Shown here piece by piece: positions 1-53,559 of a DNA stretch of 53,559 nucleotides. Every line of letters starts with the position of its first letter. The stretch's first letter is position 1. Origin of the DNA: Candidatus Falkowiibacteriota bacterium (lineage in GTDB: Bacteria > Patescibacteriota > Patescibacteriia > Patescibacteriales > UBA12465); assembly GCA_026396875.1 (NCBI GenBank), contig JAPLVY010000010.1:1-53559 (forward strand), given 5' to 3'. The notes below the pieces were generated by a model. The model saw nothing but the letters and a program-made list of their open reading frames with translations, was not told where the DNA came from and made no database searches. Both the position numbers and the translations under genes were made by a program.

Positions 1-47
1 ACAACCAAGAGCTCGATTAAGGTAAAACCTTTTGTTTGTTTTTTCAT
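1..47 (-). CDS. type IV pilin-like protein, 5' fragment cut by window edge
   Basis: Only the first 15 codons are in the window. They read M-K-K-Q-T-K-G-F-T-L-I-E-L-L-V, a class III (prepilin peptidase) signal with the G/FTLIE cleavage site, and continue past position 1. The ATG at 47 follows a strong AGGAGG Shine-Dalgarno. These codons and the upstream DNA are identical to those of the complete pilin gene at 238-696, so this is a tandem paralogue. How the mature part differs cannot be seen here. Confidence 0.85.
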   Translation of the reverse strand, partial: MKKQTKGFTLIELLV

Positions 48-119
48 ATTTTTCACCTCCTTTCGGATGATAGGGAAAATGAAATAAAATCGATTATTAT
101 TCCAATAACCCGTTAATTA
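1..119. repeat. direct repeat copy 1: shared pilin leader
   Basis: Identical base for base to 650-768 (offset 649). It covers the pilin signal-peptide codons, the Shine-Dalgarno and the 5' untranslated region, and ends just short of each gene's own promoter. The sequences diverge immediately after the repeat. Confidence 0.97.
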
Positions 120-154
120 AATAATCTCTACTAAAATAATCTAGCAATAACTAC

Positions 155-183
155 ATTATAACAAAATAACTATTATTGCGCAA
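155..183 (-). promoter_or_regulatory. predicted promoter of the truncated pilin gene
   Basis: On the minus strand, TTGCGC (183-178) is followed after 17 bp by TATAAT (160-155). The start site would lie just upstream of the shared leader. It differs from the promoter of the neighbouring pilin, so only the leader is duplicated. Confidence 0.55.
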
Positions 184-184
184 C

Positions 185-215
185 AAAAAAGCCATCAACA
201 ATTGATGGCTTTTTT
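185..215 (-). terminator. intrinsic terminator after the complete pilin gene
   Basis: Inverted repeat GCCATCAA/TTGATGGC with a 3-nt loop, flanked by A6 and T6 runs. It lies 20-50 nt past the pilin stop on the minus strand and separates the two pilin units. Confidence 0.85.
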
Positions 216-237
216 CAACTTTAAATTAAGAGAAGAA

Positions 238-696
238 TTACTGTACGCCAGCTGGAGTAGCAGTGGCGACACCAGCAGTGTTCGAGGAAAGGCAATAGGT
301 TAAATAGTAGGAGGTTGAGGAAGAATAAAGTTTATATCCCATAGCACCACAGGCAGAGTATGTTCCATCTACTGGTGTGGGAGCTTTTGGCACTGTCATT
401 AAAAGGTTGCTCGAAGATGTGCAGATAGCAGTCTGAACGCCGGTATCAGCGCAAATGTAATATGTTGTGGAGCTACCAATTTCTGTGTACGCGAATGTTG
501 GATAGCCGGTACCCTGAGAGCTATTAAACATTTCTAATGCTGACTGGATTTGATGAACATCAGCTTGACGTCTTGCATCACGCGCTTTGGTTCTGGCAGA
601 ATTTAGAGCCACCACAGACAAAGTAGCAAGTAAGCCGATGATTGCGATAACAACCAAGAGCTCGATTAAGGTAAAACCTTTTGTTTGTTTTTTCAT
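238..696 (-). CDS. type IV pilin-like protein (major pilin/pseudopilin candidate)
   Basis: 152 residues: a short basic leader, the prepilin peptidase motif K-G-F-T-L-I-E and a hydrophobic helix (about residues 8-30), then a small globular part rich in Ser, Thr and Tyr. Cysteines near the middle and C-terminus could form the usual pilin disulfide loop. The ATG at 696 is preferred because AGGAGG sits 8 nt upstream; the in-frame GTG at 705 lies inside that Shine-Dalgarno. This ribosome-binding site is far stronger than those of the pil operon upstream, as expected for an abundant subunit. The gene has its own promoter (795-823) and terminator, and a paralogue follows it. Prepilin peptidase and the retraction ATPase PilT are not in the window. 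Confidence 0.88.
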   Translation of the reverse strand: MKKQTKGFTLIELLVVIAIIGLLATLSVVALNSARTKARDARRQADVHQIQSALEMFNSSQGTGYPTFAYTEIGSSTTYYICADTGVQTAICTSSSNLLMTVPKAPTPVDGTYSACGAMGYKLYSSSTSYYLTYCLSSNTAGVATATPAGVQ

Positions 697-768
697 ATTT
701 TTCACCTCCTTTCGGATGATAGGGAAAATGAAATAAAATCGATTATTATTCCAATAACCCGTTAATTA
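650..768. repeat. direct repeat copy 2: shared pilin leader
   Basis: Perfect copy of 1-119. It covers the N-terminal codons of the complete pilin, its ribosome-binding site and 5' UTR. A perfect 119-bp tandem repeat 649 bp apart is a possible substrate for homologous recombination between the pilin genes. Confidence 0.97.
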
Positions 769-794
769 TAAATAAATAAATTTTATATAAATAA

Positions 795-823
795 ATTATA
801 GCATCGAGAGAAAAAACTGACAA
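795..823 (-). promoter_or_regulatory. predicted promoter of the complete pilin gene
   Basis: On the minus strand, TTGTCA (823-818), 17 bp, then TATAAT (800-795) with the extended -10 TGC. It lies between the pilC stop and the pilin, so the pilin can be transcribed apart from pilMNO-BC. Confidence 0.7.
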
Positions 824-833
824 TAGCCTTGGC

Positions 834-2039
834 TTAGAATTGTGAGGCCATGTTGTACATCGGCAAAATAACCGCCGCCACCATCACCGCGACACCAACA
901 CCAAGGACAACCATAATTATTGGCTCCATCAATATACTAAGATTATTCAATTTGTTAGACACCTCACGTGAATAAAAATCAGTCACTTTGTCTAAGACCA
1001 TGTCCAACTTACCGGTACGCTCACCGATAGCCATCATCTGTGGCACCATTTTTGGTATCCGATCGCTTGCCTCCATAATACTAGAGATTGGTCGGCCATC
1101 ATTGATTGAGGCCAGGGTGAGCCGAATCAAGTCCTGATAAACCATGTTGCCAGCGACGGCGGCCGAAACCTCTAGTGCGCGAGTAATTGTTACTCCGCCT
1201 TTAAGCAAAGTGCTGAGCGAGCGAGTGAAACGAATTAAATAAATCTTATTGAAAAGATCTCCAAAAATTGGCAAACGTAACAATAATTGGTCGGTTTTGC
1301 GCTTGCCCTGCGGAGTTTTGATATAGGCACGAAATAGAAAAACTATGGCCACAAGAATAATTACTAAAAAAATTAAATATTTTCTTAAAAAATCAGAAAG
1401 CCATAAAACCATCCTAGTAGAAACCGGCAAAGCCGCTCCGCTCTCTGTAAGAACGGCGGTCAACTGAGGAATAATAAAGACCATCAACATAACCGCCACT
1501 CCGCCCAAAGCTGAGATAATAAAAGCTGGGTAAATCATCGCTCCGGAAAACTTTTTACTCATGTCGTAATTTTTTTCCATTTCATCAGCTAGATAATCCA
1601 AAACCTCATCTAACTTCCCGGAAGTCTCACCCGATCTAACAATGTTAACAAAGAAATAGGAAAAAAATTTTGGATATTTTGCCAATGAGTCAGAAAGGGT
1701 GGCTCCTCCATCAACATCAGAAGTAATTTGAATAATCATCTTCTGCATATAAAGATTTTCCGCCTGATCAACCATTACTTTCAGTGACTCCACGATTGGA
1801 ACACCGGCAGAAATCATCACCGAAAATTGACGCGAAAAAACCACCAAATCTTTATTTTTTGGACGAGACAGTAGCAACAATAGTCTAGTATCAATGTCCC
1901 GAGAAATATCTCTAATTTTAATCGGAGACAATTCTCTGCGACCGAGCTTGGCGGCGGCGTCATTCTCGGACATTGCAACTATGCGACCGTGTTTTCTTCT
2001 CCCTTCTGAATTCTTTGCGCTATAACTATATACTGCCAT
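834..2039 (-). CDS. pilC: type IV pilus inner-membrane platform protein PilC/GspF
   Basis: 401 residues, the usual length for PilC/GspF. It has two tandem T2SSF helical domains (about 70-190 and 275-400), each ending in hydrophobic segments, with a long membrane segment near 215-240. The conserved 'FSRQFSVMISAGVPI' and 'RTGKLDMVLDKV' type motifs are visible. In the family this protein couples the cytoplasmic assembly ATPase to pilin polymerisation in the inner membrane. It lies 7 nt downstream of pilB and is the last gene of the pil operon before the separately promoted pilins. Confidence 0.95.
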   Translation of the reverse strand: MAVYSYSAKNSEGRRKHGRIVAMSENDAAAKLGRRELSPIKIRDISRDIDTRLLLLLSRPKNKDLVVFSRQFSVMISAGVPIVESLKVMVDQAENLYMQKMIIQITSDVDGGATLSDSLAKYPKFFSYFFVNIVRSGETSGKLDEVLDYLADEMEKNYDMSKKFSGAMIYPAFIISALGGVAVMLMVFIIPQLTAVLTESGAALPVSTRMVLWLSDFLRKYLIFLVIILVAIVFLFRAYIKTPQGKRKTDQLLLRLPIFGDLFNKIYLIRFTRSLSTLLKGGVTITRALEVSAAVAGNMVYQDLIRLTLASINDGRPISSIMEASDRIPKMVPQMMAIGERTGKLDMVLDKVTDFYSREVSNKLNNLSILMEPIIMVVLGVGVAVMVAAVILPMYNMASQF

Positions 2040-2046
2040 AAAAATT

Positions 2047-3813
2047 TTATGCTTCCACCACCCGAAGCACTTCTTCGATAGTGGTGATTCCTTTTAAGAC
2101 TTTTATTATACCATCCTGCTGAACAGAAATAAAATCCTGAGTTTCTCGAACAACATCCAAATTTAAGGTTTTCTTTTCATCGGCAATAATCTCCCTAATT
2201 TTATCCGAGACTTCAATCGCCTCGGCAATCGAGGTTCTTCCCAAAAATCCGGTGTTCTCACATCTCGGGCAGCCAACCGGACTATAGAATTTGTATCCGC
2301 CGATAGAAGATGCGCCCTGCCAATCTGGCAACTCTTTTCTAATTACTTCATCTTTTAAATTATTAAGATTATTTTGGACAGAGCTAATCTCTGCTGGTGA
2401 TGGAGCTTTTTCCTGGCGACAATGTGGACAAATTTGTCGGACCAAGCGCTGAGCGATGAGTGCTCGCAAAGTAGAGGAGATTAGAAAACGCTCCGCCTTC
2501 ATATCCTCTAAACGAAAAACCGCTCCCAAAGCATCGTTGGTGTGGATTGATGACAATACCAAATGGCCAGTAAGCGACGCCTGAATCGCTAATTCAGCTG
2601 TTTCTTCGTCACGAATTTCTCCGACCATAATTATATTTGGATCTTGACGCAAAAGAGAACGTAAACCATTAGCAAAAGTAAAACCGATCTTCGGACGAAT
2701 CTGCGATTGATTAATTCCTTTAATTTCATATTCCACTGGATCCTCCAATGTAGAAATGTTTACTCCTTCCTGATTTAACAGGGTAAGAATGGCATACAAA
2801 GTTGTGGACTTACCAGAACCGGTAGGACCGCTGACCAGGATAATACCGTTGGTCTTTTTTATGCTTCGATTGATACTTTCCATGGAAACCTTGTTAAAGC
2901 CGAGATCCTCAAGCGCTGGTGCACCTTTGGTGGAATCCAAAATTCTCATTACTACTTTTTCTGAACTAGAGAGCGGCAGAGTGGAAACACGAAAATCAAT
3001 ATCCTTGCCGTCAACCAATAGCCGGATGCGACCATCTTGAGGAATACGAGATTCATCCAACTTCAACTTAGCCAAAACCTTGATTCTAGCAATAACGGAA
3101 TTATGAATGCTTTTCGGTAGAGTCAAGGAGGTGTGCAAAATACCGTCAATTCGGTATCTAACCCTGCTTTCCTTCTCGTATGGCTCGATGTGAATATCAG
3201 AGGCCCTGGCCTCAACGGCATGACGGATAATTGCTGAAACAATTTTTGCTACAGGGGCGCTATTAATATCAGCGTCGCTAACGTTCAAAGTCTCATCATC
3301 GCCGGATTTAAGTTGGATTAAGTCTTCCCCTCCTTCTTCTTTGGTTTTTTCCTCAAGGGCACTGGAAATCTCTTCCTCAATCTGCTGATACTCTTTGAGT
3401 ATTTTATCCATTCCTGAGTGGGAAATAATAAAATATTTAGGGTTTAATTTCTGCCCCTGGGCCAAAAAGTTAACCGCCTCCATCGCTTTAAGATTTGGGT
3501 CAGTGATACCGAACTTCAAAAATTTCCCCTCTTTCCCCAAGCAGACAATATTATAATTCCTAGCAATATCTTGAGGTAAAAGACCAAGGTCGTCACGAGA
3601 AATCTCGGTACTGATAGCGTTGAAGTATGGCAAACTATAAATAGCCGACCAGAGCTCATAAAGCTTCTCCTCGTCAATAATCTTGGATTTTATCAAGTAA
3701 TCATTCAAATCAAAATCGGCCTGAGCAAGCATGGCGGATATTTCGCTCTGCTGCTCGGCCGAAATCAGACTCTGAACCCGCAACAAAGACAGGAGTTGTT
3801 CTTTTCTGTTCAT
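2047..3813 (-). CDS. pilB: type IV pilus assembly ATPase PilB/GspE
   Basis: 588 residues. An N-terminal GspE-N/MshEN-like domain (about 1-150) precedes the secretion ATPase core. The core has Walker A GPTGSGKST (near 329), an Asp box, 'MVGEIRDEETAE' (Walker B) and the His-box region. A zinc-binding pair (CPHC near 461, CPRC near 514) is typical of extension ATPases and absent from PilT. It hydrolyses ATP to drive pilin addition at the inner membrane, working with PilC. It follows the small membrane protein gene after 7 nt. No retraction ATPase is nearby, so retraction, if any, must be encoded elsewhere. Confidence 0.97.
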   Translation of the reverse strand: MNRKEQLLSLLRVQSLISAEQQSEISAMLAQADFDLNDYLIKSKIIDEEKLYELWSAIYSLPYFNAISTEISRDDLGLLPQDIARNYNIVCLGKEGKFLKFGITDPNLKAMEAVNFLAQGQKLNPKYFIISHSGMDKILKEYQQIEEEISSALEEKTKEEGGEDLIQLKSGDDETLNVSDADINSAPVAKIVSAIIRHAVEARASDIHIEPYEKESRVRYRIDGILHTSLTLPKSIHNSVIARIKVLAKLKLDESRIPQDGRIRLLVDGKDIDFRVSTLPLSSSEKVVMRILDSTKGAPALEDLGFNKVSMESINRSIKKTNGIILVSGPTGSGKSTTLYAILTLLNQEGVNISTLEDPVEYEIKGINQSQIRPKIGFTFANGLRSLLRQDPNIIMVGEIRDEETAELAIQASLTGHLVLSSIHTNDALGAVFRLEDMKAERFLISSTLRALIAQRLVRQICPHCRQEKAPSPAEISSVQNNLNNLKDEVIRKELPDWQGASSIGGYKFYSPVGCPRCENTGFLGRTSIAEAIEVSDKIREIIADEKKTLNLDVVRETQDFISVQQDGIIKVLKGITTIEEVLRVVEA

Positions 3814-3820
3814 AGGATAA

Positions 3821-4165
3821 CTATTGACTTACCGCGTCTTTCTCTTTTTTTTCAAATAATTTTTGATTACCGATTGTAAAATCAATATTCTTTTTTATCT
3901 CGGAAGAAGTAGAGATTAATTCAGCGAAAGATGTGGGCGCTATCCACTTATCATTCAAATTGACAAACCTTCCATCGTCTACAAAACTCGTATTGAAAGA
4001 AATCTCCTTCCTTTTGACTGGGGCCACATCGTTAGAGTAAATATTATCAGCGCCAGCCAAAATATTTAAAAAGTCCACACAAGCATTCTTGGAGAACAGA
4101 AAAAAACCTGTCAAAACCAGAATTAATACTCCTAAAATATAAAAAGTCAGATAATTTATCTTCAT
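3821..4165 (-). CDS. small single-pass membrane protein in pil operon, function unknown
   Basis: 114 residues: one transmembrane helix (about 7-25), then a polar domain of about 85 residues that should face outside the cytoplasm. It lies between the pilO-like gene (3 nt gap) and pilB (7 nt gap), so it is very probably co-translated with the pilus machinery. By position it could replace the lipoprotein PilP of Gram-negative systems, but it has no lipobox and I see no real sequence match. It is left unnamed. Confidence 0.7.
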   Translation of the reverse strand: MKINYLTFYILGVLILVLTGFFLFSKNACVDFLNILAGADNIYSNDVAPVKRKEISFNTSFVDDGRFVNLNDKWIAPTSFAELISTSSEIKKNIDFTIGNQKLFEKKEKDAVSQ

Positions 4166-4168
4166 ATA

Positions 4169-4765
4169 TCAATTTTCTCGAAAGAAATAAGTGGAAAAAG
4201 AAAAACTGGCCGATTGACCGCTCGGAGAGAAACTCAAGGTTGTGACATCCATCAACCTAATATTCGACTCGATTATTTTCAACAATTTCTTAAAATCTAG
4301 ATAATCCACGCCACTGACAAGAACCGAGACTCTCACTCGACCAATCTTGGAATTCATTGAAGCACTTGGGCTGCCCAACTCTTTTTGAATGGAAATTGAA
4401 TTTACCGTATAACCATTTCTAATGATCACTTGCTCCAGTTCTAAAAATAATTGCTCTTGGATATATTCTGAAGGAAGAAACTCTTCGACTTTTTTTACTA
4501 CAGTGGGATCAATTTTGTTATACGCATTTATAAGTGATCTTAAGTCTGTCAATTTCTGAGCAACTTCAACATATTTTTTTTGTTGGTCAGAGCTATTTTG
4601 ATGAACCACTGTAACGGCCTGCTTGAAGTGGGGCAAGAGCATAAAGACATAGGAAGCAAAAAGCATGATGGCGACCAAAAAAAACAGAACAACGCCAAAA
4701 TAATTTTTCAAAAATTCAGCGATCCAGACCTGAAAATTATTCGGTTTTTTATCTAGGTTATCCAT
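4169..4765 (-). CDS. PilO-like alignment subcomplex protein
   Basis: 198 residues: a short cytoplasmic tail, one membrane helix (about 22-48), a coiled-coil stretch (about 50-95), then a ferredoxin-like domain of about 100 residues ending in 'FSFSTYFFREN'. This architecture and the place between pilN and pilB match PilO, which pairs with PilN to connect PilM to the pilus platform. The sequence is divergent, so the call rests mainly on topology and synteny. It is adjacent to the pilN-like gene with no spacer. Confidence 0.75.
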   Translation of the reverse strand: MDNLDKKPNNFQVWIAEFLKNYFGVVLFFLVAIMLFASYVFMLLPHFKQAVTVVHQNSSDQQKKYVEVAQKLTDLRSLINAYNKIDPTVVKKVEEFLPSEYIQEQLFLELEQVIIRNGYTVNSISIQKELGSPSASMNSKIGRVRVSVLVSGVDYLDFKKLLKIIESNIRLMDVTTLSFSPSGQSASFSFSTYFFREN

Positions 4766-5656
4766 TTATTTTTTAATAAAAAATATTTCCGGCTTAACCT
4801 TCAAAGCAATAGAGAAAGAAACGCCCTGTGGGCCAGAGGACCTCTTTTCTTTTGCCATTCTTTGAGCTTCAGCAATAACTGTCGGGTCGGTACTAGTAGT
4901 CAGTGCCCCCGTAGGATCCTGTCCACCCAAAGAGCTTCCAGCTCCAACACTAGCGGAGATCGTGTTGTCGTCAGCAAGAAAGTTCTTGACCTGCCAGTTA
5001 ATATCGCTATAATGATTAGCCGTCGCTGAAAAAGAGTAACTACCGTTAGTATCTCCGGAAAAACCCGGGAAATAAACTGTGCTCAAAGTATTTTTCTCTA
5101 AATATCTGAAAAAATTAGTCCAATAAATATGTTGATCAAGAAGTGGAGTAATTTGATCAGCTCTATTACTAAAAGATAGTGCGTCGTCAGCTGTTTTCTG
5201 AACAACCTTAATCTCTTTTTGCGCGATCTCTGTTTTACGAATGATACTCTCAGAAGTTATCGCATTGTCTTGCCACCAGGAAATAATGAAATAACTTTGT
5301 GCAACCACCAGACAAACCATTGACGCAGCAATAATAATTGAATTTATGTAATAATGCCAATTAATAGTTCCCTCGGAGGCCTGTCTGACTAAATCTAAAT
5401 CAAGAATTTCTGGATTATGAAAATCGTTTTTAGCGAAAAGAGATTTTTTTGGTTTTTTCTCTAGTGATTTTTTTGTTTGTAAGATTGTATTGGTCTGAGT
5501 TTTCACCTCTGGTACTTGCGGCAATGGCACTGCAATATTGGTTTCGGCTTGCGAGGAGGTAGCTGGACTCTCATTGGTAAAAGCCGAAGAGCCCTCTTGG
5601 TTGAGAAAGGAGTCAAGATTGCTGGAGATATTTTTTTTCTTACGGCCAAATATCAT
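4766..5656 (-). CDS. PilN-like fimbrial assembly protein
   Basis: About 296 residues. A basic N-terminus, a Ser/Pro/Thr-rich cytoplasmic stretch (about 15-85), one membrane helix (about 108-130), a coiled coil, then a PilN-like periplasmic domain ending in 'SFSIALKVKPEIFF'. In the family the N-terminal tail binds PilM and the outer domain pairs with PilO. The ATG at 5656 gives M-I-F-G-R-K-K-K; an in-frame GTG at 5674 overlaps the pilM stop and would add six residues. Neither has a clear Shine-Dalgarno, so translation is probably coupled to pilM. Confidence 0.78.
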   Translation of the reverse strand: MIFGRKKKNISSNLDSFLNQEGSSAFTNESPATSSQAETNIAVPLPQVPEVKTQTNTILQTKKSLEKKPKKSLFAKNDFHNPEILDLDLVRQASEGTINWHYYINSIIIAASMVCLVVAQSYFIISWWQDNAITSESIIRKTEIAQKEIKVVQKTADDALSFSNRADQITPLLDQHIYWTNFFRYLEKNTLSTVYFPGFSGDTNGSYSFSATANHYSDINWQVKNFLADDNTISASVGAGSSLGGQDPTGALTTSTDPTVIAEAQRMAKEKRSSGPQGVSFSIALKVKPEIFFIKK

Positions 5657-5663
5657 AATAAAA

Positions 5664-6707
5664 TCAAATTTCACGCATTGCCAAGCCGATTGAGACTGCT
5701 AGGCGCGGACCGACTTCACTTACTATCTCTTTTAGTTCACTAGGGTAATCTACTCTTGCCCAGGGGTCACCGATATAAACAGACATGTTGAGCTTCTTTG
5801 ATAAATAATCAGAAAATCCAAACATCATCGCTCCGCCACCAGAAAGAATAATTTTTTCAATTTTACCTTTATAGTTGGTGGCAAAAAAGTCCAGCATGTA
5901 TTCGATTTCATTCAAGATTGGCTGAACGGCGGAAACAATCACCGGCGGCAATTCCAATCCGTGATCACTGCCACTTAAAGTTAAACTGAGATCCAGCTTG
6001 AATTGTTCGGCTTTAGCAAAAGTGGTGTTCATGTTTTTTGCCAAAATATTGGTAATTGTTCGACTGCAAACTTCCAAGCTGCGACTAATTATCGGAATGC
6101 TTTCTTTAACAATCACCAAGTCGGTACTGTTTGAACCAATTTCAACAATCATCACTGTGGAAGGATCATCTCCCATCAAGCAACGAATCAGGGAAAAAGT
6201 TTCGGTCTCTAGGCTAGCTAATTCTAGGTGGGCTTTGGCAAAAATTTCAATATAGCGCCGCACCAATTTCTTTGGCGAACCGGTCAAGAAGATGCTGAGG
6301 TTGTTGCTCTCTTTGCCGTCGGCAGCGGGAATAATTTTCCAATCCAATATCATTTCTTCGAGTGGCAGAGGAATAACTTTTTTTGCCTCCTCGCGAACCG
6401 CCTCGGCCAAAACTTTGCGATCATTATTAACAACGTTGATTATCGAAGAAAATACTGAAAAGGTCGGTAAAGAAACAACTGCTTTTTTGGCTTTAATGCC
6501 GGCCTCTTTTCTGACTTTGTTGATGGCACTAGCTAAATATTCTGGGTCTTCTAATTTGGTAAATTGGACACCACTAACATTTTCGGTGAACCCGTAGTTA
6601 ACCAAAACCAAACGTGGGCCTTTTTTCTTAAGCTCCACCATCTTAAGCGACGAGTCGCCAATATCAATACCAAGATAAGTATCATCAGAGGAAAATAAAG
6701 ATCCCAT
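5664..6707 (-). CDS. pilM: type IV pilus assembly protein PilM (actin-like ATPase)
   Basis: 347 residues, the usual PilM length. The actin/FtsA-like fold shows in the phosphate-1 motif 'LGIDIGDSSLKMVEL' near the N-terminus, 'MIVEIGSNSTDLVIV' in the middle, and the adenosine motif 'KIILSGGGAMMFG' near 285. In the cytoplasm PilM binds nucleotide and the N-terminal tail of PilN. It is first in the operon, 64 nt or less behind the divergent promoter region, and its stop overlaps the possible GTG start of the pilN-like gene. Confidence 0.93.
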   Translation of the reverse strand: MGSLFSSDDTYLGIDIGDSSLKMVELKKKGPRLVLVNYGFTENVSGVQFTKLEDPEYLASAINKVRKEAGIKAKKAVVSLPTFSVFSSIINVVNNDRKVLAEAVREEAKKVIPLPLEEMILDWKIIPAADGKESNNLSIFLTGSPKKLVRRYIEIFAKAHLELASLETETFSLIRCLMGDDPSTVMIVEIGSNSTDLVIVKESIPIISRSLEVCSRTITNILAKNMNTTFAKAEQFKLDLSLTLSGSDHGLELPPVIVSAVQPILNEIEYMLDFFATNYKGKIEKIILSGGGAMMFGFSDYLSKKLNMSVYIGDPWARVDYPSELKEIVSEVGPRLAVSIGLAMREI

Positions 6708-6750
6708 AAAAATAAAATAATATTTCAGCCCTTAAATGCTAAAAAACCGA

Positions 6751-6798
6751 TTGTGCGTTATCTTTTATTATTATATAATAATATCGGAAACGAAACAA
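6751..6798. promoter_or_regulatory. divergent overlapping promoters for pilM operon and the propeller gene
   Basis: Plus strand: TTGTGC (6751-6756), 17 bp, TATAAT (6774-6779). Minus strand: TTGTTT (6798-6793), 17 bp, TATAAT (6775-6770). The two -10 boxes overlap in the palindrome ATTATATAAT. RNA polymerase could not occupy both at once, which would link pilus expression to the 6821 gene. Confidence 0.65.
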
Positions 6799-6820
6799 GC
6801 TAAAAAATATAAAAAAAACC

Positions 6821-8098
6821 ATGAACTTTTTTTCTCGCTACAAAAAACTTTTTTTCTTCCTTGGCTTTCTAGCTGCTTCCATCTTGATTGGCTTCCTGCT
6901 CTGGAAAACCTTCTTCTCCGGGGGGCTCGGCCCACAAACTGACAACGGAGGACAGACTAATCTCGGTGGCAATCTCCCGGGAGCAAGCGAAGGCACCGGA
7001 CAAATCGTTGACAACCAAAATGGTGGCAATGTCCCTACTAGCGGAGATAACGGCACTCAATCGGGCGAACAAAGCAATAAACAAAATATTCCAGGAAGAG
7101 ATACGGGGGCGGTTTCCCCAATTGCTAACGGCGGGCTAACAAATGCTCAAAACGTTTCGAATGCTCCAACTATTGGCGCTTCCCTGAAAAACGGAGCCGT
7201 CCAATACTACAACGAACTTGACGGAAAATTTTATCGTCTTGACGCCAATGGAAACATCAAAGAAATCACTGACAAGGCCTTCCCCAATGTCAGCAATGTT
7301 GTCTGGTCGCCAGACAATCAAAAAGCGGTCATGGAGTATCCAGATGGCAGCAAGTCTGTCTATAATTTTCAAACAGGACAACAAGTTTTACTCCCACCTC
7401 ATTGGGAAGATTTTTCTTTTTCCCCGGACAGTAGCAAAATTTCTTCCAAAAGCATCGGTGAAGATCCGGATAATCGCTATTTAATCGTTGCCAATAGCGA
7501 CGGCTCAAAGGCCAAGGCAATTGAATACATCGGCTCCAATGCCAAAGATATTCAAGTAGCTTGGTCGCCGAATAATATCGTTGCCGCCACTTACGTCAAA
7601 GGAGTGGATTTCGACCGCAAAGAAGTATTTTTTATTGGATTTAACGGAGAAAATATGAAATCCATGGTTGTCCCTGGAAGAGGTTTTGAGTCAAAATGGT
7701 CAACTAGTGGCGACAAAATGCTTTATAGCGTTTACAGCACTGGCACCAACCTCAAGCCAAAACTATGGATTGCTAGCACAGTTGATGGCACCATCGGGGC
7801 TGAATCCAAGGGAATAACTCTCAATACTTGGGCCAGTAAATGCACTTTTGCAAATAATGACGAGATGTATTGCGCTGTACCAAAAAGTCTTCCAGAGGGA
7901 GCGGGTCTTTTCCCGGAAACTGCCGACCACACCGCTGATGATCTTTACAAGGTCAACCTAAAAACCGGCGTCAAGAATTTAATCGCTACCCCCAAAGGGG
8001 ACTACACCATTTCTCAAGTTCTGGTTTCAGATAGTCAGGACAAATTATACTTCACCGATAAAAACACTGGACAACTATACAAAGTCAATCTCAAGTAG
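6821..8098 (+). CDS. membrane-anchored TolB/WD40-like beta-propeller protein
   Basis: 425 residues. One N-terminal membrane helix (about 9-30), then a Gly/Asn/Gln-rich linker (about 33-120), then a domain of repeated beta blades with 'VVWSPDNQKAV', 'FSPDSSKI', 'VAWSPNN' and 'KWSTSGDKML' motifs, as in TolB/DPP4-type propellers. It should be exported and tethered outside the cytoplasmic membrane. It is transcribed divergently from pilM with an overlapping promoter, so a link to the pilus is possible. No catalytic residues are recognised. Confidence 0.75.
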   Translation: MNFFSRYKKLFFFLGFLAASILIGFLLWKTFFSGGLGPQTDNGGQTNLGGNLPGASEGTGQIVDNQNGGNVPTSGDNGTQSGEQSNKQNIPGRDTGAVSPIANGGLTNAQNVSNAPTIGASLKNGAVQYYNELDGKFYRLDANGNIKEITDKAFPNVSNVVWSPDNQKAVMEYPDGSKSVYNFQTGQQVLLPPHWEDFSFSPDSSKISSKSIGEDPDNRYLIVANSDGSKAKAIEYIGSNAKDIQVAWSPNNIVAATYVKGVDFDRKEVFFIGFNGENMKSMVVPGRGFESKWSTSGDKMLYSVYSTGTNLKPKLWIASTVDGTIGAESKGITLNTWASKCTFANNDEMYCAVPKSLPEGAGLFPETADHTADDLYKVNLKTGVKNLIATPKGDYTISQVLVSDSQDKLYFTDKNTGQLYKVNLK

Positions 8099-8125
8099 GG
8101 GTTTTCGCTGACTAAGAAATTCTAA

Positions 8126-8149
8126 GAAACCGCCGAAAGGCGGTTTTTA
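8126..8149 (+). terminator. intrinsic terminator before comF
   Basis: AACCGCC/GGCGGTT hairpin with a GAAA loop followed by T5, 30 nt after the propeller gene stop. It ends 4 nt before the comF start, so comF translation would need read-through or a promoter inside the hairpin region. Confidence 0.8.
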
Positions 8150-8152
8150 ATT

Positions 8153-8794
8153 ATGAAAAAAATTTTTAAATTCATTCTAGATATTCTCTTTCCTTTGCAC
8201 TGTCTTAATTGCCACCGCGAAGAATTTTGGTTATGCGAAAACTGTATACAAAAATTATTATTATCTCCTTCTTATGAACGTTTTGAAAAAATCTTAGTAT
8301 TTTCCATAGCTAATTACGAGCAACCACTGATAAAAAAATTGATCAGGACTTGTAAGTTTTCAAAAGTTCCCGAAATTGCTAAAATTCTTGGTCAACTTCT
8401 GATACGCGGAATTTCCGAGTTTCCGGAAGTCAAAGACCTGCTATGCAATGAAAAAAATTTATTAATCGTTTCAATACCCCTATCAAGGAGGCGCGAAAGA
8501 GAGCGCGGCTTTAACCAAGCCTTCCTCATCGCACAAGCCGTTGGCTTGGCATACAACATTCCCCTGTCTTTCGAGCTCAAAAGAAAAGAAAGGGCTCCGC
8601 AATCAAAGCTTTCAGCAAATAAAAGGGGAAGAAATATCCAACAAGCTTTTTTCTGGACAGGAGAAAGACTGACTAACCAGCGAATTTTATTGGTTGATGA
8701 CGTGGTGACCACTGGCACAACTATCGCTGAGGCCGCAAAAATCTTAAAAAGTGTTGGCGCCAGAAGAGTGACGGGAATAACGATCGCCCGTTAA
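8153..8794 (+). CDS. comF: ComF family phosphoribosyltransferase-like protein
   Basis: 213 residues, near the family's usual length. An N-terminal zinc finger (C-L-N-C ... C-E-N-C, about residues 18-35) precedes a type I phosphoribosyltransferase fold with the PRPP loop 'ILLVDDVVTTGTT' (about 178-190). In transformable bacteria ComF works in the cytoplasm on incoming single-stranded DNA with the ComEC/ComFA pathway; its enzymatic reaction is not established. No Shine-Dalgarno is visible before the ATG. With the pilus genes close by, a role in DNA uptake is a fair guess. Confidence 0.9.
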   Translation: MKKIFKFILDILFPLHCLNCHREEFWLCENCIQKLLLSPSYERFEKILVFSIANYEQPLIKKLIRTCKFSKVPEIAKILGQLLIRGISEFPEVKDLLCNEKNLLIVSIPLSRRRERERGFNQAFLIAQAVGLAYNIPLSFELKRKERAPQSKLSANKRGRNIQQAFFWTGERLTNQRILLVDDVVTTGTTIAEAAKILKSVGARRVTGITIAR

Positions 8795-8816
8795 GAATCG
8801 AAAAAACTTGGCATTC

Positions 8817-8845
8817 TTTACAATTAATCACTTCCTTGGTACAAT
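8817..8845 (+). promoter_or_regulatory. predicted thrS leader promoter
   Basis: TTTACA (8817-8822), 17 bp, TACAAT (8840-8845). The transcript would start near 8852, giving a leader of about 215 nt before thrS. Confidence 0.6.
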
Positions 8846-9041
8846 TCTGGTAGTGCTGATTGTGCGGCCCACCAAACCGCAATTGCCTTCCTGGCGATGA
8901 GATTGATTTCTCCCAAAGCTAATCCAAAAGAGCTTCTGCCCTTAAAGACAGGAGAAACTGGGTGGAACCGCGAGATTTTGTATTAATCCCGTCCCGGTCA
9001 TAAAGATAAGTCTTTATCTTTTTGACCAGGGCGGGTTTTTT
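8846..9041 (+). promoter_or_regulatory. T-box riboswitch (tRNA-Thr sensing, transcriptional attenuator)
   Basis: The hallmark T-box GGGTGGAACCGCG is at 8960-8972. The antiterminator folds exactly as known: CUGGG (8958-8962) pairs with CCCGG (8993-8997), the 7-nt bulge UGGAACC lies at 8963-8969, and GCG (8970-8972) pairs with CGU (8990-8992). The competing terminator pairs 8988-9000 with 9023-9035, has an inner 8-bp stem (AAAGATAA/TTATCTTT), and ends in T6 at 9036-9041. Uncharged tRNA with 3' UCCA would stabilise the antiterminator, predicting discriminator U73 on tRNA-Thr. The upstream hairpin with loop CCCACCAAA (8868-8876) offers ACC as a Thr specifier codon. Stem I then looks unusually short. 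Confidence 0.9.
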
Positions 9042-9066
9042 AGATTAAAATAATAAATCAAAAAAT

Positions 9067-10827
9067 ATGAAAAATGAAAAAGAAAATAATGCCGAGTTAA
9101 AAAGGCATTCTCTGGCGCACATCATGGCGGCAGCAATTAAAGAAGAATACACGGAAGCCAAGCTGGCTATTGGACCGGCAATAGAAAATGGTTTTTACTA
9201 TGACATCGATTTTGGTGACACCAAAATTTCTGATAGCGATCTGCCAAAAATTGAGAAAAAAATGATTGCCCTAATCAATCAGGGTCTATCTTTTGCGCGC
9301 GAAGAAAAAAATATCGACCAGGCACTCAGAGAAATAGACCAGGCCGCAGAACCTTATAAATATGAATTAGTCTCCGACCTAAAAGAAAAAGGAGAAAATA
9401 GTGTCAGCTTTTACACTGTCGGCTCCTTCACCGATCTTTGTCGCGGACCGCACGTAGAAAATACGAAAGAGATCGCTGCTAAAAGTTTTCGTCTTCAAAA
9501 ACTTGCTGGTGCCTATTGGCGAGGGAGCGAAAAAAATAAGATGCTTACTCGCATTTACGGCCTAGCCTTTGAAACAAAAGAAGAATTAAGTGCTTACGAT
9601 GCCATGATGCTGGAGGCCGAAAAGCGCGACCATCGTAAACTCGGCAAAGAATTGGATATCTTCATGACCCACGAATATGCTCCCGGCATGCCATTCTTTC
9701 TACCAAAAGGAATGATTATCTTGCAAGAATTAATCAAATTTGTCCGTGCAGAATCTTACGGTCCCGGCTATAAAGAAGTTCGCACTCCGCATTTATTCAA
9801 TGATGAGCTATGGAAAATTTCTGGTCACTGGGGACATTACCAAGAAGATATGTTTTGCCTGCATCACGCCGAAGATGATATTGATATGGGTATAAAACCA
9901 ATGAATTGCCCGGCCCACATGCTGATCTTCAAGCGCGATATCAGGTCATACAAAGAACTACCCTTGCGTATCGCCGAAACTTCCACTCTTTATCGCAATG
10001 AAAAATCAGGTACTCTCCACGGATTAACGAGGGTTCGCAGTTTATCTCAAGACGATTCACACATTTTTTTGCGGCCAGAACAAATCATTGAAGAAATCTC
10101 CGATTTACTGAAAAAAATCAAACATATTTATCAGGTATTTGGCTTGGAAATTGACGAGATTCATCTTTCAACTCGCCCAGAAGAGTTTTTGGGTGAACGT
10201 GCAGTTTGGGATGAAGCCGAAGAAAGTTTGAAAAAAGCGCTTGGCGATGCGGGTTTGAACTATCAAATTAATGAAGGAGATGGTGCCTTTTACGGACCAA
10301 AAATCGACGTGAAGGTAAAAGATGCCATTGGGAGGCAATGGCAACTGGCTACAATTCAGCTAGACTATCAAATGCCAATCCGCTTTGATTTAAACTACAT
10401 CGACAATAATGGCCAAGAAAAACGTCCAGTAGTTTTGCATCGAGCCCTTCTTGGATCGATGGAGAGATTCCTGGGAATCATCATTGAACACTTTTCTGGT
10501 GCTATGCCTCTCTGGCTAGCTCCTGTGCAAGTGAAACTTTTGCCGGTTAGCGAAAAGCATCTGGAATATTGCAAAAAACTGGCAGACAAACTAATTGGTG
10601 CCGACCTCCGAGTAGAGATCGACGAAAGTGGGAACACTATTGGCAATAAGATTAGGACTTGTGCTGCCGAAAAAATCCCTTATCAATTAGTCATTGGTGA
10701 TCAAGAAGCGGAATCGGAGAACTTGAGTGTGCGGGCCTATGGCAATCGTGAAAACAAGAGTTTCTCCCAGACAGAATTCATCAAAAATTGCCAAGAAAAA
10801 ATTAGTACTAGATCCTTGGAGCTATAA
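9067..10827 (+). CDS. thrS: threonine--tRNA ligase lacking the TGS domain
   Basis: 586 residues against about 640 in most bacteria. The protein starts almost at the editing domain, whose HxxxH motif (HSLAH) is at residues 14-18, so the N-terminal TGS domain is missing. Next come the class II catalytic core with 'PMNCPAHM' and motif 2 'TLYRNEKSGTLHGLTRVR' near 310, and the C-terminal anticodon-binding domain (about 485-586). It charges tRNA-Thr with threonine in the cytoplasm and edits Ser-tRNA-Thr. Expression is controlled by the T-box directly upstream. No Shine-Dalgarno precedes the ATG, 25 nt after the attenuator. Confidence 0.97.
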   Translation: MKNEKENNAELKRHSLAHIMAAAIKEEYTEAKLAIGPAIENGFYYDIDFGDTKISDSDLPKIEKKMIALINQGLSFAREEKNIDQALREIDQAAEPYKYELVSDLKEKGENSVSFYTVGSFTDLCRGPHVENTKEIAAKSFRLQKLAGAYWRGSEKNKMLTRIYGLAFETKEELSAYDAMMLEAEKRDHRKLGKELDIFMTHEYAPGMPFFLPKGMIILQELIKFVRAESYGPGYKEVRTPHLFNDELWKISGHWGHYQEDMFCLHHAEDDIDMGIKPMNCPAHMLIFKRDIRSYKELPLRIAETSTLYRNEKSGTLHGLTRVRSLSQDDSHIFLRPEQIIEEISDLLKKIKHIYQVFGLEIDEIHLSTRPEEFLGERAVWDEAEESLKKALGDAGLNYQINEGDGAFYGPKIDVKVKDAIGRQWQLATIQLDYQMPIRFDLNYIDNNGQEKRPVVLHRALLGSMERFLGIIIEHFSGAMPLWLAPVQVKLLPVSEKHLEYCKKLADKLIGADLRVEIDESGNTIGNKIRTCAAEKIPYQLVIGDQEAESENLSVRAYGNRENKSFSQTEFIKNCQEKISTRSLEL

Positions 10828-10845
10828 GCCTCTTCATGCTATAAT
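10816..10845 (+). promoter_or_regulatory. predicted promoter of the 10.9-12.3 kb operon
   Basis: TTGGAG (10816-10821), 18 bp, TGCTATAAT (extended -10; TATAAT at 10840-10845). It overlaps the end of thrS. Confidence 0.6.
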
Positions 10846-10865
10846 TAATTCATAATAATCAACTT

Positions 10866-11201
10866 ATGAAAAAGCTAAAAAAACTTTGGCCTTTGTTTTT
10901 GTCACTAGCAGTGCTAGCGGTTTTAATCGTTATCGCCCTGTCATCGTCCAAAGTCATCCTCTTCTATGGGAACACCTGCTCTCATTGCAAGAAGGTGGAA
11001 GAATACCTACAAAGTAATCCGAGCAAGGTAAAATACCGTTTTTTAGAAGTATACGACAATAAGGAAAACGCCAATCTGATGATCAGCAAGGCTAAACTCT
11101 GTGGCTTAAACAGCGATAACGTTGGCATCCCCTTTCTTTATGATGGTAAAAAATGTCTCTCTGGAGACCAGGATATTATTGATTGGTTTAGTAAACAATA
11201 A
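10866..11201 (+). CDS. membrane-anchored thioredoxin-fold protein with CxxC (CSHC)
   Basis: 111 residues: one N-terminal membrane helix (about 8-27), then a small thioredoxin/glutaredoxin-like domain. The active-site motif is 'YGNTCSHCKKVEEYL' and 'VGIPFLYDGKKCLSGDQDI' supplies the cis-proline region plus a third Cys. It probably acts in thiol-disulfide exchange on the outer face of the membrane. It starts an operon with two further genes at 5-nt gaps, and the next gene is a membrane protein with its own CPLC motif, so the two may pass electrons or oxidise each other. Confidence 0.75.
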   Translation: MKKLKKLWPLFLSLAVLAVLIVIALSSSKVILFYGNTCSHCKKVEEYLQSNPSKVKYRFLEVYDNKENANLMISKAKLCGLNSDNVGIPFLYDGKKCLSGDQDIIDWFSKQ

Positions 11202-11206
11202 AAACT

Positions 11207-11722
11207 ATGAAATTAACTGCAAAAAAATTATTACTAGGAGCACCGCTAATCCTTTTACCAAGCGCCGCTCAGGCAATCTGCCCGCTCTGTGTAATTGCCG
11301 TTGGTGCTGGCCTGGGACTCAGCGAATATCTGGGAATCGATGATACCATTTCTGGATCTTGGATTGGAGCATTAATTGTTGCCATGGCTTGGTGGAACAT
11401 TAACTGGTTTGAAAGCAAAAAAATCTGGAACGACAAACGCCAAATGCGTAACGTTTTAACCATTTTAGCGTATTACTTATTAGTGGTAGCTCCACTTTTC
11501 TGGCAAGGACTAATCGGTCAGCCAGGAAAAACTATATTCGGAATTGATAAATTGGCCCTAGGAATAACAGTTGGTTCGATTGTTTTCGTCCTCTCGGAAA
11601 TCTGGTATAATAAGCTCAAGCAGAAAAACAATGGCCGGGCGTTATTCCCATTCCAAAAGGTTGTGACACCTATTATGAATTTAGCCATCGTTGATTTGCT
11701 CTTTTATTTGTTAATCCGCTAA
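11207..11722 (+). CDS. polytopic membrane protein with CPLC motif, possible redox partner
   Basis: 171 residues with about four to five membrane helices. The N-terminus resembles a signal anchor ending 'AAQAICPLCVIAVGAGLGLSEYLGIDD', which puts a CxxC near residues 24-27 at the membrane surface. No family is recognised with certainty. Being 5 nt downstream of the thioredoxin-fold gene suggests a thiol redox pair, by analogy with DsbB/VKOR- or CcdA-type partners, but the sequence does not clearly match any of these. Confidence 0.65.
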   Translation: MKLTAKKLLLGAPLILLPSAAQAICPLCVIAVGAGLGLSEYLGIDDTISGSWIGALIVAMAWWNINWFESKKIWNDKRQMRNVLTILAYYLLVVAPLFWQGLIGQPGKTIFGIDKLALGITVGSIVFVLSEIWYNKLKQKNNGRALFPFQKVVTPIMNLAIVDLLFYLLIR

Positions 11723-11727
11723 CGACT

Positions 11728-12261
11728 ATGCACGAGGAAGAACTGAAAAAAATCAATGATTTAATCGAAAAAGCTGATGAAATGAAGAAAGACCACAAAC
11801 TTGACCTCTCTTCTGACCAGGACCTCAGTATTGCGATCATGAATCTAGTAAGCATTGAGGAGCATTTCTTTTTTACTGGAGCAAAAACTGGGGATAAAAA
11901 ATACTACCGCCTCCTCGATGAAGTTCGGTCGATGCGTAAGGAATTGCTGAAGAGAATCATCAAAGAGTACGAAGGTGAAGTCTGGTGTATTTCCAAGCAC
12001 CTCCTTGCCGCCTCCTATCGCCTAATGGAGGTAGGTACAAAAGCCCAGGGGCGAGGCAACGAAGATGAAGCCGCTGAGATGTTCAAAAAGTCCTATGAAC
12101 TCTATTCCCTTTTCTGGGGTCTGAATATGAAACTGGTTGACACTGAAGGCATTAAAAAAATCGATGAGGAAGCAGTCAATAACACCGATAAGAAGCCGAA
12201 AGGCTTTGCCGGAAGGCTCGGTGAGATGGTTAAGAAAGTAGTTGATTGCTGCATTGAATAA
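11728..12261 (+). CDS. all-helical cytoplasmic protein, function unknown
   Basis: 177 residues, charged and predicted almost wholly helical, with no signal or membrane segment. Notable stretches are 'LVSIEEHFFFTGAKTGDKKYYRLLDEVRSMRKELLKRI' and 'AEMFKKSYELYSLFWGLNMKL'. It starts 5 nt after the CPLC membrane protein and ends the operon before a strong terminator. I do not recognise the family; the E-x-x-H and Y/H-rich pattern could bind metal, but that is speculation. Confidence 0.7.
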   Translation: MHEEELKKINDLIEKADEMKKDHKLDLSSDQDLSIAIMNLVSIEEHFFFTGAKTGDKKYYRLLDEVRSMRKELLKRIIKEYEGEVWCISKHLLAASYRLMEVGTKAQGRGNEDEAAEMFKKSYELYSLFWGLNMKLVDTEGIKKIDEEAVNNTDKKPKGFAGRLGEMVKKVVDCCIE

Positions 12262-12276
12262 TAGAAAGATATAAAA

Positions 12277-12310
12277 ACACTCTCGACGGAATCCGAGAGT
12301 GTTTTTTTAT
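12277..12310 (+). terminator. intrinsic terminator of the thioredoxin-fold operon
   Basis: ACACTCTCG/CGAGAGTGT hairpin with an 8-nt loop, followed by T7. Confidence 0.9.
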
Positions 12311-12339
12311 TTTAAAATTAGCTTAATTTGTTCTTATCA

Positions 12340-12368
12340 TTGACATATATACTGATATATGATATAGT
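12340..12368 (+). promoter_or_regulatory. predicted promoter of the 12416 gene
   Basis: TTGACA (12340-12345), 17 bp, TATAGT (12363-12368), a near-consensus sigma-70 promoter ending 47 nt before the ATG. Confidence 0.7.
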
Positions 12369-12415
12369 TAATTTATAATCAATTCATTCACAAATATTAC
12401 ACAAAAATTATAGAC

Positions 12416-12904
12416 ATGGCAGAAAAAACACTCAAAAAAGTATTTACTATTGCGGTAATACTCTTTATAATTGCAGTTTTTGGTTATTTGATTTCCAATG
12501 AAGATCAAAATTCCACTAAAACACAAACAAATCTAAGCATCAAAAGCGAGTTCCAAAAAAAATTTAGCGCTATCAAAGTGCTCGAGCTTAAAACCAATCT
12601 TGATGAAGTAGATGCTTTTGGAAACCCTCTGATGTGCGGACAATGGTACATAAGAGTTAACGAGAGTCTTGCCCTTTTTCCCATACAAAACGGAACTTCG
12701 ACCATCGGTGGTCCGATGGGTGTGGGCGACATTCCCTTCGATTTCCTGCAAAGTAAATACGCAAAGGAGGTAGGACAAATTTCTATCAACTCCAGAGGTC
12801 AATCACCCGGAGGGATTATTACAGCACAAGTCGCATTAACCGGAAAAGACGAAATAATACTTAACACTAATACCGTGAAGTATTATCTAAAGGGAGGTAA
12901 GTAG
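12416..12904 (+). CDS. exported/anchored protein, function unknown
   Basis: 162 residues: one N-terminal membrane helix (about 9-26), then a polar domain outside the membrane with 'FGNPLMCGQWYIRVNESLALFPIQNGTSTIGGPMGVGDI' in the middle. It is monocistronic, with a near-consensus promoter and a terminator. Nothing here identifies a family. Confidence 0.7.
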   Translation: MAEKTLKKVFTIAVILFIIAVFGYLISNEDQNSTKTQTNLSIKSEFQKKFSAIKVLELKTNLDEVDAFGNPLMCGQWYIRVNESLALFPIQNGTSTIGGPMGVGDIPFDFLQSKYAKEVGQISINSRGQSPGGIITAQVALTGKDEIILNTNTVKYYLKGGK

Positions 12905-12934
12905 GCCATCTTTGGAAAAACTCAAATGAACAAA

Positions 12935-12968
12935 CAGAAACCCATCTTTTAAATGGGTTTCTTTTTTT
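12935..12968. terminator. bidirectional terminator between convergent genes
   Basis: AGAAACCCAT/ATGGGTTTCT, a 10-bp stem with a 7-nt loop, followed by T7 on the plus strand. It serves the 12416 gene and possibly the convergent gene at 12974. Confidence 0.85.
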
Positions 12969-12973
12969 ATATT

Positions 12974-13594
12974 TCATTTTTCCACCACCAACATCTTCTT
13001 TTCAATTTTCTTGACTGGCAAGTGATGCCCGGTCGGATAAGCCTTAATCGCCTTAAACAGGATTGTCTCTAGGTAACGATAACCTTCTCCTCTCTTGGTG
13101 CCCGGATCATTGGTGATAAATTCTTTCTTCAGCTTGTCGTAACCCTTGAGCACTAGCATGTGAGTCTCTGGTCCTGGTGCCTTAAAATAAGGATTCTTCA
13201 ATAAACGACCATCGGTTGGCACCAAGATCAAATTCCCTTTTGATATTTCTGCTTTGAGATTTTCCAATTTAATATTTTCCACCACTCTTACTTTTTTTGC
13301 GTCGTATTTAAAATAATCAATAAAAACCCATTGGCGCAAATCGGCCAAGGAAATATCGCGGTACTCACCGTATTTTTTTAATTCAAAATCAGAAATAGCA
13401 GTAATTGATTTTTCGGCCTCTTCTTTTTTAATCAACTTCTCTCCCTTGACCCAAGACATTGCCATTACTACTGATGCCTCTTCGCAACCGTCTTGTTGGC
13501 GCAAATCCGACCATTTCGCCAAAGGAGCTTGCGACGTGAATGACATCGGCAGGACCATGGTGGCAAAAACCAAGAGTTTTTTATAGCTATTCAT
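12974..13594 (-). CDS. exported C39-like (papain-fold) cysteine peptidase
   Basis: 206 residues. A signal peptide (about 1-25) precedes a C39_2-type domain. The catalytic Cys sits in 'LRQQDGCEEASVVMAMSW' with an oxyanion Gln just before it, the His in 'PETHMLVLKGYD', and the Asn/Asp in 'FITNDPGTKRGEGYRYLE'. All three landmarks of the fold are present, so activity is plausible. The substrate is unknown; family members cleave leader peptides or cell-wall and surface proteins. It lies 3 nt downstream of the GH3-family gene, so the two are co-expressed. Confidence 0.8.
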   Translation of the reverse strand: MNSYKKLLVFATMVLPMSFTSQAPLAKWSDLRQQDGCEEASVVMAMSWVKGEKLIKKEEAEKSITAISDFELKKYGEYRDISLADLRQWVFIDYFKYDAKKVRVVENIKLENLKAEISKGNLILVPTDGRLLKNPYFKAPGPETHMLVLKGYDKLKKEFITNDPGTKRGEGYRYLETILFKAIKAYPTGHHLPVKKIEKKMLVVEK

Positions 13595-13597
13595 AGT

Positions 13598-15127
13598 TTA
13601 TTCGAAACTTAATAGTTCGTCCAAATAATCTCGACGATTAAAAAGGCGAGGCACCTTGTTCTGCCCACCAAGCTTGCCCTTCTTCTTGAGCCAATCATAA
13701 AATAAGTCTTTGCGCACTGCTTGAACCTTTGGAAAACCAAGAATCAAATCCTGATAGCGTTTCGCTTCATAATCTGAGTTAAGACTTTTTAAAGCATCAT
13801 CCAGATCTTTTGCAAAAACGGCCAAATCTTCTGGAGGATTTGTAAATTCTATCAGCCACTCATGACCACCTTGTTTGTTGTCGCCGAAATAAATTGGTGC
13901 CGCGGTATATTCGCGAACACTAACGCTGTTTTTTAGAGAAGCAATTTCAATTGCTTTGTCGGCGTTGGCAATCATCAACTCTTCACCGAAGACATTAATG
14001 AAGTGCTTGGTTCTACCAGAAATTTTTATTCGCGTTGGATTAATAGAGGTGATCTCTACGGTGTCGCCAATCAAATAACGCCACAAACCACCATTAGTAG
14101 AAATCGCCAAAGCATAATTCTTCCCCAACTCTACTTCCTCCAAACAAAAAGCTTGTGGACTTTCCTCTCCCAATTCTTCAAGTGGAATAAATTCATAAAA
14201 TATTCCGTAATCCAAAAATAGCAATAAGTCATCGCGAGAAAAATCATCGGTCATGGCAAAAAACCCCTCAGAGGCATTATATACTTCGAGATAATGCATC
14301 TTATCACTTGGTATTAATTCCTTGAACTGTTCACGGTAAGGAGTAAAACTAACTCCGCCATGAATAAATAATTCCAAATCAGGCCAAACTTCCAGGATAT
14401 TTTTTTTACCTGTAATTTCCAAGATTCTTCTTAAAATAATCAAAGTCCACGAAGGAACACCCGCTAGGGCGACCACATTTTCTTTGATTGTCTCGTGAGA
14501 AATTTTTTCAATCTTTTCTTCCCACTCGTCCAACAAGGCAATAGAAATTTCCGGTACTCGCATAAAACGCGCCCAGAAAGGCAGGTTATCCATTAAGATG
14601 GCGGACAAGTCGCCACACAAGATATTGTTTTTCGCACTATCTGGTCGATAAGTACCGCCAATACTCAGGGTCTTGCCCACGCAAATGTTTGATTTTGGAT
14701 AACAATCGAGGTAAAGCGCTAAAAGGTCTTTTCCGGCTTGATAATGCGAACCTTCCAGCGAATCACTGGTTACCGGAATAAATTTACTCTTGTCACCAGT
14801 TGTTCCTGAAGATTTAGCGAACCATTTGGTCTCACCGGGCCACAACACGCTCTTATTTCCCGAAATAATTTTTTCAATCCAAGGGTGAAGATCGTCATAA
14901 CTAGAAAGTGGCACCTGACCCTTGAACAACTGATAAGCTTTATTGAAGTTTGGTTCCACTACAATATTGGCATAACCATATTTTTTCCCCCAATCTGTCC
15001 CCGCAGCCTCACGTAGCAAGTCAAAAAAAACCCTTTGACTAGAGCTGGCGTGGTCTTTCTTGAAGCGACTGATTTCTTCAAGACGAGATTTTAAGGCTAA
15101 AGATACCAAAGAATTAATGAAAGGCAT
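13598..15127 (-). CDS. GH3-family adenylate-forming acyl-acid amido synthetase-like enzyme
   Basis: 509 residues, near the length of bacterial GH3 proteins. The ATP-binding motif 'KSSGTTGDKSKFIPVT' lies near 108-123. 'EVYNASEGFFAM' and 'YLIGDTVEI' match the downstream adenylate motifs, followed by 'ISGRTKHFINVFGEELM' and a small C-terminal domain. GH3 enzymes activate a carboxylic acid with ATP and transfer it to an amino acid amine; in plants the acids are hormones, and bacterial substrates are largely unknown. The ATG at 15127 is chosen over an in-frame TTG at 15136. No Shine-Dalgarno is visible. Confidence 0.88.
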   Translation of the reverse strand: MPFINSLVSLALKSRLEEISRFKKDHASSSQRVFFDLLREAAGTDWGKKYGYANIVVEPNFNKAYQLFKGQVPLSSYDDLHPWIEKIISGNKSVLWPGETKWFAKSSGTTGDKSKFIPVTSDSLEGSHYQAGKDLLALYLDCYPKSNICVGKTLSIGGTYRPDSAKNNILCGDLSAILMDNLPFWARFMRVPEISIALLDEWEEKIEKISHETIKENVVALAGVPSWTLIILRRILEITGKKNILEVWPDLELFIHGGVSFTPYREQFKELIPSDKMHYLEVYNASEGFFAMTDDFSRDDLLLFLDYGIFYEFIPLEELGEESPQAFCLEEVELGKNYALAISTNGGLWRYLIGDTVEITSINPTRIKISGRTKHFINVFGEELMIANADKAIEIASLKNSVSVREYTAAPIYFGDNKQGGHEWLIEFTNPPEDLAVFAKDLDDALKSLNSDYEAKRYQDLILGFPKVQAVRKDLFYDWLKKKGKLGGQNKVPRLFNRRDYLDELLSFE

Positions 15128-15263
15128 AAATATCAATTGATTATCCGTATATTTTAACCTTTTTTTTCGTCTAGGACAAACCAGTGGCCAATAAATCTGG
15201 ACACCGCTTTATTACTAGGGCTAAAAATGCTAAAATAAAGGAATAATAACTAATGTAAAATTT

Positions 15264-15680
15264 ATGTCTTTAATACCTTGGCAGGAGTCATATTCTCTGG
15301 GAATAAGCGAAATTGATTCACAACATCAAAAAATGCTCGGCATTATTAATCATCTTGCTGATCTTTTCGAGAATGACAAACATCATAACGAAGCAGAAAT
15401 CGAACAAGCAATCATTGAATTAACAGAATATGCAATTTACCACTTTCAGACAGAAGAAAAATATTTTGCAACCTTCAACTACGATAAAGCGAAAGAACAC
15501 ATTGAAGTTCATGACCAATATCGCGAAAAGGTTGAGGAATGGCGTAAACGATATAATGAGAGCAAAGATCCAAAAATATTTTTTGAAATTTCTGAGTTCC
15601 TGCAGAATTGGTGGATTTGGCATATCAATAATACCGACCGCGCCTATGCCCCGCTTTTCAGGGAGCATGGTGTTAACTAG
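15264..15680 (+). CDS. bacteriohemerythrin
   Basis: 138 residues, the normal length for a single-domain hemerythrin. The di-iron ligands are visible: His in 'EIDSQHQKM', His and Glu in 'YHFQTEEKYF', two His in 'EHIEVHDQY', and His plus Asp in 'WIWHINNTDRAY'. The four-helix protein reversibly binds oxygen at a di-iron centre in the cytoplasm, serving as a sensor, carrier or detoxifier. It is probably followed in the same transcript by the membrane protein gene 66 nt downstream. Confidence 0.93.
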   Translation: MSLIPWQESYSLGISEIDSQHQKMLGIINHLADLFENDKHHNEAEIEQAIIELTEYAIYHFQTEEKYFATFNYDKAKEHIEVHDQYREKVEEWRKRYNESKDPKIFFEISEFLQNWWIWHINNTDRAYAPLFREHGVN

Positions 15681-15745
15681 AAAAAAATACAAGGAATTAA
15701 ACTCTTACTAATAACCGCGACTTGATTAACAACAAAATTAATCCT

Positions 15746-16243
15746 ATGGACAACTATACTTTCTACGCCTTAAATATCTTGCTGTTCGCCTTGCCACTCG
15801 CTCTCTTCGAAATAAATCTTGAGAAGACCCAGGGTTGGGGTGGAGGATTTCCGAGGGATAAATGGTATGGCAAGTCCTCTCTCAAGGGAACCTGGATCGA
15901 CAAAATTCTAACCAGCATCAGCCGCTTTGAATCGCCACTAAACTACCATCTGGTGATTATGTTTTTATTCCTGGCGGTATTTGTGTTGGAATATTTATTC
16001 GCAACCAAAAATATTTTTCTCCTCCTCTCCTGTTTCTTCGGAGTTAATTTTTTCGCCGATCTTTCCTGGTTTTCCTTTAATTGGTATTTTGATTCGATGA
16101 GACAATTACTAAAAGGTCCTAACGGCTCCATCACCTGGCATAAGAGTTGGCTAAAAATCGGCAAGACTTCTTATATCCCGGCCACCTACCTGTGGTGGCT
16201 CGGACTCAGTGTTCTGTTTATGGTACTAGCGCGAATTTGGTAA
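15746..16243 (+). CDS. polytopic membrane protein, function unknown
   Basis: 165 residues with three to four membrane segments (about 5-22, 70-88, 92-115, 143-163). A conserved-looking loop 'KTQGWGGGFPRDKWYGKSSLKGTWIDK' follows the first helix. The ATG at 15746 is preferred; an in-frame TTG at 15722 would add eight polar residues. No family is recognised. Confidence 0.65.
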   Translation: MDNYTFYALNILLFALPLALFEINLEKTQGWGGGFPRDKWYGKSSLKGTWIDKILTSISRFESPLNYHLVIMFLFLAVFVLEYLFATKNIFLLLSCFFGVNFFADLSWFSFNWYFDSMRQLLKGPNGSITWHKSWLKIGKTSYIPATYLWWLGLSVLFMVLARIW

Positions 16244-16261
16244 TAATATAGCTATTCTCAC

Positions 16262-16295
16262 AAAAAAAAGACATCTCTTTGAGATGTCTTTTTTG
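16262..16295. terminator. bidirectional terminator between convergent genes
   Basis: AAGACATCTC/GAGATGTCTT hairpin with A-run upstream and T-run downstream, between the stops at 16243 (+) and 16305 (-). Confidence 0.9.
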
Positions 16296-16304
16296 ATTTT
16301 TTTG

Positions 16305-17570
16305 TTAAAGCTCAAAGTCTTTCTGCCTAATGCCAATCCTGATATGTCTGGCGGTTAAAACGAGAAATAATGTCATCAAAATCAATCCTAACACACCAAG
16401 AAAACCAAAGGCTGAACTAATTCCGCTCAAGTCTGCCAATATACCCGCGCTAATTGGACCAAGAATAAAACCCAAATTGGTAAAGAAATCCTGAATAGAT
16501 TGGATCTCCGGTTGCGCCAAAGAGTTTTCATAAATATAATCTTCATAGGCTGCGGCAATCGAGGGGAAAGAAACCGCAAAAAAGCAGGAGGCTGCGAAAA
16601 CGATCAAGACACCGGGCCAACCATGACTGAAATCAAAAAATAAAAGCAGAAGTAAAGCGGAGCCAAAAAGTGTTGCCCAGAAAGCGGTCAGCTTCTTGCC
16701 GATGACTCGATTGAGTGGTGCGACAAACCAGCCTAATAGCAGTGACGGTACAACAAATGCTAGCAGAAAAGCTCCATTGAAATTGCCGAAGTTACTAACC
16801 TCAGAGTAGAGTGGACCAAGGGTCCAGAAAAAAGACAAAATCATATTCAAAAATGTGGTCATTAGCAAAACTGACCAAATTTTTAGACCAATCTTCTTCC
16901 ATAAATGTCTTTCTACTAAAAAATTTCTTGCCGGACTGACTTTCTCCACAAAACCACTTTTGTGTTCAATTTCCTTTTTCTTATTGAACCTGAGTAAGGC
17001 CAAAAATACCAAGAACCCGACCACCAAGAAAACATAAATGGCGCTAAACATTTTGGTGGTTAAAACATCAAAAACCAAAAAACCAGCAATCAATGGTGCA
17101 ATAATATTACTAAAACCCTTAAATACTTCGATCAAGCCAAAACTGGAAGAATATTCATCTTTTTGCGCAGTTCTCGCCACAAAATCAAAGGTACCAAAGT
17201 TATATAGATCATAGTAAACCCCCCAAACAAACATCGCCAGAATATAAATAAGAGCACTGCCACCGACAATCAAAAGCAAGGGCACGGCAAAACAAGCAAT
17301 AAACATCCAGAACAGTAAGCGACGATAGTTAGTATCCTTAACGTACAGGCTAATAAAAATATCAAAGAGTGCACCAAAGACTGAAGACAAACCGATAATA
17401 AAACCGGTGGCAGTTTTTGAAAAATGACTAGTTAAAGCAATTGGTACAACGTAAGTAACTAGAGAATCAAAGATTGTCCAAAACAAAATCATGATCCCAA
17501 AAACATAGAGTTTTTTCCCTCTAAAGTTTTTTACTAGCGGCAAGAGACGCTGAAAATTTGCTTTTTTCAT
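16305..17570 (-). CDS. major facilitator superfamily transporter
   Basis: 421 residues with twelve predicted membrane helices and a central basic loop (near 195-220). The N-terminal half has 'GLSSVFGALFDIFISLYVKDTNYRRLLF', an MFS motif A-like loop between helices 2 and 3. It should be a secondary transporter in the cytoplasmic membrane. The substrate cannot be told from sequence; drug-efflux-type and sugar-type members are both possible. Confidence 0.85.
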   Translation of the reverse strand: MKKANFQRLLPLVKNFRGKKLYVFGIMILFWTIFDSLVTYVVPIALTSHFSKTATGFIIGLSSVFGALFDIFISLYVKDTNYRRLLFWMFIACFAVPLLLIVGGSALIYILAMFVWGVYYDLYNFGTFDFVARTAQKDEYSSSFGLIEVFKGFSNIIAPLIAGFLVFDVLTTKMFSAIYVFLVVGFLVFLALLRFNKKKEIEHKSGFVEKVSPARNFLVERHLWKKIGLKIWSVLLMTTFLNMILSFFWTLGPLYSEVSNFGNFNGAFLLAFVVPSLLLGWFVAPLNRVIGKKLTAFWATLFGSALLLLLFFDFSHGWPGVLIVFAASCFFAVSFPSIAAAYEDYIYENSLAQPEIQSIQDFFTNLGFILGPISAGILADLSGISSAFGFLGVLGLILMTLFLVLTARHIRIGIRQKDFEL

Positions 17571-17591
17571 ATTGATATCTTTATTTTAACA

Positions 17592-17628
17592 TAAAAAATT
17601 AAAAAGAAGCTAATTTGTTTAGCTTCTT
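17592..17628 (-). terminator. intrinsic terminator after the 17645 gene
   Basis: AAGAAGCTAA/TTAGCTTCTT hairpin (17604-17628), followed on the minus strand by a T-rich run. It lies between the 17645 stop and the MFS gene. Confidence 0.75.
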
Positions 17629-17644
17629 AATTGGTGTTTTCTTG

Positions 17645-18166
17645 TTAGGACGAAATAGCGGCGGGGCGCTTGGCGTCAAATTTACTGAACATTGAGATAC
17701 AATTTGATCGCCAACCATGGACTGCGTCTAAATACAAGGATCTAACAAATTGATTCTTATTGCCATCTTCATAGATGGTTCCCCAGAAAATCACTTCTAA
17801 TGAACGCCAACTTTCTGGAATTAAATTTTGATGCGTTAGAAGATAATCTAACACGCAAGCATTCAAAAGCCAGGTATCTAAAAGCGGCTGATTCGTTAAA
17901 TCTTCGAGGAGATCAACTCCTTCGAGAGAAAATTCTTTTTGGTCTTTGGTTACCAGGAGGAAGGTCCGAGGATTCCATCGCCAGTCACCAGATTCCTGAT
18001 GACTTTTGATTGATAAGCCCGTCGGAACAAGGGGTGGCACAGTGCAATTGATGATTACCGGTCTTATATTGTATAAGTTTTCCGGTCTAATTAACTCATC
18101 CATATCGGCGGCTGAAAAGCCGACTGTCTGGAAAGCTTGTGTCCATTTAATAAGTGTTTCTAGCAT
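17645..18166 (-). CDS. cytoplasmic protein, function unknown
   Basis: 173 residues, soluble, with aromatic-rich motifs 'ESGDWRWNPRTFLLVTKDQKEFSLEG' and 'ESWRSLEVIFWGTIYEDGNKNQFVRSLYLD'. It has no signal or membrane segment. A near-consensus promoter and a terminator make it monocistronic. No family is recognised. Confidence 0.65.
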   Translation of the reverse strand: MLETLIKWTQAFQTVGFSAADMDELIRPENLYNIRPVIINCTVPPLVPTGLSIKSHQESGDWRWNPRTFLLVTKDQKEFSLEGVDLLEDLTNQPLLDTWLLNACVLDYLLTHQNLIPESWRSLEVIFWGTIYEDGNKNQFVRSLYLDAVHGWRSNCISMFSKFDAKRPAAISS

Positions 18167-18211
18167 TTCGGTGTAATTTTATTTTTAAAGGTCTTTTATT
18201 TGGGTAACAGA

Positions 18212-18240
18212 AATATATAATACAATACGTAATATGTCAA
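18212..18240 (-). promoter_or_regulatory. predicted promoter of the 17645 gene
   Basis: On the minus strand TTGACA (18240-18235), 17 bp, TATATT (18217-18212). Confidence 0.7.
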
Positions 18241-18269
18241 TAATAAGAACTAGAAGGCCTCAAAAAAGA

Positions 18270-18860
18270 CTATAAAACATTGACTCCCAGTTTTTTGAGC
18301 TCTTTGGCCAAGGCAAATAGTGGCAGACCCATCGCTCCCATGAAATCCCCTTCAATTCTGCGAATGATTACCGCCCCCAGACCTTGGATAGCAAAAGCTC
18401 CCGCCTTCCCCATCGCTTCGCCTGAAGCAATGTAATTATCAATTTCTGAATTACTTAATTTTTTGATAAAAACTTTGGTGACATCGGTAGTACTAACTTT
18501 TTTTCCAGAAGCAACATCGATAATAGTTAGGCCGGTCAGAATATCCACTCTTTTGCCGCTTAATTTGTTGAGCATTTTTTTGGCCTCACTCTTGCTCTTT
18601 GGTTTGCCAAGAAGATGATTATTAAAAGCCACAAAAGTATCGGCACCAACAACAATTCCCTCGTGATGTTTTCCGGCAACAGCCATCGCCTTACCGCAAG
18701 ACAAAAGTTTCGCCAATTTGAGCGGTGGAATTTTTAAAGTCATATCCTCTTCATATTCTGGCGCTTCAATGGTAAATGGTAATCGCAATTTGCTAAATAG
18801 CTCTTCTCTTCGAACCGAGGTAGAGGCCAGAATTATCGGCTTGATTTTTGCCTTTTTCAT
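18270..18860 (-). CDS. maf: Maf-family nucleoside triphosphate pyrophosphatase
   Basis: 196 residues, the usual Maf length. Typical motifs are N-terminal 'IILASTSVRREELFSKLRLPF' (S-x-x-R-x-x-L), 'GIVVGADTFVAF' with the catalytic Asp, 'LGKPKSKSEAKKMLNKLSGK' and 'GKAGAFAIQGLGA'. The family hydrolyses non-canonical or modified nucleoside triphosphates to the monophosphate and pyrophosphate, keeping them out of nucleic acids. It is followed by little spacing and may share a transcript with the small membrane protein gene upstream. Confidence 0.93.
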   Translation of the reverse strand: MKKAKIKPIILASTSVRREELFSKLRLPFTIEAPEYEEDMTLKIPPLKLAKLLSCGKAMAVAGKHHEGIVVGADTFVAFNNHLLGKPKSKSEAKKMLNKLSGKRVDILTGLTIIDVASGKKVSTTDVTKVFIKKLSNSEIDNYIASGEAMGKAGAFAIQGLGAVIIRRIEGDFMGAMGLPLFALAKELKKLGVNVL

Positions 18861-18893
18861 AATAGTAAAAAATAATTAATTCAACTTCCAAAA

Positions 18894-19250
18894 TTACTTA
18901 AAATATTCCGTGGGGAATCTCAACCAACCCATTTTGAGAAGAAAGACGATCAAAACAGTATAAAGGAGAGAGAAAATCAGATCTTTTTTTAATTCTCTTC
19001 TAGTATATTTGTCCGATTTAGACAGAAAGAACCCCTTTGCTCCGTGGTGCATTAACATAAAACCTAGAACATTGGTCAGCAAATAACCAAAAACCATCAT
19101 TGGGAAAAATAGCTTTTGGGAAATCAGGCCGAACAAAAAAGCAAAGCCATAAGCCAGGGGGATATTAAAAAACAGGTCGTTCCACCAAGATAATGGCGAC
19201 AAGAGATAACCGAGGGTCATCATTGCTCCTTTGATGATTTTCTTTCGCAT
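18894..19250 (-). CDS. small membrane protein, function unknown
   Basis: 118 residues with three hydrophobic segments (about 8-22, 28-72 as two helices, 92-110) and a basic loop 'SKSDKYTRRELKKDL'. It lies 33 nt upstream of maf on the same strand. No family is recognised. Confidence 0.65.
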   Translation of the reverse strand: MRKKIIKGAMMTLGYLLSPLSWWNDLFFNIPLAYGFAFLFGLISQKLFFPMMVFGYLLTNVLGFMLMHHGAKGFFLSKSDKYTRRELKKDLIFSLLYTVLIVFLLKMGWLRFPTEYFK

Positions 19251-19305
19251 AATTCCTTTAATTTACAGGGATATTATAACATAATTAACCAAAGCGACAA
19301 GCCCA

Positions 19306-19339
19306 AAGAAAAAGCCAGACAGAAATAATCCTGACTGGC
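19306..19339 (-). terminator. intrinsic terminator after the giant propeller/esterase gene
   Basis: GCCAG-x-CAG/CTG-x-CTGGC hairpin (19314-19339), followed by T5 on the minus strand, 26 nt past the stop at 19366. Confidence 0.7.
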
Positions 19340-19365
19340 CAGAAAGTCAAAAATCACGTAAGATG

Positions 19366-22300
19366 CTAGGGATTAATTAAAGCATTCACAACTTTTCTGG
19401 TAATCGGACCAAAGTATCCAGAGGCTGGATTAATTTTTTTAGCTTTCTGAAATTTAACTAAAGCAGAATTGGTAGCGCGCCCGAATGAATTACTTTCTTT
19501 TCCCTTGGAGCCAGCGCCGGATTTAGCAACTGGATAACCATGGAGATTTAAAAACTCCTGAAGTCTTTTTACTTCTTTATCCACCGATCCTAACCCAAGA
19601 TTTTTAACAAAGAACGAAAGAGTTGAAGCAAGAGAAGTGGACGAAGAACTAACAGTTAAAGATTTCTCTTTTTTATCAGGCAATACAATCTTTATTGCCT
19701 GGATACGTCCTTGGAAGGGGATGTAACTTCCCCGCTGACCAACAAAAAAAGCATTACTTCTGGTCGGGAAGCCAAACATGTTGCCAGAAACGGCAACGGG
19801 AGTAACTTCGAAATAAATATTATGCCCCCAGTCCTCTGGTTTAGTGATGTAGGTCGACTGCGTTTCTCCGTCTATTAACAATTGATCTCTGAACCAGTGA
19901 AAACGAGAATTCCTTTCAGGGCCATTTTCATTATCAATATAAACATAGGTTCCGGCTAGCTGCTGCCCCACTTGGAAATTTCCGGAAATGCTTACTGAAG
20001 AAGCTGCCGGAACGTGATTAGGAGCAAATAGCCCCTGGTTAATAAAGATCTCTGCTGGCAAGTGATACGGACCGCTGTCGATTGGCACTAATAAACCGTT
20101 AGCCGAGTCACCATTCCCCAGAGAAACAGTTGCTAACCCGTGCAAGGCATTCTGCAAAGTGATAATAATTGTATTGTCTGAGCCTCGAGCCACAGAAGAT
20201 ATATTAGCCAATGATCCATCGTCCCTCACCTCAAACCCCTGAATGCCGGTAACTGGCAGGATTGGTAAAATACTAGCTGACATCGTGAGGATGAGTACTG
20301 TTCTAGACGAATCCTCTTCTAACCCAACCAATCTTGGTCCGCGACCATTAATTCCACCATAAAAATCCTGCTCTAACGCTGCCCACCAACGATTAGCGGC
20401 AGTCCTGACTTCGGAATCAGAATAAACATGCACTCCATCCCAAGATAAATTAATATCATAAAGTGATGGTCCGGCTAAAATATTCTGATTCTCATCCCAA
20501 GCTTCTTCTTGTGCTAATCGAATATTGTTTAAATTTGAACCCAGCTGACCATAATATTCACCTATTTGGGCCACAACCGTTTTGGCGTCAAAATCATTAT
20601 TGATATCGTTAGCGAAAGTATTCAATAAATTTTTATAAGTATTCTTATCTGATCCATTACGTGCATCATATTCTCCTTGCCAAAAAAGTACCGCTTTAAC
20701 TTTACCAACAGCATTGATTCTTCTATACATTGAACCGTAAAGAGTGCTGGTGTCGCCCGGATTATTATTATTCCTTTGCCAATCTATTATAGATGTCCCG
20801 CCCATTGAGCATGGCACGAAAGCGACTGGAATATTAGTATTATCCAATATCTTCGTGGCCAAAAGCGGCCAAATTGAACCAAGCATTCCTCGATCTACCG
20901 CGCTAACATTGTCCACCTGGTTAACCGCGCTATCTACGGGATCAATTAGATTCTTCCACTTATCATCATTGCCAAACTCTCCCGCTCTCAAAATAGGATG
21001 AGAGTAGCTCTGGATGTTCTGCCCTAGACCGTCAGCATTACTTTGACCAGCGATAACATAAATATCACCGATTCCGACATAGGGACTAGCCGCATTAATT
21101 AAATGATTATCAGAGAAACGAACAATCAAGCTGCCCTGCCCGATTACCTGGTCAGTTAATACGCCACCAAAAGTATGGTGAGAAACATTGTGGCTAATCA
21201 CAATATAGGGGCCACCATTCCAAGACGCCTCGATAGCGGTTGGGCTTCCTGTATAAGTACCGGATATCAAAATATCCGCCTTATTATTAGCTCTTCTTTG
21301 AAAAATCTGGTAAGGCGCCGGGCCATCCAAATAAATTCCGCAACTGCCAGTCGTAAAAGTTTTATCTGGTCCATAACCGGTACCATAGCCATTAGTGGCG
21401 TAGCTTCGGTAATGATAAGTGGTTTCACAATCCAACGAAGATAGGGCATTGGTGTACGTACTAGTTCCGAAATTACCATGTTCAACTACACTATTACCAT
21501 AGCTATTAGTTGGACCGTATTCAAACCCTCTAACCTGATCGTTCCCTGCTCCAGTGGACGTAATGCTGCCTTTCACCATAGCAGAATTAGAATAAATTTC
21601 TGTACTAGATTCGGTACTTAATATTGGCACCACCGAATAGGTGTAGACATAACCATTCAATACGCCAGCTGCGAATTTATTGCCATCAGCTGAAGATGAA
21701 ACTGAATACCAGTCACGTGATCCGGCGCCAGAATGGACGAGCCAATTTTCTCCTCCGTCACGAGAAGAATAGATATAATCAGAATTATTTGCGGCCGCAA
21801 CTAAATTATTGCCATCAGCTGAAGAAGCAACCGAAACCCAATAGTGCGCACCTAAATCGGTTCTTATTGTCCAGTGCAGGCCGCCGTCGGTCGAGGTATA
21901 AATACACCCCTGGTCATAATTAGCGGTGATTAATTTATTGCCATCAGCCGAAGAAGCAATGCTCCACCACTTATACTGACCGATGCTAGATCTCTCGACC
22001 CAACTGACTCCGCCATCGATTGAAGTATAGACCGAGCCTCGATAAACAACAGCGGCCAATTTAGAACCATCAGCGGAGGAAGTAATAGAAACCCAATTGA
22101 GCGAACCTGATTCGGTTTGTTCGGTCCAATGAACTCCGCCATCGATTGAAGTATAAATATAACCCTGGCTAACTACAGCTGCCAATTTAGAACCATCCGC
22201 GGAGGAGGTAATGGAGTACCAATTAAGCGAACCCGATTCAGTTTGCTCGGTCCAAGAATCGCCACCATCAATTGAAGTATAAATATAACCACCATACACA

Positions 22301-23817
22301 ACAGCAGCTAACTTCTTGCCATCAGCTGAGGAAGAAATATTGCGCCAATGGCGTAATCCCGCGCTAACCCTTGTTGTCCAATTTAGTCCTCCGTCATTAG
22401 AAGTATAAATATAACCGTCATTGGCTGGCCCACCGGTAATAACTGCTAATTTGGAACCATCGGCCGAAGAAGTGATAGAATACCAGTCGTGAACACCGGA
22501 ATTAGTTTGAGTGATCCATTCCCCATAAATCAATGAACAAGACCCAGTGGTAAATGTTCGGTCTTCGCCGTAGCCAGTACCCGAACTATTAGCTGCATAA
22601 GCCCGATAATGATAAGTTGTTTCGCAGGCCAAGGAAAATGCTTTGATGGTATAAGAACCAATACTAAAAGAGCCGCTATTTTCCACTTGGTCACCATATT
22701 CGGTTGTCAGTCCATAGTCAAATCCTTGAGTGGTTTCATGCTCTCCTCCGCTAGCGGCAATATCGCCATTTAGAATCACCGAATCAACTGATAACAATGT
22801 CGCCACTCCCGTAGTCACTGTTGGTGGAATTGGCGGGGAATAAGTAAAAACGGAGAGATACCCCACTGAGATAACACCAGCAATTTTGGCACCATCAGCC
22901 GAAGAAGTAACCGACAACCAAGAACCAAATCCCGACTCTGTTTGTTCCGACCAGGTAATACCACCATCATTAGAAGTAAAAACATAATTACTGTCGGACA
23001 CGATCACTAACTTATCTCCATTAGCCGAAGAGGCAACGCTTTTCCAAATGTTATAACCTTCATTCTGTCTAACCCAACTGTAACCACTGTCAGCGGAGGT
23101 GTAAATATAATTACTAACTGCAGTAATTTTTGTACCGTCAGCCGAAGATGCAATCGAAACCCAATGGTTCCAGCCAGAATCGGTCTGCTCCGTCCAAGTC
23201 GCACCTCCATTAACAGACGTATAAACAAATCCCAAAGAAAGTACTGCCGCCAACTTCATTCCATCTGCCGACGAAGTTATTGAGACCCAATTATCTGAGA
23301 CGGAATCAAGCTGTTCGGTCCAGATTGTACCACTATCAATTGAGGTATAAATATGACCGCCATAAGTCGTTGCTGCCAACTTGACACCATTAGCAGAAGA
23401 AGTGATTGCGGTCCAAGACTGATTCCCAGGAGCAGCATGTTCCACCCACGTATCACCATCATCTTCGGAAGTATAGATGTAGCCGCCAGAAACTACCGCC
23501 ACCAAATTACTACCATCAGCTGAATACGTGATTGCCGACCAATCGCGCAGGCCAGAATTTGGACGTTCTACCCAAGTATTACCACCGTCAACCGAAGTAT
23601 AAACATGGCCGCCAGAAACACTAGCCGCCATCTTCATACCATCAGCCGAAGAAGTGATTGAGCTCCAATTTTGAGCGCCAAGTTCAGTGTGAGAAGTCCA
23701 GCCAGCTAAGGCTGGACGGGGCAATAAAAACAAAATTAGAGCCAAGAAAAAATAAAGCCCAAAATTTCTGAAAAATTTTCCGCCCCTATTAAAAAATGAG
23801 AAAAGATTAACGGTCAT
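19366..23817 (-). CDS. giant exported protein: two Asp-box propellers, Fn3-like, SGNH esterase, peptidoglycan-binding domain
   Basis: 1483 residues. A signal peptide ends at ALA-38. Seven blades of about 42 residues (39-335) each carry 'SSADG' and an Asp-box S/T-x-D-x-G-x-x-W as in sialidases. An Fn3-like domain follows (about 335-430, 'TYHYRAYAANSSGTGYG'), then seven more blades (430-735) and a second Fn3-like domain (735-835). An SGNH/sialate O-acetylesterase-type domain (about 880-1150) has 'AGQSNADG' near 924, 'FWQGEYDA' near 1044 and 'DGVHVYS' near 1125. An Ig-like region (1160-1380) and a PG_binding_1 domain (1410-1483) finish the protein. It is probably a wall-bound surface protein that removes acetyl groups from glycans, with propellers for binding. 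It has its own promoter. Confidence 0.88.
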   Translation of the reverse strand: MTVNLFSFFNRGGKFFRNFGLYFFLALILFLLPRPALAGWTSHTELGAQNWSSITSSADGMKMAASVSGGHVYTSVDGGNTWVERPNSGLRDWSAITYSADGSNLVAVVSGGYIYTSEDDGDTWVEHAAPGNQSWTAITSSANGVKLAATTYGGHIYTSIDSGTIWTEQLDSVSDNWVSITSSADGMKLAAVLSLGFVYTSVNGGATWTEQTDSGWNHWVSIASSADGTKITAVSNYIYTSADSGYSWVRQNEGYNIWKSVASSANGDKLVIVSDSNYVFTSNDGGITWSEQTESGFGSWLSVTSSADGAKIAGVISVGYLSVFTYSPPIPPTVTTGVATLLSVDSVILNGDIAASGGEHETTQGFDYGLTTEYGDQVENSGSFSIGSYTIKAFSLACETTYHYRAYAANSSGTGYGEDRTFTTGSCSLIYGEWITQTNSGVHDWYSITSSADGSKLAVITGGPANDGYIYTSNDGGLNWTTRVSAGLRHWRNISSSADGKKLAAVVYGGYIYTSIDGGDSWTEQTESGSLNWYSITSSADGSKLAAVVSQGYIYTSIDGGVHWTEQTESGSLNWVSITSSADGSKLAAVVYRGSVYTSIDGGVSWVERSSIGQYKWWSIASSADGNKLITANYDQGCIYTSTDGGLHWTIRTDLGAHYWVSVASSADGNNLVAAANNSDYIYSSRDGGENWLVHSGAGSRDWYSVSSSADGNKFAAGVLNGYVYTYSVVPILSTESSTEIYSNSAMVKGSITSTGAGNDQVRGFEYGPTNSYGNSVVEHGNFGTSTYTNALSSLDCETTYHYRSYATNGYGTGYGPDKTFTTGSCGIYLDGPAPYQIFQRRANNKADILISGTYTGSPTAIEASWNGGPYIVISHNVSHHTFGGVLTDQVIGQGSLIVRFSDNHLINAASPYVGIGDIYVIAGQSNADGLGQNIQSYSHPILRAGEFGNDDKWKNLIDPVDSAVNQVDNVSAVDRGMLGSIWPLLATKILDNTNIPVAFVPCSMGGTSIIDWQRNNNNPGDTSTLYGSMYRRINAVGKVKAVLFWQGEYDARNGSDKNTYKNLLNTFANDINNDFDAKTVVAQIGEYYGQLGSNLNNIRLAQEEAWDENQNILAGPSLYDINLSWDGVHVYSDSEVRTAANRWWAALEQDFYGGINGRGPRLVGLEEDSSRTVLILTMSASILPILPVTGIQGFEVRDDGSLANISSVARGSDNTIIITLQNALHGLATVSLGNGDSANGLLVPIDSGPYHLPAEIFINQGLFAPNHVPAASSVSISGNFQVGQQLAGTYVYIDNENGPERNSRFHWFRDQLLIDGETQSTYITKPEDWGHNIYFEVTPVAVSGNMFGFPTRSNAFFVGQRGSYIPFQGRIQAIKIVLPDKKEKSLTVSSSSTSLASTLSFFVKNLGLGSVDKEVKRLQEFLNLHGYPVAKSGAGSKGKESNSFGRATNSALVKFQKAKKINPASGYFGPITRKVVNALINP

Positions 23818-23849
23818 AATCTTAGTATTTTAGATGCCAATATTTTTTA

Positions 23850-23879
23850 ATTATACCATGGAAATTTACCATTTGTCAT
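23850..23879 (-). promoter_or_regulatory. predicted promoter of the giant surface protein gene
   Basis: On the minus strand ATGACA (23879-23874), 18 bp, TGGTATAAT (extended -10; TATAAT at 23855-23850), about 33 nt before the ATG. Confidence 0.6.
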
Positions 23880-23958
23880 ATTAATAAAAAACCATTGTTA
23901 TACCGTTTATCCGACAATAGCAATAATTTAACATAATGGATTTGAAAAAATATTAATC

Positions 23959-23987
23959 TTGACATTTTTTCATATTTATATTAATGT
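23959..23987 (+). promoter_or_regulatory. possible promoter of the asparaginase gene
   Basis: TTGACA (23959-23964) is clear. The -10 is weak: TAATGT at 17 bp, or TATTAA at 14 bp. Confidence 0.4.
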
Positions 23988-24046
23988 AAGTTAAAAGAAA
24001 AAACACAGGAAAAAGTATTAAAATGAACATTAATAATTTAGATTAG

Positions 24047-25078
24047 ATGAAGAAAAAAGTTGTAATTTTGGGCTTCGGCGGCACTATCGCTATGGTCCCG
24101 AATCAAGAGGGTGTTCTCGAGCCCGCCAAAAGCGTCGAGGAAATAATACAGTTAGTTCCCTACTTAGGAGAAATGGCGGATGTTGAATTCTACGAAATGG
24201 AGCGGAGAGATAGTACTAATATCAACCCAACTCATTGGCAGAAGCTGGTTTACAAAATAATGAGTCTGCATGAAGGAAAGGTTGACGCCATCATGGTTAC
24301 CCATGGTACTGATACCATGGCTTATACCGCAGGAGCAATTGCTTTGGCACTTGGTCCAGGCTTAAAGATTCCTGTTGTATTTACTGGTTCCCAACTGCCA
24401 TTAATGAGCGTTGGGACAGATGCGAAATTCAATCTGGAAAATTCCATGAAGGTTATTCTCCAGGCAATCGAAGAAAAGGTGGCTGAAGTCATGATTGTTT
24501 TTTCTGATCGCGTCCTACGTGCTAGTCGGGCAATGAAAAACAGCGAAGCAAAGTTTCGCGCCTTTGACTCACCAGCCTTCCCTGACCTGGGACTGATAGA
24601 TGCCGTAGGTGTCCACTTTATCCCTAGTATTCGCAAAGCAGATGAATCTATTCCTCTAGATATCAAGCCTCATTTCCAGCGCGGTATTATGGCGATAGAT
24701 CTTGTTCCCGGTCTCGAACCAGGACACATTATGAAATTTTTGGAAGCCGGTGGTTGCCAGGGATTATTATTCAAATCTTTAGGAGCAGGAAATGTTCCGG
24801 ACGAAGACGAATATTCTTTAATCCCAGTTATCAAAGCAGCCGTCGAAAAATTCAAAATTCCCGTCCTCGTTTCGACTAAATTTGTCGGTGGTAACACGCA
24901 CATGGATATTTACGGTCCAGGAAAATCGGCTTTAGATGCAGGTGCTATCCCGACCAGAGACATGACCGATGTCATGGCTCAGGTAAAATTCATGTGGGCC
25001 TTGGCTCAGGGCATACGCAGCCACGATGATTTGGTAAAAATTATCAATACCAATATTATTGGCGAAATTACAGCCTGA
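24047..25078 (+). CDS. ansA: type I (cytoplasmic) L-asparaginase
   Basis: 343 residues, the usual length. The first active-site Thr is in 'GFGGTIAMV' near residue 13 and the second in 'MVTHGTDTMAYTA' near 85-91, both family signatures; 'FTGSQLPLMSVGTDAKFNLENS' is also conserved. It has no signal peptide, so it should act in the cytoplasm, hydrolysing asparagine to aspartate and ammonia. It is monocistronic with a strong terminator. In a reduced genome it may serve amino acid scavenging. Confidence 0.94.
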   Translation: MKKKVVILGFGGTIAMVPNQEGVLEPAKSVEEIIQLVPYLGEMADVEFYEMERRDSTNINPTHWQKLVYKIMSLHEGKVDAIMVTHGTDTMAYTAGAIALALGPGLKIPVVFTGSQLPLMSVGTDAKFNLENSMKVILQAIEEKVAEVMIVFSDRVLRASRAMKNSEAKFRAFDSPAFPDLGLIDAVGVHFIPSIRKADESIPLDIKPHFQRGIMAIDLVPGLEPGHIMKFLEAGGCQGLLFKSLGAGNVPDEDEYSLIPVIKAAVEKFKIPVLVSTKFVGGNTHMDIYGPGKSALDAGAIPTRDMTDVMAQVKFMWALAQGIRSHDDLVKIINTNIIGEITA

Positions 25079-25095
25079 AACTAATAGTATCAAAC

Positions 25096-25135
25096 AAAAA
25101 AGTACCGCTCCAAATGGAAAATGCGGTACTTTTTA
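25096..25135 (+). terminator. intrinsic terminator after asparaginase
   Basis: AGTACCGC/GCGGTACT hairpin (25101-25130) with a 14-nt loop, A-run before and T5 after. Confidence 0.85.
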
Positions 25136-25174
25136 ATTTTGTTTAAGCTGGGGAGTAGTCAAAAATATTTTTTT

Positions 25175-26113
25175 CTAGTTATAGTGATTTTCAAAATCAT
25201 TAACCAGAGTAACAATAGAGTCGCCTTCACTGGGATTGTTAAAGTCAATTTTCGGTGGATGATAATTCGAGGCGGAAGGCCTAAAATCATTCATTCTTTC
25301 GTAATCTTCAGAAAGCATTGTAAAGTTGGTGGAAGCAATATTTTCATCTATATGCTTTTGACTTACGGACATAACCATTGGGCTATAACCTAAATTACAT
25401 AACCAATTTAAGACAATCTGGCTCTGTGTTCTTTGATATTTCTCTGCCAACTCGACCAATAGATCCCAATTATGTAAAAATGTTTTATTGCGCCTAAGGG
25501 GGCGCCAGATAATATTTTTAATTCCTAGATCGTCACAAAGATTAAAAATTTCTCTATCCTGCAAAACTCTTATTTCAAAGCTCAAATGCCCTTCGTGCGC
25601 ATAGAATTTATAATTAAATTCTTTTTTAAAATTTCTGATACATTCTGGACTGGCATTTGAGAGACTAACAAATCTCGTCTTCCCCGTTTTAAGAAATTCA
25701 TGCAAAAAAGAATAAGTTGAATCTTCTCCAAACTTTTTTATAAAAGATTGGGTGACGAGAGTTGAGTCAGCATAATCAGTTTCCATGATCTCGTAGAAGC
25801 TTTTAACATCTCTATTAGCATCTTTAATAGACAACAAATCCCTGGGGTACAAAGAGTGGGTTAAAAATATATCCTTCCGATTGACGGTGCTCTTGTCTAA
25901 AGCTTTTTTAAACAAAATCAAAGACTGGCCATGTCCATACCCAACTGCAATTTCAGTAAAATTGATACCTTGGTCTAAAGTATAAACCAAAGCATCCACA
26001 TATTTTTCGTCTTCCAGCTTCTCGGTAATTTCCATGTCCCGATGTCCTCTTCCTCCTATACCATAACTACCGATACCAATTTTTGAGATTTCCTTTCCGG
26101 ACAAGGTTTTCAT
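25175..26113 (-). CDS. aldo/keto reductase homologue with degraded catalytic tetrad
   Basis: 312 residues from the ATG at 26113, the usual length for the family; in-frame codons further upstream look non-coding. The TIM-barrel pattern is clear: 'KIGIGSYGIGG', 'DQGINFTEIAVGYGHGQS', 'TRFVSLSNASPECI', 'AEKYQRTQSQIVLNWL'. The Tyr of the Asp-Tyr-Lys-His tetrad is kept, but Asp is Glu, the Lys position reads 'FLTHS' and the His position 'LVTQS'. Normal NADPH-dependent carbonyl reduction is therefore doubtful. It could be a sensor, a non-redox enzyme or a decaying gene, though the frame is intact. Confidence 0.8.
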   Translation of the reverse strand: MKTLSGKEISKIGIGSYGIGGRGHRDMEITEKLEDEKYVDALVYTLDQGINFTEIAVGYGHGQSLILFKKALDKSTVNRKDIFLTHSLYPRDLLSIKDANRDVKSFYEIMETDYADSTLVTQSFIKKFGEDSTYSFLHEFLKTGKTRFVSLSNASPECIRNFKKEFNYKFYAHEGHLSFEIRVLQDREIFNLCDDLGIKNIIWRPLRRNKTFLHNWDLLVELAEKYQRTQSQIVLNWLCNLGYSPMVMSVSQKHIDENIASTNFTMLSEDYERMNDFRPSASNYHPPKIDFNNPSEGDSIVTLVNDFENHYN

Positions 26114-26174
26114 ACATGCAAACTTAATAATAACAATGTTAATTATACCATGACACTCACTGGTGTTAAAATAT

Positions 26175-26234
26175 ATAAAAAAACAACCAGTATTAAAGGT
26201 TGTTTTAATCTGCGAGTAGATGCTCTTGGAACGA
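26175..26234 (-). repeat. tRNA-associated element E1 (subtype B) with minus-strand terminator
   Basis: The hairpin AACAACC/GGTTGTT (26181-26205) has T7 on the minus strand. It is followed at 26211 by TGCGAG and, at 26226-26234, TTGGAACGA, the end motif of elements at 26914 and 36577. No gene upstream on the minus strand explains a terminator here, so it looks like a displaced remnant. Confidence 0.5.
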
Positions 26235-26244
26235 CAATTCAATT

Positions 26245-26273
26245 TTGCGCTATCGTTGAAATACTATTACAAT
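26245..26273 (+). promoter_or_regulatory. predicted promoter of the 26305 gene
   Basis: TTGCGC (26245-26250), 17 bp, TACAAT (26268-26273). Confidence 0.5.
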
Positions 26274-26304
26274 ATAGCTATCTATATTAATCTTTAATTT
26301 TTTT

Positions 26305-26718
26305 ATGAAAATTACTATTGGCGGTAGTATGACTTTCGCCAAAGAGCAGGTGGAAATCAAACGGCAACTTGAACAAAGGGGACATGAAGTTTTAGTAACT
26401 GATGATATTGAAGATTATATTAATAATTCAGCAATTAAAAACAGTTTCGAAGAAGAACTAGAATTGTCTTTAAAATATGACGTAATGCGTACTTTTTTTA
26501 AAAAAATTGATTCGAGTGATGCTTTTTTAGTCTGCAATTATTCTAAAAATGGGGTTAGCGGACGTCTGGGCATTTCCGCTTTAATGGAGCTTGGCCTGGC
26601 ATATCATCTCGGTAAAAAAACATACTTACTTTTTGAGACTGACAAAGTTCAAGATTACGCTTTAGAAGTAGCCATTATTAACCCAATAATCCTTAATGGT
26701 GATATTTCTATAATATAA
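26305..26718 (+). CDS. nucleoside 2-deoxyribosyltransferase-like protein
   Basis: 137 residues with a Rossmann-like fold: 'MKITIGGSMTFAKEQ' strand-loop-helix at the start, 'SSDAFLVCNYSKNGVSGRLGISALMELGLAYHLGKKTYLLFE' in the middle. The 'G-x-S-x-x-x-E-L-G-x-A' pattern is where nucleoside deoxyribosyltransferases carry the catalytic Glu. Its reaction may be base exchange or hydrolysis of nucleoside-type substrates in the cytoplasm; the exact substrate is unknown. It stands alone between two tRNA-derived elements (E1 and E2), opposite in strand to them. Confidence 0.65.
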   Translation: MKITIGGSMTFAKEQVEIKRQLEQRGHEVLVTDDIEDYINNSAIKNSFEEELELSLKYDVMRTFFKKIDSSDAFLVCNYSKNGVSGRLGISALMELGLAYHLGKKTYLLFETDKVQDYALEVAIINPIILNGDISII

Positions 26719-26751
26719 ATATTACCCAAATAACGAAATTCATATTTAAAA

Positions 26752-26855
26752 AAATGGCTCTAATTTTAGAGTCATTTCTAATCTGCAAAGAGGCAGGGAT
26801 TTACCCCCTCCGGGGCACCCGCACTCGGAGGGGGTAAATTTCGAATCTCCCGAGC
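26752..26855 (-). repeat. tRNA-Ser 3'-end element E2 (subtype A) with palindromic insert
   Basis: A minus-strand terminator hairpin (around 26755-26778) is followed by TGCAAAGAGGCAGGGATT (26784-26801), which matches the tRNA-Ser(TGA) 3' end at 27861-27878 except for two bases. Where the tRNA continues TCGAA, there is a near-perfect 16-bp hairpin: 26796-26811 against 26827-26842, GC-rich with two G-T pairs. TTCGAATCTCCC follows at 26840-26851. The element reads as a tRNA 3' end with a palindrome inserted in its T loop. Confidence 0.75.
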
Positions 26856-26878
26856 TTCTTTTCAAGAAGCTAAATTAA

Positions 26879-26943
26879 AAGACCAGCTAACGCTGGCTTT
26901 TTAATTTATCTCCTGCGGAGAGGGCGGAACGTAGTTGGAATGG
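26879..26943 (-). repeat. tRNA-associated element E2b (subtype B) with minus-strand terminator
   Basis: GACCAGC/GCTGG(C) hairpin at 26881-26897, T4 on the minus strand, then TGCGGAG at 26914 through GTAGTTGGAATGG at 26943. It matches 36577-36606 at 25 of 30 positions. It lies just past the stop of the minus-strand gene at 26970. Confidence 0.7.
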
Positions 26944-26969
26944 TAGTATCAAGAAACGGAAAGACTAAC

Positions 26970-27572
26970 TTAGTTTAAATTTGGCAACCAGTTAATGTCG
27001 TCCCTAATTTTTTTTAACTCATTTTCTTCTTCTAATTTGCGGTTATAACTATCCTCTTTTCTCTGGTATTCTTTTCCGGTCAAAGAATAGGCGCCAAATT
27101 CTTCGTCCATTTCTTTGACTCTTCTTTCTCTAAAAGATTTTATAGATTCTACGTCTTTCTTCAATAAAAATTTTTTTAACTCTTCCGAATATCGCAGCTT
27201 TAAGCTTAGATCGTCAACTAGTTTATCTAGCTGTTCTTGGCCACCAAATGAATCTCTCATATGCGCCGGCATTCGATCTGATTTATATAAATCTTTGATC
27301 TCGTCGCTTGCTTTATCGATTAGACGAAAAGAGCTTATTTTAGATTTTAGTCGGGGGATTTCTGCTCCATTCAAAATCATAAACTCTTCGGAAACAAGCT
27401 TTGCGTCCTCCTCGCTGAGTTCTCGTAAAGTATTATTTAAAACTACATTTTCATTTTCTTCTCTTTTGACCGCGCCTGCTTCTCCACTAATATTTTCGCA
27501 TTTCTCTTGAATTTGTTCTTCATTTTTTTCAACTTCATTTTTCCCTAGTCGTGGGGATTCTTCAATGCTCAT
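26970..27572 (-). CDS. charged helical protein, function unknown (between tRNA-derived elements)
   Basis: 200 residues, very rich in Glu and Lys, predicted helical and partly coiled coil, without signal or membrane segment. The start is a disordered-looking 'SIEESPRLGKNEVEKNEEQ' region. It is the only gene between elements E2b and E3, on the same strand as the nearby tRNA-Ser(TGA), and so looks like a single-gene insert. No family is recognised. Confidence 0.6.
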   Translation of the reverse strand: MSIEESPRLGKNEVEKNEEQIQEKCENISGEAGAVKREENENVVLNNTLRELSEEDAKLVSEEFMILNGAEIPRLKSKISSFRLIDKASDEIKDLYKSDRMPAHMRDSFGGQEQLDKLVDDLSLKLRYSEELKKFLLKKDVESIKSFRERRVKEMDEEFGAYSLTGKEYQRKEDSYNRKLEEENELKKIRDDINWLPNLN

Positions 27573-27637
27573 AAAATTATTATTTATCGTTATATTTAGA
27601 TTATATCATACCGCTCCAAAGTCATGAACTCCCCATC

Positions 27638-27808
27638 AAAAAATAGCCCATTTTTAGGGCTATTTACAAACTGCGGAGAGGCAGGGATTCGGTCACGGTC
27701 GCTAAACCTCACTTGTTCGCTAAAATAGCGAACTGCGTTCGCTAAGCGCCTCGACCCGGCCTCGGCGGTGCACTGGTGCACATCGCCTCCGGCTTTCGAA
27801 TCCCTCCG
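27638..27808 (-). repeat. tRNA-Ser 3'-end element E3 (subtype A) with inverted end copy
   Basis: A terminator hairpin AAATAGCCC/GGGCTATTT (27644-27668, minus strand) is followed by TGCGGAGAGGCAGGGATTCG (27672-27691), identical over 20 nt to the 3' end of tRNA-Ser(TGA) at 27861-27880. The far end, CGAATCCCTCCG (27797-27808), is an inverted copy. The 105-bp interior is GC-rich with nested palindromes, for example GGCGGTGCAC/GTGCACATCGCC near 27764-27787. Read on the minus strand it would fold into one long hairpin ending like a tRNA. Confidence 0.8.
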
Positions 27809-27822
27809 TTTTCATCTCAAAG

Positions 27823-27860
27823 CAAAAAGAAAACCTGACGCAGGTCAGGTTTTCTTTTTG
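27823..27860 (-). terminator. terminator of tRNA-Ser(TGA)
   Basis: AAAACCTGAC/GTCAGGTTTT hairpin (27831-27852) with T-run on the minus strand, directly after the tRNA 3' end. Confidence 0.85.
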
Positions 27861-27862
27861 TG

Positions 27863-27949
27863 CGGAGAGGCAGGGATTCGAACCCTGGGCCGGCTTGCAC
27901 CAGCGACAGTTTTCAAGACTGTTCCATTAGACCACTCTGGCACCTCTCC
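27863..27949 (-). tRNA. tRNA-Ser(TGA)
   Basis: 87 nt. Acceptor GGAGAGG pairs with CCTCTCC; the anticodon loop is CTTGAAA with anticodon TGA (reads UCA/UCN). A long type II variable arm and T arm CAGGG-TTCGAAT-CCCTG follow. The discriminator is G and CCA is not encoded (GCA follows). A minus-strand promoter (TTGAAG, 16 bp, TAGAAT at 27990-27963) sits just upstream. Its 3' end recurs in elements E2 and E3. Confidence 0.97.
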
Positions 27950-27962
27950 AAATTGCCCTTAT

Positions 27963-27990
27963 ATTCTACCTAATTGGCCAGAAACTTCAA
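27963..27990 (-). promoter_or_regulatory. predicted promoter of tRNA-Ser(TGA)
   Basis: Minus strand TTGAAG (27990-27985), 16 bp, TAGAAT (27968-27963). It is divergent from the fur/perR promoter only 5 bp away. Confidence 0.5.
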
Positions 27991-27994
27991 GTCC

Positions 27995-28022
27995 TTGACA
28001 TTATCTGGAGATGCGCTATAAT
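27995..28022 (+). promoter_or_regulatory. consensus promoter of the Fur-family/peroxiredoxin operon
   Basis: TTGACA (27995-28000), 16 bp, TATAAT (28017-28022): both hexamers are perfect. Confidence 0.85.
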
Positions 28023-28037
28023 GGATAATAGTTATCA
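28023..28037 (+). promoter_or_regulatory. predicted Fur/Per box (operator)
   Basis: GGATAAT-A-GTTATCA matches the 7-1-7 Fur/Per consensus TGATAAT-N-ATTATCA at 12 of 14 arm positions. It starts right after the -10 box and covers the start site, so binding should block transcription. It fits autoregulation by the regulator encoded next. Confidence 0.7.
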
Positions 28038-28064
28038 GTTAATAATATTTATCAATTAACTTAT

Positions 28065-28478
28065 ATGAAGATTAGCCCCCAGGAAATTAGCGTCCGCTTA
28101 GAAAATTTCCGCAAAACTAGCCGTGATAAGCGTTTGCCTCTCACTCCTCAGAAATCTGCGATTTTCCAGGCCATTGCTACTTCCTGCGAGCACCCAGGCG
28201 TAACTGAAATCTATAAACAGCTAAAATCCGAATTCCCCAGTATTTCTCTCGCAACGGTTTATAAAAACCTGAAGAAATTTGAAAATCTCGGCTTGCTAGT
28301 AGAAATCCCCGTTCCCGGAAAAGCTCCTCGTTATGACGCCAAGTTAGAAATTCATAGCCATGCAGTAGATACTGCCTCTGGTTGCGTTTACGATGTAGAA
28401 ACTCCTAAGAACTTATCCCTGCCAAAAGAAATTCTTGGCAAGAAGGTAAAGCACGCCAATCTCATTTATTATTTGTAA
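28065..28478 (+). CDS. Fur-family transcriptional regulator (PerR-like)
   Basis: 137 residues. An N-terminal winged helix includes 'RLPLTPQKSAIFQAIATSCEHPGVTEIYKQLKSEFPSISLATVYKNLKKFENLGLLVEI', a standard Fur DNA-binding domain. The C-terminal part is unusual: the His-rich metal site and the CxxC zinc pairs of Fur/PerR are reduced to 'EIHSHAVDTASGCVYDV'. It lies 13 nt upstream of a peroxiredoxin gene and behind a Fur/Per-type operator, so peroxide response is the likely role. Metal sensing may differ from classical PerR. Confidence 0.85.
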   Translation: MKISPQEISVRLENFRKTSRDKRLPLTPQKSAIFQAIATSCEHPGVTEIYKQLKSEFPSISLATVYKNLKKFENLGLLVEIPVPGKAPRYDAKLEIHSHAVDTASGCVYDVETPKNLSLPKEILGKKVKHANLIYYL

Positions 28479-28491
28479 CCTAAAAAAATCT

Positions 28492-29016
28492 ATGTTAAAG
28501 CTTAATCAGCTTGCTCCGAGCTTTCAAAAGCTCACCTCTTTTCATCAAGGCGAATTCAAGGACCTCAGCCTGGCCGACTATGCTGGCCGCTGGCTTATCC
28601 TATTTTTCTATCCGCGCGACTTTACTTTCGTCTGCCCGACGGAGCTCCGCGGTTTCGCCAAGCATGAAGAAGAATTTCGAGCACTCAACTGCGACATTGT
28701 CGCTAGTTCCACTGATTCTGAGTGGTCACATAAAAACTGGTTTGAAACTGACCTTAGAGAAGTGAAATATCCAATCATTGCTGACACCACCCAAGCGCTT
28801 GCGCGCTCTTATGGGGTACTAGACGAAGAAACTGGTGCGGCTGATCGTGGCTTATTCATCATTGATCCAGAAGGAAAGATTAAGTATATTGTCGTGTCTG
28901 CGGGATCGGTCGGCCGTTCGGTCGCCGAAACCCTGCGCGTCCTCAAGGCCCTACAAAGCGGCGACCTATGTCCTCTAGAATGGAATGTCGGCGACAAGAC
29001 CTTGGGCAAAGCCTAA
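28492..29016 (+). CDS. 2-Cys peroxiredoxin (AhpC/TSA family)
   Basis: 174 residues. The peroxidatic Cys is in 'YPRDFTFVCPTELRGFAKHEEEF' near residue 45 and the resolving Cys in 'GDLCPLEWNVGDKTLG' near the C-terminus. It reduces hydrogen peroxide and organic peroxides in the cytoplasm, using a thiol reductant that is not encoded nearby. It is second in an operon with the Fur-family regulator (13 nt gap) and is followed by a hairpin. No AhpF is seen. Confidence 0.95.
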   Translation: MLKLNQLAPSFQKLTSFHQGEFKDLSLADYAGRWLILFFYPRDFTFVCPTELRGFAKHEEEFRALNCDIVASSTDSEWSHKNWFETDLREVKYPIIADTTQALARSYGVLDEETGAADRGLFIIDPEGKIKYIVVSAGSVGRSVAETLRVLKALQSGDLCPLEWNVGDKTLGKA

Positions 29017-29036
29017 AAACTTGATTTGCTAAAAAT

Positions 29037-29067
29037 AAAAAGCGTTCCTGAACAAGGCTCGCTTTTT
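29037..29067 (+). terminator. intrinsic terminator after peroxiredoxin
   Basis: AAAAGCG/CGCTTTT stem with a 15-nt loop, followed by T-run. Confidence 0.65.
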
Positions 29068-29077
29068 TGATAATTAA

Positions 29078-29106
29078 AATCCCGCTTTTGAGGAAGCGGG
29101 ATTATT
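29078..29106 (-). terminator. intrinsic terminator of the 29109 gene
   Basis: AATCCCGCTT/AAGCGGGATT hairpin (29079-29103) next to the minus-strand stop, followed by T-rich DNA on both sides. Confidence 0.75.
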
Positions 29107-29108
29107 TT

Positions 29109-30089
29109 TTATAGTTTTTTCAGTTTTAAGTCATTGCTGAGCAAATATTCTTCAATCTGCTTCAACTTCCTAAAACCTAGGCTACTGATTTTAAGAAGGT
29201 CATGCTCAGTTTTACTGATTAACTGACCAATTGTCTCTATTCCAGCGGAATCCAAACAATTTTTTGCACCCTGAGGAAGTTCGGTGACCTCAATGCGCCA
29301 ATCAAGAATTCCTTCAGAGAAAAGATTCTTGCATTTGGCGTATTCACATTTTTTTGCATTTAAAAGTTGCTCTTTCAAAGTAATGTTCTCCTGCGATAGC
29401 CTGTCGTTTTCCTGTTTAATGTTCAGATTAGTCTCATGAAGACTGCCGATTTGCGTAGCTAAAGTGGAAAATTTAGCATCAAATGCCCTAATTATCGTCT
29501 TCACTGAAACCTGGTACTTCCGACTTAGATTTTCTACGGTATTGGTTTTGAACAATAAGCTCGTGACAATGTCGTAAGATTTTTCAGAGAAAACATTTTT
29601 TTTCCTAGCTTGGTCCAAGATGTTTCTAGCGAGATCCTCATACTTACCATAGCGCCACTCGGTGCTATAATAGTCCAAAGGCCTTTCTAAAAATAACCGG
29701 ATAATTAATTTACTGGTAATTTCTTCTCTGATAAAGAGAAGATGACTGCCGCGATTATAATTAAACTTGTAGTAAGGCAGTAGACCGCGGCGACAAAGCG
29801 AAGCAATCTGCCTTTCATCAACTTTCAAAATCTCTGCAACTTCAGAAATTACTAAAAATTTTTCTGGTAAGTCCTGAACCCCGAGAGCCTTTTTAACACT
29901 TTCCGTTTCCCAGACGGTTCGACACAAGGGGTCTGAGTCTCTGGAAAACCTGATGAGCTTCATGCTCCTAGCAAAGGCGTTGAGGGTTTTAGGACTCTTC
30001 ATCCTAAAAATCTCCATCGCTTTTTCAGCACTTATCGTATCAAATTGATAGAAATTTGATGACTTATGGTTTTTTTTGTCTTTTGCCAT
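29109..30089 (-). CDS. DNA-binding protein with helix-turn-helix regions, coiled coil and RNAP alpha-CTD-like domain
   Basis: 326 residues. The N-terminal half has helix-turn-helix-like stretches ('FLVISEVAEILKVDERQIASLCRRGLLPYYKFN', MerR/excisionase-like; 'VENLSRKYQVSVKTIIRAF', sigma-like). A coiled coil (about 225-255) follows. The C-terminus 'GAKNCLDSAGIETIGQLISKTEHDLLKISSLGFRKLKQIEEYLL' aligns by eye with the RNA polymerase alpha-subunit CTD, the helix-hairpin-helix that contacts UP elements and activators. It is not rpoA, since there is no NTD. It could recruit or mimic polymerase at promoters. It is flanked by terminators, hence monocistronic. Confidence 0.75.
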   Translation of the reverse strand: MAKDKKNHKSSNFYQFDTISAEKAMEIFRMKSPKTLNAFARSMKLIRFSRDSDPLCRTVWETESVKKALGVQDLPEKFLVISEVAEILKVDERQIASLCRRGLLPYYKFNYNRGSHLLFIREEITSKLIIRLFLERPLDYYSTEWRYGKYEDLARNILDQARKKNVFSEKSYDIVTSLLFKTNTVENLSRKYQVSVKTIIRAFDAKFSTLATQIGSLHETNLNIKQENDRLSQENITLKEQLLNAKKCEYAKCKNLFSEGILDWRIEVTELPQGAKNCLDSAGIETIGQLISKTEHDLLKISSLGFRKLKQIEEYLLSNDLKLKKL

Positions 30090-30145
30090 TTATTGATTTT
30101 ATTAAAGAATTTTCAAATCACCTTAACATTAAAAAAAGAAAATGT

Positions 30146-30179
30146 CAACAAAAAAGACCTCTTTCGGAGAGGTCTTTTT
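30146..30179 (-). terminator. intrinsic terminator after vanW-like gene
   Basis: AAGACCTC/GAGGTCTT hairpin with a short loop, T-run on both strands, adjoining the minus-strand stop at 30180. Confidence 0.85.
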
Positions 30180-31076
30180 TTAAACTTTTCTGCTGGTAAA
30201 ATCCAACACCGAGAGCTGATTGTCATCCAAATACTCTTGTTTGACGTCATAGAGCACTGGGGCAAAATTGCTGGTGATTTTTTTTATTTTTTGCTTTTCC
30301 CCAAGCACTTTCGATTCTTGAAAAATTTCATTATACCGAAAATACTTGTCCCCCCTCTTGATAAAAAAATGATTTTTTTCAAAAACATGGAATTTCTGTT
30401 CAATTTTTTCTGGTGATAAAATTTGACCCTTAAGATGATTATCGGTTAACCAAATTTTTAGTTGCAAAGGCTTGTTAGATGTATTCTTCATCTTTAGATC
30501 CACAAAATTATAAAGAATAGTCGCGCCACTTCCAAAAGGCAAAACTCTCCCAGAGTCCGGAAAAACATCCAAAGAATGGTGATATCTTTCTATTGTTTCA
30601 AACGGGGCATGTAAAAATATCCAATACAAAAAATTAGATAATTGACAGAGTCCACCACCGACGCCTTCGACCACCTTTCCTCCTGATAATAACATGCCAT
30701 CAACATAACCGTTTTTTCTTGATGGTTTACCGACTATTTGCCACAGAGAAAAAATACAGCCGGGGCTAATAACCACACCATTCAGCTTGCCAACCGCTTG
30801 GCGCAGGTTAACAATCTTTTGCTCCTGTAAACGGAAATCGCTATTTCCTAGTTTACGCCGCAAAACCGATTGATGTCTCGCAACCACAAAATCAAAAAAT
30901 GCCTGACCTCGAAGATACTTAATTTTTGGATTCAAAAAATTATTCAAACCTCTCGATTGGTGACGCAAAAAAATTATTGGCTTCTTTAGCTTGGGATACC
31001 TCCCACTAAGAGCCGTTCTCTTCTTTGTCTCAAAATATTTTATTCTTTTACCTATTTCACGCTCTAGTTCTTCCAT
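30180..31076 (-). CDS. VanW family protein
   Basis: 298 residues. The VanW core is clear: 'LNGVVISPGCIFSLWQIVGKPSRKNGYVDGMLLSGGKVVEGVGGGLCQLSNFLYW', then 'ERYHHSLDVFPDSGRVLPFGSGATILYNFVDL'. VanW occurs in some vancomycin-resistance operons and in many surface proteins; its biochemical role is unknown. No signal peptide is seen. The ATG at 31076 is preceded by GGAG; the in-frame TTG at 31100 would add eight residues. The gene upstream on the same strand is separated by a terminator. Confidence 0.88.
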   Translation of the reverse strand: MEELEREIGKRIKYFETKKRTALSGRYPKLKKPIIFLRHQSRGLNNFLNPKIKYLRGQAFFDFVVARHQSVLRRKLGNSDFRLQEQKIVNLRQAVGKLNGVVISPGCIFSLWQIVGKPSRKNGYVDGMLLSGGKVVEGVGGGLCQLSNFLYWIFLHAPFETIERYHHSLDVFPDSGRVLPFGSGATILYNFVDLKMKNTSNKPLQLKIWLTDNHLKGQILSPEKIEQKFHVFEKNHFFIKRGDKYFRYNEIFQESKVLGEKQKIKKITSNFAPVLYDVKQEYLDDNQLSVLDFTSRKV

Positions 31077-31089
31077 ATTATAAAACTCC

Positions 31090-31122
31090 AAAAAAAACAA
31101 AAGGCGACCAAAGTCGCCAATT
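31090..31122 (-). terminator. intrinsic terminator after the 31143 gene
   Basis: GGCGAC/GTCGCC hairpin (31103-31118) followed on the minus strand by a long T-run, 20 nt past the stop. Confidence 0.85.
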
Positions 31123-31142
31123 GTTTTTTATTCTAAAGATAA

Positions 31143-32279
31143 TTAGGCGCTTTCCTGTAAACGCTCCTGGTTGTTTACAGCTGGCTTCTCGGCAGGAATT
31201 ACCATGCGGATAGGGGCAATGGCAAAATTGGGATTATTCTTACTGATAAAGAATCTGCTCGGATCGGCTTCAAAATGATATTCACCACTAGGCAATTTTT
31301 CAGAGGAGAAAACATATTTAATCCTCTTGCTGCCAAGGTTGTCCATAAAGACTAATTGGCGGCGACCCTGATGAATCTCTTCGGAAAATCTGCTTTTTGG
31401 AAGAATTTCTTTGAGCATCTCTGTGATTTGCTCATCGTTCAATGCTTTGCCATCAGCAAATTCTGGATGAGGATTTTTGCGATTGCGAGAATAATTCAAG
31501 CAAGATTCTTGTAGGGCCAGTTCTTCGGCGGAATACTCAGGCACCTCTTTCCATGGGTCAACTTCTTTTTTCTCTTGGTTCTTCGGTTCTTTATTTAAAA
31601 TGTTTTTTTCCAAAGAGGAAATTTTCTTATTCAATCTTCCTAAATCAAAAATTAATTGTGGTTTCTTGTTGCCCAAATTATTTTGTTCAATAGTAGAATA
31701 GACAACACCTGAATTTTCTTTGGCGACACCGTCCGCTTCCAGTTGATTGGCAGCAGCGATTTCTAAAACTGCAGACTCTCTTTCGCTATAAAGATTAGCA
31801 AGCTCTTCCTGTTTCTCTGGAGAGACTTTTGCTAACTCCTCTTCACTAAAAGGAAGTCCGTATTCATTTTTGGCCGCTAAATACTCGCGATAAAATAAAG
31901 CGAGCTTTTCAACTTCTTTCTTGTCTGATAACGGCATCGACTTTTTCTGATTATTCAAATAAGCTTCACAATTTTTTAGAAGATCTTTGAGTTCAAATTC
32001 TTCTAAGCCATACTTCTCCATCAATTCGCCGACCTCGGCACCAGGAAGCATTTCGGCTGCTTCTTCGTTGTATGAGTCCTTATCTTCAAAGCCCTCAACA
32101 TTGTAAAAATTTTCTGGATCAATCACATCACTGGCAGGATTGTTAAAAGTTCCCTCCAAAGGGTTAGCGTGTGGATCATGTTCCATTGGACTGCGCTCGT
32201 CCTTGGGATAATTACTCTCTTTGTACTCAGGAGTAACTGCGTTATTTTTAGGTTTTTCGCCTCCAAAAAATAATTTCAT
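31143..32279 (-). CDS. soluble, acidic protein of unknown function
   Basis: 378 residues. The N-terminal 60 residues are Pro/Asn/Glu-rich and probably disordered; the middle (about 75-260) is helical with Glu/Lys-rich coiled coil. The C-terminal part is more globular ('RRQLVFMDNLGSKRIKYVFSSEKLPSGEYHFEADPSRFF'). It has no signal peptide. It is monocistronic with an extended -10 promoter upstream. I do not recognise it. Confidence 0.65.
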   Translation of the reverse strand: MKLFFGGEKPKNNAVTPEYKESNYPKDERSPMEHDPHANPLEGTFNNPASDVIDPENFYNVEGFEDKDSYNEEAAEMLPGAEVGELMEKYGLEEFELKDLLKNCEAYLNNQKKSMPLSDKKEVEKLALFYREYLAAKNEYGLPFSEEELAKVSPEKQEELANLYSERESAVLEIAAANQLEADGVAKENSGVVYSTIEQNNLGNKKPQLIFDLGRLNKKISSLEKNILNKEPKNQEKKEVDPWKEVPEYSAEELALQESCLNYSRNRKNPHPEFADGKALNDEQITEMLKEILPKSRFSEEIHQGRRQLVFMDNLGSKRIKYVFSSEKLPSGEYHFEADPSRFFISKNNPNFAIAPIRMVIPAEKPAVNNQERLQESA

Positions 32280-32314
32280 ACTTTTATATGATTAGTTATA
32301 AATTAGTTAATATT

Positions 32315-32323
32315 ATTATAGCA
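32315..32323 (-). promoter_or_regulatory. extended -10 promoter of the 31143 gene
   Basis: Minus strand TGCTATAAT (32323-32315), 35 nt before the ATG. No good -35 is seen. Confidence 0.5.
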
Positions 32324-32377
32324 TATCAACAAAAAACATTATAACATAATAATATGTTTTTGTAAATAAGAGCTTGT

Positions 32378-32406
32378 TTGACAAAAAATGTTTTTAGTTG
32401 TACTGT
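32378..32406 (+). promoter_or_regulatory. predicted promoter of the small alpha-CTD-like gene
   Basis: TTGACA (32378-32383), 17 bp, TACTGT (32401-32406). It overlaps the in-frame TTG at 32398, so translation must start further downstream. Confidence 0.6.
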
Positions 32407-32436
32407 GTTGGCAGATGTTTTATTAAAATAAAGATC

Positions 32437-32727
32437 GTGAAAGTTTATTGTAGAAGTTTTCGTGGTCAAGGACCACCGAAAGATCGGAAGAGAAGGAGAA
32501 ATGATAACACAATTGCAGTTCTCAACAAAAACATTGACCAGCTAGGCCTGAGCATAAATACTCTCGCCGGACTGAAGGCTGCCGGATTTGAAAATATAAG
32601 CGAATTTATTAGCGCTGGGAAAAATCATTCCCTTTTCAAAACCGTCGGTAAAAACTCACGAACAGAGATCAAAAACCTCTGTCAAAAAAATAGAATACCA
32701 TTCCCGGAAAATTGGGTTTGGCGATAG
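32437..32727 (+). CDS. small stand-alone RNAP alpha-CTD-like protein
   Basis: 96 residues from GTG at 32437, chosen because the longer frame would begin inside the promoter. A basic N-terminus ('RGQGPPKDRKRRRND') likely contacts nucleic acid. The rest, 'IDQLGLSINTLAGLKAAGFENISEFISAGKNHSLFKTVGKNSRTEIKNL' ending in 'PENW', follows the alpha-CTD helix-hairpin-helix pattern. A free alpha-CTD could compete with or modulate RNA polymerase contacts. It is the second such domain in the window (see 29109-30089). Confidence 0.7.
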   Translation: MKVYCRSFRGQGPPKDRKRRRNDNTIAVLNKNIDQLGLSINTLAGLKAAGFENISEFISAGKNHSLFKTVGKNSRTEIKNLCQKNRIPFPENWVWR

Positions 32728-32730
32728 AAC

Positions 32731-32763
32731 GAAAAAAGTCACCCTCCTCAAGGTGACTTTTAA
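32731..32763. terminator. bidirectional terminator between convergent genes
   Basis: AAAGTCACC/GGTGACTTT hairpin with A-run before and T-rich run after. Confidence 0.85.
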
Positions 32764-32776
32764 ATTTGTTGAAAAA

Positions 32777-33772
32777 TTATTTCACAGCCTGCCTGGGCTT
32801 CTTGTGATTTTCTTCAAAATACTTAATAACTGTGGGAATACCAGCGGCAATTGGCAGGGCCAAGAAAGCGCCAGCCACTCCAAGCATTACCGTACCAATA
32901 ATCACCGCAATAAAACTCATAAACGGCAAGAGATTCAAGACTTTATTGTAAATATTAGGAGCCAGAATATCGTTCTCCACCTCCTGATAACCTAAGAACA
33001 TGGCAATTGCTAACAATCCGGTCCAAGGAGAAACGGTAAAAGCCAGGATGACCGACGGGATAGCACCGATAGTGCTACCAATCAGCGGCAATAGATCAAA
33101 AATACCAGCGAAGATGGCAAGAGGTAAGGCGTAAGGAACATGCAAAACCTCTAGGCCAATAAAAGTGACTGAGGCGCAAATCAAAGAAATCAAAAGATTT
33201 CCGCGAATATACTGACCACTGATTTTACTGAGTTCAGCTGATAATTTCTCTACGCGAGCGCGATTTTTCCCAGAAATAGACATTGCCACCAAACGATGAA
33301 GAGCGGCGCCATCAATCAGGAGGTAAAAAACCATGAAGATGAAGGTAATCGCTTGAAAGAAAAAATTACTCACCAGTTTAGTCGATTCTAAAATGTAAGA
33401 GCTACTATTCTGAAAATATTGAGAGAGATCAATATTCCTAAAATAAGATGGTAAAAAATCTGCATTGTTTAAAACGGCGGTGACTTTCTGAGAAATTTCT
33501 GGAAATTGGGAAATAAAATTAGGGACTACTGCTCCCAGGACATAAATTAGCGGCAAAATCAAACCAATAATTACTAGCGCCGCTGATAAAACACGAGATA
33601 ATTTTTTATTCAACCATTCTACTGCTGGGTTTAAAGCCGTGGCGACCATTAAGGCGGTAATAAGCAATATCACCAGGTCTGATAATTTCCAAAGAAAAAA
33701 AATACCAACCAGAATTAAAAGGATATTTCTAACGGTGCGAGGACTAATGGAAACTTCCATTTTTTCAGACAT
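32777..33772 (-). CDS. AI-2E family permease (YdiK/PerM-like)
   Basis: 331 residues with about seven to eight membrane helices: a pair near 12-45, one near 60-85, a long soluble segment (about 90-200), then a hydrophobic C-terminal half. 'FAGIFDLLPLIGSTIGAIPSVILAF' is the family signature. Members export small molecules or act as Na+/H+ antiporters; the AI-2 export role of TqsA does not hold for all, and the substrate here is unknown. Cytoplasmic membrane location. Monocistronic. Confidence 0.9.
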   Translation of the reverse strand: MSEKMEVSISPRTVRNILLILVGIFFLWKLSDLVILLITALMVATALNPAVEWLNKKLSRVLSAALVIIGLILPLIYVLGAVVPNFISQFPEISQKVTAVLNNADFLPSYFRNIDLSQYFQNSSSYILESTKLVSNFFFQAITFIFMVFYLLIDGAALHRLVAMSISGKNRARVEKLSAELSKISGQYIRGNLLISLICASVTFIGLEVLHVPYALPLAIFAGIFDLLPLIGSTIGAIPSVILAFTVSPWTGLLAIAMFLGYQEVENDILAPNIYNKVLNLLPFMSFIAVIIGTVMLGVAGAFLALPIAAGIPTVIKYFEENHKKPRQAVK

Positions 33773-33902
33773 ATGCTTAAAATTATTTTTTGTTTATTAC
33801 CAAGATATTTTACCACGAAATGAAAAAAAATTTAAGGAACTTTGACGGCGAAAAAAATAATTTAAAACTTTCCACGCAAGTCCCTCGCCTTGCCGTTTTG
33901 AC

Positions 33903-33932
33903 TTGACATTCATCTAATTTTATTGCTAGGAT
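33903..33932 (+). promoter_or_regulatory. predicted promoter of the methyltransferase gene
   Basis: TTGACA (33903-33908), 18 bp, TGCTAGGAT (extended -10; TAGGAT at 33927-33932). Confidence 0.6.
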
Positions 33933-33972
33933 GGACTCTGTCGATAACCTTCGAACCTTAAAAATATAGCAA

Positions 33973-34638
33973 ATGAAGCAAAAAATAAAAAATTGTCTTT
34001 TGCCCAAAGAATATTGGGAAAATGAATTTGCACAGGGCTGGAAAAACGGCCATACCCCAAACTGCCACCTTCTTGGCTTCCTAAACGGCTATGAAATTGG
34101 CAAACAGATTTTAGACATTGGTTGTGGCGATGGACGCCACTTAGTACCAATGGCCATCGCTGGTTACCAAATGACCGGCCTCGAACTAACCCTGAGTGGC
34201 ATAGAAACTACTCAAAAAAAATTGGCCGACCATGAAACGTCAGCAAAAATTATTCAGGGCGACTTCCATCAGTTGCCGTTTGAAGATGAATCATTTGATT
34301 CTGCAATCAGTATTCAAACCCTGCATTACAATGACTGGGAGGGGGCTAGAAAAAGTTTCCGTGAAATCACTAGAGTTTTAAAGTCCGGTGGTTTTTTCTT
34401 CTTCCGAGCCAGATCGGAAAGAGGACACTGGCGTGAAACCGATGAAGCAATCAGCGACAAAGGAATTACTCGCCGCGAATACCGCGGTGTGGAAAAATTT
34501 GTGGTTATTGTCCATGACTACACCCTTTCCGAACTGGAAGAGCTGGCAAGCGAAAACGGCTTAACAATTCTTAGCGCCCACGATGAAGACCAAAAGGGTT
34601 TACCTGGGCAGTGGAATGTGGTTTTCCAAAGAAATTAA
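33973..34638 (+). CDS. class I SAM-dependent methyltransferase
   Basis: 221 residues. Motif I 'QILDIGCGDGRHLVPMA' binds SAM; 'GLELTLSGIETTQ' (motif II acidic residue), 'IIQGDFHQLPFEDESFDSAISIQTLHY' (motifs III-IV) and 'ITRVLKSGGFFFF' complete a Methyltransf_11/25-type fold. The N-terminal 'LPKEYWENEFAQGW' resembles small-molecule (thiol/tellurite-type) methyltransferases. The substrate is unknown. Cytoplasmic and monocistronic, with a terminator following. Confidence 0.88.
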   Translation: MKQKIKNCLLPKEYWENEFAQGWKNGHTPNCHLLGFLNGYEIGKQILDIGCGDGRHLVPMAIAGYQMTGLELTLSGIETTQKKLADHETSAKIIQGDFHQLPFEDESFDSAISIQTLHYNDWEGARKSFREITRVLKSGGFFFFRARSERGHWRETDEAISDKGITRREYRGVEKFVVIVHDYTLSELEELASENGLTILSAHDEDQKGLPGQWNVVFQRN

Positions 34639-34644
34639 CCCAAA

Positions 34645-34675
34645 AAAAGACCTGAAAAAACAGGTCTTTTTAATA
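34645..34675 (+). terminator. intrinsic terminator after methyltransferase
   Basis: AAAGACCTG/CAGGTCTTT hairpin with A6 loop, then T-rich. Confidence 0.85.
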
Positions 34676-34702
34676 TTAAAAAAGCAGACTATTACAAATT
34701 GA

Positions 34703-35359
34703 TTATTCCCCCGATATCGCCTTCTCTAAAATTTCAGGATAAGTTCTCAACATTTCACCATAAATCTTCTGAATTCTGGCAAACATATTCTTGTCAGCCA
34801 GAAATTCCTCGGCTTGAAGTAAAATCTGTTCGCAAAGATCTTTTTTTACTCCCATCGACAGCCACATATTAAAATATTCTGTTACCGAATTTTTTTTCTT
34901 GTTTTCAAAAACATCTATCATTATTTGCTGATACTGCTTGATGCCTCGAATATCTTCTCCGTTGGGATTGCGCGGGTTTTCAAGAAAATCTAAACAAAGA
35001 TTATCATCTAAAGACCTGCCGTCATCAATGTCTTGGATAATTTTAATAGCCGTAGATTTTATCCAACTTTCTTCATCGTATGGGTCTCTACCTGGAGGAA
35101 ATAAATCCTCAAATAATTTACGCCGCACCACATCGTAAACTAAGTCACAAAGCTGGTGCGTTTGCCACCCCATACTAAAATCATCGACAGCAAAGCTAGG
35201 CAAAAGAAACTTGTCGTCGTGAGTAAGTAAGCGGCTGACGCCACTAACATAGCGGCTATCGGGATAGATAGCGCCTGCGAGATAGTCGGCGAGATCTTTA
35301 ATTTGGTAGTCATTTTGCAAATCCAAAGCAAAACGAATGTGAGTAATTTCCAGTGACAT
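34703..35359 (-). CDS. helical protein resembling HD/zinc-dependent phospholipase C-like family
   Basis: 218 residues, mostly helical, without signal peptide. 'THIRFALDLQNDYQIKDLADYLAGAIYPDSRYVSGVSRLLTHDD' with 'QTHQLCDLVYDVVRRKLF' places several His and Asp residues in the pattern of HD-type and zinc-dependent phospholipase C-like proteins (T-H-x-x-F/L ... G-x-x-x-P-D ... T-H). A metal-dependent hydrolase is therefore possible, but the match is weak. Confidence 0.55.
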   Translation of the reverse strand: MSLEITHIRFALDLQNDYQIKDLADYLAGAIYPDSRYVSGVSRLLTHDDKFLLPSFAVDDFSMGWQTHQLCDLVYDVVRRKLFEDLFPPGRDPYDEESWIKSTAIKIIQDIDDGRSLDDNLCLDFLENPRNPNGEDIRGIKQYQQIMIDVFENKKKNSVTEYFNMWLSMGVKKDLCEQILLQAEEFLADKNMFARIQKIYGEMLRTYPEILEKAISGE

Positions 35360-35496
35360 ATTGTTTTAAAAAAAATAATTTATCCCATCGTAGCACCGCC
35401 GAAGGCAGAATTCAAGTTTTTAAGAAAAAAGCATCTTGTTTTAAAATAGAAGATCAAGGGATTTTTAATTTTACATGAATATGCTAGTATTTAGAT

Positions 35497-35892
35497 ATGG
35501 AAAACATTCAAATCGAAAAAATAAAAAACATCGAGGAATTCTTTTTGGTATTTAATGGCTTGTGCAAAATTGCTGAATCCGCCTTTAATAGATTTGACGA
35601 AGAAATGTCGTCATCAAACCCACCAAGCTCGAACTTGGTTGCCAAAGAAGTTTCTTATCTCATGAGCATAACCTTCGTGATTATCGGCATGCGTGGACAA
35701 TACGCAGGGTTCAGAGGCGGTGACGATTTTACTCCATTTATCGTAAGCATTGATGGAATGGAATATGATCAGAAATATTTGTATAAGATGAATGATTATT
35801 TCACTTCCCGCTTTGACGAAGTGCTTGGAAAAGTGCAAGAGCTCGCCCCGGAATACTATGAGCCATATAAACTTGTCTGGCAGAATTATTAA
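35497..35892 (+). CDS. cytoplasmic protein, function unknown
   Basis: 131 residues, soluble and helical. 'MSITFVIIGMRGQYAGFRGGDDFTPFIVSIDGMEYDQKYLYKMNDYF' is its most distinctive part. A terminator follows. A TGCTAGTAT (-10-like) sequence ends only 6 nt before the ATG, so the message may be leaderless. No family is recognised. Confidence 0.6.
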   Translation: MENIQIEKIKNIEEFFLVFNGLCKIAESAFNRFDEEMSSSNPPSSNLVAKEVSYLMSITFVIIGMRGQYAGFRGGDDFTPFIVSIDGMEYDQKYLYKMNDYFTSRFDEVLGKVQELAPEYYEPYKLVWQNY

Positions 35893-35911
35893 TAATTCAT
35901 AGTCACAACAA

Positions 35912-35942
35912 AGAAAAACCTGCCAGATAGCAGGTTTTTATA
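35912..35942 (+). terminator. intrinsic terminator after the 35497 gene
   Basis: AAAACCTG/CAGGTTTT hairpin with an 8-nt loop, then T-rich. Confidence 0.8.
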
Positions 35943-35996
35943 TAAGAGAGACAAGGGCAAGTCACCCATCAAGAAATGGGCTATTTTGCCATATTA

Positions 35997-36025
35997 TTGA
36001 TGAAAGATAGCCAAAGAGCTATAAT
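35997..36025 (+). promoter_or_regulatory. predicted promoter of the 36060 gene
   Basis: TTGATG (35997-36002), 17 bp, TATAAT (36020-36025). Confidence 0.65.
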
Positions 36026-36059
36026 ATAATTGAGCTTTAAAACTTAAACTAATAAAAGT

Positions 36060-36485
36060 ATGAATTTTGAAAATTTATCAGCCAAGTCAATCGGCAAAAA
36101 AATTGCGCTCAATGCCTCTTTACTCGGTGCCCTACTACCGAAAACCGTGGCTGACACCAAACCAGAATCTACAGCCATAAAAACAACAGAAACTAAACAA
36201 GAAATTTCCATTTCAGAAACTAATGAATTAAGAGCAGCCGCGGAAGAAAAAACCTATTACCCCACTAACAGCGAAATCGTAAAAAATGACTCGCTAGTCA
36301 GTCCCCAGGATTCAGTCACCAACCCAATCGTTGCTCCGGGTAATTTCAGAATAGCACCCGAAAGTACTAATAGCACAAACACTACCGAGAAAGTTTGTGA
36401 CGCCACCTCTTGCTCTATCGGCGAACATCCAGAGGTAACCAGTGAGATGCCCATGGGGAATCAGATTGAATTGGGGAAAAAATAA
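36060..36485 (+). CDS. small, mostly disordered protein, possibly exported
   Basis: 141 residues. The first 30 ('KSIGKKIALNASLLGALLPKTVAD') could be a weak signal or anchor. The rest is Thr/Ser/Glu/Asn-rich low-complexity sequence with two Cys in 'EKVCDATSCSIGEHPEV'. It is monocistronic with a good promoter. It is followed by element E5. No family is recognised. Confidence 0.55.
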   Translation: MNFENLSAKSIGKKIALNASLLGALLPKTVADTKPESTAIKTTETKQEISISETNELRAAAEEKTYYPTNSEIVKNDSLVSPQDSVTNPIVAPGNFRIAPESTNSTNTTEKVCDATSCSIGEHPEVTSEMPMGNQIELGKK

Positions 36486-36534
36486 AACTGAAACCAACTT
36501 CGCGGGACTGCAATCTTCACAAATAAAGACAATA

Positions 36535-36606
36535 CAAAAAACCATGATTAATCATGGTTTTTTATTGCGATTTTTGTGCGGAGAGGGGGGGGCGTAGTTG
36601 GAACGA
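36535..36606 (-). repeat. tRNA-associated element E5 (subtype B) with terminator
   Basis: AAAACCATGATT/AATCATGGTTTT hairpin (36538-36561) with T-runs on both strands, then TGCGGAGAGGG at 36577 through GTAGTTGGAACGA at 36606. It matches element E2b at 25 of 30 positions and lies 10 nt past the stop of the minus-strand peptidase gene, just as E2b does with its gene. Confidence 0.7.
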
Positions 36607-36615
36607 TTATGTCTT

Positions 36616-37272
36616 CTATAATTTTAAACAATTCCCTTCACTAATAACCGTAACTGCACCATCAACGACTTTAAGAGCTGACTCGTCGTCCAGGCCATAT
36701 ACATTTTTTTTTGTTTCATTAGCAGTCTTTCTTAGGTTTTCCTCATTGGAATCTAAGTGTTTCGGAGAATTAAAATGAGGATAAACATAAAAATCTACCA
36801 AATTTAAGGCTTCTTCACTTTTATATCCAAATTGATCCTCATAATATTTCATTTTACCATTACTAGTGTAGGCTATGCTCGGGTTTGTGGCTATGCTCCC
36901 AGCGCTAATTCCGGCATAAACCCTAGTTTTTAATAACTCAGGTAAAACTTCAGATAAACCAGATTTTTTTAACCAATACATTAGATGGTAAGTATTTCCT
37001 CCTGAGAAAAATAAAACATCTCCATCTTCTATTTTCGGCAACCAAATTTTTTTCGGAAGCGCTGAGACATCTACAATATCAATAAATTTGAATCCTTGTT
37101 TTTTTATATTATTAAGGTCATTTATAAAACAGTCTTTGCTTCCCCTGGCAGCATTCATTGCCGTCGGTATAAAGACAACCACCGTCTCTGACGCAGGCTT
37201 TCCCGTTAGTTCAAATAAAGCATTGGAGATTGATTGGTTAGAGAGACCATTGGACGTTAATAGCAATTTCAT
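36616..37272 (-). CDS. peptidase S51 (dipeptidase E/cyanophycinase-like) family protein
   Basis: 218 residues. 'DVLFFSGGNTYHLMYWLKKSGL' and the nucleophile-elbow 'YAGISAGSIATNPSI' (Ser near 122-124) are S51 signatures; 'FYVYPHFNSP' supplies the His and a downstream Glu/Asp is present. PepE-type enzymes cleave Asp-X dipeptides in the cytoplasm; cyanophycinases release dipeptides from cyanophycin. It is the only gene between elements E5 and E6, on the strand of the nearby tRNA-Ser(GCT). Confidence 0.88.
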   Translation of the reverse strand: MKLLLTSNGLSNQSISNALFELTGKPASETVVVFIPTAMNAARGSKDCFINDLNNIKKQGFKFIDIVDVSALPKKIWLPKIEDGDVLFFSGGNTYHLMYWLKKSGLSEVLPELLKTRVYAGISAGSIATNPSIAYTSNGKMKYYEDQFGYKSEEALNLVDFYVYPHFNSPKHLDSNEENLRKTANETKKNVYGLDDESALKVVDGAVTVISEGNCLKL

Positions 37273-37339
37273 AAAATTATATAATTATAATATTTAATTT
37301 AATATTAGCACCGACCATTCCAAAGTTCAATCCTTCCTA

Positions 37340-37524
37340 TCAAAAATAGCCCCTATTTAAGGACTATTTTAATCTGCGGAGAGAGGGATTACGAACCCGT
37401 CGCTTCGCTCCCCCAGGGGGCTTCCGCCCCCTTAGGCGCTCCTCACTTCGCTCGTCGCTGATACCCCCTCAAAAACGGTGGGAAACTGCCGTTTCCCAAA
37501 CCCTTCCCAGGGTTCGAATCTCTT
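37340..37524 (-). repeat. tRNA-Ser 3'-end element E6 (subtype A) with inverted end copy
   Basis: A terminator-like hairpin (AAAATAG.../...CTATTTT, 37343-37370) is followed by TGCGGAGAGAGGGATTACGAACCC at 37375-37398. That is the 3' end of tRNA-Ser(GCT) (37581 onward) with two bases missing and one added. GGGTTCGAATCTCTT (37510-37524) is its inverted copy. The 110-bp interior is GC-rich, with palindromes such as GGGGGCTTCCGCCCCC near 37417-37432 and a CCTCACTT motif also found in E3. Confidence 0.8.
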
Positions 37525-37544
37525 CTTTAACTACTTCTCACATA

Positions 37545-37578
37545 ATAAAAACACCCCAAAAGGGTGTTTTTATTATGT
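37545..37578 (-). terminator. terminator of tRNA-Ser(GCT)
   Basis: ATAATAAAAACACCC/GGGTGTTTTTATTAT, a long stem with a 4-nt loop, directly beyond the tRNA 3' end. Confidence 0.85.
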
Positions 37579-37581
37579 GAG

Positions 37582-37668
37582 CGGAGAGAGAGGGATTCGA
37601 ACCCTCGATCCTCGTAAAAGGATAACACCTTAGCAGGGTGCCCCGTTCAACCACTCCGGCACCTCTCC
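37582..37668 (-). tRNA. tRNA-Ser(GCT)
   Basis: 87 nt. Acceptor GGAGAGG/TCTCTCC, anticodon loop CTGCTAA with anticodon GCT (reads AGC/AGU), long type II variable arm, T arm GAGGG-TTCGAAT-CCCTC, discriminator G, no encoded CCA. A TATAAT abuts the 5' end, too close for a normal promoter, so transcription may come from further upstream. Its 3' end recurs in element E6. Confidence 0.97.
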
Positions 37669-37683
37669 ATTATATTTTGACAT

Positions 37684-37759
37684 AAAAAAAGCGGGCTCTG
37701 CCTATCGGTGGGCAGTATACCTCGCCGCAGCATCACACATGTTCAAGTAATATTCCCGC
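37684..37759 (-). ncRNA. candidate small structured RNA
   Basis: On the minus strand a 69-nt segment is closed by GCGGG (37759-37755) and CCCGC (37695-37691). It contains an internal CTGCC/GGCAG hairpin and runs into T7 at 37690-37684. This is the shape of a short independent RNA ending in a terminator, just upstream of tRNA-Ser(GCT). I do not recognise the family: the SRP domain IV core is absent and it does not fold as a tRNA. It could also be only a terminator or leader. Confidence 0.3.
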
Positions 37760-37772
37760 GCGCATCACTTTA

Positions 37773-37781
37773 TGCTATAAT
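37773..37781 (+). promoter_or_regulatory. extended -10 promoter of the 37821 gene
   Basis: TGCTATAAT (37773-37781), 39 nt before the ATG; no clear -35. Confidence 0.5.
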
Positions 37782-37820
37782 CACTATATACAATAATTAT
37801 CTTAATGTCAATTTGCCCAT

Positions 37821-38354
37821 ATGGCGGAAGAAGAGCAAAAAGCTGAGAAAATCAGCACTATTTCCTGGAAATTCACTGATCGCAATCGCCCAGAAAGAGG
37901 TCGGCGCTGGTATATTTTTGCCGGAATTTTTTTGGCTATTTGTCTTTTTATCTCTTTCTTTGAGATTCAAAATTGGCGACCAGTTTTCCAGGGATATAAT
38001 TCTAATTTCTTGTTTGCGGTAATCATAATTCTAGCTGGCATCGTGATGTTTATTAATGAGCATCGAGAACCAGGAGAACTTGATTTTTTTGCTGATGGCG
38101 ATGGTCTAAAAATCGGCGAGAAGTTTTACGATTATGACAACATCAAAGACTTCTCTGTTCTCTACAAACCAAAAGAAAACCTAGGGAAGCTCTACTTCGA
38201 ATTCAAGAACCCCGTCCAACCAAGAATCAGCCTGGAATTGGGCGAACAGAACCCAATCGCCGTCCGCAACTTCTTTTTGCGCTACCTGCAGGAAGACCTT
38301 GATCGCCTCAACGAACCGCTTTCTGAGCAATTAACCCGTGTTTTGCGTTTATAG
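37821..38354 (+). CDS. membrane protein with two helices and PH-like C-terminal domain
   Basis: 177 residues. A basic N-terminus, two adjacent membrane helices (about 31-48 and 57-76), then a beta-rich domain with 'ELDFFADGDGLKIGEKFYDYDNIKDFSVLYKPKENLGKLYFEFKN', the pattern of bacterial PH-like/YdbT-type domains. It is probably membrane-associated with a cytoplasmic domain. The function is unknown. Confidence 0.65.
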   Translation: MAEEEQKAEKISTISWKFTDRNRPERGRRWYIFAGIFLAICLFISFFEIQNWRPVFQGYNSNFLFAVIIILAGIVMFINEHREPGELDFFADGDGLKIGEKFYDYDNIKDFSVLYKPKENLGKLYFEFKNPVQPRISLELGEQNPIAVRNFFLRYLQEDLDRLNEPLSEQLTRVLRL

Positions 38355-38383
38355 TTGACATTTCCTGATTATTTACTAATAAT
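38355..38383 (+). promoter_or_regulatory. predicted promoter of tRNA-Arg
   Basis: TTGACA (38355-38360), 16 bp, TAATAA (38377-38382), about 12 nt before the tRNA. Confidence 0.55.
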
Positions 38384-38393
38384 AAGGAAGTTG

Positions 38394-38465
38394 GCTTCCA
38401 TAGTTTAATGGATAGAACGCAAGATTGCGGATCTTGTAATCCAGGTTCGATTCCTGGTGGGAGCA
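38394..38465 (+). tRNA. tRNA-Arg(GCG)
   Basis: 72 nt. Acceptor GCTTCCA pairs with TGGGAGC (one G-T), anticodon loop TTGCGGA with anticodon GCG (reads CGC/CGU), T arm CCAGG-TTCGATT-CCTGG, discriminator A; only CC follows, so CCA is not encoded. The recG gene begins 23 nt downstream. Confidence 0.93.
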
Positions 38466-38488
38466 CCTTTTATGCCAATCTTAGGCCT

Positions 38489-40579
38489 ATGATCACTCTG
38501 GCCAGCCCGCTCGCCGAACTCAAAGGCGTCGGCAAAACAATAGTCACCCGCTTAAAAAAGTTAGGTCTGGACACGGTCCAAGACCTGATTTTTTATTTCC
38601 CTTTTCGTTATGATCGCTTCCAAAATGCTAAAAATATTTCCGATCTCCAGGAGGGACAAGAGGCTCAAATTATCGGGCAAATAGATTTAATCAACAACCG
38701 CCGCAGCGCCAGAAGAAAAATGAATCTTACTGAAGCAATCATCCAGGATGACAGCGGCATTATCAAAGTTGTGTGGTTCAACCAGCCATTCATCGCGAAA
38801 AATCTCAAAGTCGGAGATTTCGTATCCCTGGCCGGCAGAGTTAGCGAAAAACTCGGCGGTCTCTGCCTCGTTTCTCCGGTCTATGAAAAACTACAAAACT
38901 ACGAAGAACAGAGGAATCAAAAACTACATAACACTCAGGGGATAATCCCTAATTATCATCTAGTCGAAGGACTTAGCAGCAAGCAATTACGCTATTTAAT
39001 TAGACAAGTAATTGGTCTCAGCGGAAGCCTAAAAGACTCATTGCCCGATCAGGTGGCGGTCGAGCAAAAACTAATGCCACTTGCTCAGGCGATAAAAAAT
39101 ATTCACTTTCCGGAAAATGAGTTAGACCTAGAAAATGCCCGTCGCCGACTCGGGTTCGAAGAACTTTTTGTTTGGCAATTACGTGCTCAAATGATAAAGC
39201 GTCAACTACAAGGACGCCAAGCACTAAAAATTGAATTTAACGAAAAGGCAACTCGCGAGTTTGTTAATTCTCTACCCTTCACGCTTACTAGCGATCAAAA
39301 AAGATCCGCCTGGGAAATTCTCTTAGACCTAGACAAACCAACACCAATGTCTCACTTATTACAAGGAGATGTTGGTAGCGGAAAAACTGTCGTTGCCGCC
39401 TTAGCAATTTTGAATACCAAGCTAGCAAACCAAGGAAAAACAATTTTAATGGCACCGACAGAAATTCTTGCCGGACAGCATTTTGAAACTTTCAAAAAAC
39501 TTTTTGCTGCCCATGACTTTAAAATATCCTTACTAACTGCTAGCCGCAAAGAAGCTAATTGGGCTGATGGAAAAATTAAAGCCGCAGAAATTGCCGAAAA
39601 AAGCGAATTGATTATCGGCACTCACGCTTTGATTAGTGATAAATTAACATTAGCTCCCGTGGCCCTGGCGATAGTTGATGAACAACAACGCTTTGGAGTA
39701 AAGCAACGGAAAAAATTGGCCGATTTGAATGGCAAGCATCAAGCAGCGCCACACTTTCTCTCACTCAGCGCAACACCAATACCACGATCTCTCGCCCTTG
39801 CTCTCTATGGAGACTTGGACTTATCTTTAATTAATCAATTGCCCGCCGGCAGAAAAACTGTGCTGACCAAGATTGTCACTGAAAAAAATCGGCAAGCAGC
39901 TTATGATTTTGCGGCCAAAGAAATATTGGTCGGAAGACAAATGTTTGTGGTTTGTCCTTTAATTTCCGAATCAGACAAACTGGGTGTAAAATCTGCCAAG
40001 GAGGAGACCGAGAGACTCAAGGATATTTTTCCAGATTTCAGAATAAGCTTGTTGCATGGAAAAATGAAAAGTGCCGAGAAGGAAAAAACCATGCGAGATT
40101 TCCTGGAGAAAAAAAGCCAAATTCTTGTCAGTACTTCAGTGATTGAAGTAGGGATAGATATTAAAAATGCGAACCTGATGATTGTTGAGGGCGCCGAAAG
40201 ATTTGGTCTTTCCACGCTTCATCAATTCCGAGGCCGAGTAGGTAGAGGCAATGATCAAGCCTATTGTTTTTTATTCACCAGCAGCGAAAATGATTCGCCA
40301 AGCAGCGAGACTGCAAAAAGATTAGAATCTTTGGTTAAATATCATAATGGCAGAGAGTTGGCTGAAGCTGACCTGAAATTTCGTGGTGCTGGAGAAACTT
40401 ACGGCCACCTGCAATCAGGCTTTCCTGAATTAAAGATTGCGACACTCTTTGATTACGCACAAATCAAAGCTGCTCAAAATAGCGCCGAAAAACTTATCAC
40501 TACTGACCCTGAACTAAAAAACTGGCCCAGACTGAAAATTAAAATCGGCCAATTCGAGGAAGAAGTCCACTTGGAATAA
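38489..40579 (+). CDS. recG: ATP-dependent DNA helicase RecG
   Basis: 696 residues from the ATG at 38489; the longer open frame starts inside the tRNA and is rejected. The N-terminal wedge/OB domain (about 50-150) includes 'QIIGQIDLINNRRSARRKMNLTEAIIQDDSGIIKVVWFNQPF'. Helicase motif I 'LLQGDVGSGKT' is near 293, motif II reads DEQQRFG near 397 (DEQH in most RecG), and motif VI 'HQFRGRVGRG' lies near 580. It drives regression of stalled forks and branch migration of recombination intermediates. Confidence 0.95.
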   Translation: MITLASPLAELKGVGKTIVTRLKKLGLDTVQDLIFYFPFRYDRFQNAKNISDLQEGQEAQIIGQIDLINNRRSARRKMNLTEAIIQDDSGIIKVVWFNQPFIAKNLKVGDFVSLAGRVSEKLGGLCLVSPVYEKLQNYEEQRNQKLHNTQGIIPNYHLVEGLSSKQLRYLIRQVIGLSGSLKDSLPDQVAVEQKLMPLAQAIKNIHFPENELDLENARRRLGFEELFVWQLRAQMIKRQLQGRQALKIEFNEKATREFVNSLPFTLTSDQKRSAWEILLDLDKPTPMSHLLQGDVGSGKTVVAALAILNTKLANQGKTILMAPTEILAGQHFETFKKLFAAHDFKISLLTASRKEANWADGKIKAAEIAEKSELIIGTHALISDKLTLAPVALAIVDEQQRFGVKQRKKLADLNGKHQAAPHFLSLSATPIPRSLALALYGDLDLSLINQLPAGRKTVLTKIVTEKNRQAAYDFAAKEILVGRQMFVVCPLISESDKLGVKSAKEETERLKDIFPDFRISLLHGKMKSAEKEKTMRDFLEKKSQILVSTSVIEVGIDIKNANLMIVEGAERFGLSTLHQFRGRVGRGNDQAYCFLFTSSENDSPSSETAKRLESLVKYHNGRELAEADLKFRGAGETYGHLQSGFPELKIATLFDYAQIKAAQNSAEKLITTDPELKNWPRLKIKIGQFEEEVHLE

Positions 40580-40596
40580 TCAAAAAACTCACAGCA

Positions 40597-40632
40597 AGAA
40601 AAAAGAACCTTTTGTGAAGAAGGTTCTTTTAA
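40597..40632. terminator. bidirectional terminator between recG and 40651 gene
   Basis: AAAAGAACCTT/AAGGTTCTTTT hairpin with an 8-nt loop, A-rich before and T-rich after. Confidence 0.85.
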
Positions 40633-40650
40633 AAATGTCTTGTGACTTAT

Positions 40651-40977
40651 CTAGGCTTTTGCTTTCTTACAGAAGCTTTGAAAGAAAAGGGCGATTTGTC
40701 CGAGAAAACTCTCGAAGCCATAGCTCATAAAAATTATTGACCAAAGAGAACAAATTCCTAAAGGAATTAGACCCCAGCCAAGATGAATATAAGCTGGTCC
40801 GAAGTCCCCAGTTGTGGTCGGGTATTCAGAGAATACGTAAACACCGAGGGAGAAAAGCATTAGGGCAACAGCAAATAAATTTAGCAGGCCAATTATGATA
40901 GCTAAACGGCCAATAAATCTAAAAATGCTTAGCTTGTTTTTTTGCAACTGAATAAAAAAGCGTATTACTTTTTTCAT
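40651..40977 (-). CDS. small membrane protein, function unknown
   Basis: 108 residues with two clear membrane helices (about 23-46 and 66-88) and basic termini. It stands alone on the minus strand, 113 nt downstream of radA. No family is recognised. Confidence 0.6.
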   Translation of the reverse strand: MKKVIRFFIQLQKNKLSIFRFIGRLAIIIGLLNLFAVALMLFSLGVYVFSEYPTTTGDFGPAYIHLGWGLIPLGICSLWSIIFMSYGFESFLGQIALFFQSFCKKAKA

Positions 40978-41090
40978 GTTTCTTTTATTTTTAATGAATG
41001 AATATTTCGACTTAATACCTTAATTATAACATCAAACAAATTTTATGTCAAGCAAGTATGCTATTCTTTGTTTAATATTACAATAAAATA

Positions 41091-42458
41091 TCAAGAAAAG
41101 TACTCCTTAAGCTGCTCCAAGCTCTTAATTTTTATCAACTTTATCTTCCCTGCTTTAATTTCGGTATTAGGGATAATTGCCTCTTTAAAGCCCAGTTTTT
41201 CCGCTTCCTTGAGGCGCTGCTCCAGGCGCGCTACGGGGCGGATTTCCCCCGACAGACCAACTTCCCCCAAAAATACAGTGGTGCGAGAAAGTTTTTTATT
41301 GGTTGCCGAGGAGATGATGGCCGCGCAAACGGCCAAGTCTAGTCCTGGATCACTAATTTTTAATCCTCCGACAACGTTAAGAATAATATCGCGACTACCA
41401 AGATCGAGAGAGCCTCTTTTGGAAATCACTGCTGCCAAAACTTGCAGACGATTGAGGTCCAGTCCGGAACACTTGCGTTGCGGATAGCCAAAAACGGTTT
41501 TAGTAACCAGGGCCTGAATGTCGACCATAAATGGGCGCGTCCCCTCAACAACACAACTCACAGCTGAGCCAGATAAAAATTCTTCGCCGCCAGAAAGAAA
41601 AATGGCACTTGGATCAAGTATTTCTTTAAAACCGACGCCAGTCATTTCAAGTACCCCCAGCTCATTAACTGAGCCGAAGCGATTCTTGCTGGAACGCAGA
41701 AGAGAATACTGATTGGTATCTTCGTTTTCTAAATATAAAACCGTATCAACAATATGTTCCAAAGATTTTGGACCAGCCACTTGACCATCCTTGGTGATGT
41801 GACCGATGAGAATAACAGCAACGTTGTGTTCTTTAGCTAATTCCAAAAACTTAATCGCTGCTGCCCTGATCTGACTAATACTGCCCGCCTCCGAAGGCAT
41901 GGCTGCTGAGTAAACGGTCTGAATTGAATCGACAATGATTAAATCTGGTAATAATTTTAAAGCTGCGGCGGCAATCTTTTCAATATTAGTCTCACTCAAA
42001 AATTTTAAATGACTCAAATCGCAGTTCAAGCGGAGTAAGCGAGCCTTCACTTGAGTGGCGCTTTCTTCGCCGCTAACATAGAAGACCTCCTTGCCTTTCA
42101 GGGCATTGGCTAGCTGAGCGGCAAGGGTGGACTTGCCAATACCCGGTTCGCCGGCCAGGAGAGCTAGAGACCCCTCCGGCAAACCACCCCCAAGTACTCG
42201 GTCTATTTCTCCCAGACCGGTCAAAAAGCGCTTCGGACCATTGCCGGAAATTTTTGATAAATCAACAATTTCGGCACCAATAATTTTTTTGTACGCCTCC
42301 TCTTGTGCTTTCTTCCCCTTGGCTTTAGTGTCCACTATTTCTGTTTCTTCGTTCAGAGTTCCCCAAGAACCGCACTCCAAACAACGCCCACTCCATTTTG
42401 GATATTGGGCGTCGCAGTGGCTGCAAACAAAAATATTTTTTACCTTAGCTTCTGGCAT
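41091..42458 (-). CDS. radA: DNA repair protein RadA (Sms)
   Basis: 455 residues. An N-terminal zinc finger (C-S-H-C ... C-L-E-C near 11-30), RecA-like core with Walker A 'GEPGIGKST' near 103, the RadA motif 'KNRFG' and a C-terminal Lon-protease-like domain with 'GGLKISDPGLDLAVCAAI'. RadA is a DnaB-type helicase that extends recombination intermediates, including during natural transformation. It lies 14 nt behind the DsbA-like gene, at the end of the secretion gene run. Confidence 0.96.
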   Translation of the reverse strand: MPEAKVKNIFVCSHCDAQYPKWSGRCLECGSWGTLNEETEIVDTKAKGKKAQEEAYKKIIGAEIVDLSKISGNGPKRFLTGLGEIDRVLGGGLPEGSLALLAGEPGIGKSTLAAQLANALKGKEVFYVSGEESATQVKARLLRLNCDLSHLKFLSETNIEKIAAAALKLLPDLIIVDSIQTVYSAAMPSEAGSISQIRAAAIKFLELAKEHNVAVILIGHITKDGQVAGPKSLEHIVDTVLYLENEDTNQYSLLRSSKNRFGSVNELGVLEMTGVGFKEILDPSAIFLSGGEEFLSGSAVSCVVEGTRPFMVDIQALVTKTVFGYPQRKCSGLDLNRLQVLAAVISKRGSLDLGSRDIILNVVGGLKISDPGLDLAVCAAIISSATNKKLSRTTVFLGEVGLSGEIRPVARLEQRLKEAEKLGFKEAIIPNTEIKAGKIKLIKIKSLEQLKEYFS

Positions 42459-42472
42459 GTTAGTTATTTAGA

Positions 42473-43312
42473 CTATTTAGATACTACTACTTTTATCAAG
42501 CGAGACAAGTCTTCATAGCTCAAGTAGTTAGTAAAAGCTTGACCATTCACATAGACCGTCGGCACCGCAGAAATTCCCAAATTACCCCCCTCCGTAACAT
42601 TACCTGAAATAACCTGACTAGGCTCCAAGAGGCACTGATCAAATTTCTCCAAATTGAGTCCCAAACGATTAGCTAAATCGGCCATAAAAGTTCGACTCTC
42701 TCGAAGTTGATTCCCCTTCGACGGGGCTTTTGAATCATAAATTACATCGGAAACCGCTTGATCTTCTTTGTTGAGATAAGCTAATAATAAATCATGATAT
42801 TGCCAAAAATAACCCTGATTCTGAGCACAGCGAGCAGCTTTGGCGGTTTCTAGAGACACCTGATTATTACTAGGAAAATCTTTACGAACCAAAAACACCT
42901 GCTCACCAAAATTGCTTACAATCTTTTTCAAGTCTTTCTCCTGTTTGCGACTGGCCTCAGAATTATAGTCAGCAAAATAAAAAATCCTGATCAGTGCGCG
43001 ACGATTTCCCAAATAAGAATCTTCAGCGGTATAAAAAGGTTGCTTCTCTCCACTATTAAAATTGCCAATAACTGTTGGGTCAGCCGCTGCCGTTGCCGAG
43101 CTTGGTAACTTATTAATAAAAGCTAATTGATCTTGAGCTATCTGCTTATTTAATTCCAACTGAAGATTGTCGTAATACAAATTAACTTTGATTAGGATAA
43201 ATAAAACCGAAACCAGAATTACTCCTAGTAAAGAAAAAGTGATAAAAAAACGGTTGTAGGTTTTGATCTTTGGTGAAACCAGAGTTTTTGATACTACCAC
43301 CTTTTTAGTCAC
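42473..43312 (-). CDS. DsbA-like thioredoxin-fold protein without CxxC
   Basis: 279 residues from GTG at 43312. One membrane helix (about 20-42), then a Thioredoxin_4/DsbA-like domain (about 100-279). Where the family has C-P-x-C ('DYQCPYC'), this protein reads 'DYNSEAS': both cysteines are Ser. The helical insert ('KAARCAQNQGYFWQYHDLLLAYL', 'EKFDQCLLEPS') and cis-Pro loop 'SAVPTVYVNG' are kept, with two cysteines elsewhere. Normal dithiol oxidation is unlikely; a chaperone or structural role on the outer membrane face is more plausible. It follows the NTF2-like gene of the secretion cluster after 22 nt. Confidence 0.82.
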   Translation of the reverse strand: MTKKVVVSKTLVSPKIKTYNRFFITFSLLGVILVSVLFILIKVNLYYDNLQLELNKQIAQDQLAFINKLPSSATAAADPTVIGNFNSGEKQPFYTAEDSYLGNRRALIRIFYFADYNSEASRKQEKDLKKIVSNFGEQVFLVRKDFPSNNQVSLETAKAARCAQNQGYFWQYHDLLLAYLNKEDQAVSDVIYDSKAPSKGNQLRESRTFMADLANRLGLNLEKFDQCLLEPSQVISGNVTEGGNLGISAVPTVYVNGQAFTNYLSYEDLSRLIKVVVSK

Positions 43313-43334
43313 CGTCTTCGTTTTTTAATCATAT

Positions 43335-43952
43335 TTATTGCTGCCAACTGGCGCTATCAGCCTTCCAAGCGCCACCCTCCTTGGCCATTTTTAAAGTTAA
43401 ATTTGAAGTAACATAAGCACCAACAACACTTCCCTTGGTTTCTTGCCGGCGAGTGGTGACCACCACGTCAGCTGAACCCTTAACGCTGTCAAAATTATTC
43501 ACTTCAGCACTGACCGCCTTGGTAATAACACCGTAATATTCGCCAGCAGCGCTTTTCTCTTTCTTGAGGTCGCTCAAATAATTATCCGCCCAAGATATCA
43601 TGTTTTTTGTCATGAAGATGTTCAAATCTTCTATGTTTGCGTAGTTGGAATGATTAGAGAAAGATCCAAAACGCTCAGCAAAAGACATGGCAATTTTCTT
43701 GACTGCCTCGGCATCGGCCTCTCTTTTTGGTTCCTTGGAAATATCAAACTTGCGATAGTCGCGTGGCCTAGTTCCTGGCGTACTCGTGTTTATTGTCTCA
43801 CCAGAAGAGGAAATTTGTCCATTTGAATTTCCGGTTGTGTTTGTGACCTTGTTTTGATTATTCCTTTGAATGACAAACCAGACAACTAAGACAATCATGA
43901 CCAGAGCGATTGCCATGACCAAGAAGCTAATTTTTTTCTTATTTTCCATCAT
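43335..43952 (-). CDS. membrane-anchored NTF2-like protein (VirB8-like candidate)
   Basis: 205 residues. One membrane helix (about 9-28), a Thr/Ser/Asn-rich linker (30-65), then an alpha+beta domain of about 130 residues ('KIAMSFAERFGSFSNHSNYANIEDLNIFMTKNMISWADNYL' ... 'LTLKMAKEGGAWKADSASWQQ') typical of NTF2-like folds. This topology is that of VirB8/TraM assembly factors. It lies 21 nt behind the VirB4 ATPase gene, which supports that, but sequence similarity is too weak to be sure. A second ATG at 43949 is possible. Confidence 0.65.
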   Translation of the reverse strand: MMENKKKISFLVMAIALVMIVLVVWFVIQRNNQNKVTNTTGNSNGQISSSGETINTSTPGTRPRDYRKFDISKEPKREADAEAVKKIAMSFAERFGSFSNHSNYANIEDLNIFMTKNMISWADNYLSDLKKEKSAAGEYYGVITKAVSAEVNNFDSVKGSADVVVTTRRQETKGSVVGAYVTSNLTLKMAKEGGAWKADSASWQQ

Positions 43953-43973
43953 ATGTTTTTAAATTATAATATT

Positions 43974-45893
43974 TTATTTTTGTGCCCCTTCTTCTTTGAG
44001 ACTTTTTTCGTATTCTTTTTTAGCTTCCTCAATTTCTAGCAACTGACGAGGATCAGAGGTAATCAGTTGGTCTTCGGAATAAGAAGCAACCACCTTCATC
44101 GCCACATGCTTATTGCCAGCAAAGAAGATCCCTTCACCTACGCCACACTCAAGAAGCAGATACTTTTCCCCTTCTGTTAAAATAAAGGTTTTTTGAACCA
44201 AATCAATAGAGGCTGGAGATTGTTTAAGAAGAATCTGCAAAGAGGAGTTGGTAACAATTGCCTTGCCGTATGGTGAGGTCAAAAAGTCATTCACGTCCTG
44301 AGTGATAGTGGTGACACCAAGGTAGTATTTGCGGCATCTTTTGACGAGCGCGAAAATGAATTTAGCTGAATCTTCGTTTTGCATCATCCACCAAGCCTCA
44401 TCAATCACCAGAATACGCTTTTTGGTTTCACTGCGCACAATGTTCCAGATGTAATTAACGATGGTATAGATAGCAATCGGTCGCAATTCATCTTCCAGGG
44501 CGCGAACCGAAAAGCTCACCAGCTGACTGTCCATTTCGACATTGGTAAAATTATTCAATAAACCAGCGAATGTTCCTTCGGTATATTTTCTTAGGCGCAT
44601 TGCCAAATCAGCCCCGCCCTCCATGCCATCCAATACTTGCTGAAAATCACTCATCACTGGCGGTTCAATCTTGCTCAAATCGGCATCAGGAGTAATATCT
44701 TTCTTGGCATAAGTCTCCAATAAAGCTCGATCAACGATTGAATCTTCGTCATAAGTAAGACTGCCGATCATTAAACGGACCAAACCCTTCAAGGTAATAA
44801 CGGCACTACGGATAATGTCTTTTGGTCTGGCCTCACCGCCAATTGCCCGCGGTAAATCAAAGGGATTGATTTTGTTTTCACTGGAAAGCGAAATATTAAT
44901 ATAGGTTCCACCCACCGCATCCGACAAGTGCTTATATTCATATTCCGGATCGATGATAATCACATCCGTACCAAGCATCAGGGAGCGTAGCACCTCCAAC
45001 TTAATAGCATAGCTCTTGCCGGCGCCAGAAGTGGCAAAAACCACTGAATTAGCATTCTGCAGAGAAAAGCGGTCGAAGAGAATTAAGCTATTGTTGTGGC
45101 GGTTGATACCATAAAGGATGCCTCGATCGCTAGAAAGTTCGCTGGAAATGAATGGGAAAGAAGAAGCAATCGGCGACGAATTCATGTTAAAGGTGATGTA
45201 TAGCTCGTCGTTTCCCAGGGGAAGAGTTGAGTTGAATCCTTGCTCTGACTGAAAATAAACTCGCTTTGAATAAACCAAGCGGGATCCAAAAATATCCTCA
45301 ATTTGGTCAGAGATTCTATCCATCTCTTCTAGTGTTTCCGAATAAACCGTAACGTAAAGAGCAAATTGGAAAAATTTTTCCGTTCCTTGAGTGAGAGCGT
45401 CACGTAAATACTCGATATCTCTCAAGGCAGTTTCGCGAAGCGGGTCGCGCGCTGCTCCTTTTTCGGCATCAGAAATTATTTGCGCTTCCAAAGCACCGAC
45501 TCGGTTTTTTAATTGTTTCAAGATGACCGCACTTTTTACCGGATAAAAGAACATGGAGACATCGAAATTGAGATTCAGATTAATTATCGGTGCAAACCAG
45601 CCGACACTAATATAACGAGGGTAACTGACTACAAAAAAGGTGCGAACATATCTTGACCCCAAGCGCATTAGCGTGGAATCAACTTTCATGCTCGCCGGAG
45701 AAATCAAATCTCTAACCGAAAGGATGCCTAAACGCAAGGCTTTTTCCTCTTCAATAATTTCTCTGGCCAACTTGGGATCATTCTCTATGTTTGCTGAATT
45801 ATTCTTCTGACCTTGATCAATGATTCGATCAAGAACATCCGGTTTTCTGACCTGATCTTCAGCAAGCTGCGTATTGTTTTTGAAATTGATCAT
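43974..45893 (-). CDS. VirB4/TraC-type secretion ATPase (C-terminal part of a split VirB4)
   Basis: 639 residues. A CagE/TrbE/VirB-like region (about 60-230) precedes a RecA-like ATPase with Walker A 'ATSGAGKSYAIKLE' near 287 and Walker B 'RILVIDEAWWMMQ' near 495, then 'TQDVNDFL' and 'SLQILLKQ' as in VirB4. It energises assembly or substrate passage of a type IV secretion apparatus at the cytoplasmic membrane. It starts 6 nt after a gene that looks like the N-terminal domain of the same protein. Confidence 0.92.
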   Translation of the reverse strand: MINFKNNTQLAEDQVRKPDVLDRIIDQGQKNNSANIENDPKLAREIIEEEKALRLGILSVRDLISPASMKVDSTLMRLGSRYVRTFFVVSYPRYISVGWFAPIINLNLNFDVSMFFYPVKSAVILKQLKNRVGALEAQIISDAEKGAARDPLRETALRDIEYLRDALTQGTEKFFQFALYVTVYSETLEEMDRISDQIEDIFGSRLVYSKRVYFQSEQGFNSTLPLGNDELYITFNMNSSPIASSFPFISSELSSDRGILYGINRHNNSLILFDRFSLQNANSVVFATSGAGKSYAIKLEVLRSLMLGTDVIIIDPEYEYKHLSDAVGGTYINISLSSENKINPFDLPRAIGGEARPKDIIRSAVITLKGLVRLMIGSLTYDEDSIVDRALLETYAKKDITPDADLSKIEPPVMSDFQQVLDGMEGGADLAMRLRKYTEGTFAGLLNNFTNVEMDSQLVSFSVRALEDELRPIAIYTIVNYIWNIVRSETKKRILVIDEAWWMMQNEDSAKFIFALVKRCRKYYLGVTTITQDVNDFLTSPYGKAIVTNSSLQILLKQSPASIDLVQKTFILTEGEKYLLLECGVGEGIFFAGNKHVAMKVVASYSEDQLITSDPRQLLEIEEAKKEYEKSLKEEGAQK

Positions 45894-45899
45894 ATATTC

Positions 45900-46583
45900 T
45901 TATCTCTCCACGCGAAGTTTATTTAAATCGGCCAATTCTTGGTTTTTGGCAGTTTCTGGATTATAGGTATTATAATAAAGCTCAATTAAACCCTGAGTAT
46001 CGAGTCTAGTGGTTTTAACTCCCATTGCTTCTAGGCCGCCCATAACGCTTTCTACTCTCCTGTCTAGCATTTCCTTGTATTGCTGAAAGTTTTTTTCTTT
46101 TAACTTTATTGAGGTCGCAGGCCTGAGGGACTCGCCCAATAAACTAAAGAAGTTTTTATGTTTATCGGAAAGCGGACTATATGGCACCACGACATAAAAA
46201 CGCTTATTCATGATTTTCCCCATGGAAGTTAGCTCGCTGATATAGTCGATGTAATCGCTAGTCTGCATTTTCAGTAAACGGTTAGTTTGTTCTTTTTCTT
46301 TTTGCTTCAGATATTCCAAGTAGGAAGTAATATTCAATTCTCGAGACTGAATTACTATCTGCAAAGAAAAAGAGAGATTATTAAGAAAACGAATATACGA
46401 TTCAATCACTGCGTTCTGCTCATCTTCACTTTTCAAGGCAAAGTTAATACTAGAAGCCAAGAGAACAGCCCTCATTGTGCCGTCGCGAAGCGCCACGGTA
46501 TCATCTTTAATCTCAGCAATATCCAAATATTGCTGGGTGGAAACTTTTACCTTATTGGTCGCTAATTTATCAGGCTTATCCAT
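45900..46583 (-). CDS. TraC/VirB4 N-terminal-domain-like protein (separate gene)
   Basis: 227 residues, soluble. 'QYLDIAEIKDDTVALRDGTMRAVLLASSINFALKSEDEQNAVIESYIRFLNNLSFSLQIVIQSRELN' is the beta-rich start of VirB4/TraC proteins, followed by 'RFYVVVPYSP' of the CagE/TrbE domain. No Walker motifs. With the ATPase encoded 6 nt downstream, VirB4 here appears to be two chains made together. No frameshift is needed: both have proper starts and stops. Confidence 0.82.
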   Translation of the reverse strand: MDKPDKLATNKVKVSTQQYLDIAEIKDDTVALRDGTMRAVLLASSINFALKSEDEQNAVIESYIRFLNNLSFSLQIVIQSRELNITSYLEYLKQKEKEQTNRLLKMQTSDYIDYISELTSMGKIMNKRFYVVVPYSPLSDKHKNFFSLLGESLRPATSIKLKEKNFQQYKEMLDRRVESVMGGLEAMGVKTTRLDTQGLIELYYNTYNPETAKNQELADLNKLRVER

Positions 46584-46588
46584 AGTAA

Positions 46589-47056
46589 TTAAAGGTTAAA
46601 ACGCGATTCGTTCTCAATCATAATGTCATCATCTTCATCCTCCCAAGCACCGCGATATTCTCCGGCGGTATCAACAATTAATGAAAGCTCGGCGAGGCGA
46701 GAACGATGATAAAACTCTTTGGTGGGAATTTTTTCAGTAAAAATGAAATTTTGGATTTCTACCTCAACTGGATCGAGCTTGTTGTTCCAGACCCTTAGTC
46801 CAGGTCGACGCCAAGTCTGGACGATATTTAATACAAAAAAATGAAAGGGACGCCCATTGATTTTGATTGTTGCGAAGGCAATTGCAATCAATGCAACCGG
46901 AATAGAAACTGTGAGGAACAGAGTAAAATCAAAAATCTTATAAAACAAAGCAATAAAGATTCCCGCCCCTAAAAAAATCAAAAATTGGCGGGTAGTTATT
47001 GGCCCGATAATTTTACTTTCAACATCAATAAATTGCGGCACCGTGAACTGTTGCAT
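46589..47056 (-). CDS. PrgI family membrane protein
   Basis: 155 residues. 'QFTVPQFIDVESKIIGPITTRQFLIFLGAGIFIALFYKIFDFTLFLTVSIPVALIAIAFATIKINGRPFHFFVLNIV' is the PrgI-type pattern: a short N-terminus, two membrane helices (about 24-42 and 46-66) and a 'G-R-P' loop. An acidic tail follows. PrgI proteins sit beside VirB4 in Gram-positive type IV secretion systems as the likely VirB3 counterpart. It is 5 nt upstream of the split VirB4 genes. Confidence 0.88.
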   Translation of the reverse strand: MQQFTVPQFIDVESKIIGPITTRQFLIFLGAGIFIALFYKIFDFTLFLTVSIPVALIAIAFATIKINGRPFHFFVLNIVQTWRRPGLRVWNNKLDPVEVEIQNFIFTEKIPTKEFYHRSRLAELSLIVDTAGEYRGAWEDEDDDIMIENESRFNL

Positions 47057-47057
47057 A

Positions 47058-48521
47058 CTAAAATATCAGTTTAGCATTTAGGGACATAACTGCATCGATC
47101 TCATCTTGACTAAGACACTCTTCGCTTTGCTCCTGACAGGACTTAATGATGTCCGCCAACGGTTTCGCTTTAAAGGCTGACTCGCGGCACATTTTCAAAT
47201 AAAGACGATTGGTGTCGCTCTGGCGCCAAGCTGCAATGCCAGCAGTCATGCGATCATAACCAGTTTTCTCTAGCAGTTTTATCTTAGACAAAATCTTGTT
47301 GGATGCTTCTTTTGGATCGGGCGATAAACGGCGAAAATTAACTAGATCCAATAAACGCAACTCTTCTATCGGCCCGATTATCTGTGGCGCCACTCGCACG
47401 TCATCCATGCGAGTTCTCCCCTGCTGTTCATTACTAGCTTGCGACTCAACCACCGATGCAACTTTGAAAGCCGAGGCGCCAGCGGGACGAGCCGGAATAA
47501 TTAATTGAGCCGTAGGAATAATTTGAAAATCAGAAACTACTGGAACTTCCGCAACGGGCACTACTGGTGGAACAAGCGGTGTTAATGGTTGAATATTTTT
47601 AACTTCCGGAATAACTAATTTTGGGATCTGACTAATTTTAACGTTTCCCTCGCCAACTAGTTTTTTTTCTGGCTGGGCAATTGGTGCTGAGGCAGACATG
47701 GTAGCAGGAGCAGGAGCACTCGGCGCTGGAACTTCTTTTTCTGGTCCTGGTACTACCGGAACATCTTCTTGTTCGGCGGAAATTTTCTTCAAAAATTCAG
47801 CAATCTCTTCAGGGTCAGCAATCTCTTCGTCTTTATTGGTTTTTTTTATTTCAAGACCGTCTATTTTGGTCTTATTGGAAATCTCGTCTTGATGTGGTTC
47901 GGCAAATGGCAGATTACCTGGGACTTTGCTTTCATTTTTTAGCAGCGGCAAATCTTTCTGTGGTTCACTCCTTGGAAAATCTTTCAACTCGGGAGCCGAA
48001 ACCAATTCTTTCTCGGCCAACAATTTATTTTTTCGCTCCAATTCGATGGAAAGACCCAGGCCACCAGTTTCGATACTCTTTTGCATGGCTAGACGGGTAT
48101 CAATCTTGCTGCGGACACCATGAAGGTAGGTCTTGGAAATTGATCTAAAGCGATCCACTAGGTTTTGGCTAGAAAAAGAAACCAGGCCAGAATCAATAGT
48201 CTTGGTAATTTTATCATCAAAAGAAGTAGGAGCGGCCACTTGAGCAAATCCCAAATAAGACGCCACCTTTTTCAAAACCCCATTTTTTAGCTCACTAGCT
48301 ATCTGCCCCGCCTCATCCTCATTCAAAGAAAATTCAGAAGCCAAAAACAAAGGTAATTTCTGCAAAGACAAATCCTTTACCATCAAACGCATCACGGCCG
48401 CCGCCAATTTAATTCCGTGGCGAGCTTCAACCTCATCGAGAGATTTCATGGCTTCTGGCGAAGAAACCGCCTCACGCAATTCTTTCGACAAGCGATTAAA
48501 TTGTTGTAAATAGTCGAACAT
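47058..48521 (-). CDS. secretion-cluster protein with N-terminal helical domain, Pro-rich linker and C-terminal domain
   Basis: 487 residues, no membrane segment. N-terminal helical domain (about 1-95: 'MKSLDEVEARHGIKLAAAVMRLMVKDLSLQKLPLFLASEFSLNEDEAGQIASELKNGV'), then helices to about 185, a long Pro/Ala/Val/Glu-rich linker (about 235-375) and a C-terminal helical domain ('IEELRLLDLVNFRRLSPDPKEASNKILSKI'). The N-terminal domain resembles that of the next gene upstream. It has a 2-nt gap to each neighbour. A cytoplasmic accessory or scaffold role is a guess. Confidence 0.7.
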   Translation of the reverse strand: MFDYLQQFNRLSKELREAVSSPEAMKSLDEVEARHGIKLAAAVMRLMVKDLSLQKLPLFLASEFSLNEDEAGQIASELKNGVLKKVASYLGFAQVAAPTSFDDKITKTIDSGLVSFSSQNLVDRFRSISKTYLHGVRSKIDTRLAMQKSIETGGLGLSIELERKNKLLAEKELVSAPELKDFPRSEPQKDLPLLKNESKVPGNLPFAEPHQDEISNKTKIDGLEIKKTNKDEEIADPEEIAEFLKKISAEQEDVPVVPGPEKEVPAPSAPAPATMSASAPIAQPEKKLVGEGNVKISQIPKLVIPEVKNIQPLTPLVPPVVPVAEVPVVSDFQIIPTAQLIIPARPAGASAFKVASVVESQASNEQQGRTRMDDVRVAPQIIGPIEELRLLDLVNFRRLSPDPKEASNKILSKIKLLEKTGYDRMTAGIAAWRQSDTNRLYLKMCRESAFKAKPLADIIKSCQEQSEECLSQDEIDAVMSLNAKLIF

Positions 48522-48523
48522 CT

Positions 48524-49435
48524 TTAACTTTTTTTAACAGCTTTGTTTAAACGTTCCAATTCTTCGCTGGTCGCACGATACTCCAAGCTTCCTTTTTGGA
48601 AACTGCGCAATGATTCTTCTAGCTCCTCACGAATTGGATCACCAAACTTCGAGTGAGTAGGGGTGTTTTCTCTCGCAAGAGAATACTCACCGCCAGTTTT
48701 TCTGTTTACTGTTTCTTCGACGGGAATTATTTCCCAAGCAGCGGCCTGCTTGCCTTCGGTAACATCCAAAAAGAAAAATACATTCCGATAAGTTTTAATG
48801 GCTCTGGAAAGATTCTTTTTGTCTTGCTCGCTAAGGATTTTTGCGTTATCTGATTTGCTTAAATACTCTGCCAATGATAAATCATCGAAGACGTCGCTAC
48901 CATAGAGCTTAATAAAATCCAATAGCCAATTACCAACCGTCGGTTCAACTTTCTTTTGTTCTAATATTAATTTTCCACCAGTTAGTTCGGTGCTGTTCTC
49001 TAGTAGGCACTTCCCGAAAGAATTAATAACTGAGCCATCCTGGGCCAAGAGACTAAAGATTGAATAGTTAACCAATTCAATCTTCTCTTTATCATCAAAT
49101 AGACTCAATAAACTGCCAGAAAAAACTGCTTCTATCTCTTCTTTTGATAAAAGATTATTATCATCTACCAAACGGCTAAATACTCCCTCAATCAAACCGT
49201 CAACAATATCATTGGCGTCTTCCTCGCTAAAGCTATATTTTTCTGTAAGATAGTCGGCCAAAGTATCCAAAGACAATTCATTAATTGCCACCAAAATAAC
49301 CGAAAAACTGAGATCAACTCCATATTCTTCCTCCATTTTTCTAATTGCCTTCAAAGACTCCACGCCGCCAACAGAATCTCTTGTTTCTGTCGGCAACTCT
49401 CTAAATCTGTCCAAACATTGAGCAATGTAATTCAT
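48524..49435 (-). CDS. paralogue of the 47058 protein's N-terminal domain, function unknown
   Basis: 303 residues from ATG at 49435, 4 nt past the VirB6-like stop; the longer frame to 49477 overlaps that gene and is not needed. The first 95 residues ('LKAIRKMEEEYGVDLSFSVILVAINELSLDTLADYLTEKYSFSEEDANDIVDGLIEGV') align by eye with the N-terminus of the downstream gene product. The rest is acidic and helical. It has no membrane segment. The pair may form a hetero-oligomer at the secretion machine. Confidence 0.7.
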   Translation of the reverse strand: MNYIAQCLDRFRELPTETRDSVGGVESLKAIRKMEEEYGVDLSFSVILVAINELSLDTLADYLTEKYSFSEEDANDIVDGLIEGVFSRLVDDNNLLSKEEIEAVFSGSLLSLFDDKEKIELVNYSIFSLLAQDGSVINSFGKCLLENSTELTGGKLILEQKKVEPTVGNWLLDFIKLYGSDVFDDLSLAEYLSKSDNAKILSEQDKKNLSRAIKTYRNVFFFLDVTEGKQAAAWEIIPVEETVNRKTGGEYSLARENTPTHSKFGDPIREELEESLRSFQKGSLEYRATSEELERLNKAVKKS

Positions 49436-49439
49436 ATTT

Positions 49440-52139
49440 TTATTTTTCCCCGGCGGTTTCTTTATAAATAACATCAACCTCTAAAGGAGACGTCGCCTTA
49501 CTTCCGCCGAGCATTGCAATCTTGTTGCCTAGCTTGTTGTTGGCGGATAAAATTGTCTGGTTTAAATTCTTAAACAATGAGACATTGTCGGAACCGATAG
49601 GAGCCACCTTTCCGGAGGAGTCTGTGACTTTGGCGCCACCAGAAAATTGCTTGGAAATCTCGTCCATTTTCTGAGAAAATCTATCAATAACCTTTTCGAG
49701 ATCGGCAGTATTTATTTCGGAAGAGCCAGTCTTGGCTGCGGTATCCATCTCAATTTTGGCCGCACTTTCTTTTTGGTTAACCTCTGATGCACTTTTCTTT
49801 GGCTCACTGGAGCGCTGATTATTTTCTGCAAGGATACTATCAATTTGGCCACGATCATGGCGTGCGCCATAATTCCGGTTTTCCATAATGCTAGAAGTTG
49901 CACTGCGAACATCTGCCTCGCCATAACCAATTCCGTGCATTTCTTCGTGGATTTTCGTTTCTTTCACGTCGCTAGCTTGAAATTTAGCGGCACTTGAATT
50001 AAGCATGGAAAGCTCATTGATTTTCTCTGGAGATTTGAAATATTCTTCGGCCTTATTCAAGCTACCCAAACGTTTTTGTTCGCCGATATTCAAGGTTCCC
50101 TTGGATACCAAGCGACCTTTCTCCTGATTAATTACTTCCAGCATTTTTGAAGCAATTTGCCCAACCAATTGCTGGTCGCTGGTATTAAAGCCGCGAGTAT
50201 TTTTCCAGTCAGCATCTTTGCCTTTGTCAATTGCTGCTAAATTTAATTTATCAAAATCAACTGCAACTGTTGAGGAACTACCACGAGCGACTTCGTTGAT
50301 CGCCAAATTTCCTTTGCCGCGCGGAGCATTCTGATTATCACCAGAAACCCTCGTTGCCTGCTCTGGCTCCAGAACAACCGGCTCACCGTCTTCTTCGCGC
50401 AAATACTGAGTGGAGTGAATTCCAGTTCGCTCAAGTGTCTCTACCTCATCTGCATGCAAAGTTCCTTCGCTAAGGCGACGATAATAACTACCATAAACAT
50501 CTGGTCCAGCCAAAGCATTCCCGTCTGCCCCAGTACCAGCTACCGGAGGATCGCCCTGACCACTTCTCCCCAAATTATAAGCACCACGATCATCGGAATT
50601 TTTTTGAATATAACCAATGGCTCTTCCGGTAAGATCTGCCCCCGTTGCACCAATAGCGTGCCATTCAGCATCGGATAATTTTGCCAAATCTTCACGAGTC
50701 ATCCCTGCTAATTTTTGCTCCACCCTCTGCCTGCTGGCTGGTGTGTTCTCGTACAAAGCACTGGGCATCATATTGCCAGCCTTCTTTTGGGCTGCGGTGC
50801 CAGATGGCGTGAAGGCTCCCTCTCTTGCGTATCTTGCCACCACTCTAGTGTCTTTAAATCCTTCCATTTTCTTTTGTGCTTTTTCTTCGATTTTCTTTTG
50901 CTGCTGATTAAAGGCGATCAAGCCCTTGCCCGCCAAGCCGCGCACCCCAACTGCTCCCAAAATTCTCCCAGTGACACCACTTTGAGAGGCAATTCTTCCG
51001 AGTGTATTTTTGGTAATTGGCGCTGTGTATTTATTCGCAATCGTTCCATAAGCCACCGCTCCGCCAGCAGCAATCAAACCCTTGGTAGCCATTCCTCTGC
51101 CCTTGTTGATCGCATTCATTCCCTTTCCTGCAACTCCACCGGCAGCACCCCCAATTTTCTGGGCGATTTGCAAGCCTCCAACCAACATGGCAATAGAAAT
51201 AACGAACTGCAACATGTGATCAGGGGAGCCGGCTTCAGTCAAAGCTTCGTTCCCCCCGGTACCGGTACCGAGCGCCGAGCCACTAGCAAGGTCTTGCTGT
51301 GGTTGAGCAGCACCCAGGGCAGCGAAAGAGAGCCAAATAAAGAAAGCAAGGACTGGACCGATAATAATGTTACTGGTAAATTCCGACCACCATTGGCTAG
51401 CATACTTTTGTCCGGCTGGGAAAGCTCCTAAAAGATAAGCAGCAGGGGAAAGAACCACATAAATCCAAATCATCACAATTCTAATGGCCAACATGACCAC
51501 CATCACAATCACCACAATCAGAGCAATGATTACATAAATTAAAGCAAGGACATAGGCGCCAAGAATGGACCAACCGGAAACATCGTTCCCATCGGCGGCA
51601 TCTGCCCCCATGCTGAAAAGTTTATCCAGACCAAGGATATTGGTTAGATTGCCACCAGCGACATCCTTGAAAGAATTTACAAAAGTGAGCATGACCACCT
51701 GAGAAACATCAATAATCACACCGCAAATCATTTTGGAAAAGTTGATCAAAATTGCCATGACGATCAGTTTCGGTAAAAGCTTCTGATAACTATAATTTTC
51801 GATGCGTAAAACTGTAGCAAAAGCGATAACCAGCATGATTACCACAAAAAACATATTGCAGATATCGCGAACTATTTTCCATCCGAGAGTAACCGCAGGG
51901 GCGGTGATGAAATCTTTCCACTGAGCAATCCATACCAAGACGGACATCATTAAGACAAGCAATTGTCCGAGTGCCCAAACGATGCCGTAAATTATCCAGC
52001 CAATAAAAGTGGCGATGGCCGTACCAATTGAAGCGTTTGCCACTCCGGCAGCAAAGAATCCGACAAAAACAAATAGCAACACCAGCCATAGAAAACGCGG
52101 GTGAGAAAATTTTGATTTTAAAAAGAGAAGCTTACGCAT
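49440..52139 (-). CDS. VirB6/TrbL-like membrane protein with metzincin-like C-terminal module
   Basis: 899 residues from ATG at 52139 (an in-frame TTG at 52160 is possible). A signal-like helix (about 10-35), then several membrane helices to about 335 with the VirB6/TrbL-type pattern ('WKIVRDICNMFFVVIMLVIAFATVLRIENYSYQKLLPKLIVMAILINFSKMICG'). A long soluble region follows (about 340-899). It contains 'IHEEMHGIGYGEADV' with HExxHxxG at 731-738 and, 21 residues after the first His, 'SIMENRNYGARHDRGQIDSIL', which looks like a Met-turn and final helix. The third metzincin ligand would be Glu 741, not His or Asp. It may be the channel subunit with an attached peptidase. Confidence 0.85.
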   Translation of the reverse strand: MRKLLFLKSKFSHPRFLWLVLLFVFVGFFAAGVANASIGTAIATFIGWIIYGIVWALGQLLVLMMSVLVWIAQWKDFITAPAVTLGWKIVRDICNMFFVVIMLVIAFATVLRIENYSYQKLLPKLIVMAILINFSKMICGVIIDVSQVVMLTFVNSFKDVAGGNLTNILGLDKLFSMGADAADGNDVSGWSILGAYVLALIYVIIALIVVIVMVVMLAIRIVMIWIYVVLSPAAYLLGAFPAGQKYASQWWSEFTSNIIIGPVLAFFIWLSFAALGAAQPQQDLASGSALGTGTGGNEALTEAGSPDHMLQFVISIAMLVGGLQIAQKIGGAAGGVAGKGMNAINKGRGMATKGLIAAGGAVAYGTIANKYTAPITKNTLGRIASQSGVTGRILGAVGVRGLAGKGLIAFNQQQKKIEEKAQKKMEGFKDTRVVARYAREGAFTPSGTAAQKKAGNMMPSALYENTPASRQRVEQKLAGMTREDLAKLSDAEWHAIGATGADLTGRAIGYIQKNSDDRGAYNLGRSGQGDPPVAGTGADGNALAGPDVYGSYYRRLSEGTLHADEVETLERTGIHSTQYLREEDGEPVVLEPEQATRVSGDNQNAPRGKGNLAINEVARGSSSTVAVDFDKLNLAAIDKGKDADWKNTRGFNTSDQQLVGQIASKMLEVINQEKGRLVSKGTLNIGEQKRLGSLNKAEEYFKSPEKINELSMLNSSAAKFQASDVKETKIHEEMHGIGYGEADVRSATSSIMENRNYGARHDRGQIDSILAENNQRSSEPKKSASEVNQKESAAKIEMDTAAKTGSSEINTADLEKVIDRFSQKMDEISKQFSGGAKVTDSSGKVAPIGSDNVSLFKNLNQTILSANNKLGNKIAMLGGSKATSPLEVDVIYKETAGEK

Positions 52140-52171
52140 TTTTGAAAAATTAAATATCAAAAACTAATTAA

Positions 52172-52717
52172 TTAACCTCCAGTAAAAAATCCAGCGATCG
52201 CACCCACTGCCGATTTTAAAGCCTCCCAAACAATGTCGAAAGCTAAACCAAGAGCCTTGAGAGGATCGGCTAGAATGGCGATCATAATTCCTGCAGTCGC
52301 CAAAATTCCAGTCATCCACAAGCAGCCAACAAAACAACAACTCATGAAAGGAGTGAGCAAGGCGCGAATAATCATCATTTTCAATCTCTTCTCAGCTAAT
52401 GCCTTGGGATTTTTAGAACTGCCGCCAATTGCCGAGCCAATTTTGCTCGCTACTCCAGTTCCTCCGGAAGAACCTTTAGTTCTTCCGCCGCTAGCACTTT
52501 CTTGTGCTGCTTGAGCCACACGTGCTCGATTCTGTTGTTCGCGTAGATTTGCGTAGTCAGCCCCAGGTATATTTTCCTCCTCAACATCATTGTCGCTAGC
52601 ATAGTTGCCATCTTGAGAAACAGAAGAAGACCGGTTCATTAGGGACTGGTCAATGGTGTTTGAAGAGCGACGGTCTTCACGTAGTTTTCCTGAAATTTGT
52701 TCCTCTTCTATCCCCAT
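52172..52717 (-). CDS. small membrane protein at head of secretion operon
   Basis: 181 residues. The N-terminal 100 are polar, Ser/Gly/Asn-rich and likely disordered. Two hydrophobic segments (about 121-148 and 152-178) include 'MSCCFVGCLWMTGILATAGIMIAIL' and end in 'AIAGFFTGG'. It is first in the operon, 32 nt before the VirB6-like gene. By place and size it could be a VirB2-like or accessory subunit, but that is not shown by sequence. Confidence 0.65.
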   Translation of the reverse strand: MGIEEEQISGKLREDRRSSNTIDQSLMNRSSSVSQDGNYASDNDVEEENIPGADYANLREQQNRARVAQAAQESASGGRTKGSSGGTGVASKIGSAIGGSSKNPKALAEKRLKMMIIRALLTPFMSCCFVGCLWMTGILATAGIMIAILADPLKALGLAFDIVWEALKSAVGAIAGFFTGG

Positions 52718-52742
52718 AAAAAATACAATTTCACCTGCCTAT

Positions 52743-52771
52743 ATTTTACAATAAATTGGTAATCATAGCAA
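52743..52771 (-). promoter_or_regulatory. predicted promoter of the type IV secretion operon
   Basis: Minus strand TTGCTA (52771-52766), 17 bp, TAAAAT (52748-52743), 26 nt before the ATG. Confidence 0.55.
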
Positions 52772-52780
52772 ACAAAAAAA

Positions 52781-52808
52781 CCGGCAATTTTCCTTCAATA
52801 ATTGCCGG
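52781..52808 (-). terminator. intrinsic terminator after the permease gene
   Basis: CCGGCAATT/AATTGCCGG hairpin (52781-52808) with T7 on the minus strand. Confidence 0.85.
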
Positions 52809-52833
52809 CTAAATAAAATATTTTGGTTATTAA

Positions 52834-53448
52834 CTATTCATAACGCAGGGCGTCAATCGGATTTAACTTGGAAGCTCTTTTTGCCGGATAATAACCAAAC
52901 ACGATACCAATCAAAGCGGAGACACCAAAAGCCAAGAGTACCGCTGAAGTAGAAATCACTGCCGCAATACTAAAAAGCTTGGAAACTATTAAAGAAAGTC
53001 CCCAGCCAAAAATCACACCAATAACACCACCAAAGAAAGTAAGCATCACGGATTCAGCTAAAAATTGACTGGAAATATCTGAACGTTTGGCGCCAATCGC
53101 CTTCCTGAGACCAATTTCCCTGGTTCTTTCGGTCACTGTAGTAAGCATCATATTCATAATCCCAATGCCACCTACGAGCAAAGAAATTCCGGCAATTGCT
53201 CCCAGAAGGATCGTAAAAGTATTGGTCACCGTAGAAGCGGTCGCCACAATATCCGCTTGAGTGTAGAGACTGAAATCCGCGTTAGCAGAATCTTTTATTT
53301 TGTGTTGCTTGAGTAGAAGAGCTTTTAATTGATCTTGAACGGCTGGCAAAGAGTCGCTATCAGCAGCTGAAACATTGATTGTGCTCACGTAATCATTGCC
53401 TGTAAAGAATCTTTGGGCAGTAGAAATTGGTACAAAAATTGATGTCTT
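52834..53448 (-). CDS. MacB/FtsX-type ABC transporter permease, 3' part, frame broken upstream
   Basis: The last about 205 codons. Reading in from the break: 'FVPISTAQRFFTGNDYVSTINVSA' (end of the extracytoplasmic domain), three membrane helices, the coupling motif 'TVTERTREIGLRKAIGAKRSDI' and the terminal 'PAKRASKLNPIDALRYE', all typical of MacB-type permeases. Full proteins are about 400 residues, so the first half is missing. Homologous frame runs to about 53440, past the in-frame start at 53388, and then meets TAG at 53451-53449. Export of peptides, lipids or antimicrobials is the family role. Confidence 0.85.
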   Translation of the reverse strand, partial: KTSIFVPISTAQRFFTGNDYVSTINVSAADSDSLPAVQDQLKALLLKQHKIKDSANADFSLYTQADIVATASTVTNTFTILLGAIAGISLLVGGIGIMNMMLTTVTERTREIGLRKAIGAKRSDISSQFLAESVMLTFFGGVIGVIFGWGLSLIVSKLFSIAAVISTSAVLLAFGVSALIGIVFGYYPAKRASKLNPIDALRYE

Positions 53449-53559
53449 CTATCTTGTTGACGAGAACGAATGGCAGGGAAATTGTTCGATAGAAGGCAAA
53501 ATACTCCATCTAGAAGCTAAAGACTAGTTGCGCGGAGTCTATCTATCTGTTACAATACA
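53449..53559. other. window-end segment that does not continue the permease gene
   Basis: This segment has stops in the permease frame. On the plus strand it reads 'DVFYLVDENEWQGNCSIEGKILHLEAKD' and then a stop, which looks unrelated. It may be a contig-end artefact or a true rearrangement junction. Confidence 0.5.

Follow-up and report, generated by a model that had tools for sequence, protein, structure and literature searches.

The T-loop and 3′ end of tRNA genes are frequent targets of tyrosine recombinases, which leave the tRNA restored, as in tRNA-integrated islands, satellites and tycheposons, in which the 3′ part of the tRNA is targeted and a direct repeat of its 3′ end results. Casposons also insert at tRNA 3′ ends, duplicating the target end. 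Integron cassettes are mostly single genes stacked at one anchor, with shared end modules, imperfect palindromes whose outer strands are complementary, and the newest unit apparently beside the anchor; MITE/REP/PATE-type hairpins are short, non-coding, folded and present in many copies without an enzyme of their own. The stretch of DNA analyzed here (the window) is the 53,559-nt contig C7 of a Candidatus Falkowiibacteriota genome of 767 kb, ten contigs and 44 tRNA matches. It carries two arrays, each behind a tRNA-Ser gene, that resemble integron arrays in their form and tRNA-integrated elements in their target, yet lack defining features of both.

The integron-like aspect is the array of interchangeable single-gene cassettes with common ends, and a previous sequence-only reading of this DNA, which had described a cassette-like array, was right in this respect. 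Unlike in integrons, the anchor is a tRNA T-arm, the cassettes carry their own promoter and terminator, gene-less units dominate, and a conserved three-way-junction core stands where integrons have GTTRRRY/RYYYAAC attC core sites. The same reading had also likened the palindromes to attC sites; this was not supported, as no IntI with its added domain exceeded the cut-off in the window's genome, and no RYYYAAC/GTTRRRY core site was seen in the alignments, which read GGRNTCG/CGANYCC in the base stem and GTGAC at the core end. As in tRNA islands and tycheposons, the tRNA is restored and its 3′ end directly repeated; unlike those, the units here span 0.1–1.5 kb without an integrase (the window arrays hold no tyrosine recombinase gene, as the earlier reading had noted), and one core, with matched copies, is found at at least 28 isoacceptors and tmRNA. 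Casposons share the tRNA 3′-end target and the duplicated target end, whereas here Cas1 is absent from 19 of 20 carrier genomes, there is no PolB-type cargo, and the duplication is longer and bounded by the tRNA. From MITE/REP/PATE-type hairpins, which they match in size, folding, copy number and lack of a gene for their own enzyme, the units differ in their strict T-loop target and copied tRNA 3′ end, and the Y1 HUH transposase that marks IS200/IS605 or REP/RAYT elements is present in only 7 of 20 carriers. The elements are not members of the integron or casposon families.

The first array lies behind an intact minus-strand tRNA-Ser(TGA) (27862–27949; ARAGORN, Rfam tRNA), in which the insertion point falls in the T-loop, between GGGTT and CGAATCCC. 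All its parts lie on the minus strand except one gene. Immediately 3′ of the restored tRNA stands a terminator hairpin with 17-bp perfect arms (27823–27860), itself part of the element; equivalent hairpins follow other filled tRNAs. Next come E3, a class I structured element of 124 nt (27684–27807) composed of a closing stem, GGATTCG/CGAATCC, and a three-way-junction core, GAAAGCCGGAG...GAGGCCGGGTCG...CGTGAC, and a displaced copy of the tRNA 3′ end, identical at 20 of 20 positions (27672–27691). A terminator, AAATAGCCC...GGGCTATTT (27638–27665), opens the left end of cassette 1, which continues with a left inverted repeat and a probable promoter, GGGGAGTTCATGACTTTGGAGCGG-TATGATATAAT (27598–27637), a stretch common to cassettes with other genes. 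The cassette gene (26970–27572) encodes an orphan protein of 200 aa with no Pfam match and no relative among 60 related genomes, and the cassette ends in ATTCCAACTACG followed by a decayed tRNA-Ser 3′-end copy, TTCCGCCCTCTCCGCA (E2b, 26914–26930; right end and copy together 26914–26943). Beyond it lies an E2-type unit (26784–26913), built as AGGAGAT-terminator-AGCTTCTTGAAAAGAAGCT-GGGAGATTCGAA-hairpin-AATCCCTGCCTCTTTGCA with the tRNA 3′-end copy AAATCCCTGCCTCTTTGCA at 26784–26803. The terminator behind this copy (26749–26777) forms the left end of unit 2, whose gene (26305–26718, plus strand) is inverted relative to the array and encodes a nucleoside 2-deoxyribosyltransferase-like protein of 137 aa, with a Pfam match below the cut-off and a family of relatives. 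The outermost part, E1 (about 26175–26240), is a remnant with CGTTCCAAGAGCATCTACTCGCAG and a terminator. E3 and E2 folded much better than shuffled sequences, with z-scores of −5.0 and −4.4, respectively. The sequence-only reading had described the intact tRNA, E3 and E2 with their 3′-end copies, E2b and E1 as related remnants, the terminators and the two single genes; all of these are present, E2b and E1 as weaker relatives, and both genes are real ORFs. Its proposal that older 3′ ends are pushed outward agrees with a perfect copy nearest the tRNA and decayed copies farther out.

A second array, which that reading missed, occupies 36577–37668 behind tRNA-Ser(GCT) (37581–37668; ARAGORN) and is arranged like the first, with all parts on the minus strand. 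A terminator hairpin immediately 3′ of the tRNA (37537–37580) is followed by a structured unit, AGATTCGAACCC...GTTCGTAATCCC (37373–37530), by a tRNA-Ser 3′-end copy, AATCCCTCTCTCCGCA, with the terminator of the cassette left end (37342–37395), by a gene for a 218-aa peptidase S51 (Pfam PF03575; 36616–37272), and by a right end comprising GTTCCAACTACG and a decayed tRNA-Ser 3′-end copy (36577–36604).

At the tRNA-Ser genes of this family, many copies adjoin genes through the same end modules (terminator, promoter, inverted repeat, CGTTCCAACTACG), which are conserved while the genes between them are interchangeable. The left end runs copy-CAGATTGTAAATAGCCC..terminator..GATAGGGAGTTTATCGCTTTGGAACGG..TATAAT, the right end CCGTTCCAACTACG-TCCC-acceptor end, and the short inverted repeats are GGGA..TTGGAACGG and CCGTTCCAACTACGTCCC. 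With at most one mismatch, GTTCCAACTACG occurs 17 times in 364 kb, 13 of them directly before a Ser 3′ end by script and two more by eye. The enclosed genes encode a HAD hydrolase, an ADP-ribosyltransferase-like protein, a PEP-utilising mobile domain, NYN, HD, laccase-like, EutH, GNAT, DUF6122 and peptidase S51 proteins. Across the 60 relatives searched, the piece made of a Ser copy plus terminator is often repeated at a spacing of 0.6–2.5 kb, and at one locus (L061) seven copies follow a single tRNA-Ser(CGA). A genome of the same genus (G002) has the orthologous tRNA-Ser(TGA) locus, flanked 5′ by Fur (76%) and AhpC (90%); there the E2-type unit stands directly behind the tRNA and is followed by GNAT, GNAT and DUF6122 cassettes, whereas in the window the tRNA is separated from the E2-type unit by E3 and the orphan cassette. 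The gene content behind a shared unit has thus been swapped between relatives, a comparison the earlier reading had proposed and one that speaks for its idea of repeated insertion. One of the two GNAT cassettes (73% identical protein) is also present in another genus, where a class I core precedes it and no adjoining tRNA was found.

A search of the whole genome for further units, also advised earlier, recovered relatives of E3 (class I) behind tRNA-Ala(TGC) and tRNA-Lys(TTT), each ending in the 3′ end of its own tRNA (matching at 20 of the last 22 bases and at all from C56 onward), and a differently folded class II unit behind tRNA-Glu(TTC) with a 17/22 copy. Matches to E3 were present in 30 of the 60 related genomes; at the relatives' loci, class I units follow Pro, Leu, Gln, Cys, Ala and Ser tRNAs, and class II units (aligned from eight sequences) follow Ser and Gly tRNAs. 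The earlier link to tRNA-Ser in particular is unsupported, because the hairpin units target almost any tRNA. The covariance scan of CPR genomes that had also been suggested was made with a model (R1) built from class I units and found them in 45 of 380 Patescibacteria genomes, with up to six per genome. A wider pattern scan of one genome per species returned at least 117 stretches, nearly all from Patescibacteria, with about six from Elusimicrobia among the matches listed.

The matches listed, together with the earlier loci, provided 124 readable class I units for target statistics. Of these, 102 follow a same-strand tRNA on its 3′ side at a distance of 9–118 nt; 67 of the 102 carry at least 15 of 17 bases of that tRNA's 3′ end, 54 of them perfectly; the mismatched-tRNA control reached this level in 12 of about 2,789 pairings (about 0.4%). 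GTGAC directly precedes the copy in 66 of the 67. Of the remaining units, several stand behind tmRNA and one behind a tRNA with an apparent intron. The targets among the matches listed comprise at least 28 isoacceptors for at least 16 amino acids, plus tmRNA, and the target is therefore the T-arm, which is common to all these RNAs. The copy is decayed in about one-third of the tRNA-linked elements, which counts against the reading we favor below. Tandem identical units occur and fit either a site-specific insertion system or unequal recombination.

Several individual loci extend this picture. Class I units stand directly behind tmRNA (ssrA), with the tmRNA 3′ end copied, at L093, L136, L145, L202 and L212, in tandem at the last. 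The class I core also follows tRNA genes in Elusimicrobia (L137, L142, L143, L148, L155 and L194), pointing to transfer between phyla, and truncated tandem units are seen at L142 and L143. At L201, a class I unit follows an apparent tRNA that has intron-like sequence just upstream of its 3′ half and received no ARAGORN call. Two database labels look like binning or labelling errors: L183 (G008) is labelled Planctomycetota Prado159 yet is placed in the Patescibacteria family of the window genome, and L165, which has a class I unit, is labelled Nanoarchaeia. The exact class I pattern, a weak search, had no match in IMG/VR viral contigs; the E3 region belongs to no Rfam family, only tRNA and tmRNA scoring above the gathering threshold. 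The literature searched, which was covered in part, held no description of such elements, and the family is widespread and apparently undescribed.

The class I fold covaries very strongly. In the consensus from 15 units, double changes occur at 13 of 29 pairs; in an alignment of 117 matches, 93.5% of cells are paired against 74.4% after shuffling, and 590 double changes compare with 185, a value that none of 500 shuffles reached. This alignment was fitted to the covariance model, which favors pairing, yet the margin is large, and sliding the register lowers pairing to about 30–44%. The base stem consists of the tRNA T-arm strand and a unit strand that varies with the tRNA: one column pair (8–268) reads UA in 38, AU in 31 and CG in 28 cases, and the T-arm-complementary strand is perfect over 9 nt to its own tRNA in 23 of 67 units, against 1.8% for other tRNAs. 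G-U and A-C cells, counted to tell RNA from DNA folding, are equally common in the base stem (31 each), and the class I fold includes one nearly invariant G-U pair. At a tRNA-Gln of G349 (L096, 1420–1640), the 5′ strand of the unit reproduces the whole tRNA 3′ end in reverse over about 19 nt and so forms a giant hairpin together with that 3′ end and the terminator. Mimicry of a tRNA by the entire unit, with the acceptor strand also reverse-copied, was dropped as a general rule, since this was found in about 4 of 67 units against a background of 2.5%.

Comparison of close relatives revealed units present in one genome and absent from another. Two genomes, G003 and G024, are 96–97% identical around tRNA-Leu(TAA) and tRNA-Gly(GCC). 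G003 has a class I unit at the former and a class II unit at the latter; both are missing from G024 with exact joints, the direct repeats measuring 23 and 17 nt, respectively. The terminator carried at the G003 tRNA-Gly differs from the native one. The Leu unit is likewise lacking in G013, G018, G021 and G022; G026 and G028 have it. These clean joints lend weight to the earlier proposal of repeated insertion at tRNA 3′ ends, for which the direction of change is not polarised: presence and absence fit gain or loss, and G024 could have lost its units by recombination between the direct repeats, so that mobility is inferred from the patchiness. With the base stem excluded, cores at different tRNAs of one genome are more similar (0.469) than cores between genomes (0.400; none of 2000 permutations), and the isoacceptor effect is small (0.442 for the same isoacceptor in different genomes, against 0.414). 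Within a lineage, units thus appear to pass from one tRNA to a different one and to finish with the 3′ end of the new tRNA on each side. No other observation is as hard to reconcile with a simple integrase model as this spread with matching copies. G003 also has two Pro tRNAs with different 3′ ends and near-identical inserts that begin right after the tRNA; beyond its tRNA-Pro(TGG) unit lies a GC-rich palindrome, CCCCGTATAGC... (L068, 3593–3700), absent from G024 and possibly representing another unit class.

None of three enzymes checked as the possible mover is common to the carriers, which also counts against the reading favored below. Cas1 (PF01867) was found in 1 of 20 carrier genomes and Y1 transposase (PF01797) in 7, neither of them in the window's own genome, and reverse transcriptase in only 10; all three were rejected as the moving enzyme. 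A reverse-transcriptase gene (437-aa frame) does lie near tRNA-Gln(TTG) of the window's genome (G000:C6:7926-8555). The search for a recombinase across the whole genome, proposed in the sequence-only reading, yielded one tyrosine recombinase, the only PF00589 protein, which is Xer-like and encoded on another contig than the window. It scores 109.6 bits against TIGR02249 (cut-off 265) and 198 bits against the XerD model, below its cut-off, and its nearest solved structures are XerD. The only recombinase shared by nearly all family genomes tested (14 of 15) is a Xer-like protein. Two genomes, G009 (L080) and G030 (L081), have a second tyrosine recombinase of 269 aa, absent from the window's genome, which is a candidate for the moving enzyme; the G009 protein scores 208.7 bits, below the integron-integrase cut-off, and the L080 recombinase lies at the NCBIfam cut-off for XerA_Arch/integron integrase, with 219.5 of 220 bits.

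Given the position of the units, their 3′-end copies, covariation, patchy presence with clean joints and swapped gene content, these are probably site-specific elements and gene cassettes that are non-autonomous, use the tRNA T-arm as target, rebuild the tRNA and are moved by an enzyme acting in trans. Units would insert site-specifically at the T-arm in genes for tRNA and tmRNA, with a T-loop break that follows TT or TTC. Each insertion would leave a complete tRNA with the unit's terminator directly behind it and, at the far end of the unit, a duplicate of the tRNA 3′ end that starts at C56 and reaches about the mature end. In hairpin-only units (class I, class II and the E2 type), a structured core has a base stem pairing with the T-arm strand; the cassettes, seen at tRNA-Ser in this family, hold a terminator, a promoter and one gene between short inverted repeats. 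A recombinase supplied in trans may use the T-arm and the folded base stem as attachment sites; successive insertions would push older units outward, where their copies decay, so that the tRNA-proximal unit would be the newest. A more specific form of this reading, plausible but short of an even chance, is that an undiscovered recombinase recognises the shared T-arm and inserts folded single-stranded or RNA-derived units that copy the target's 3′ end, shuttling single-gene expression cassettes at tRNA-Ser; because the target's own 3′ end would be copied, any tRNA gene could be entered without damage.

Whether the tRNA 3′ end arrives with the element or is copied from the target separates the main competing accounts. 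Classical tRNA-integrated islands would bring it as part of attP, and later deletion of integrase and cargo would leave attL/attR and a terminator. Tyrosine-recombinase use of the tRNA T-loop and 3′ end, the 3′-end direct repeats at both ends and the non-native terminator at the G003 tRNA-Gly agree with such remnants, which we nevertheless consider unlikely. The units are uniformly 74–228 nt with a conserved folded core, unlike random deletion scars, and their cores cluster by genome rather than by tRNA, which indicates movement between different tRNAs with the copies still matching; the usual integrase carries the tRNA 3′ end with the element and fits this poorly. Copying from the target would occur if staggered cuts about 20 nt apart were followed by gap filling, the 3′ end being a long target-site duplication made by a Cas1/casposase-like enzyme or by target-primed retro-insertion. 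This would account for tRNA-specific copies whose left joint (GTGAC) is sharp, for the spread across tRNAs within genomes and for the G003 Pro tRNAs, and we regard it as possible if rather doubtful: Cas1 is nearly absent and reverse transcriptase not universal among carriers, and target copying alone leaves unexplained why the unit's 5′ end pairs with the T-arm and why a terminator is carried.

The strong RNA-like covariation and the nearly invariant G-U pair could instead indicate a functional RNA maintained by vertical inheritance, namely a structured trailer 3′ of the tRNA with a role in its regulation or processing. This is very improbable, since a terminator often separates tRNA and element, presence is patchy among close relatives, the tRNAs carrying an element differ between genera, and G-U and A-C cells are balanced in the base stem. 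A mutational origin, in which snap-back replication at the T-arm and terminator palindromes produces direct-inverse-direct duplications, would explain the order at L096 (tRNA 3′ end, terminator, full inverse copy, core, direct copy); local duplication, however, cannot yield a conserved core of 65–115 nt shared across phyla, and full inverse acceptor copies are as rare as noted above. Such an origin, which we would give hardly any weight overall, is disfavored for class I by the conserved core and is possible for E2-type units.

Patescibacteria have tiny genomes and few recognised gene-exchange systems. With T-arm units in about one-eighth of those sampled, together with cassette swapping at tRNA-Ser, site-specific insertion by a trans-acting enzyme would amount to an integron-like route of gene gain; should the undiscovered-recombinase form be true, it would be integron-like gene capture with a tRNA in place of attI, in both Patescibacteria and Elusimicrobia. 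The findings raise the question of how an element moves between different tRNAs and each time leaves the right 3′ end on both sides, and the class I covariance model and the cassette ends provide markers for finding the enzyme. Elsewhere in the window, positions 19366–23817 encode a 1483-aa, probably secreted protein with sialic-acid-esterase-like (SASA), BNR/YCF48-like and peptidoglycan-binding domains.
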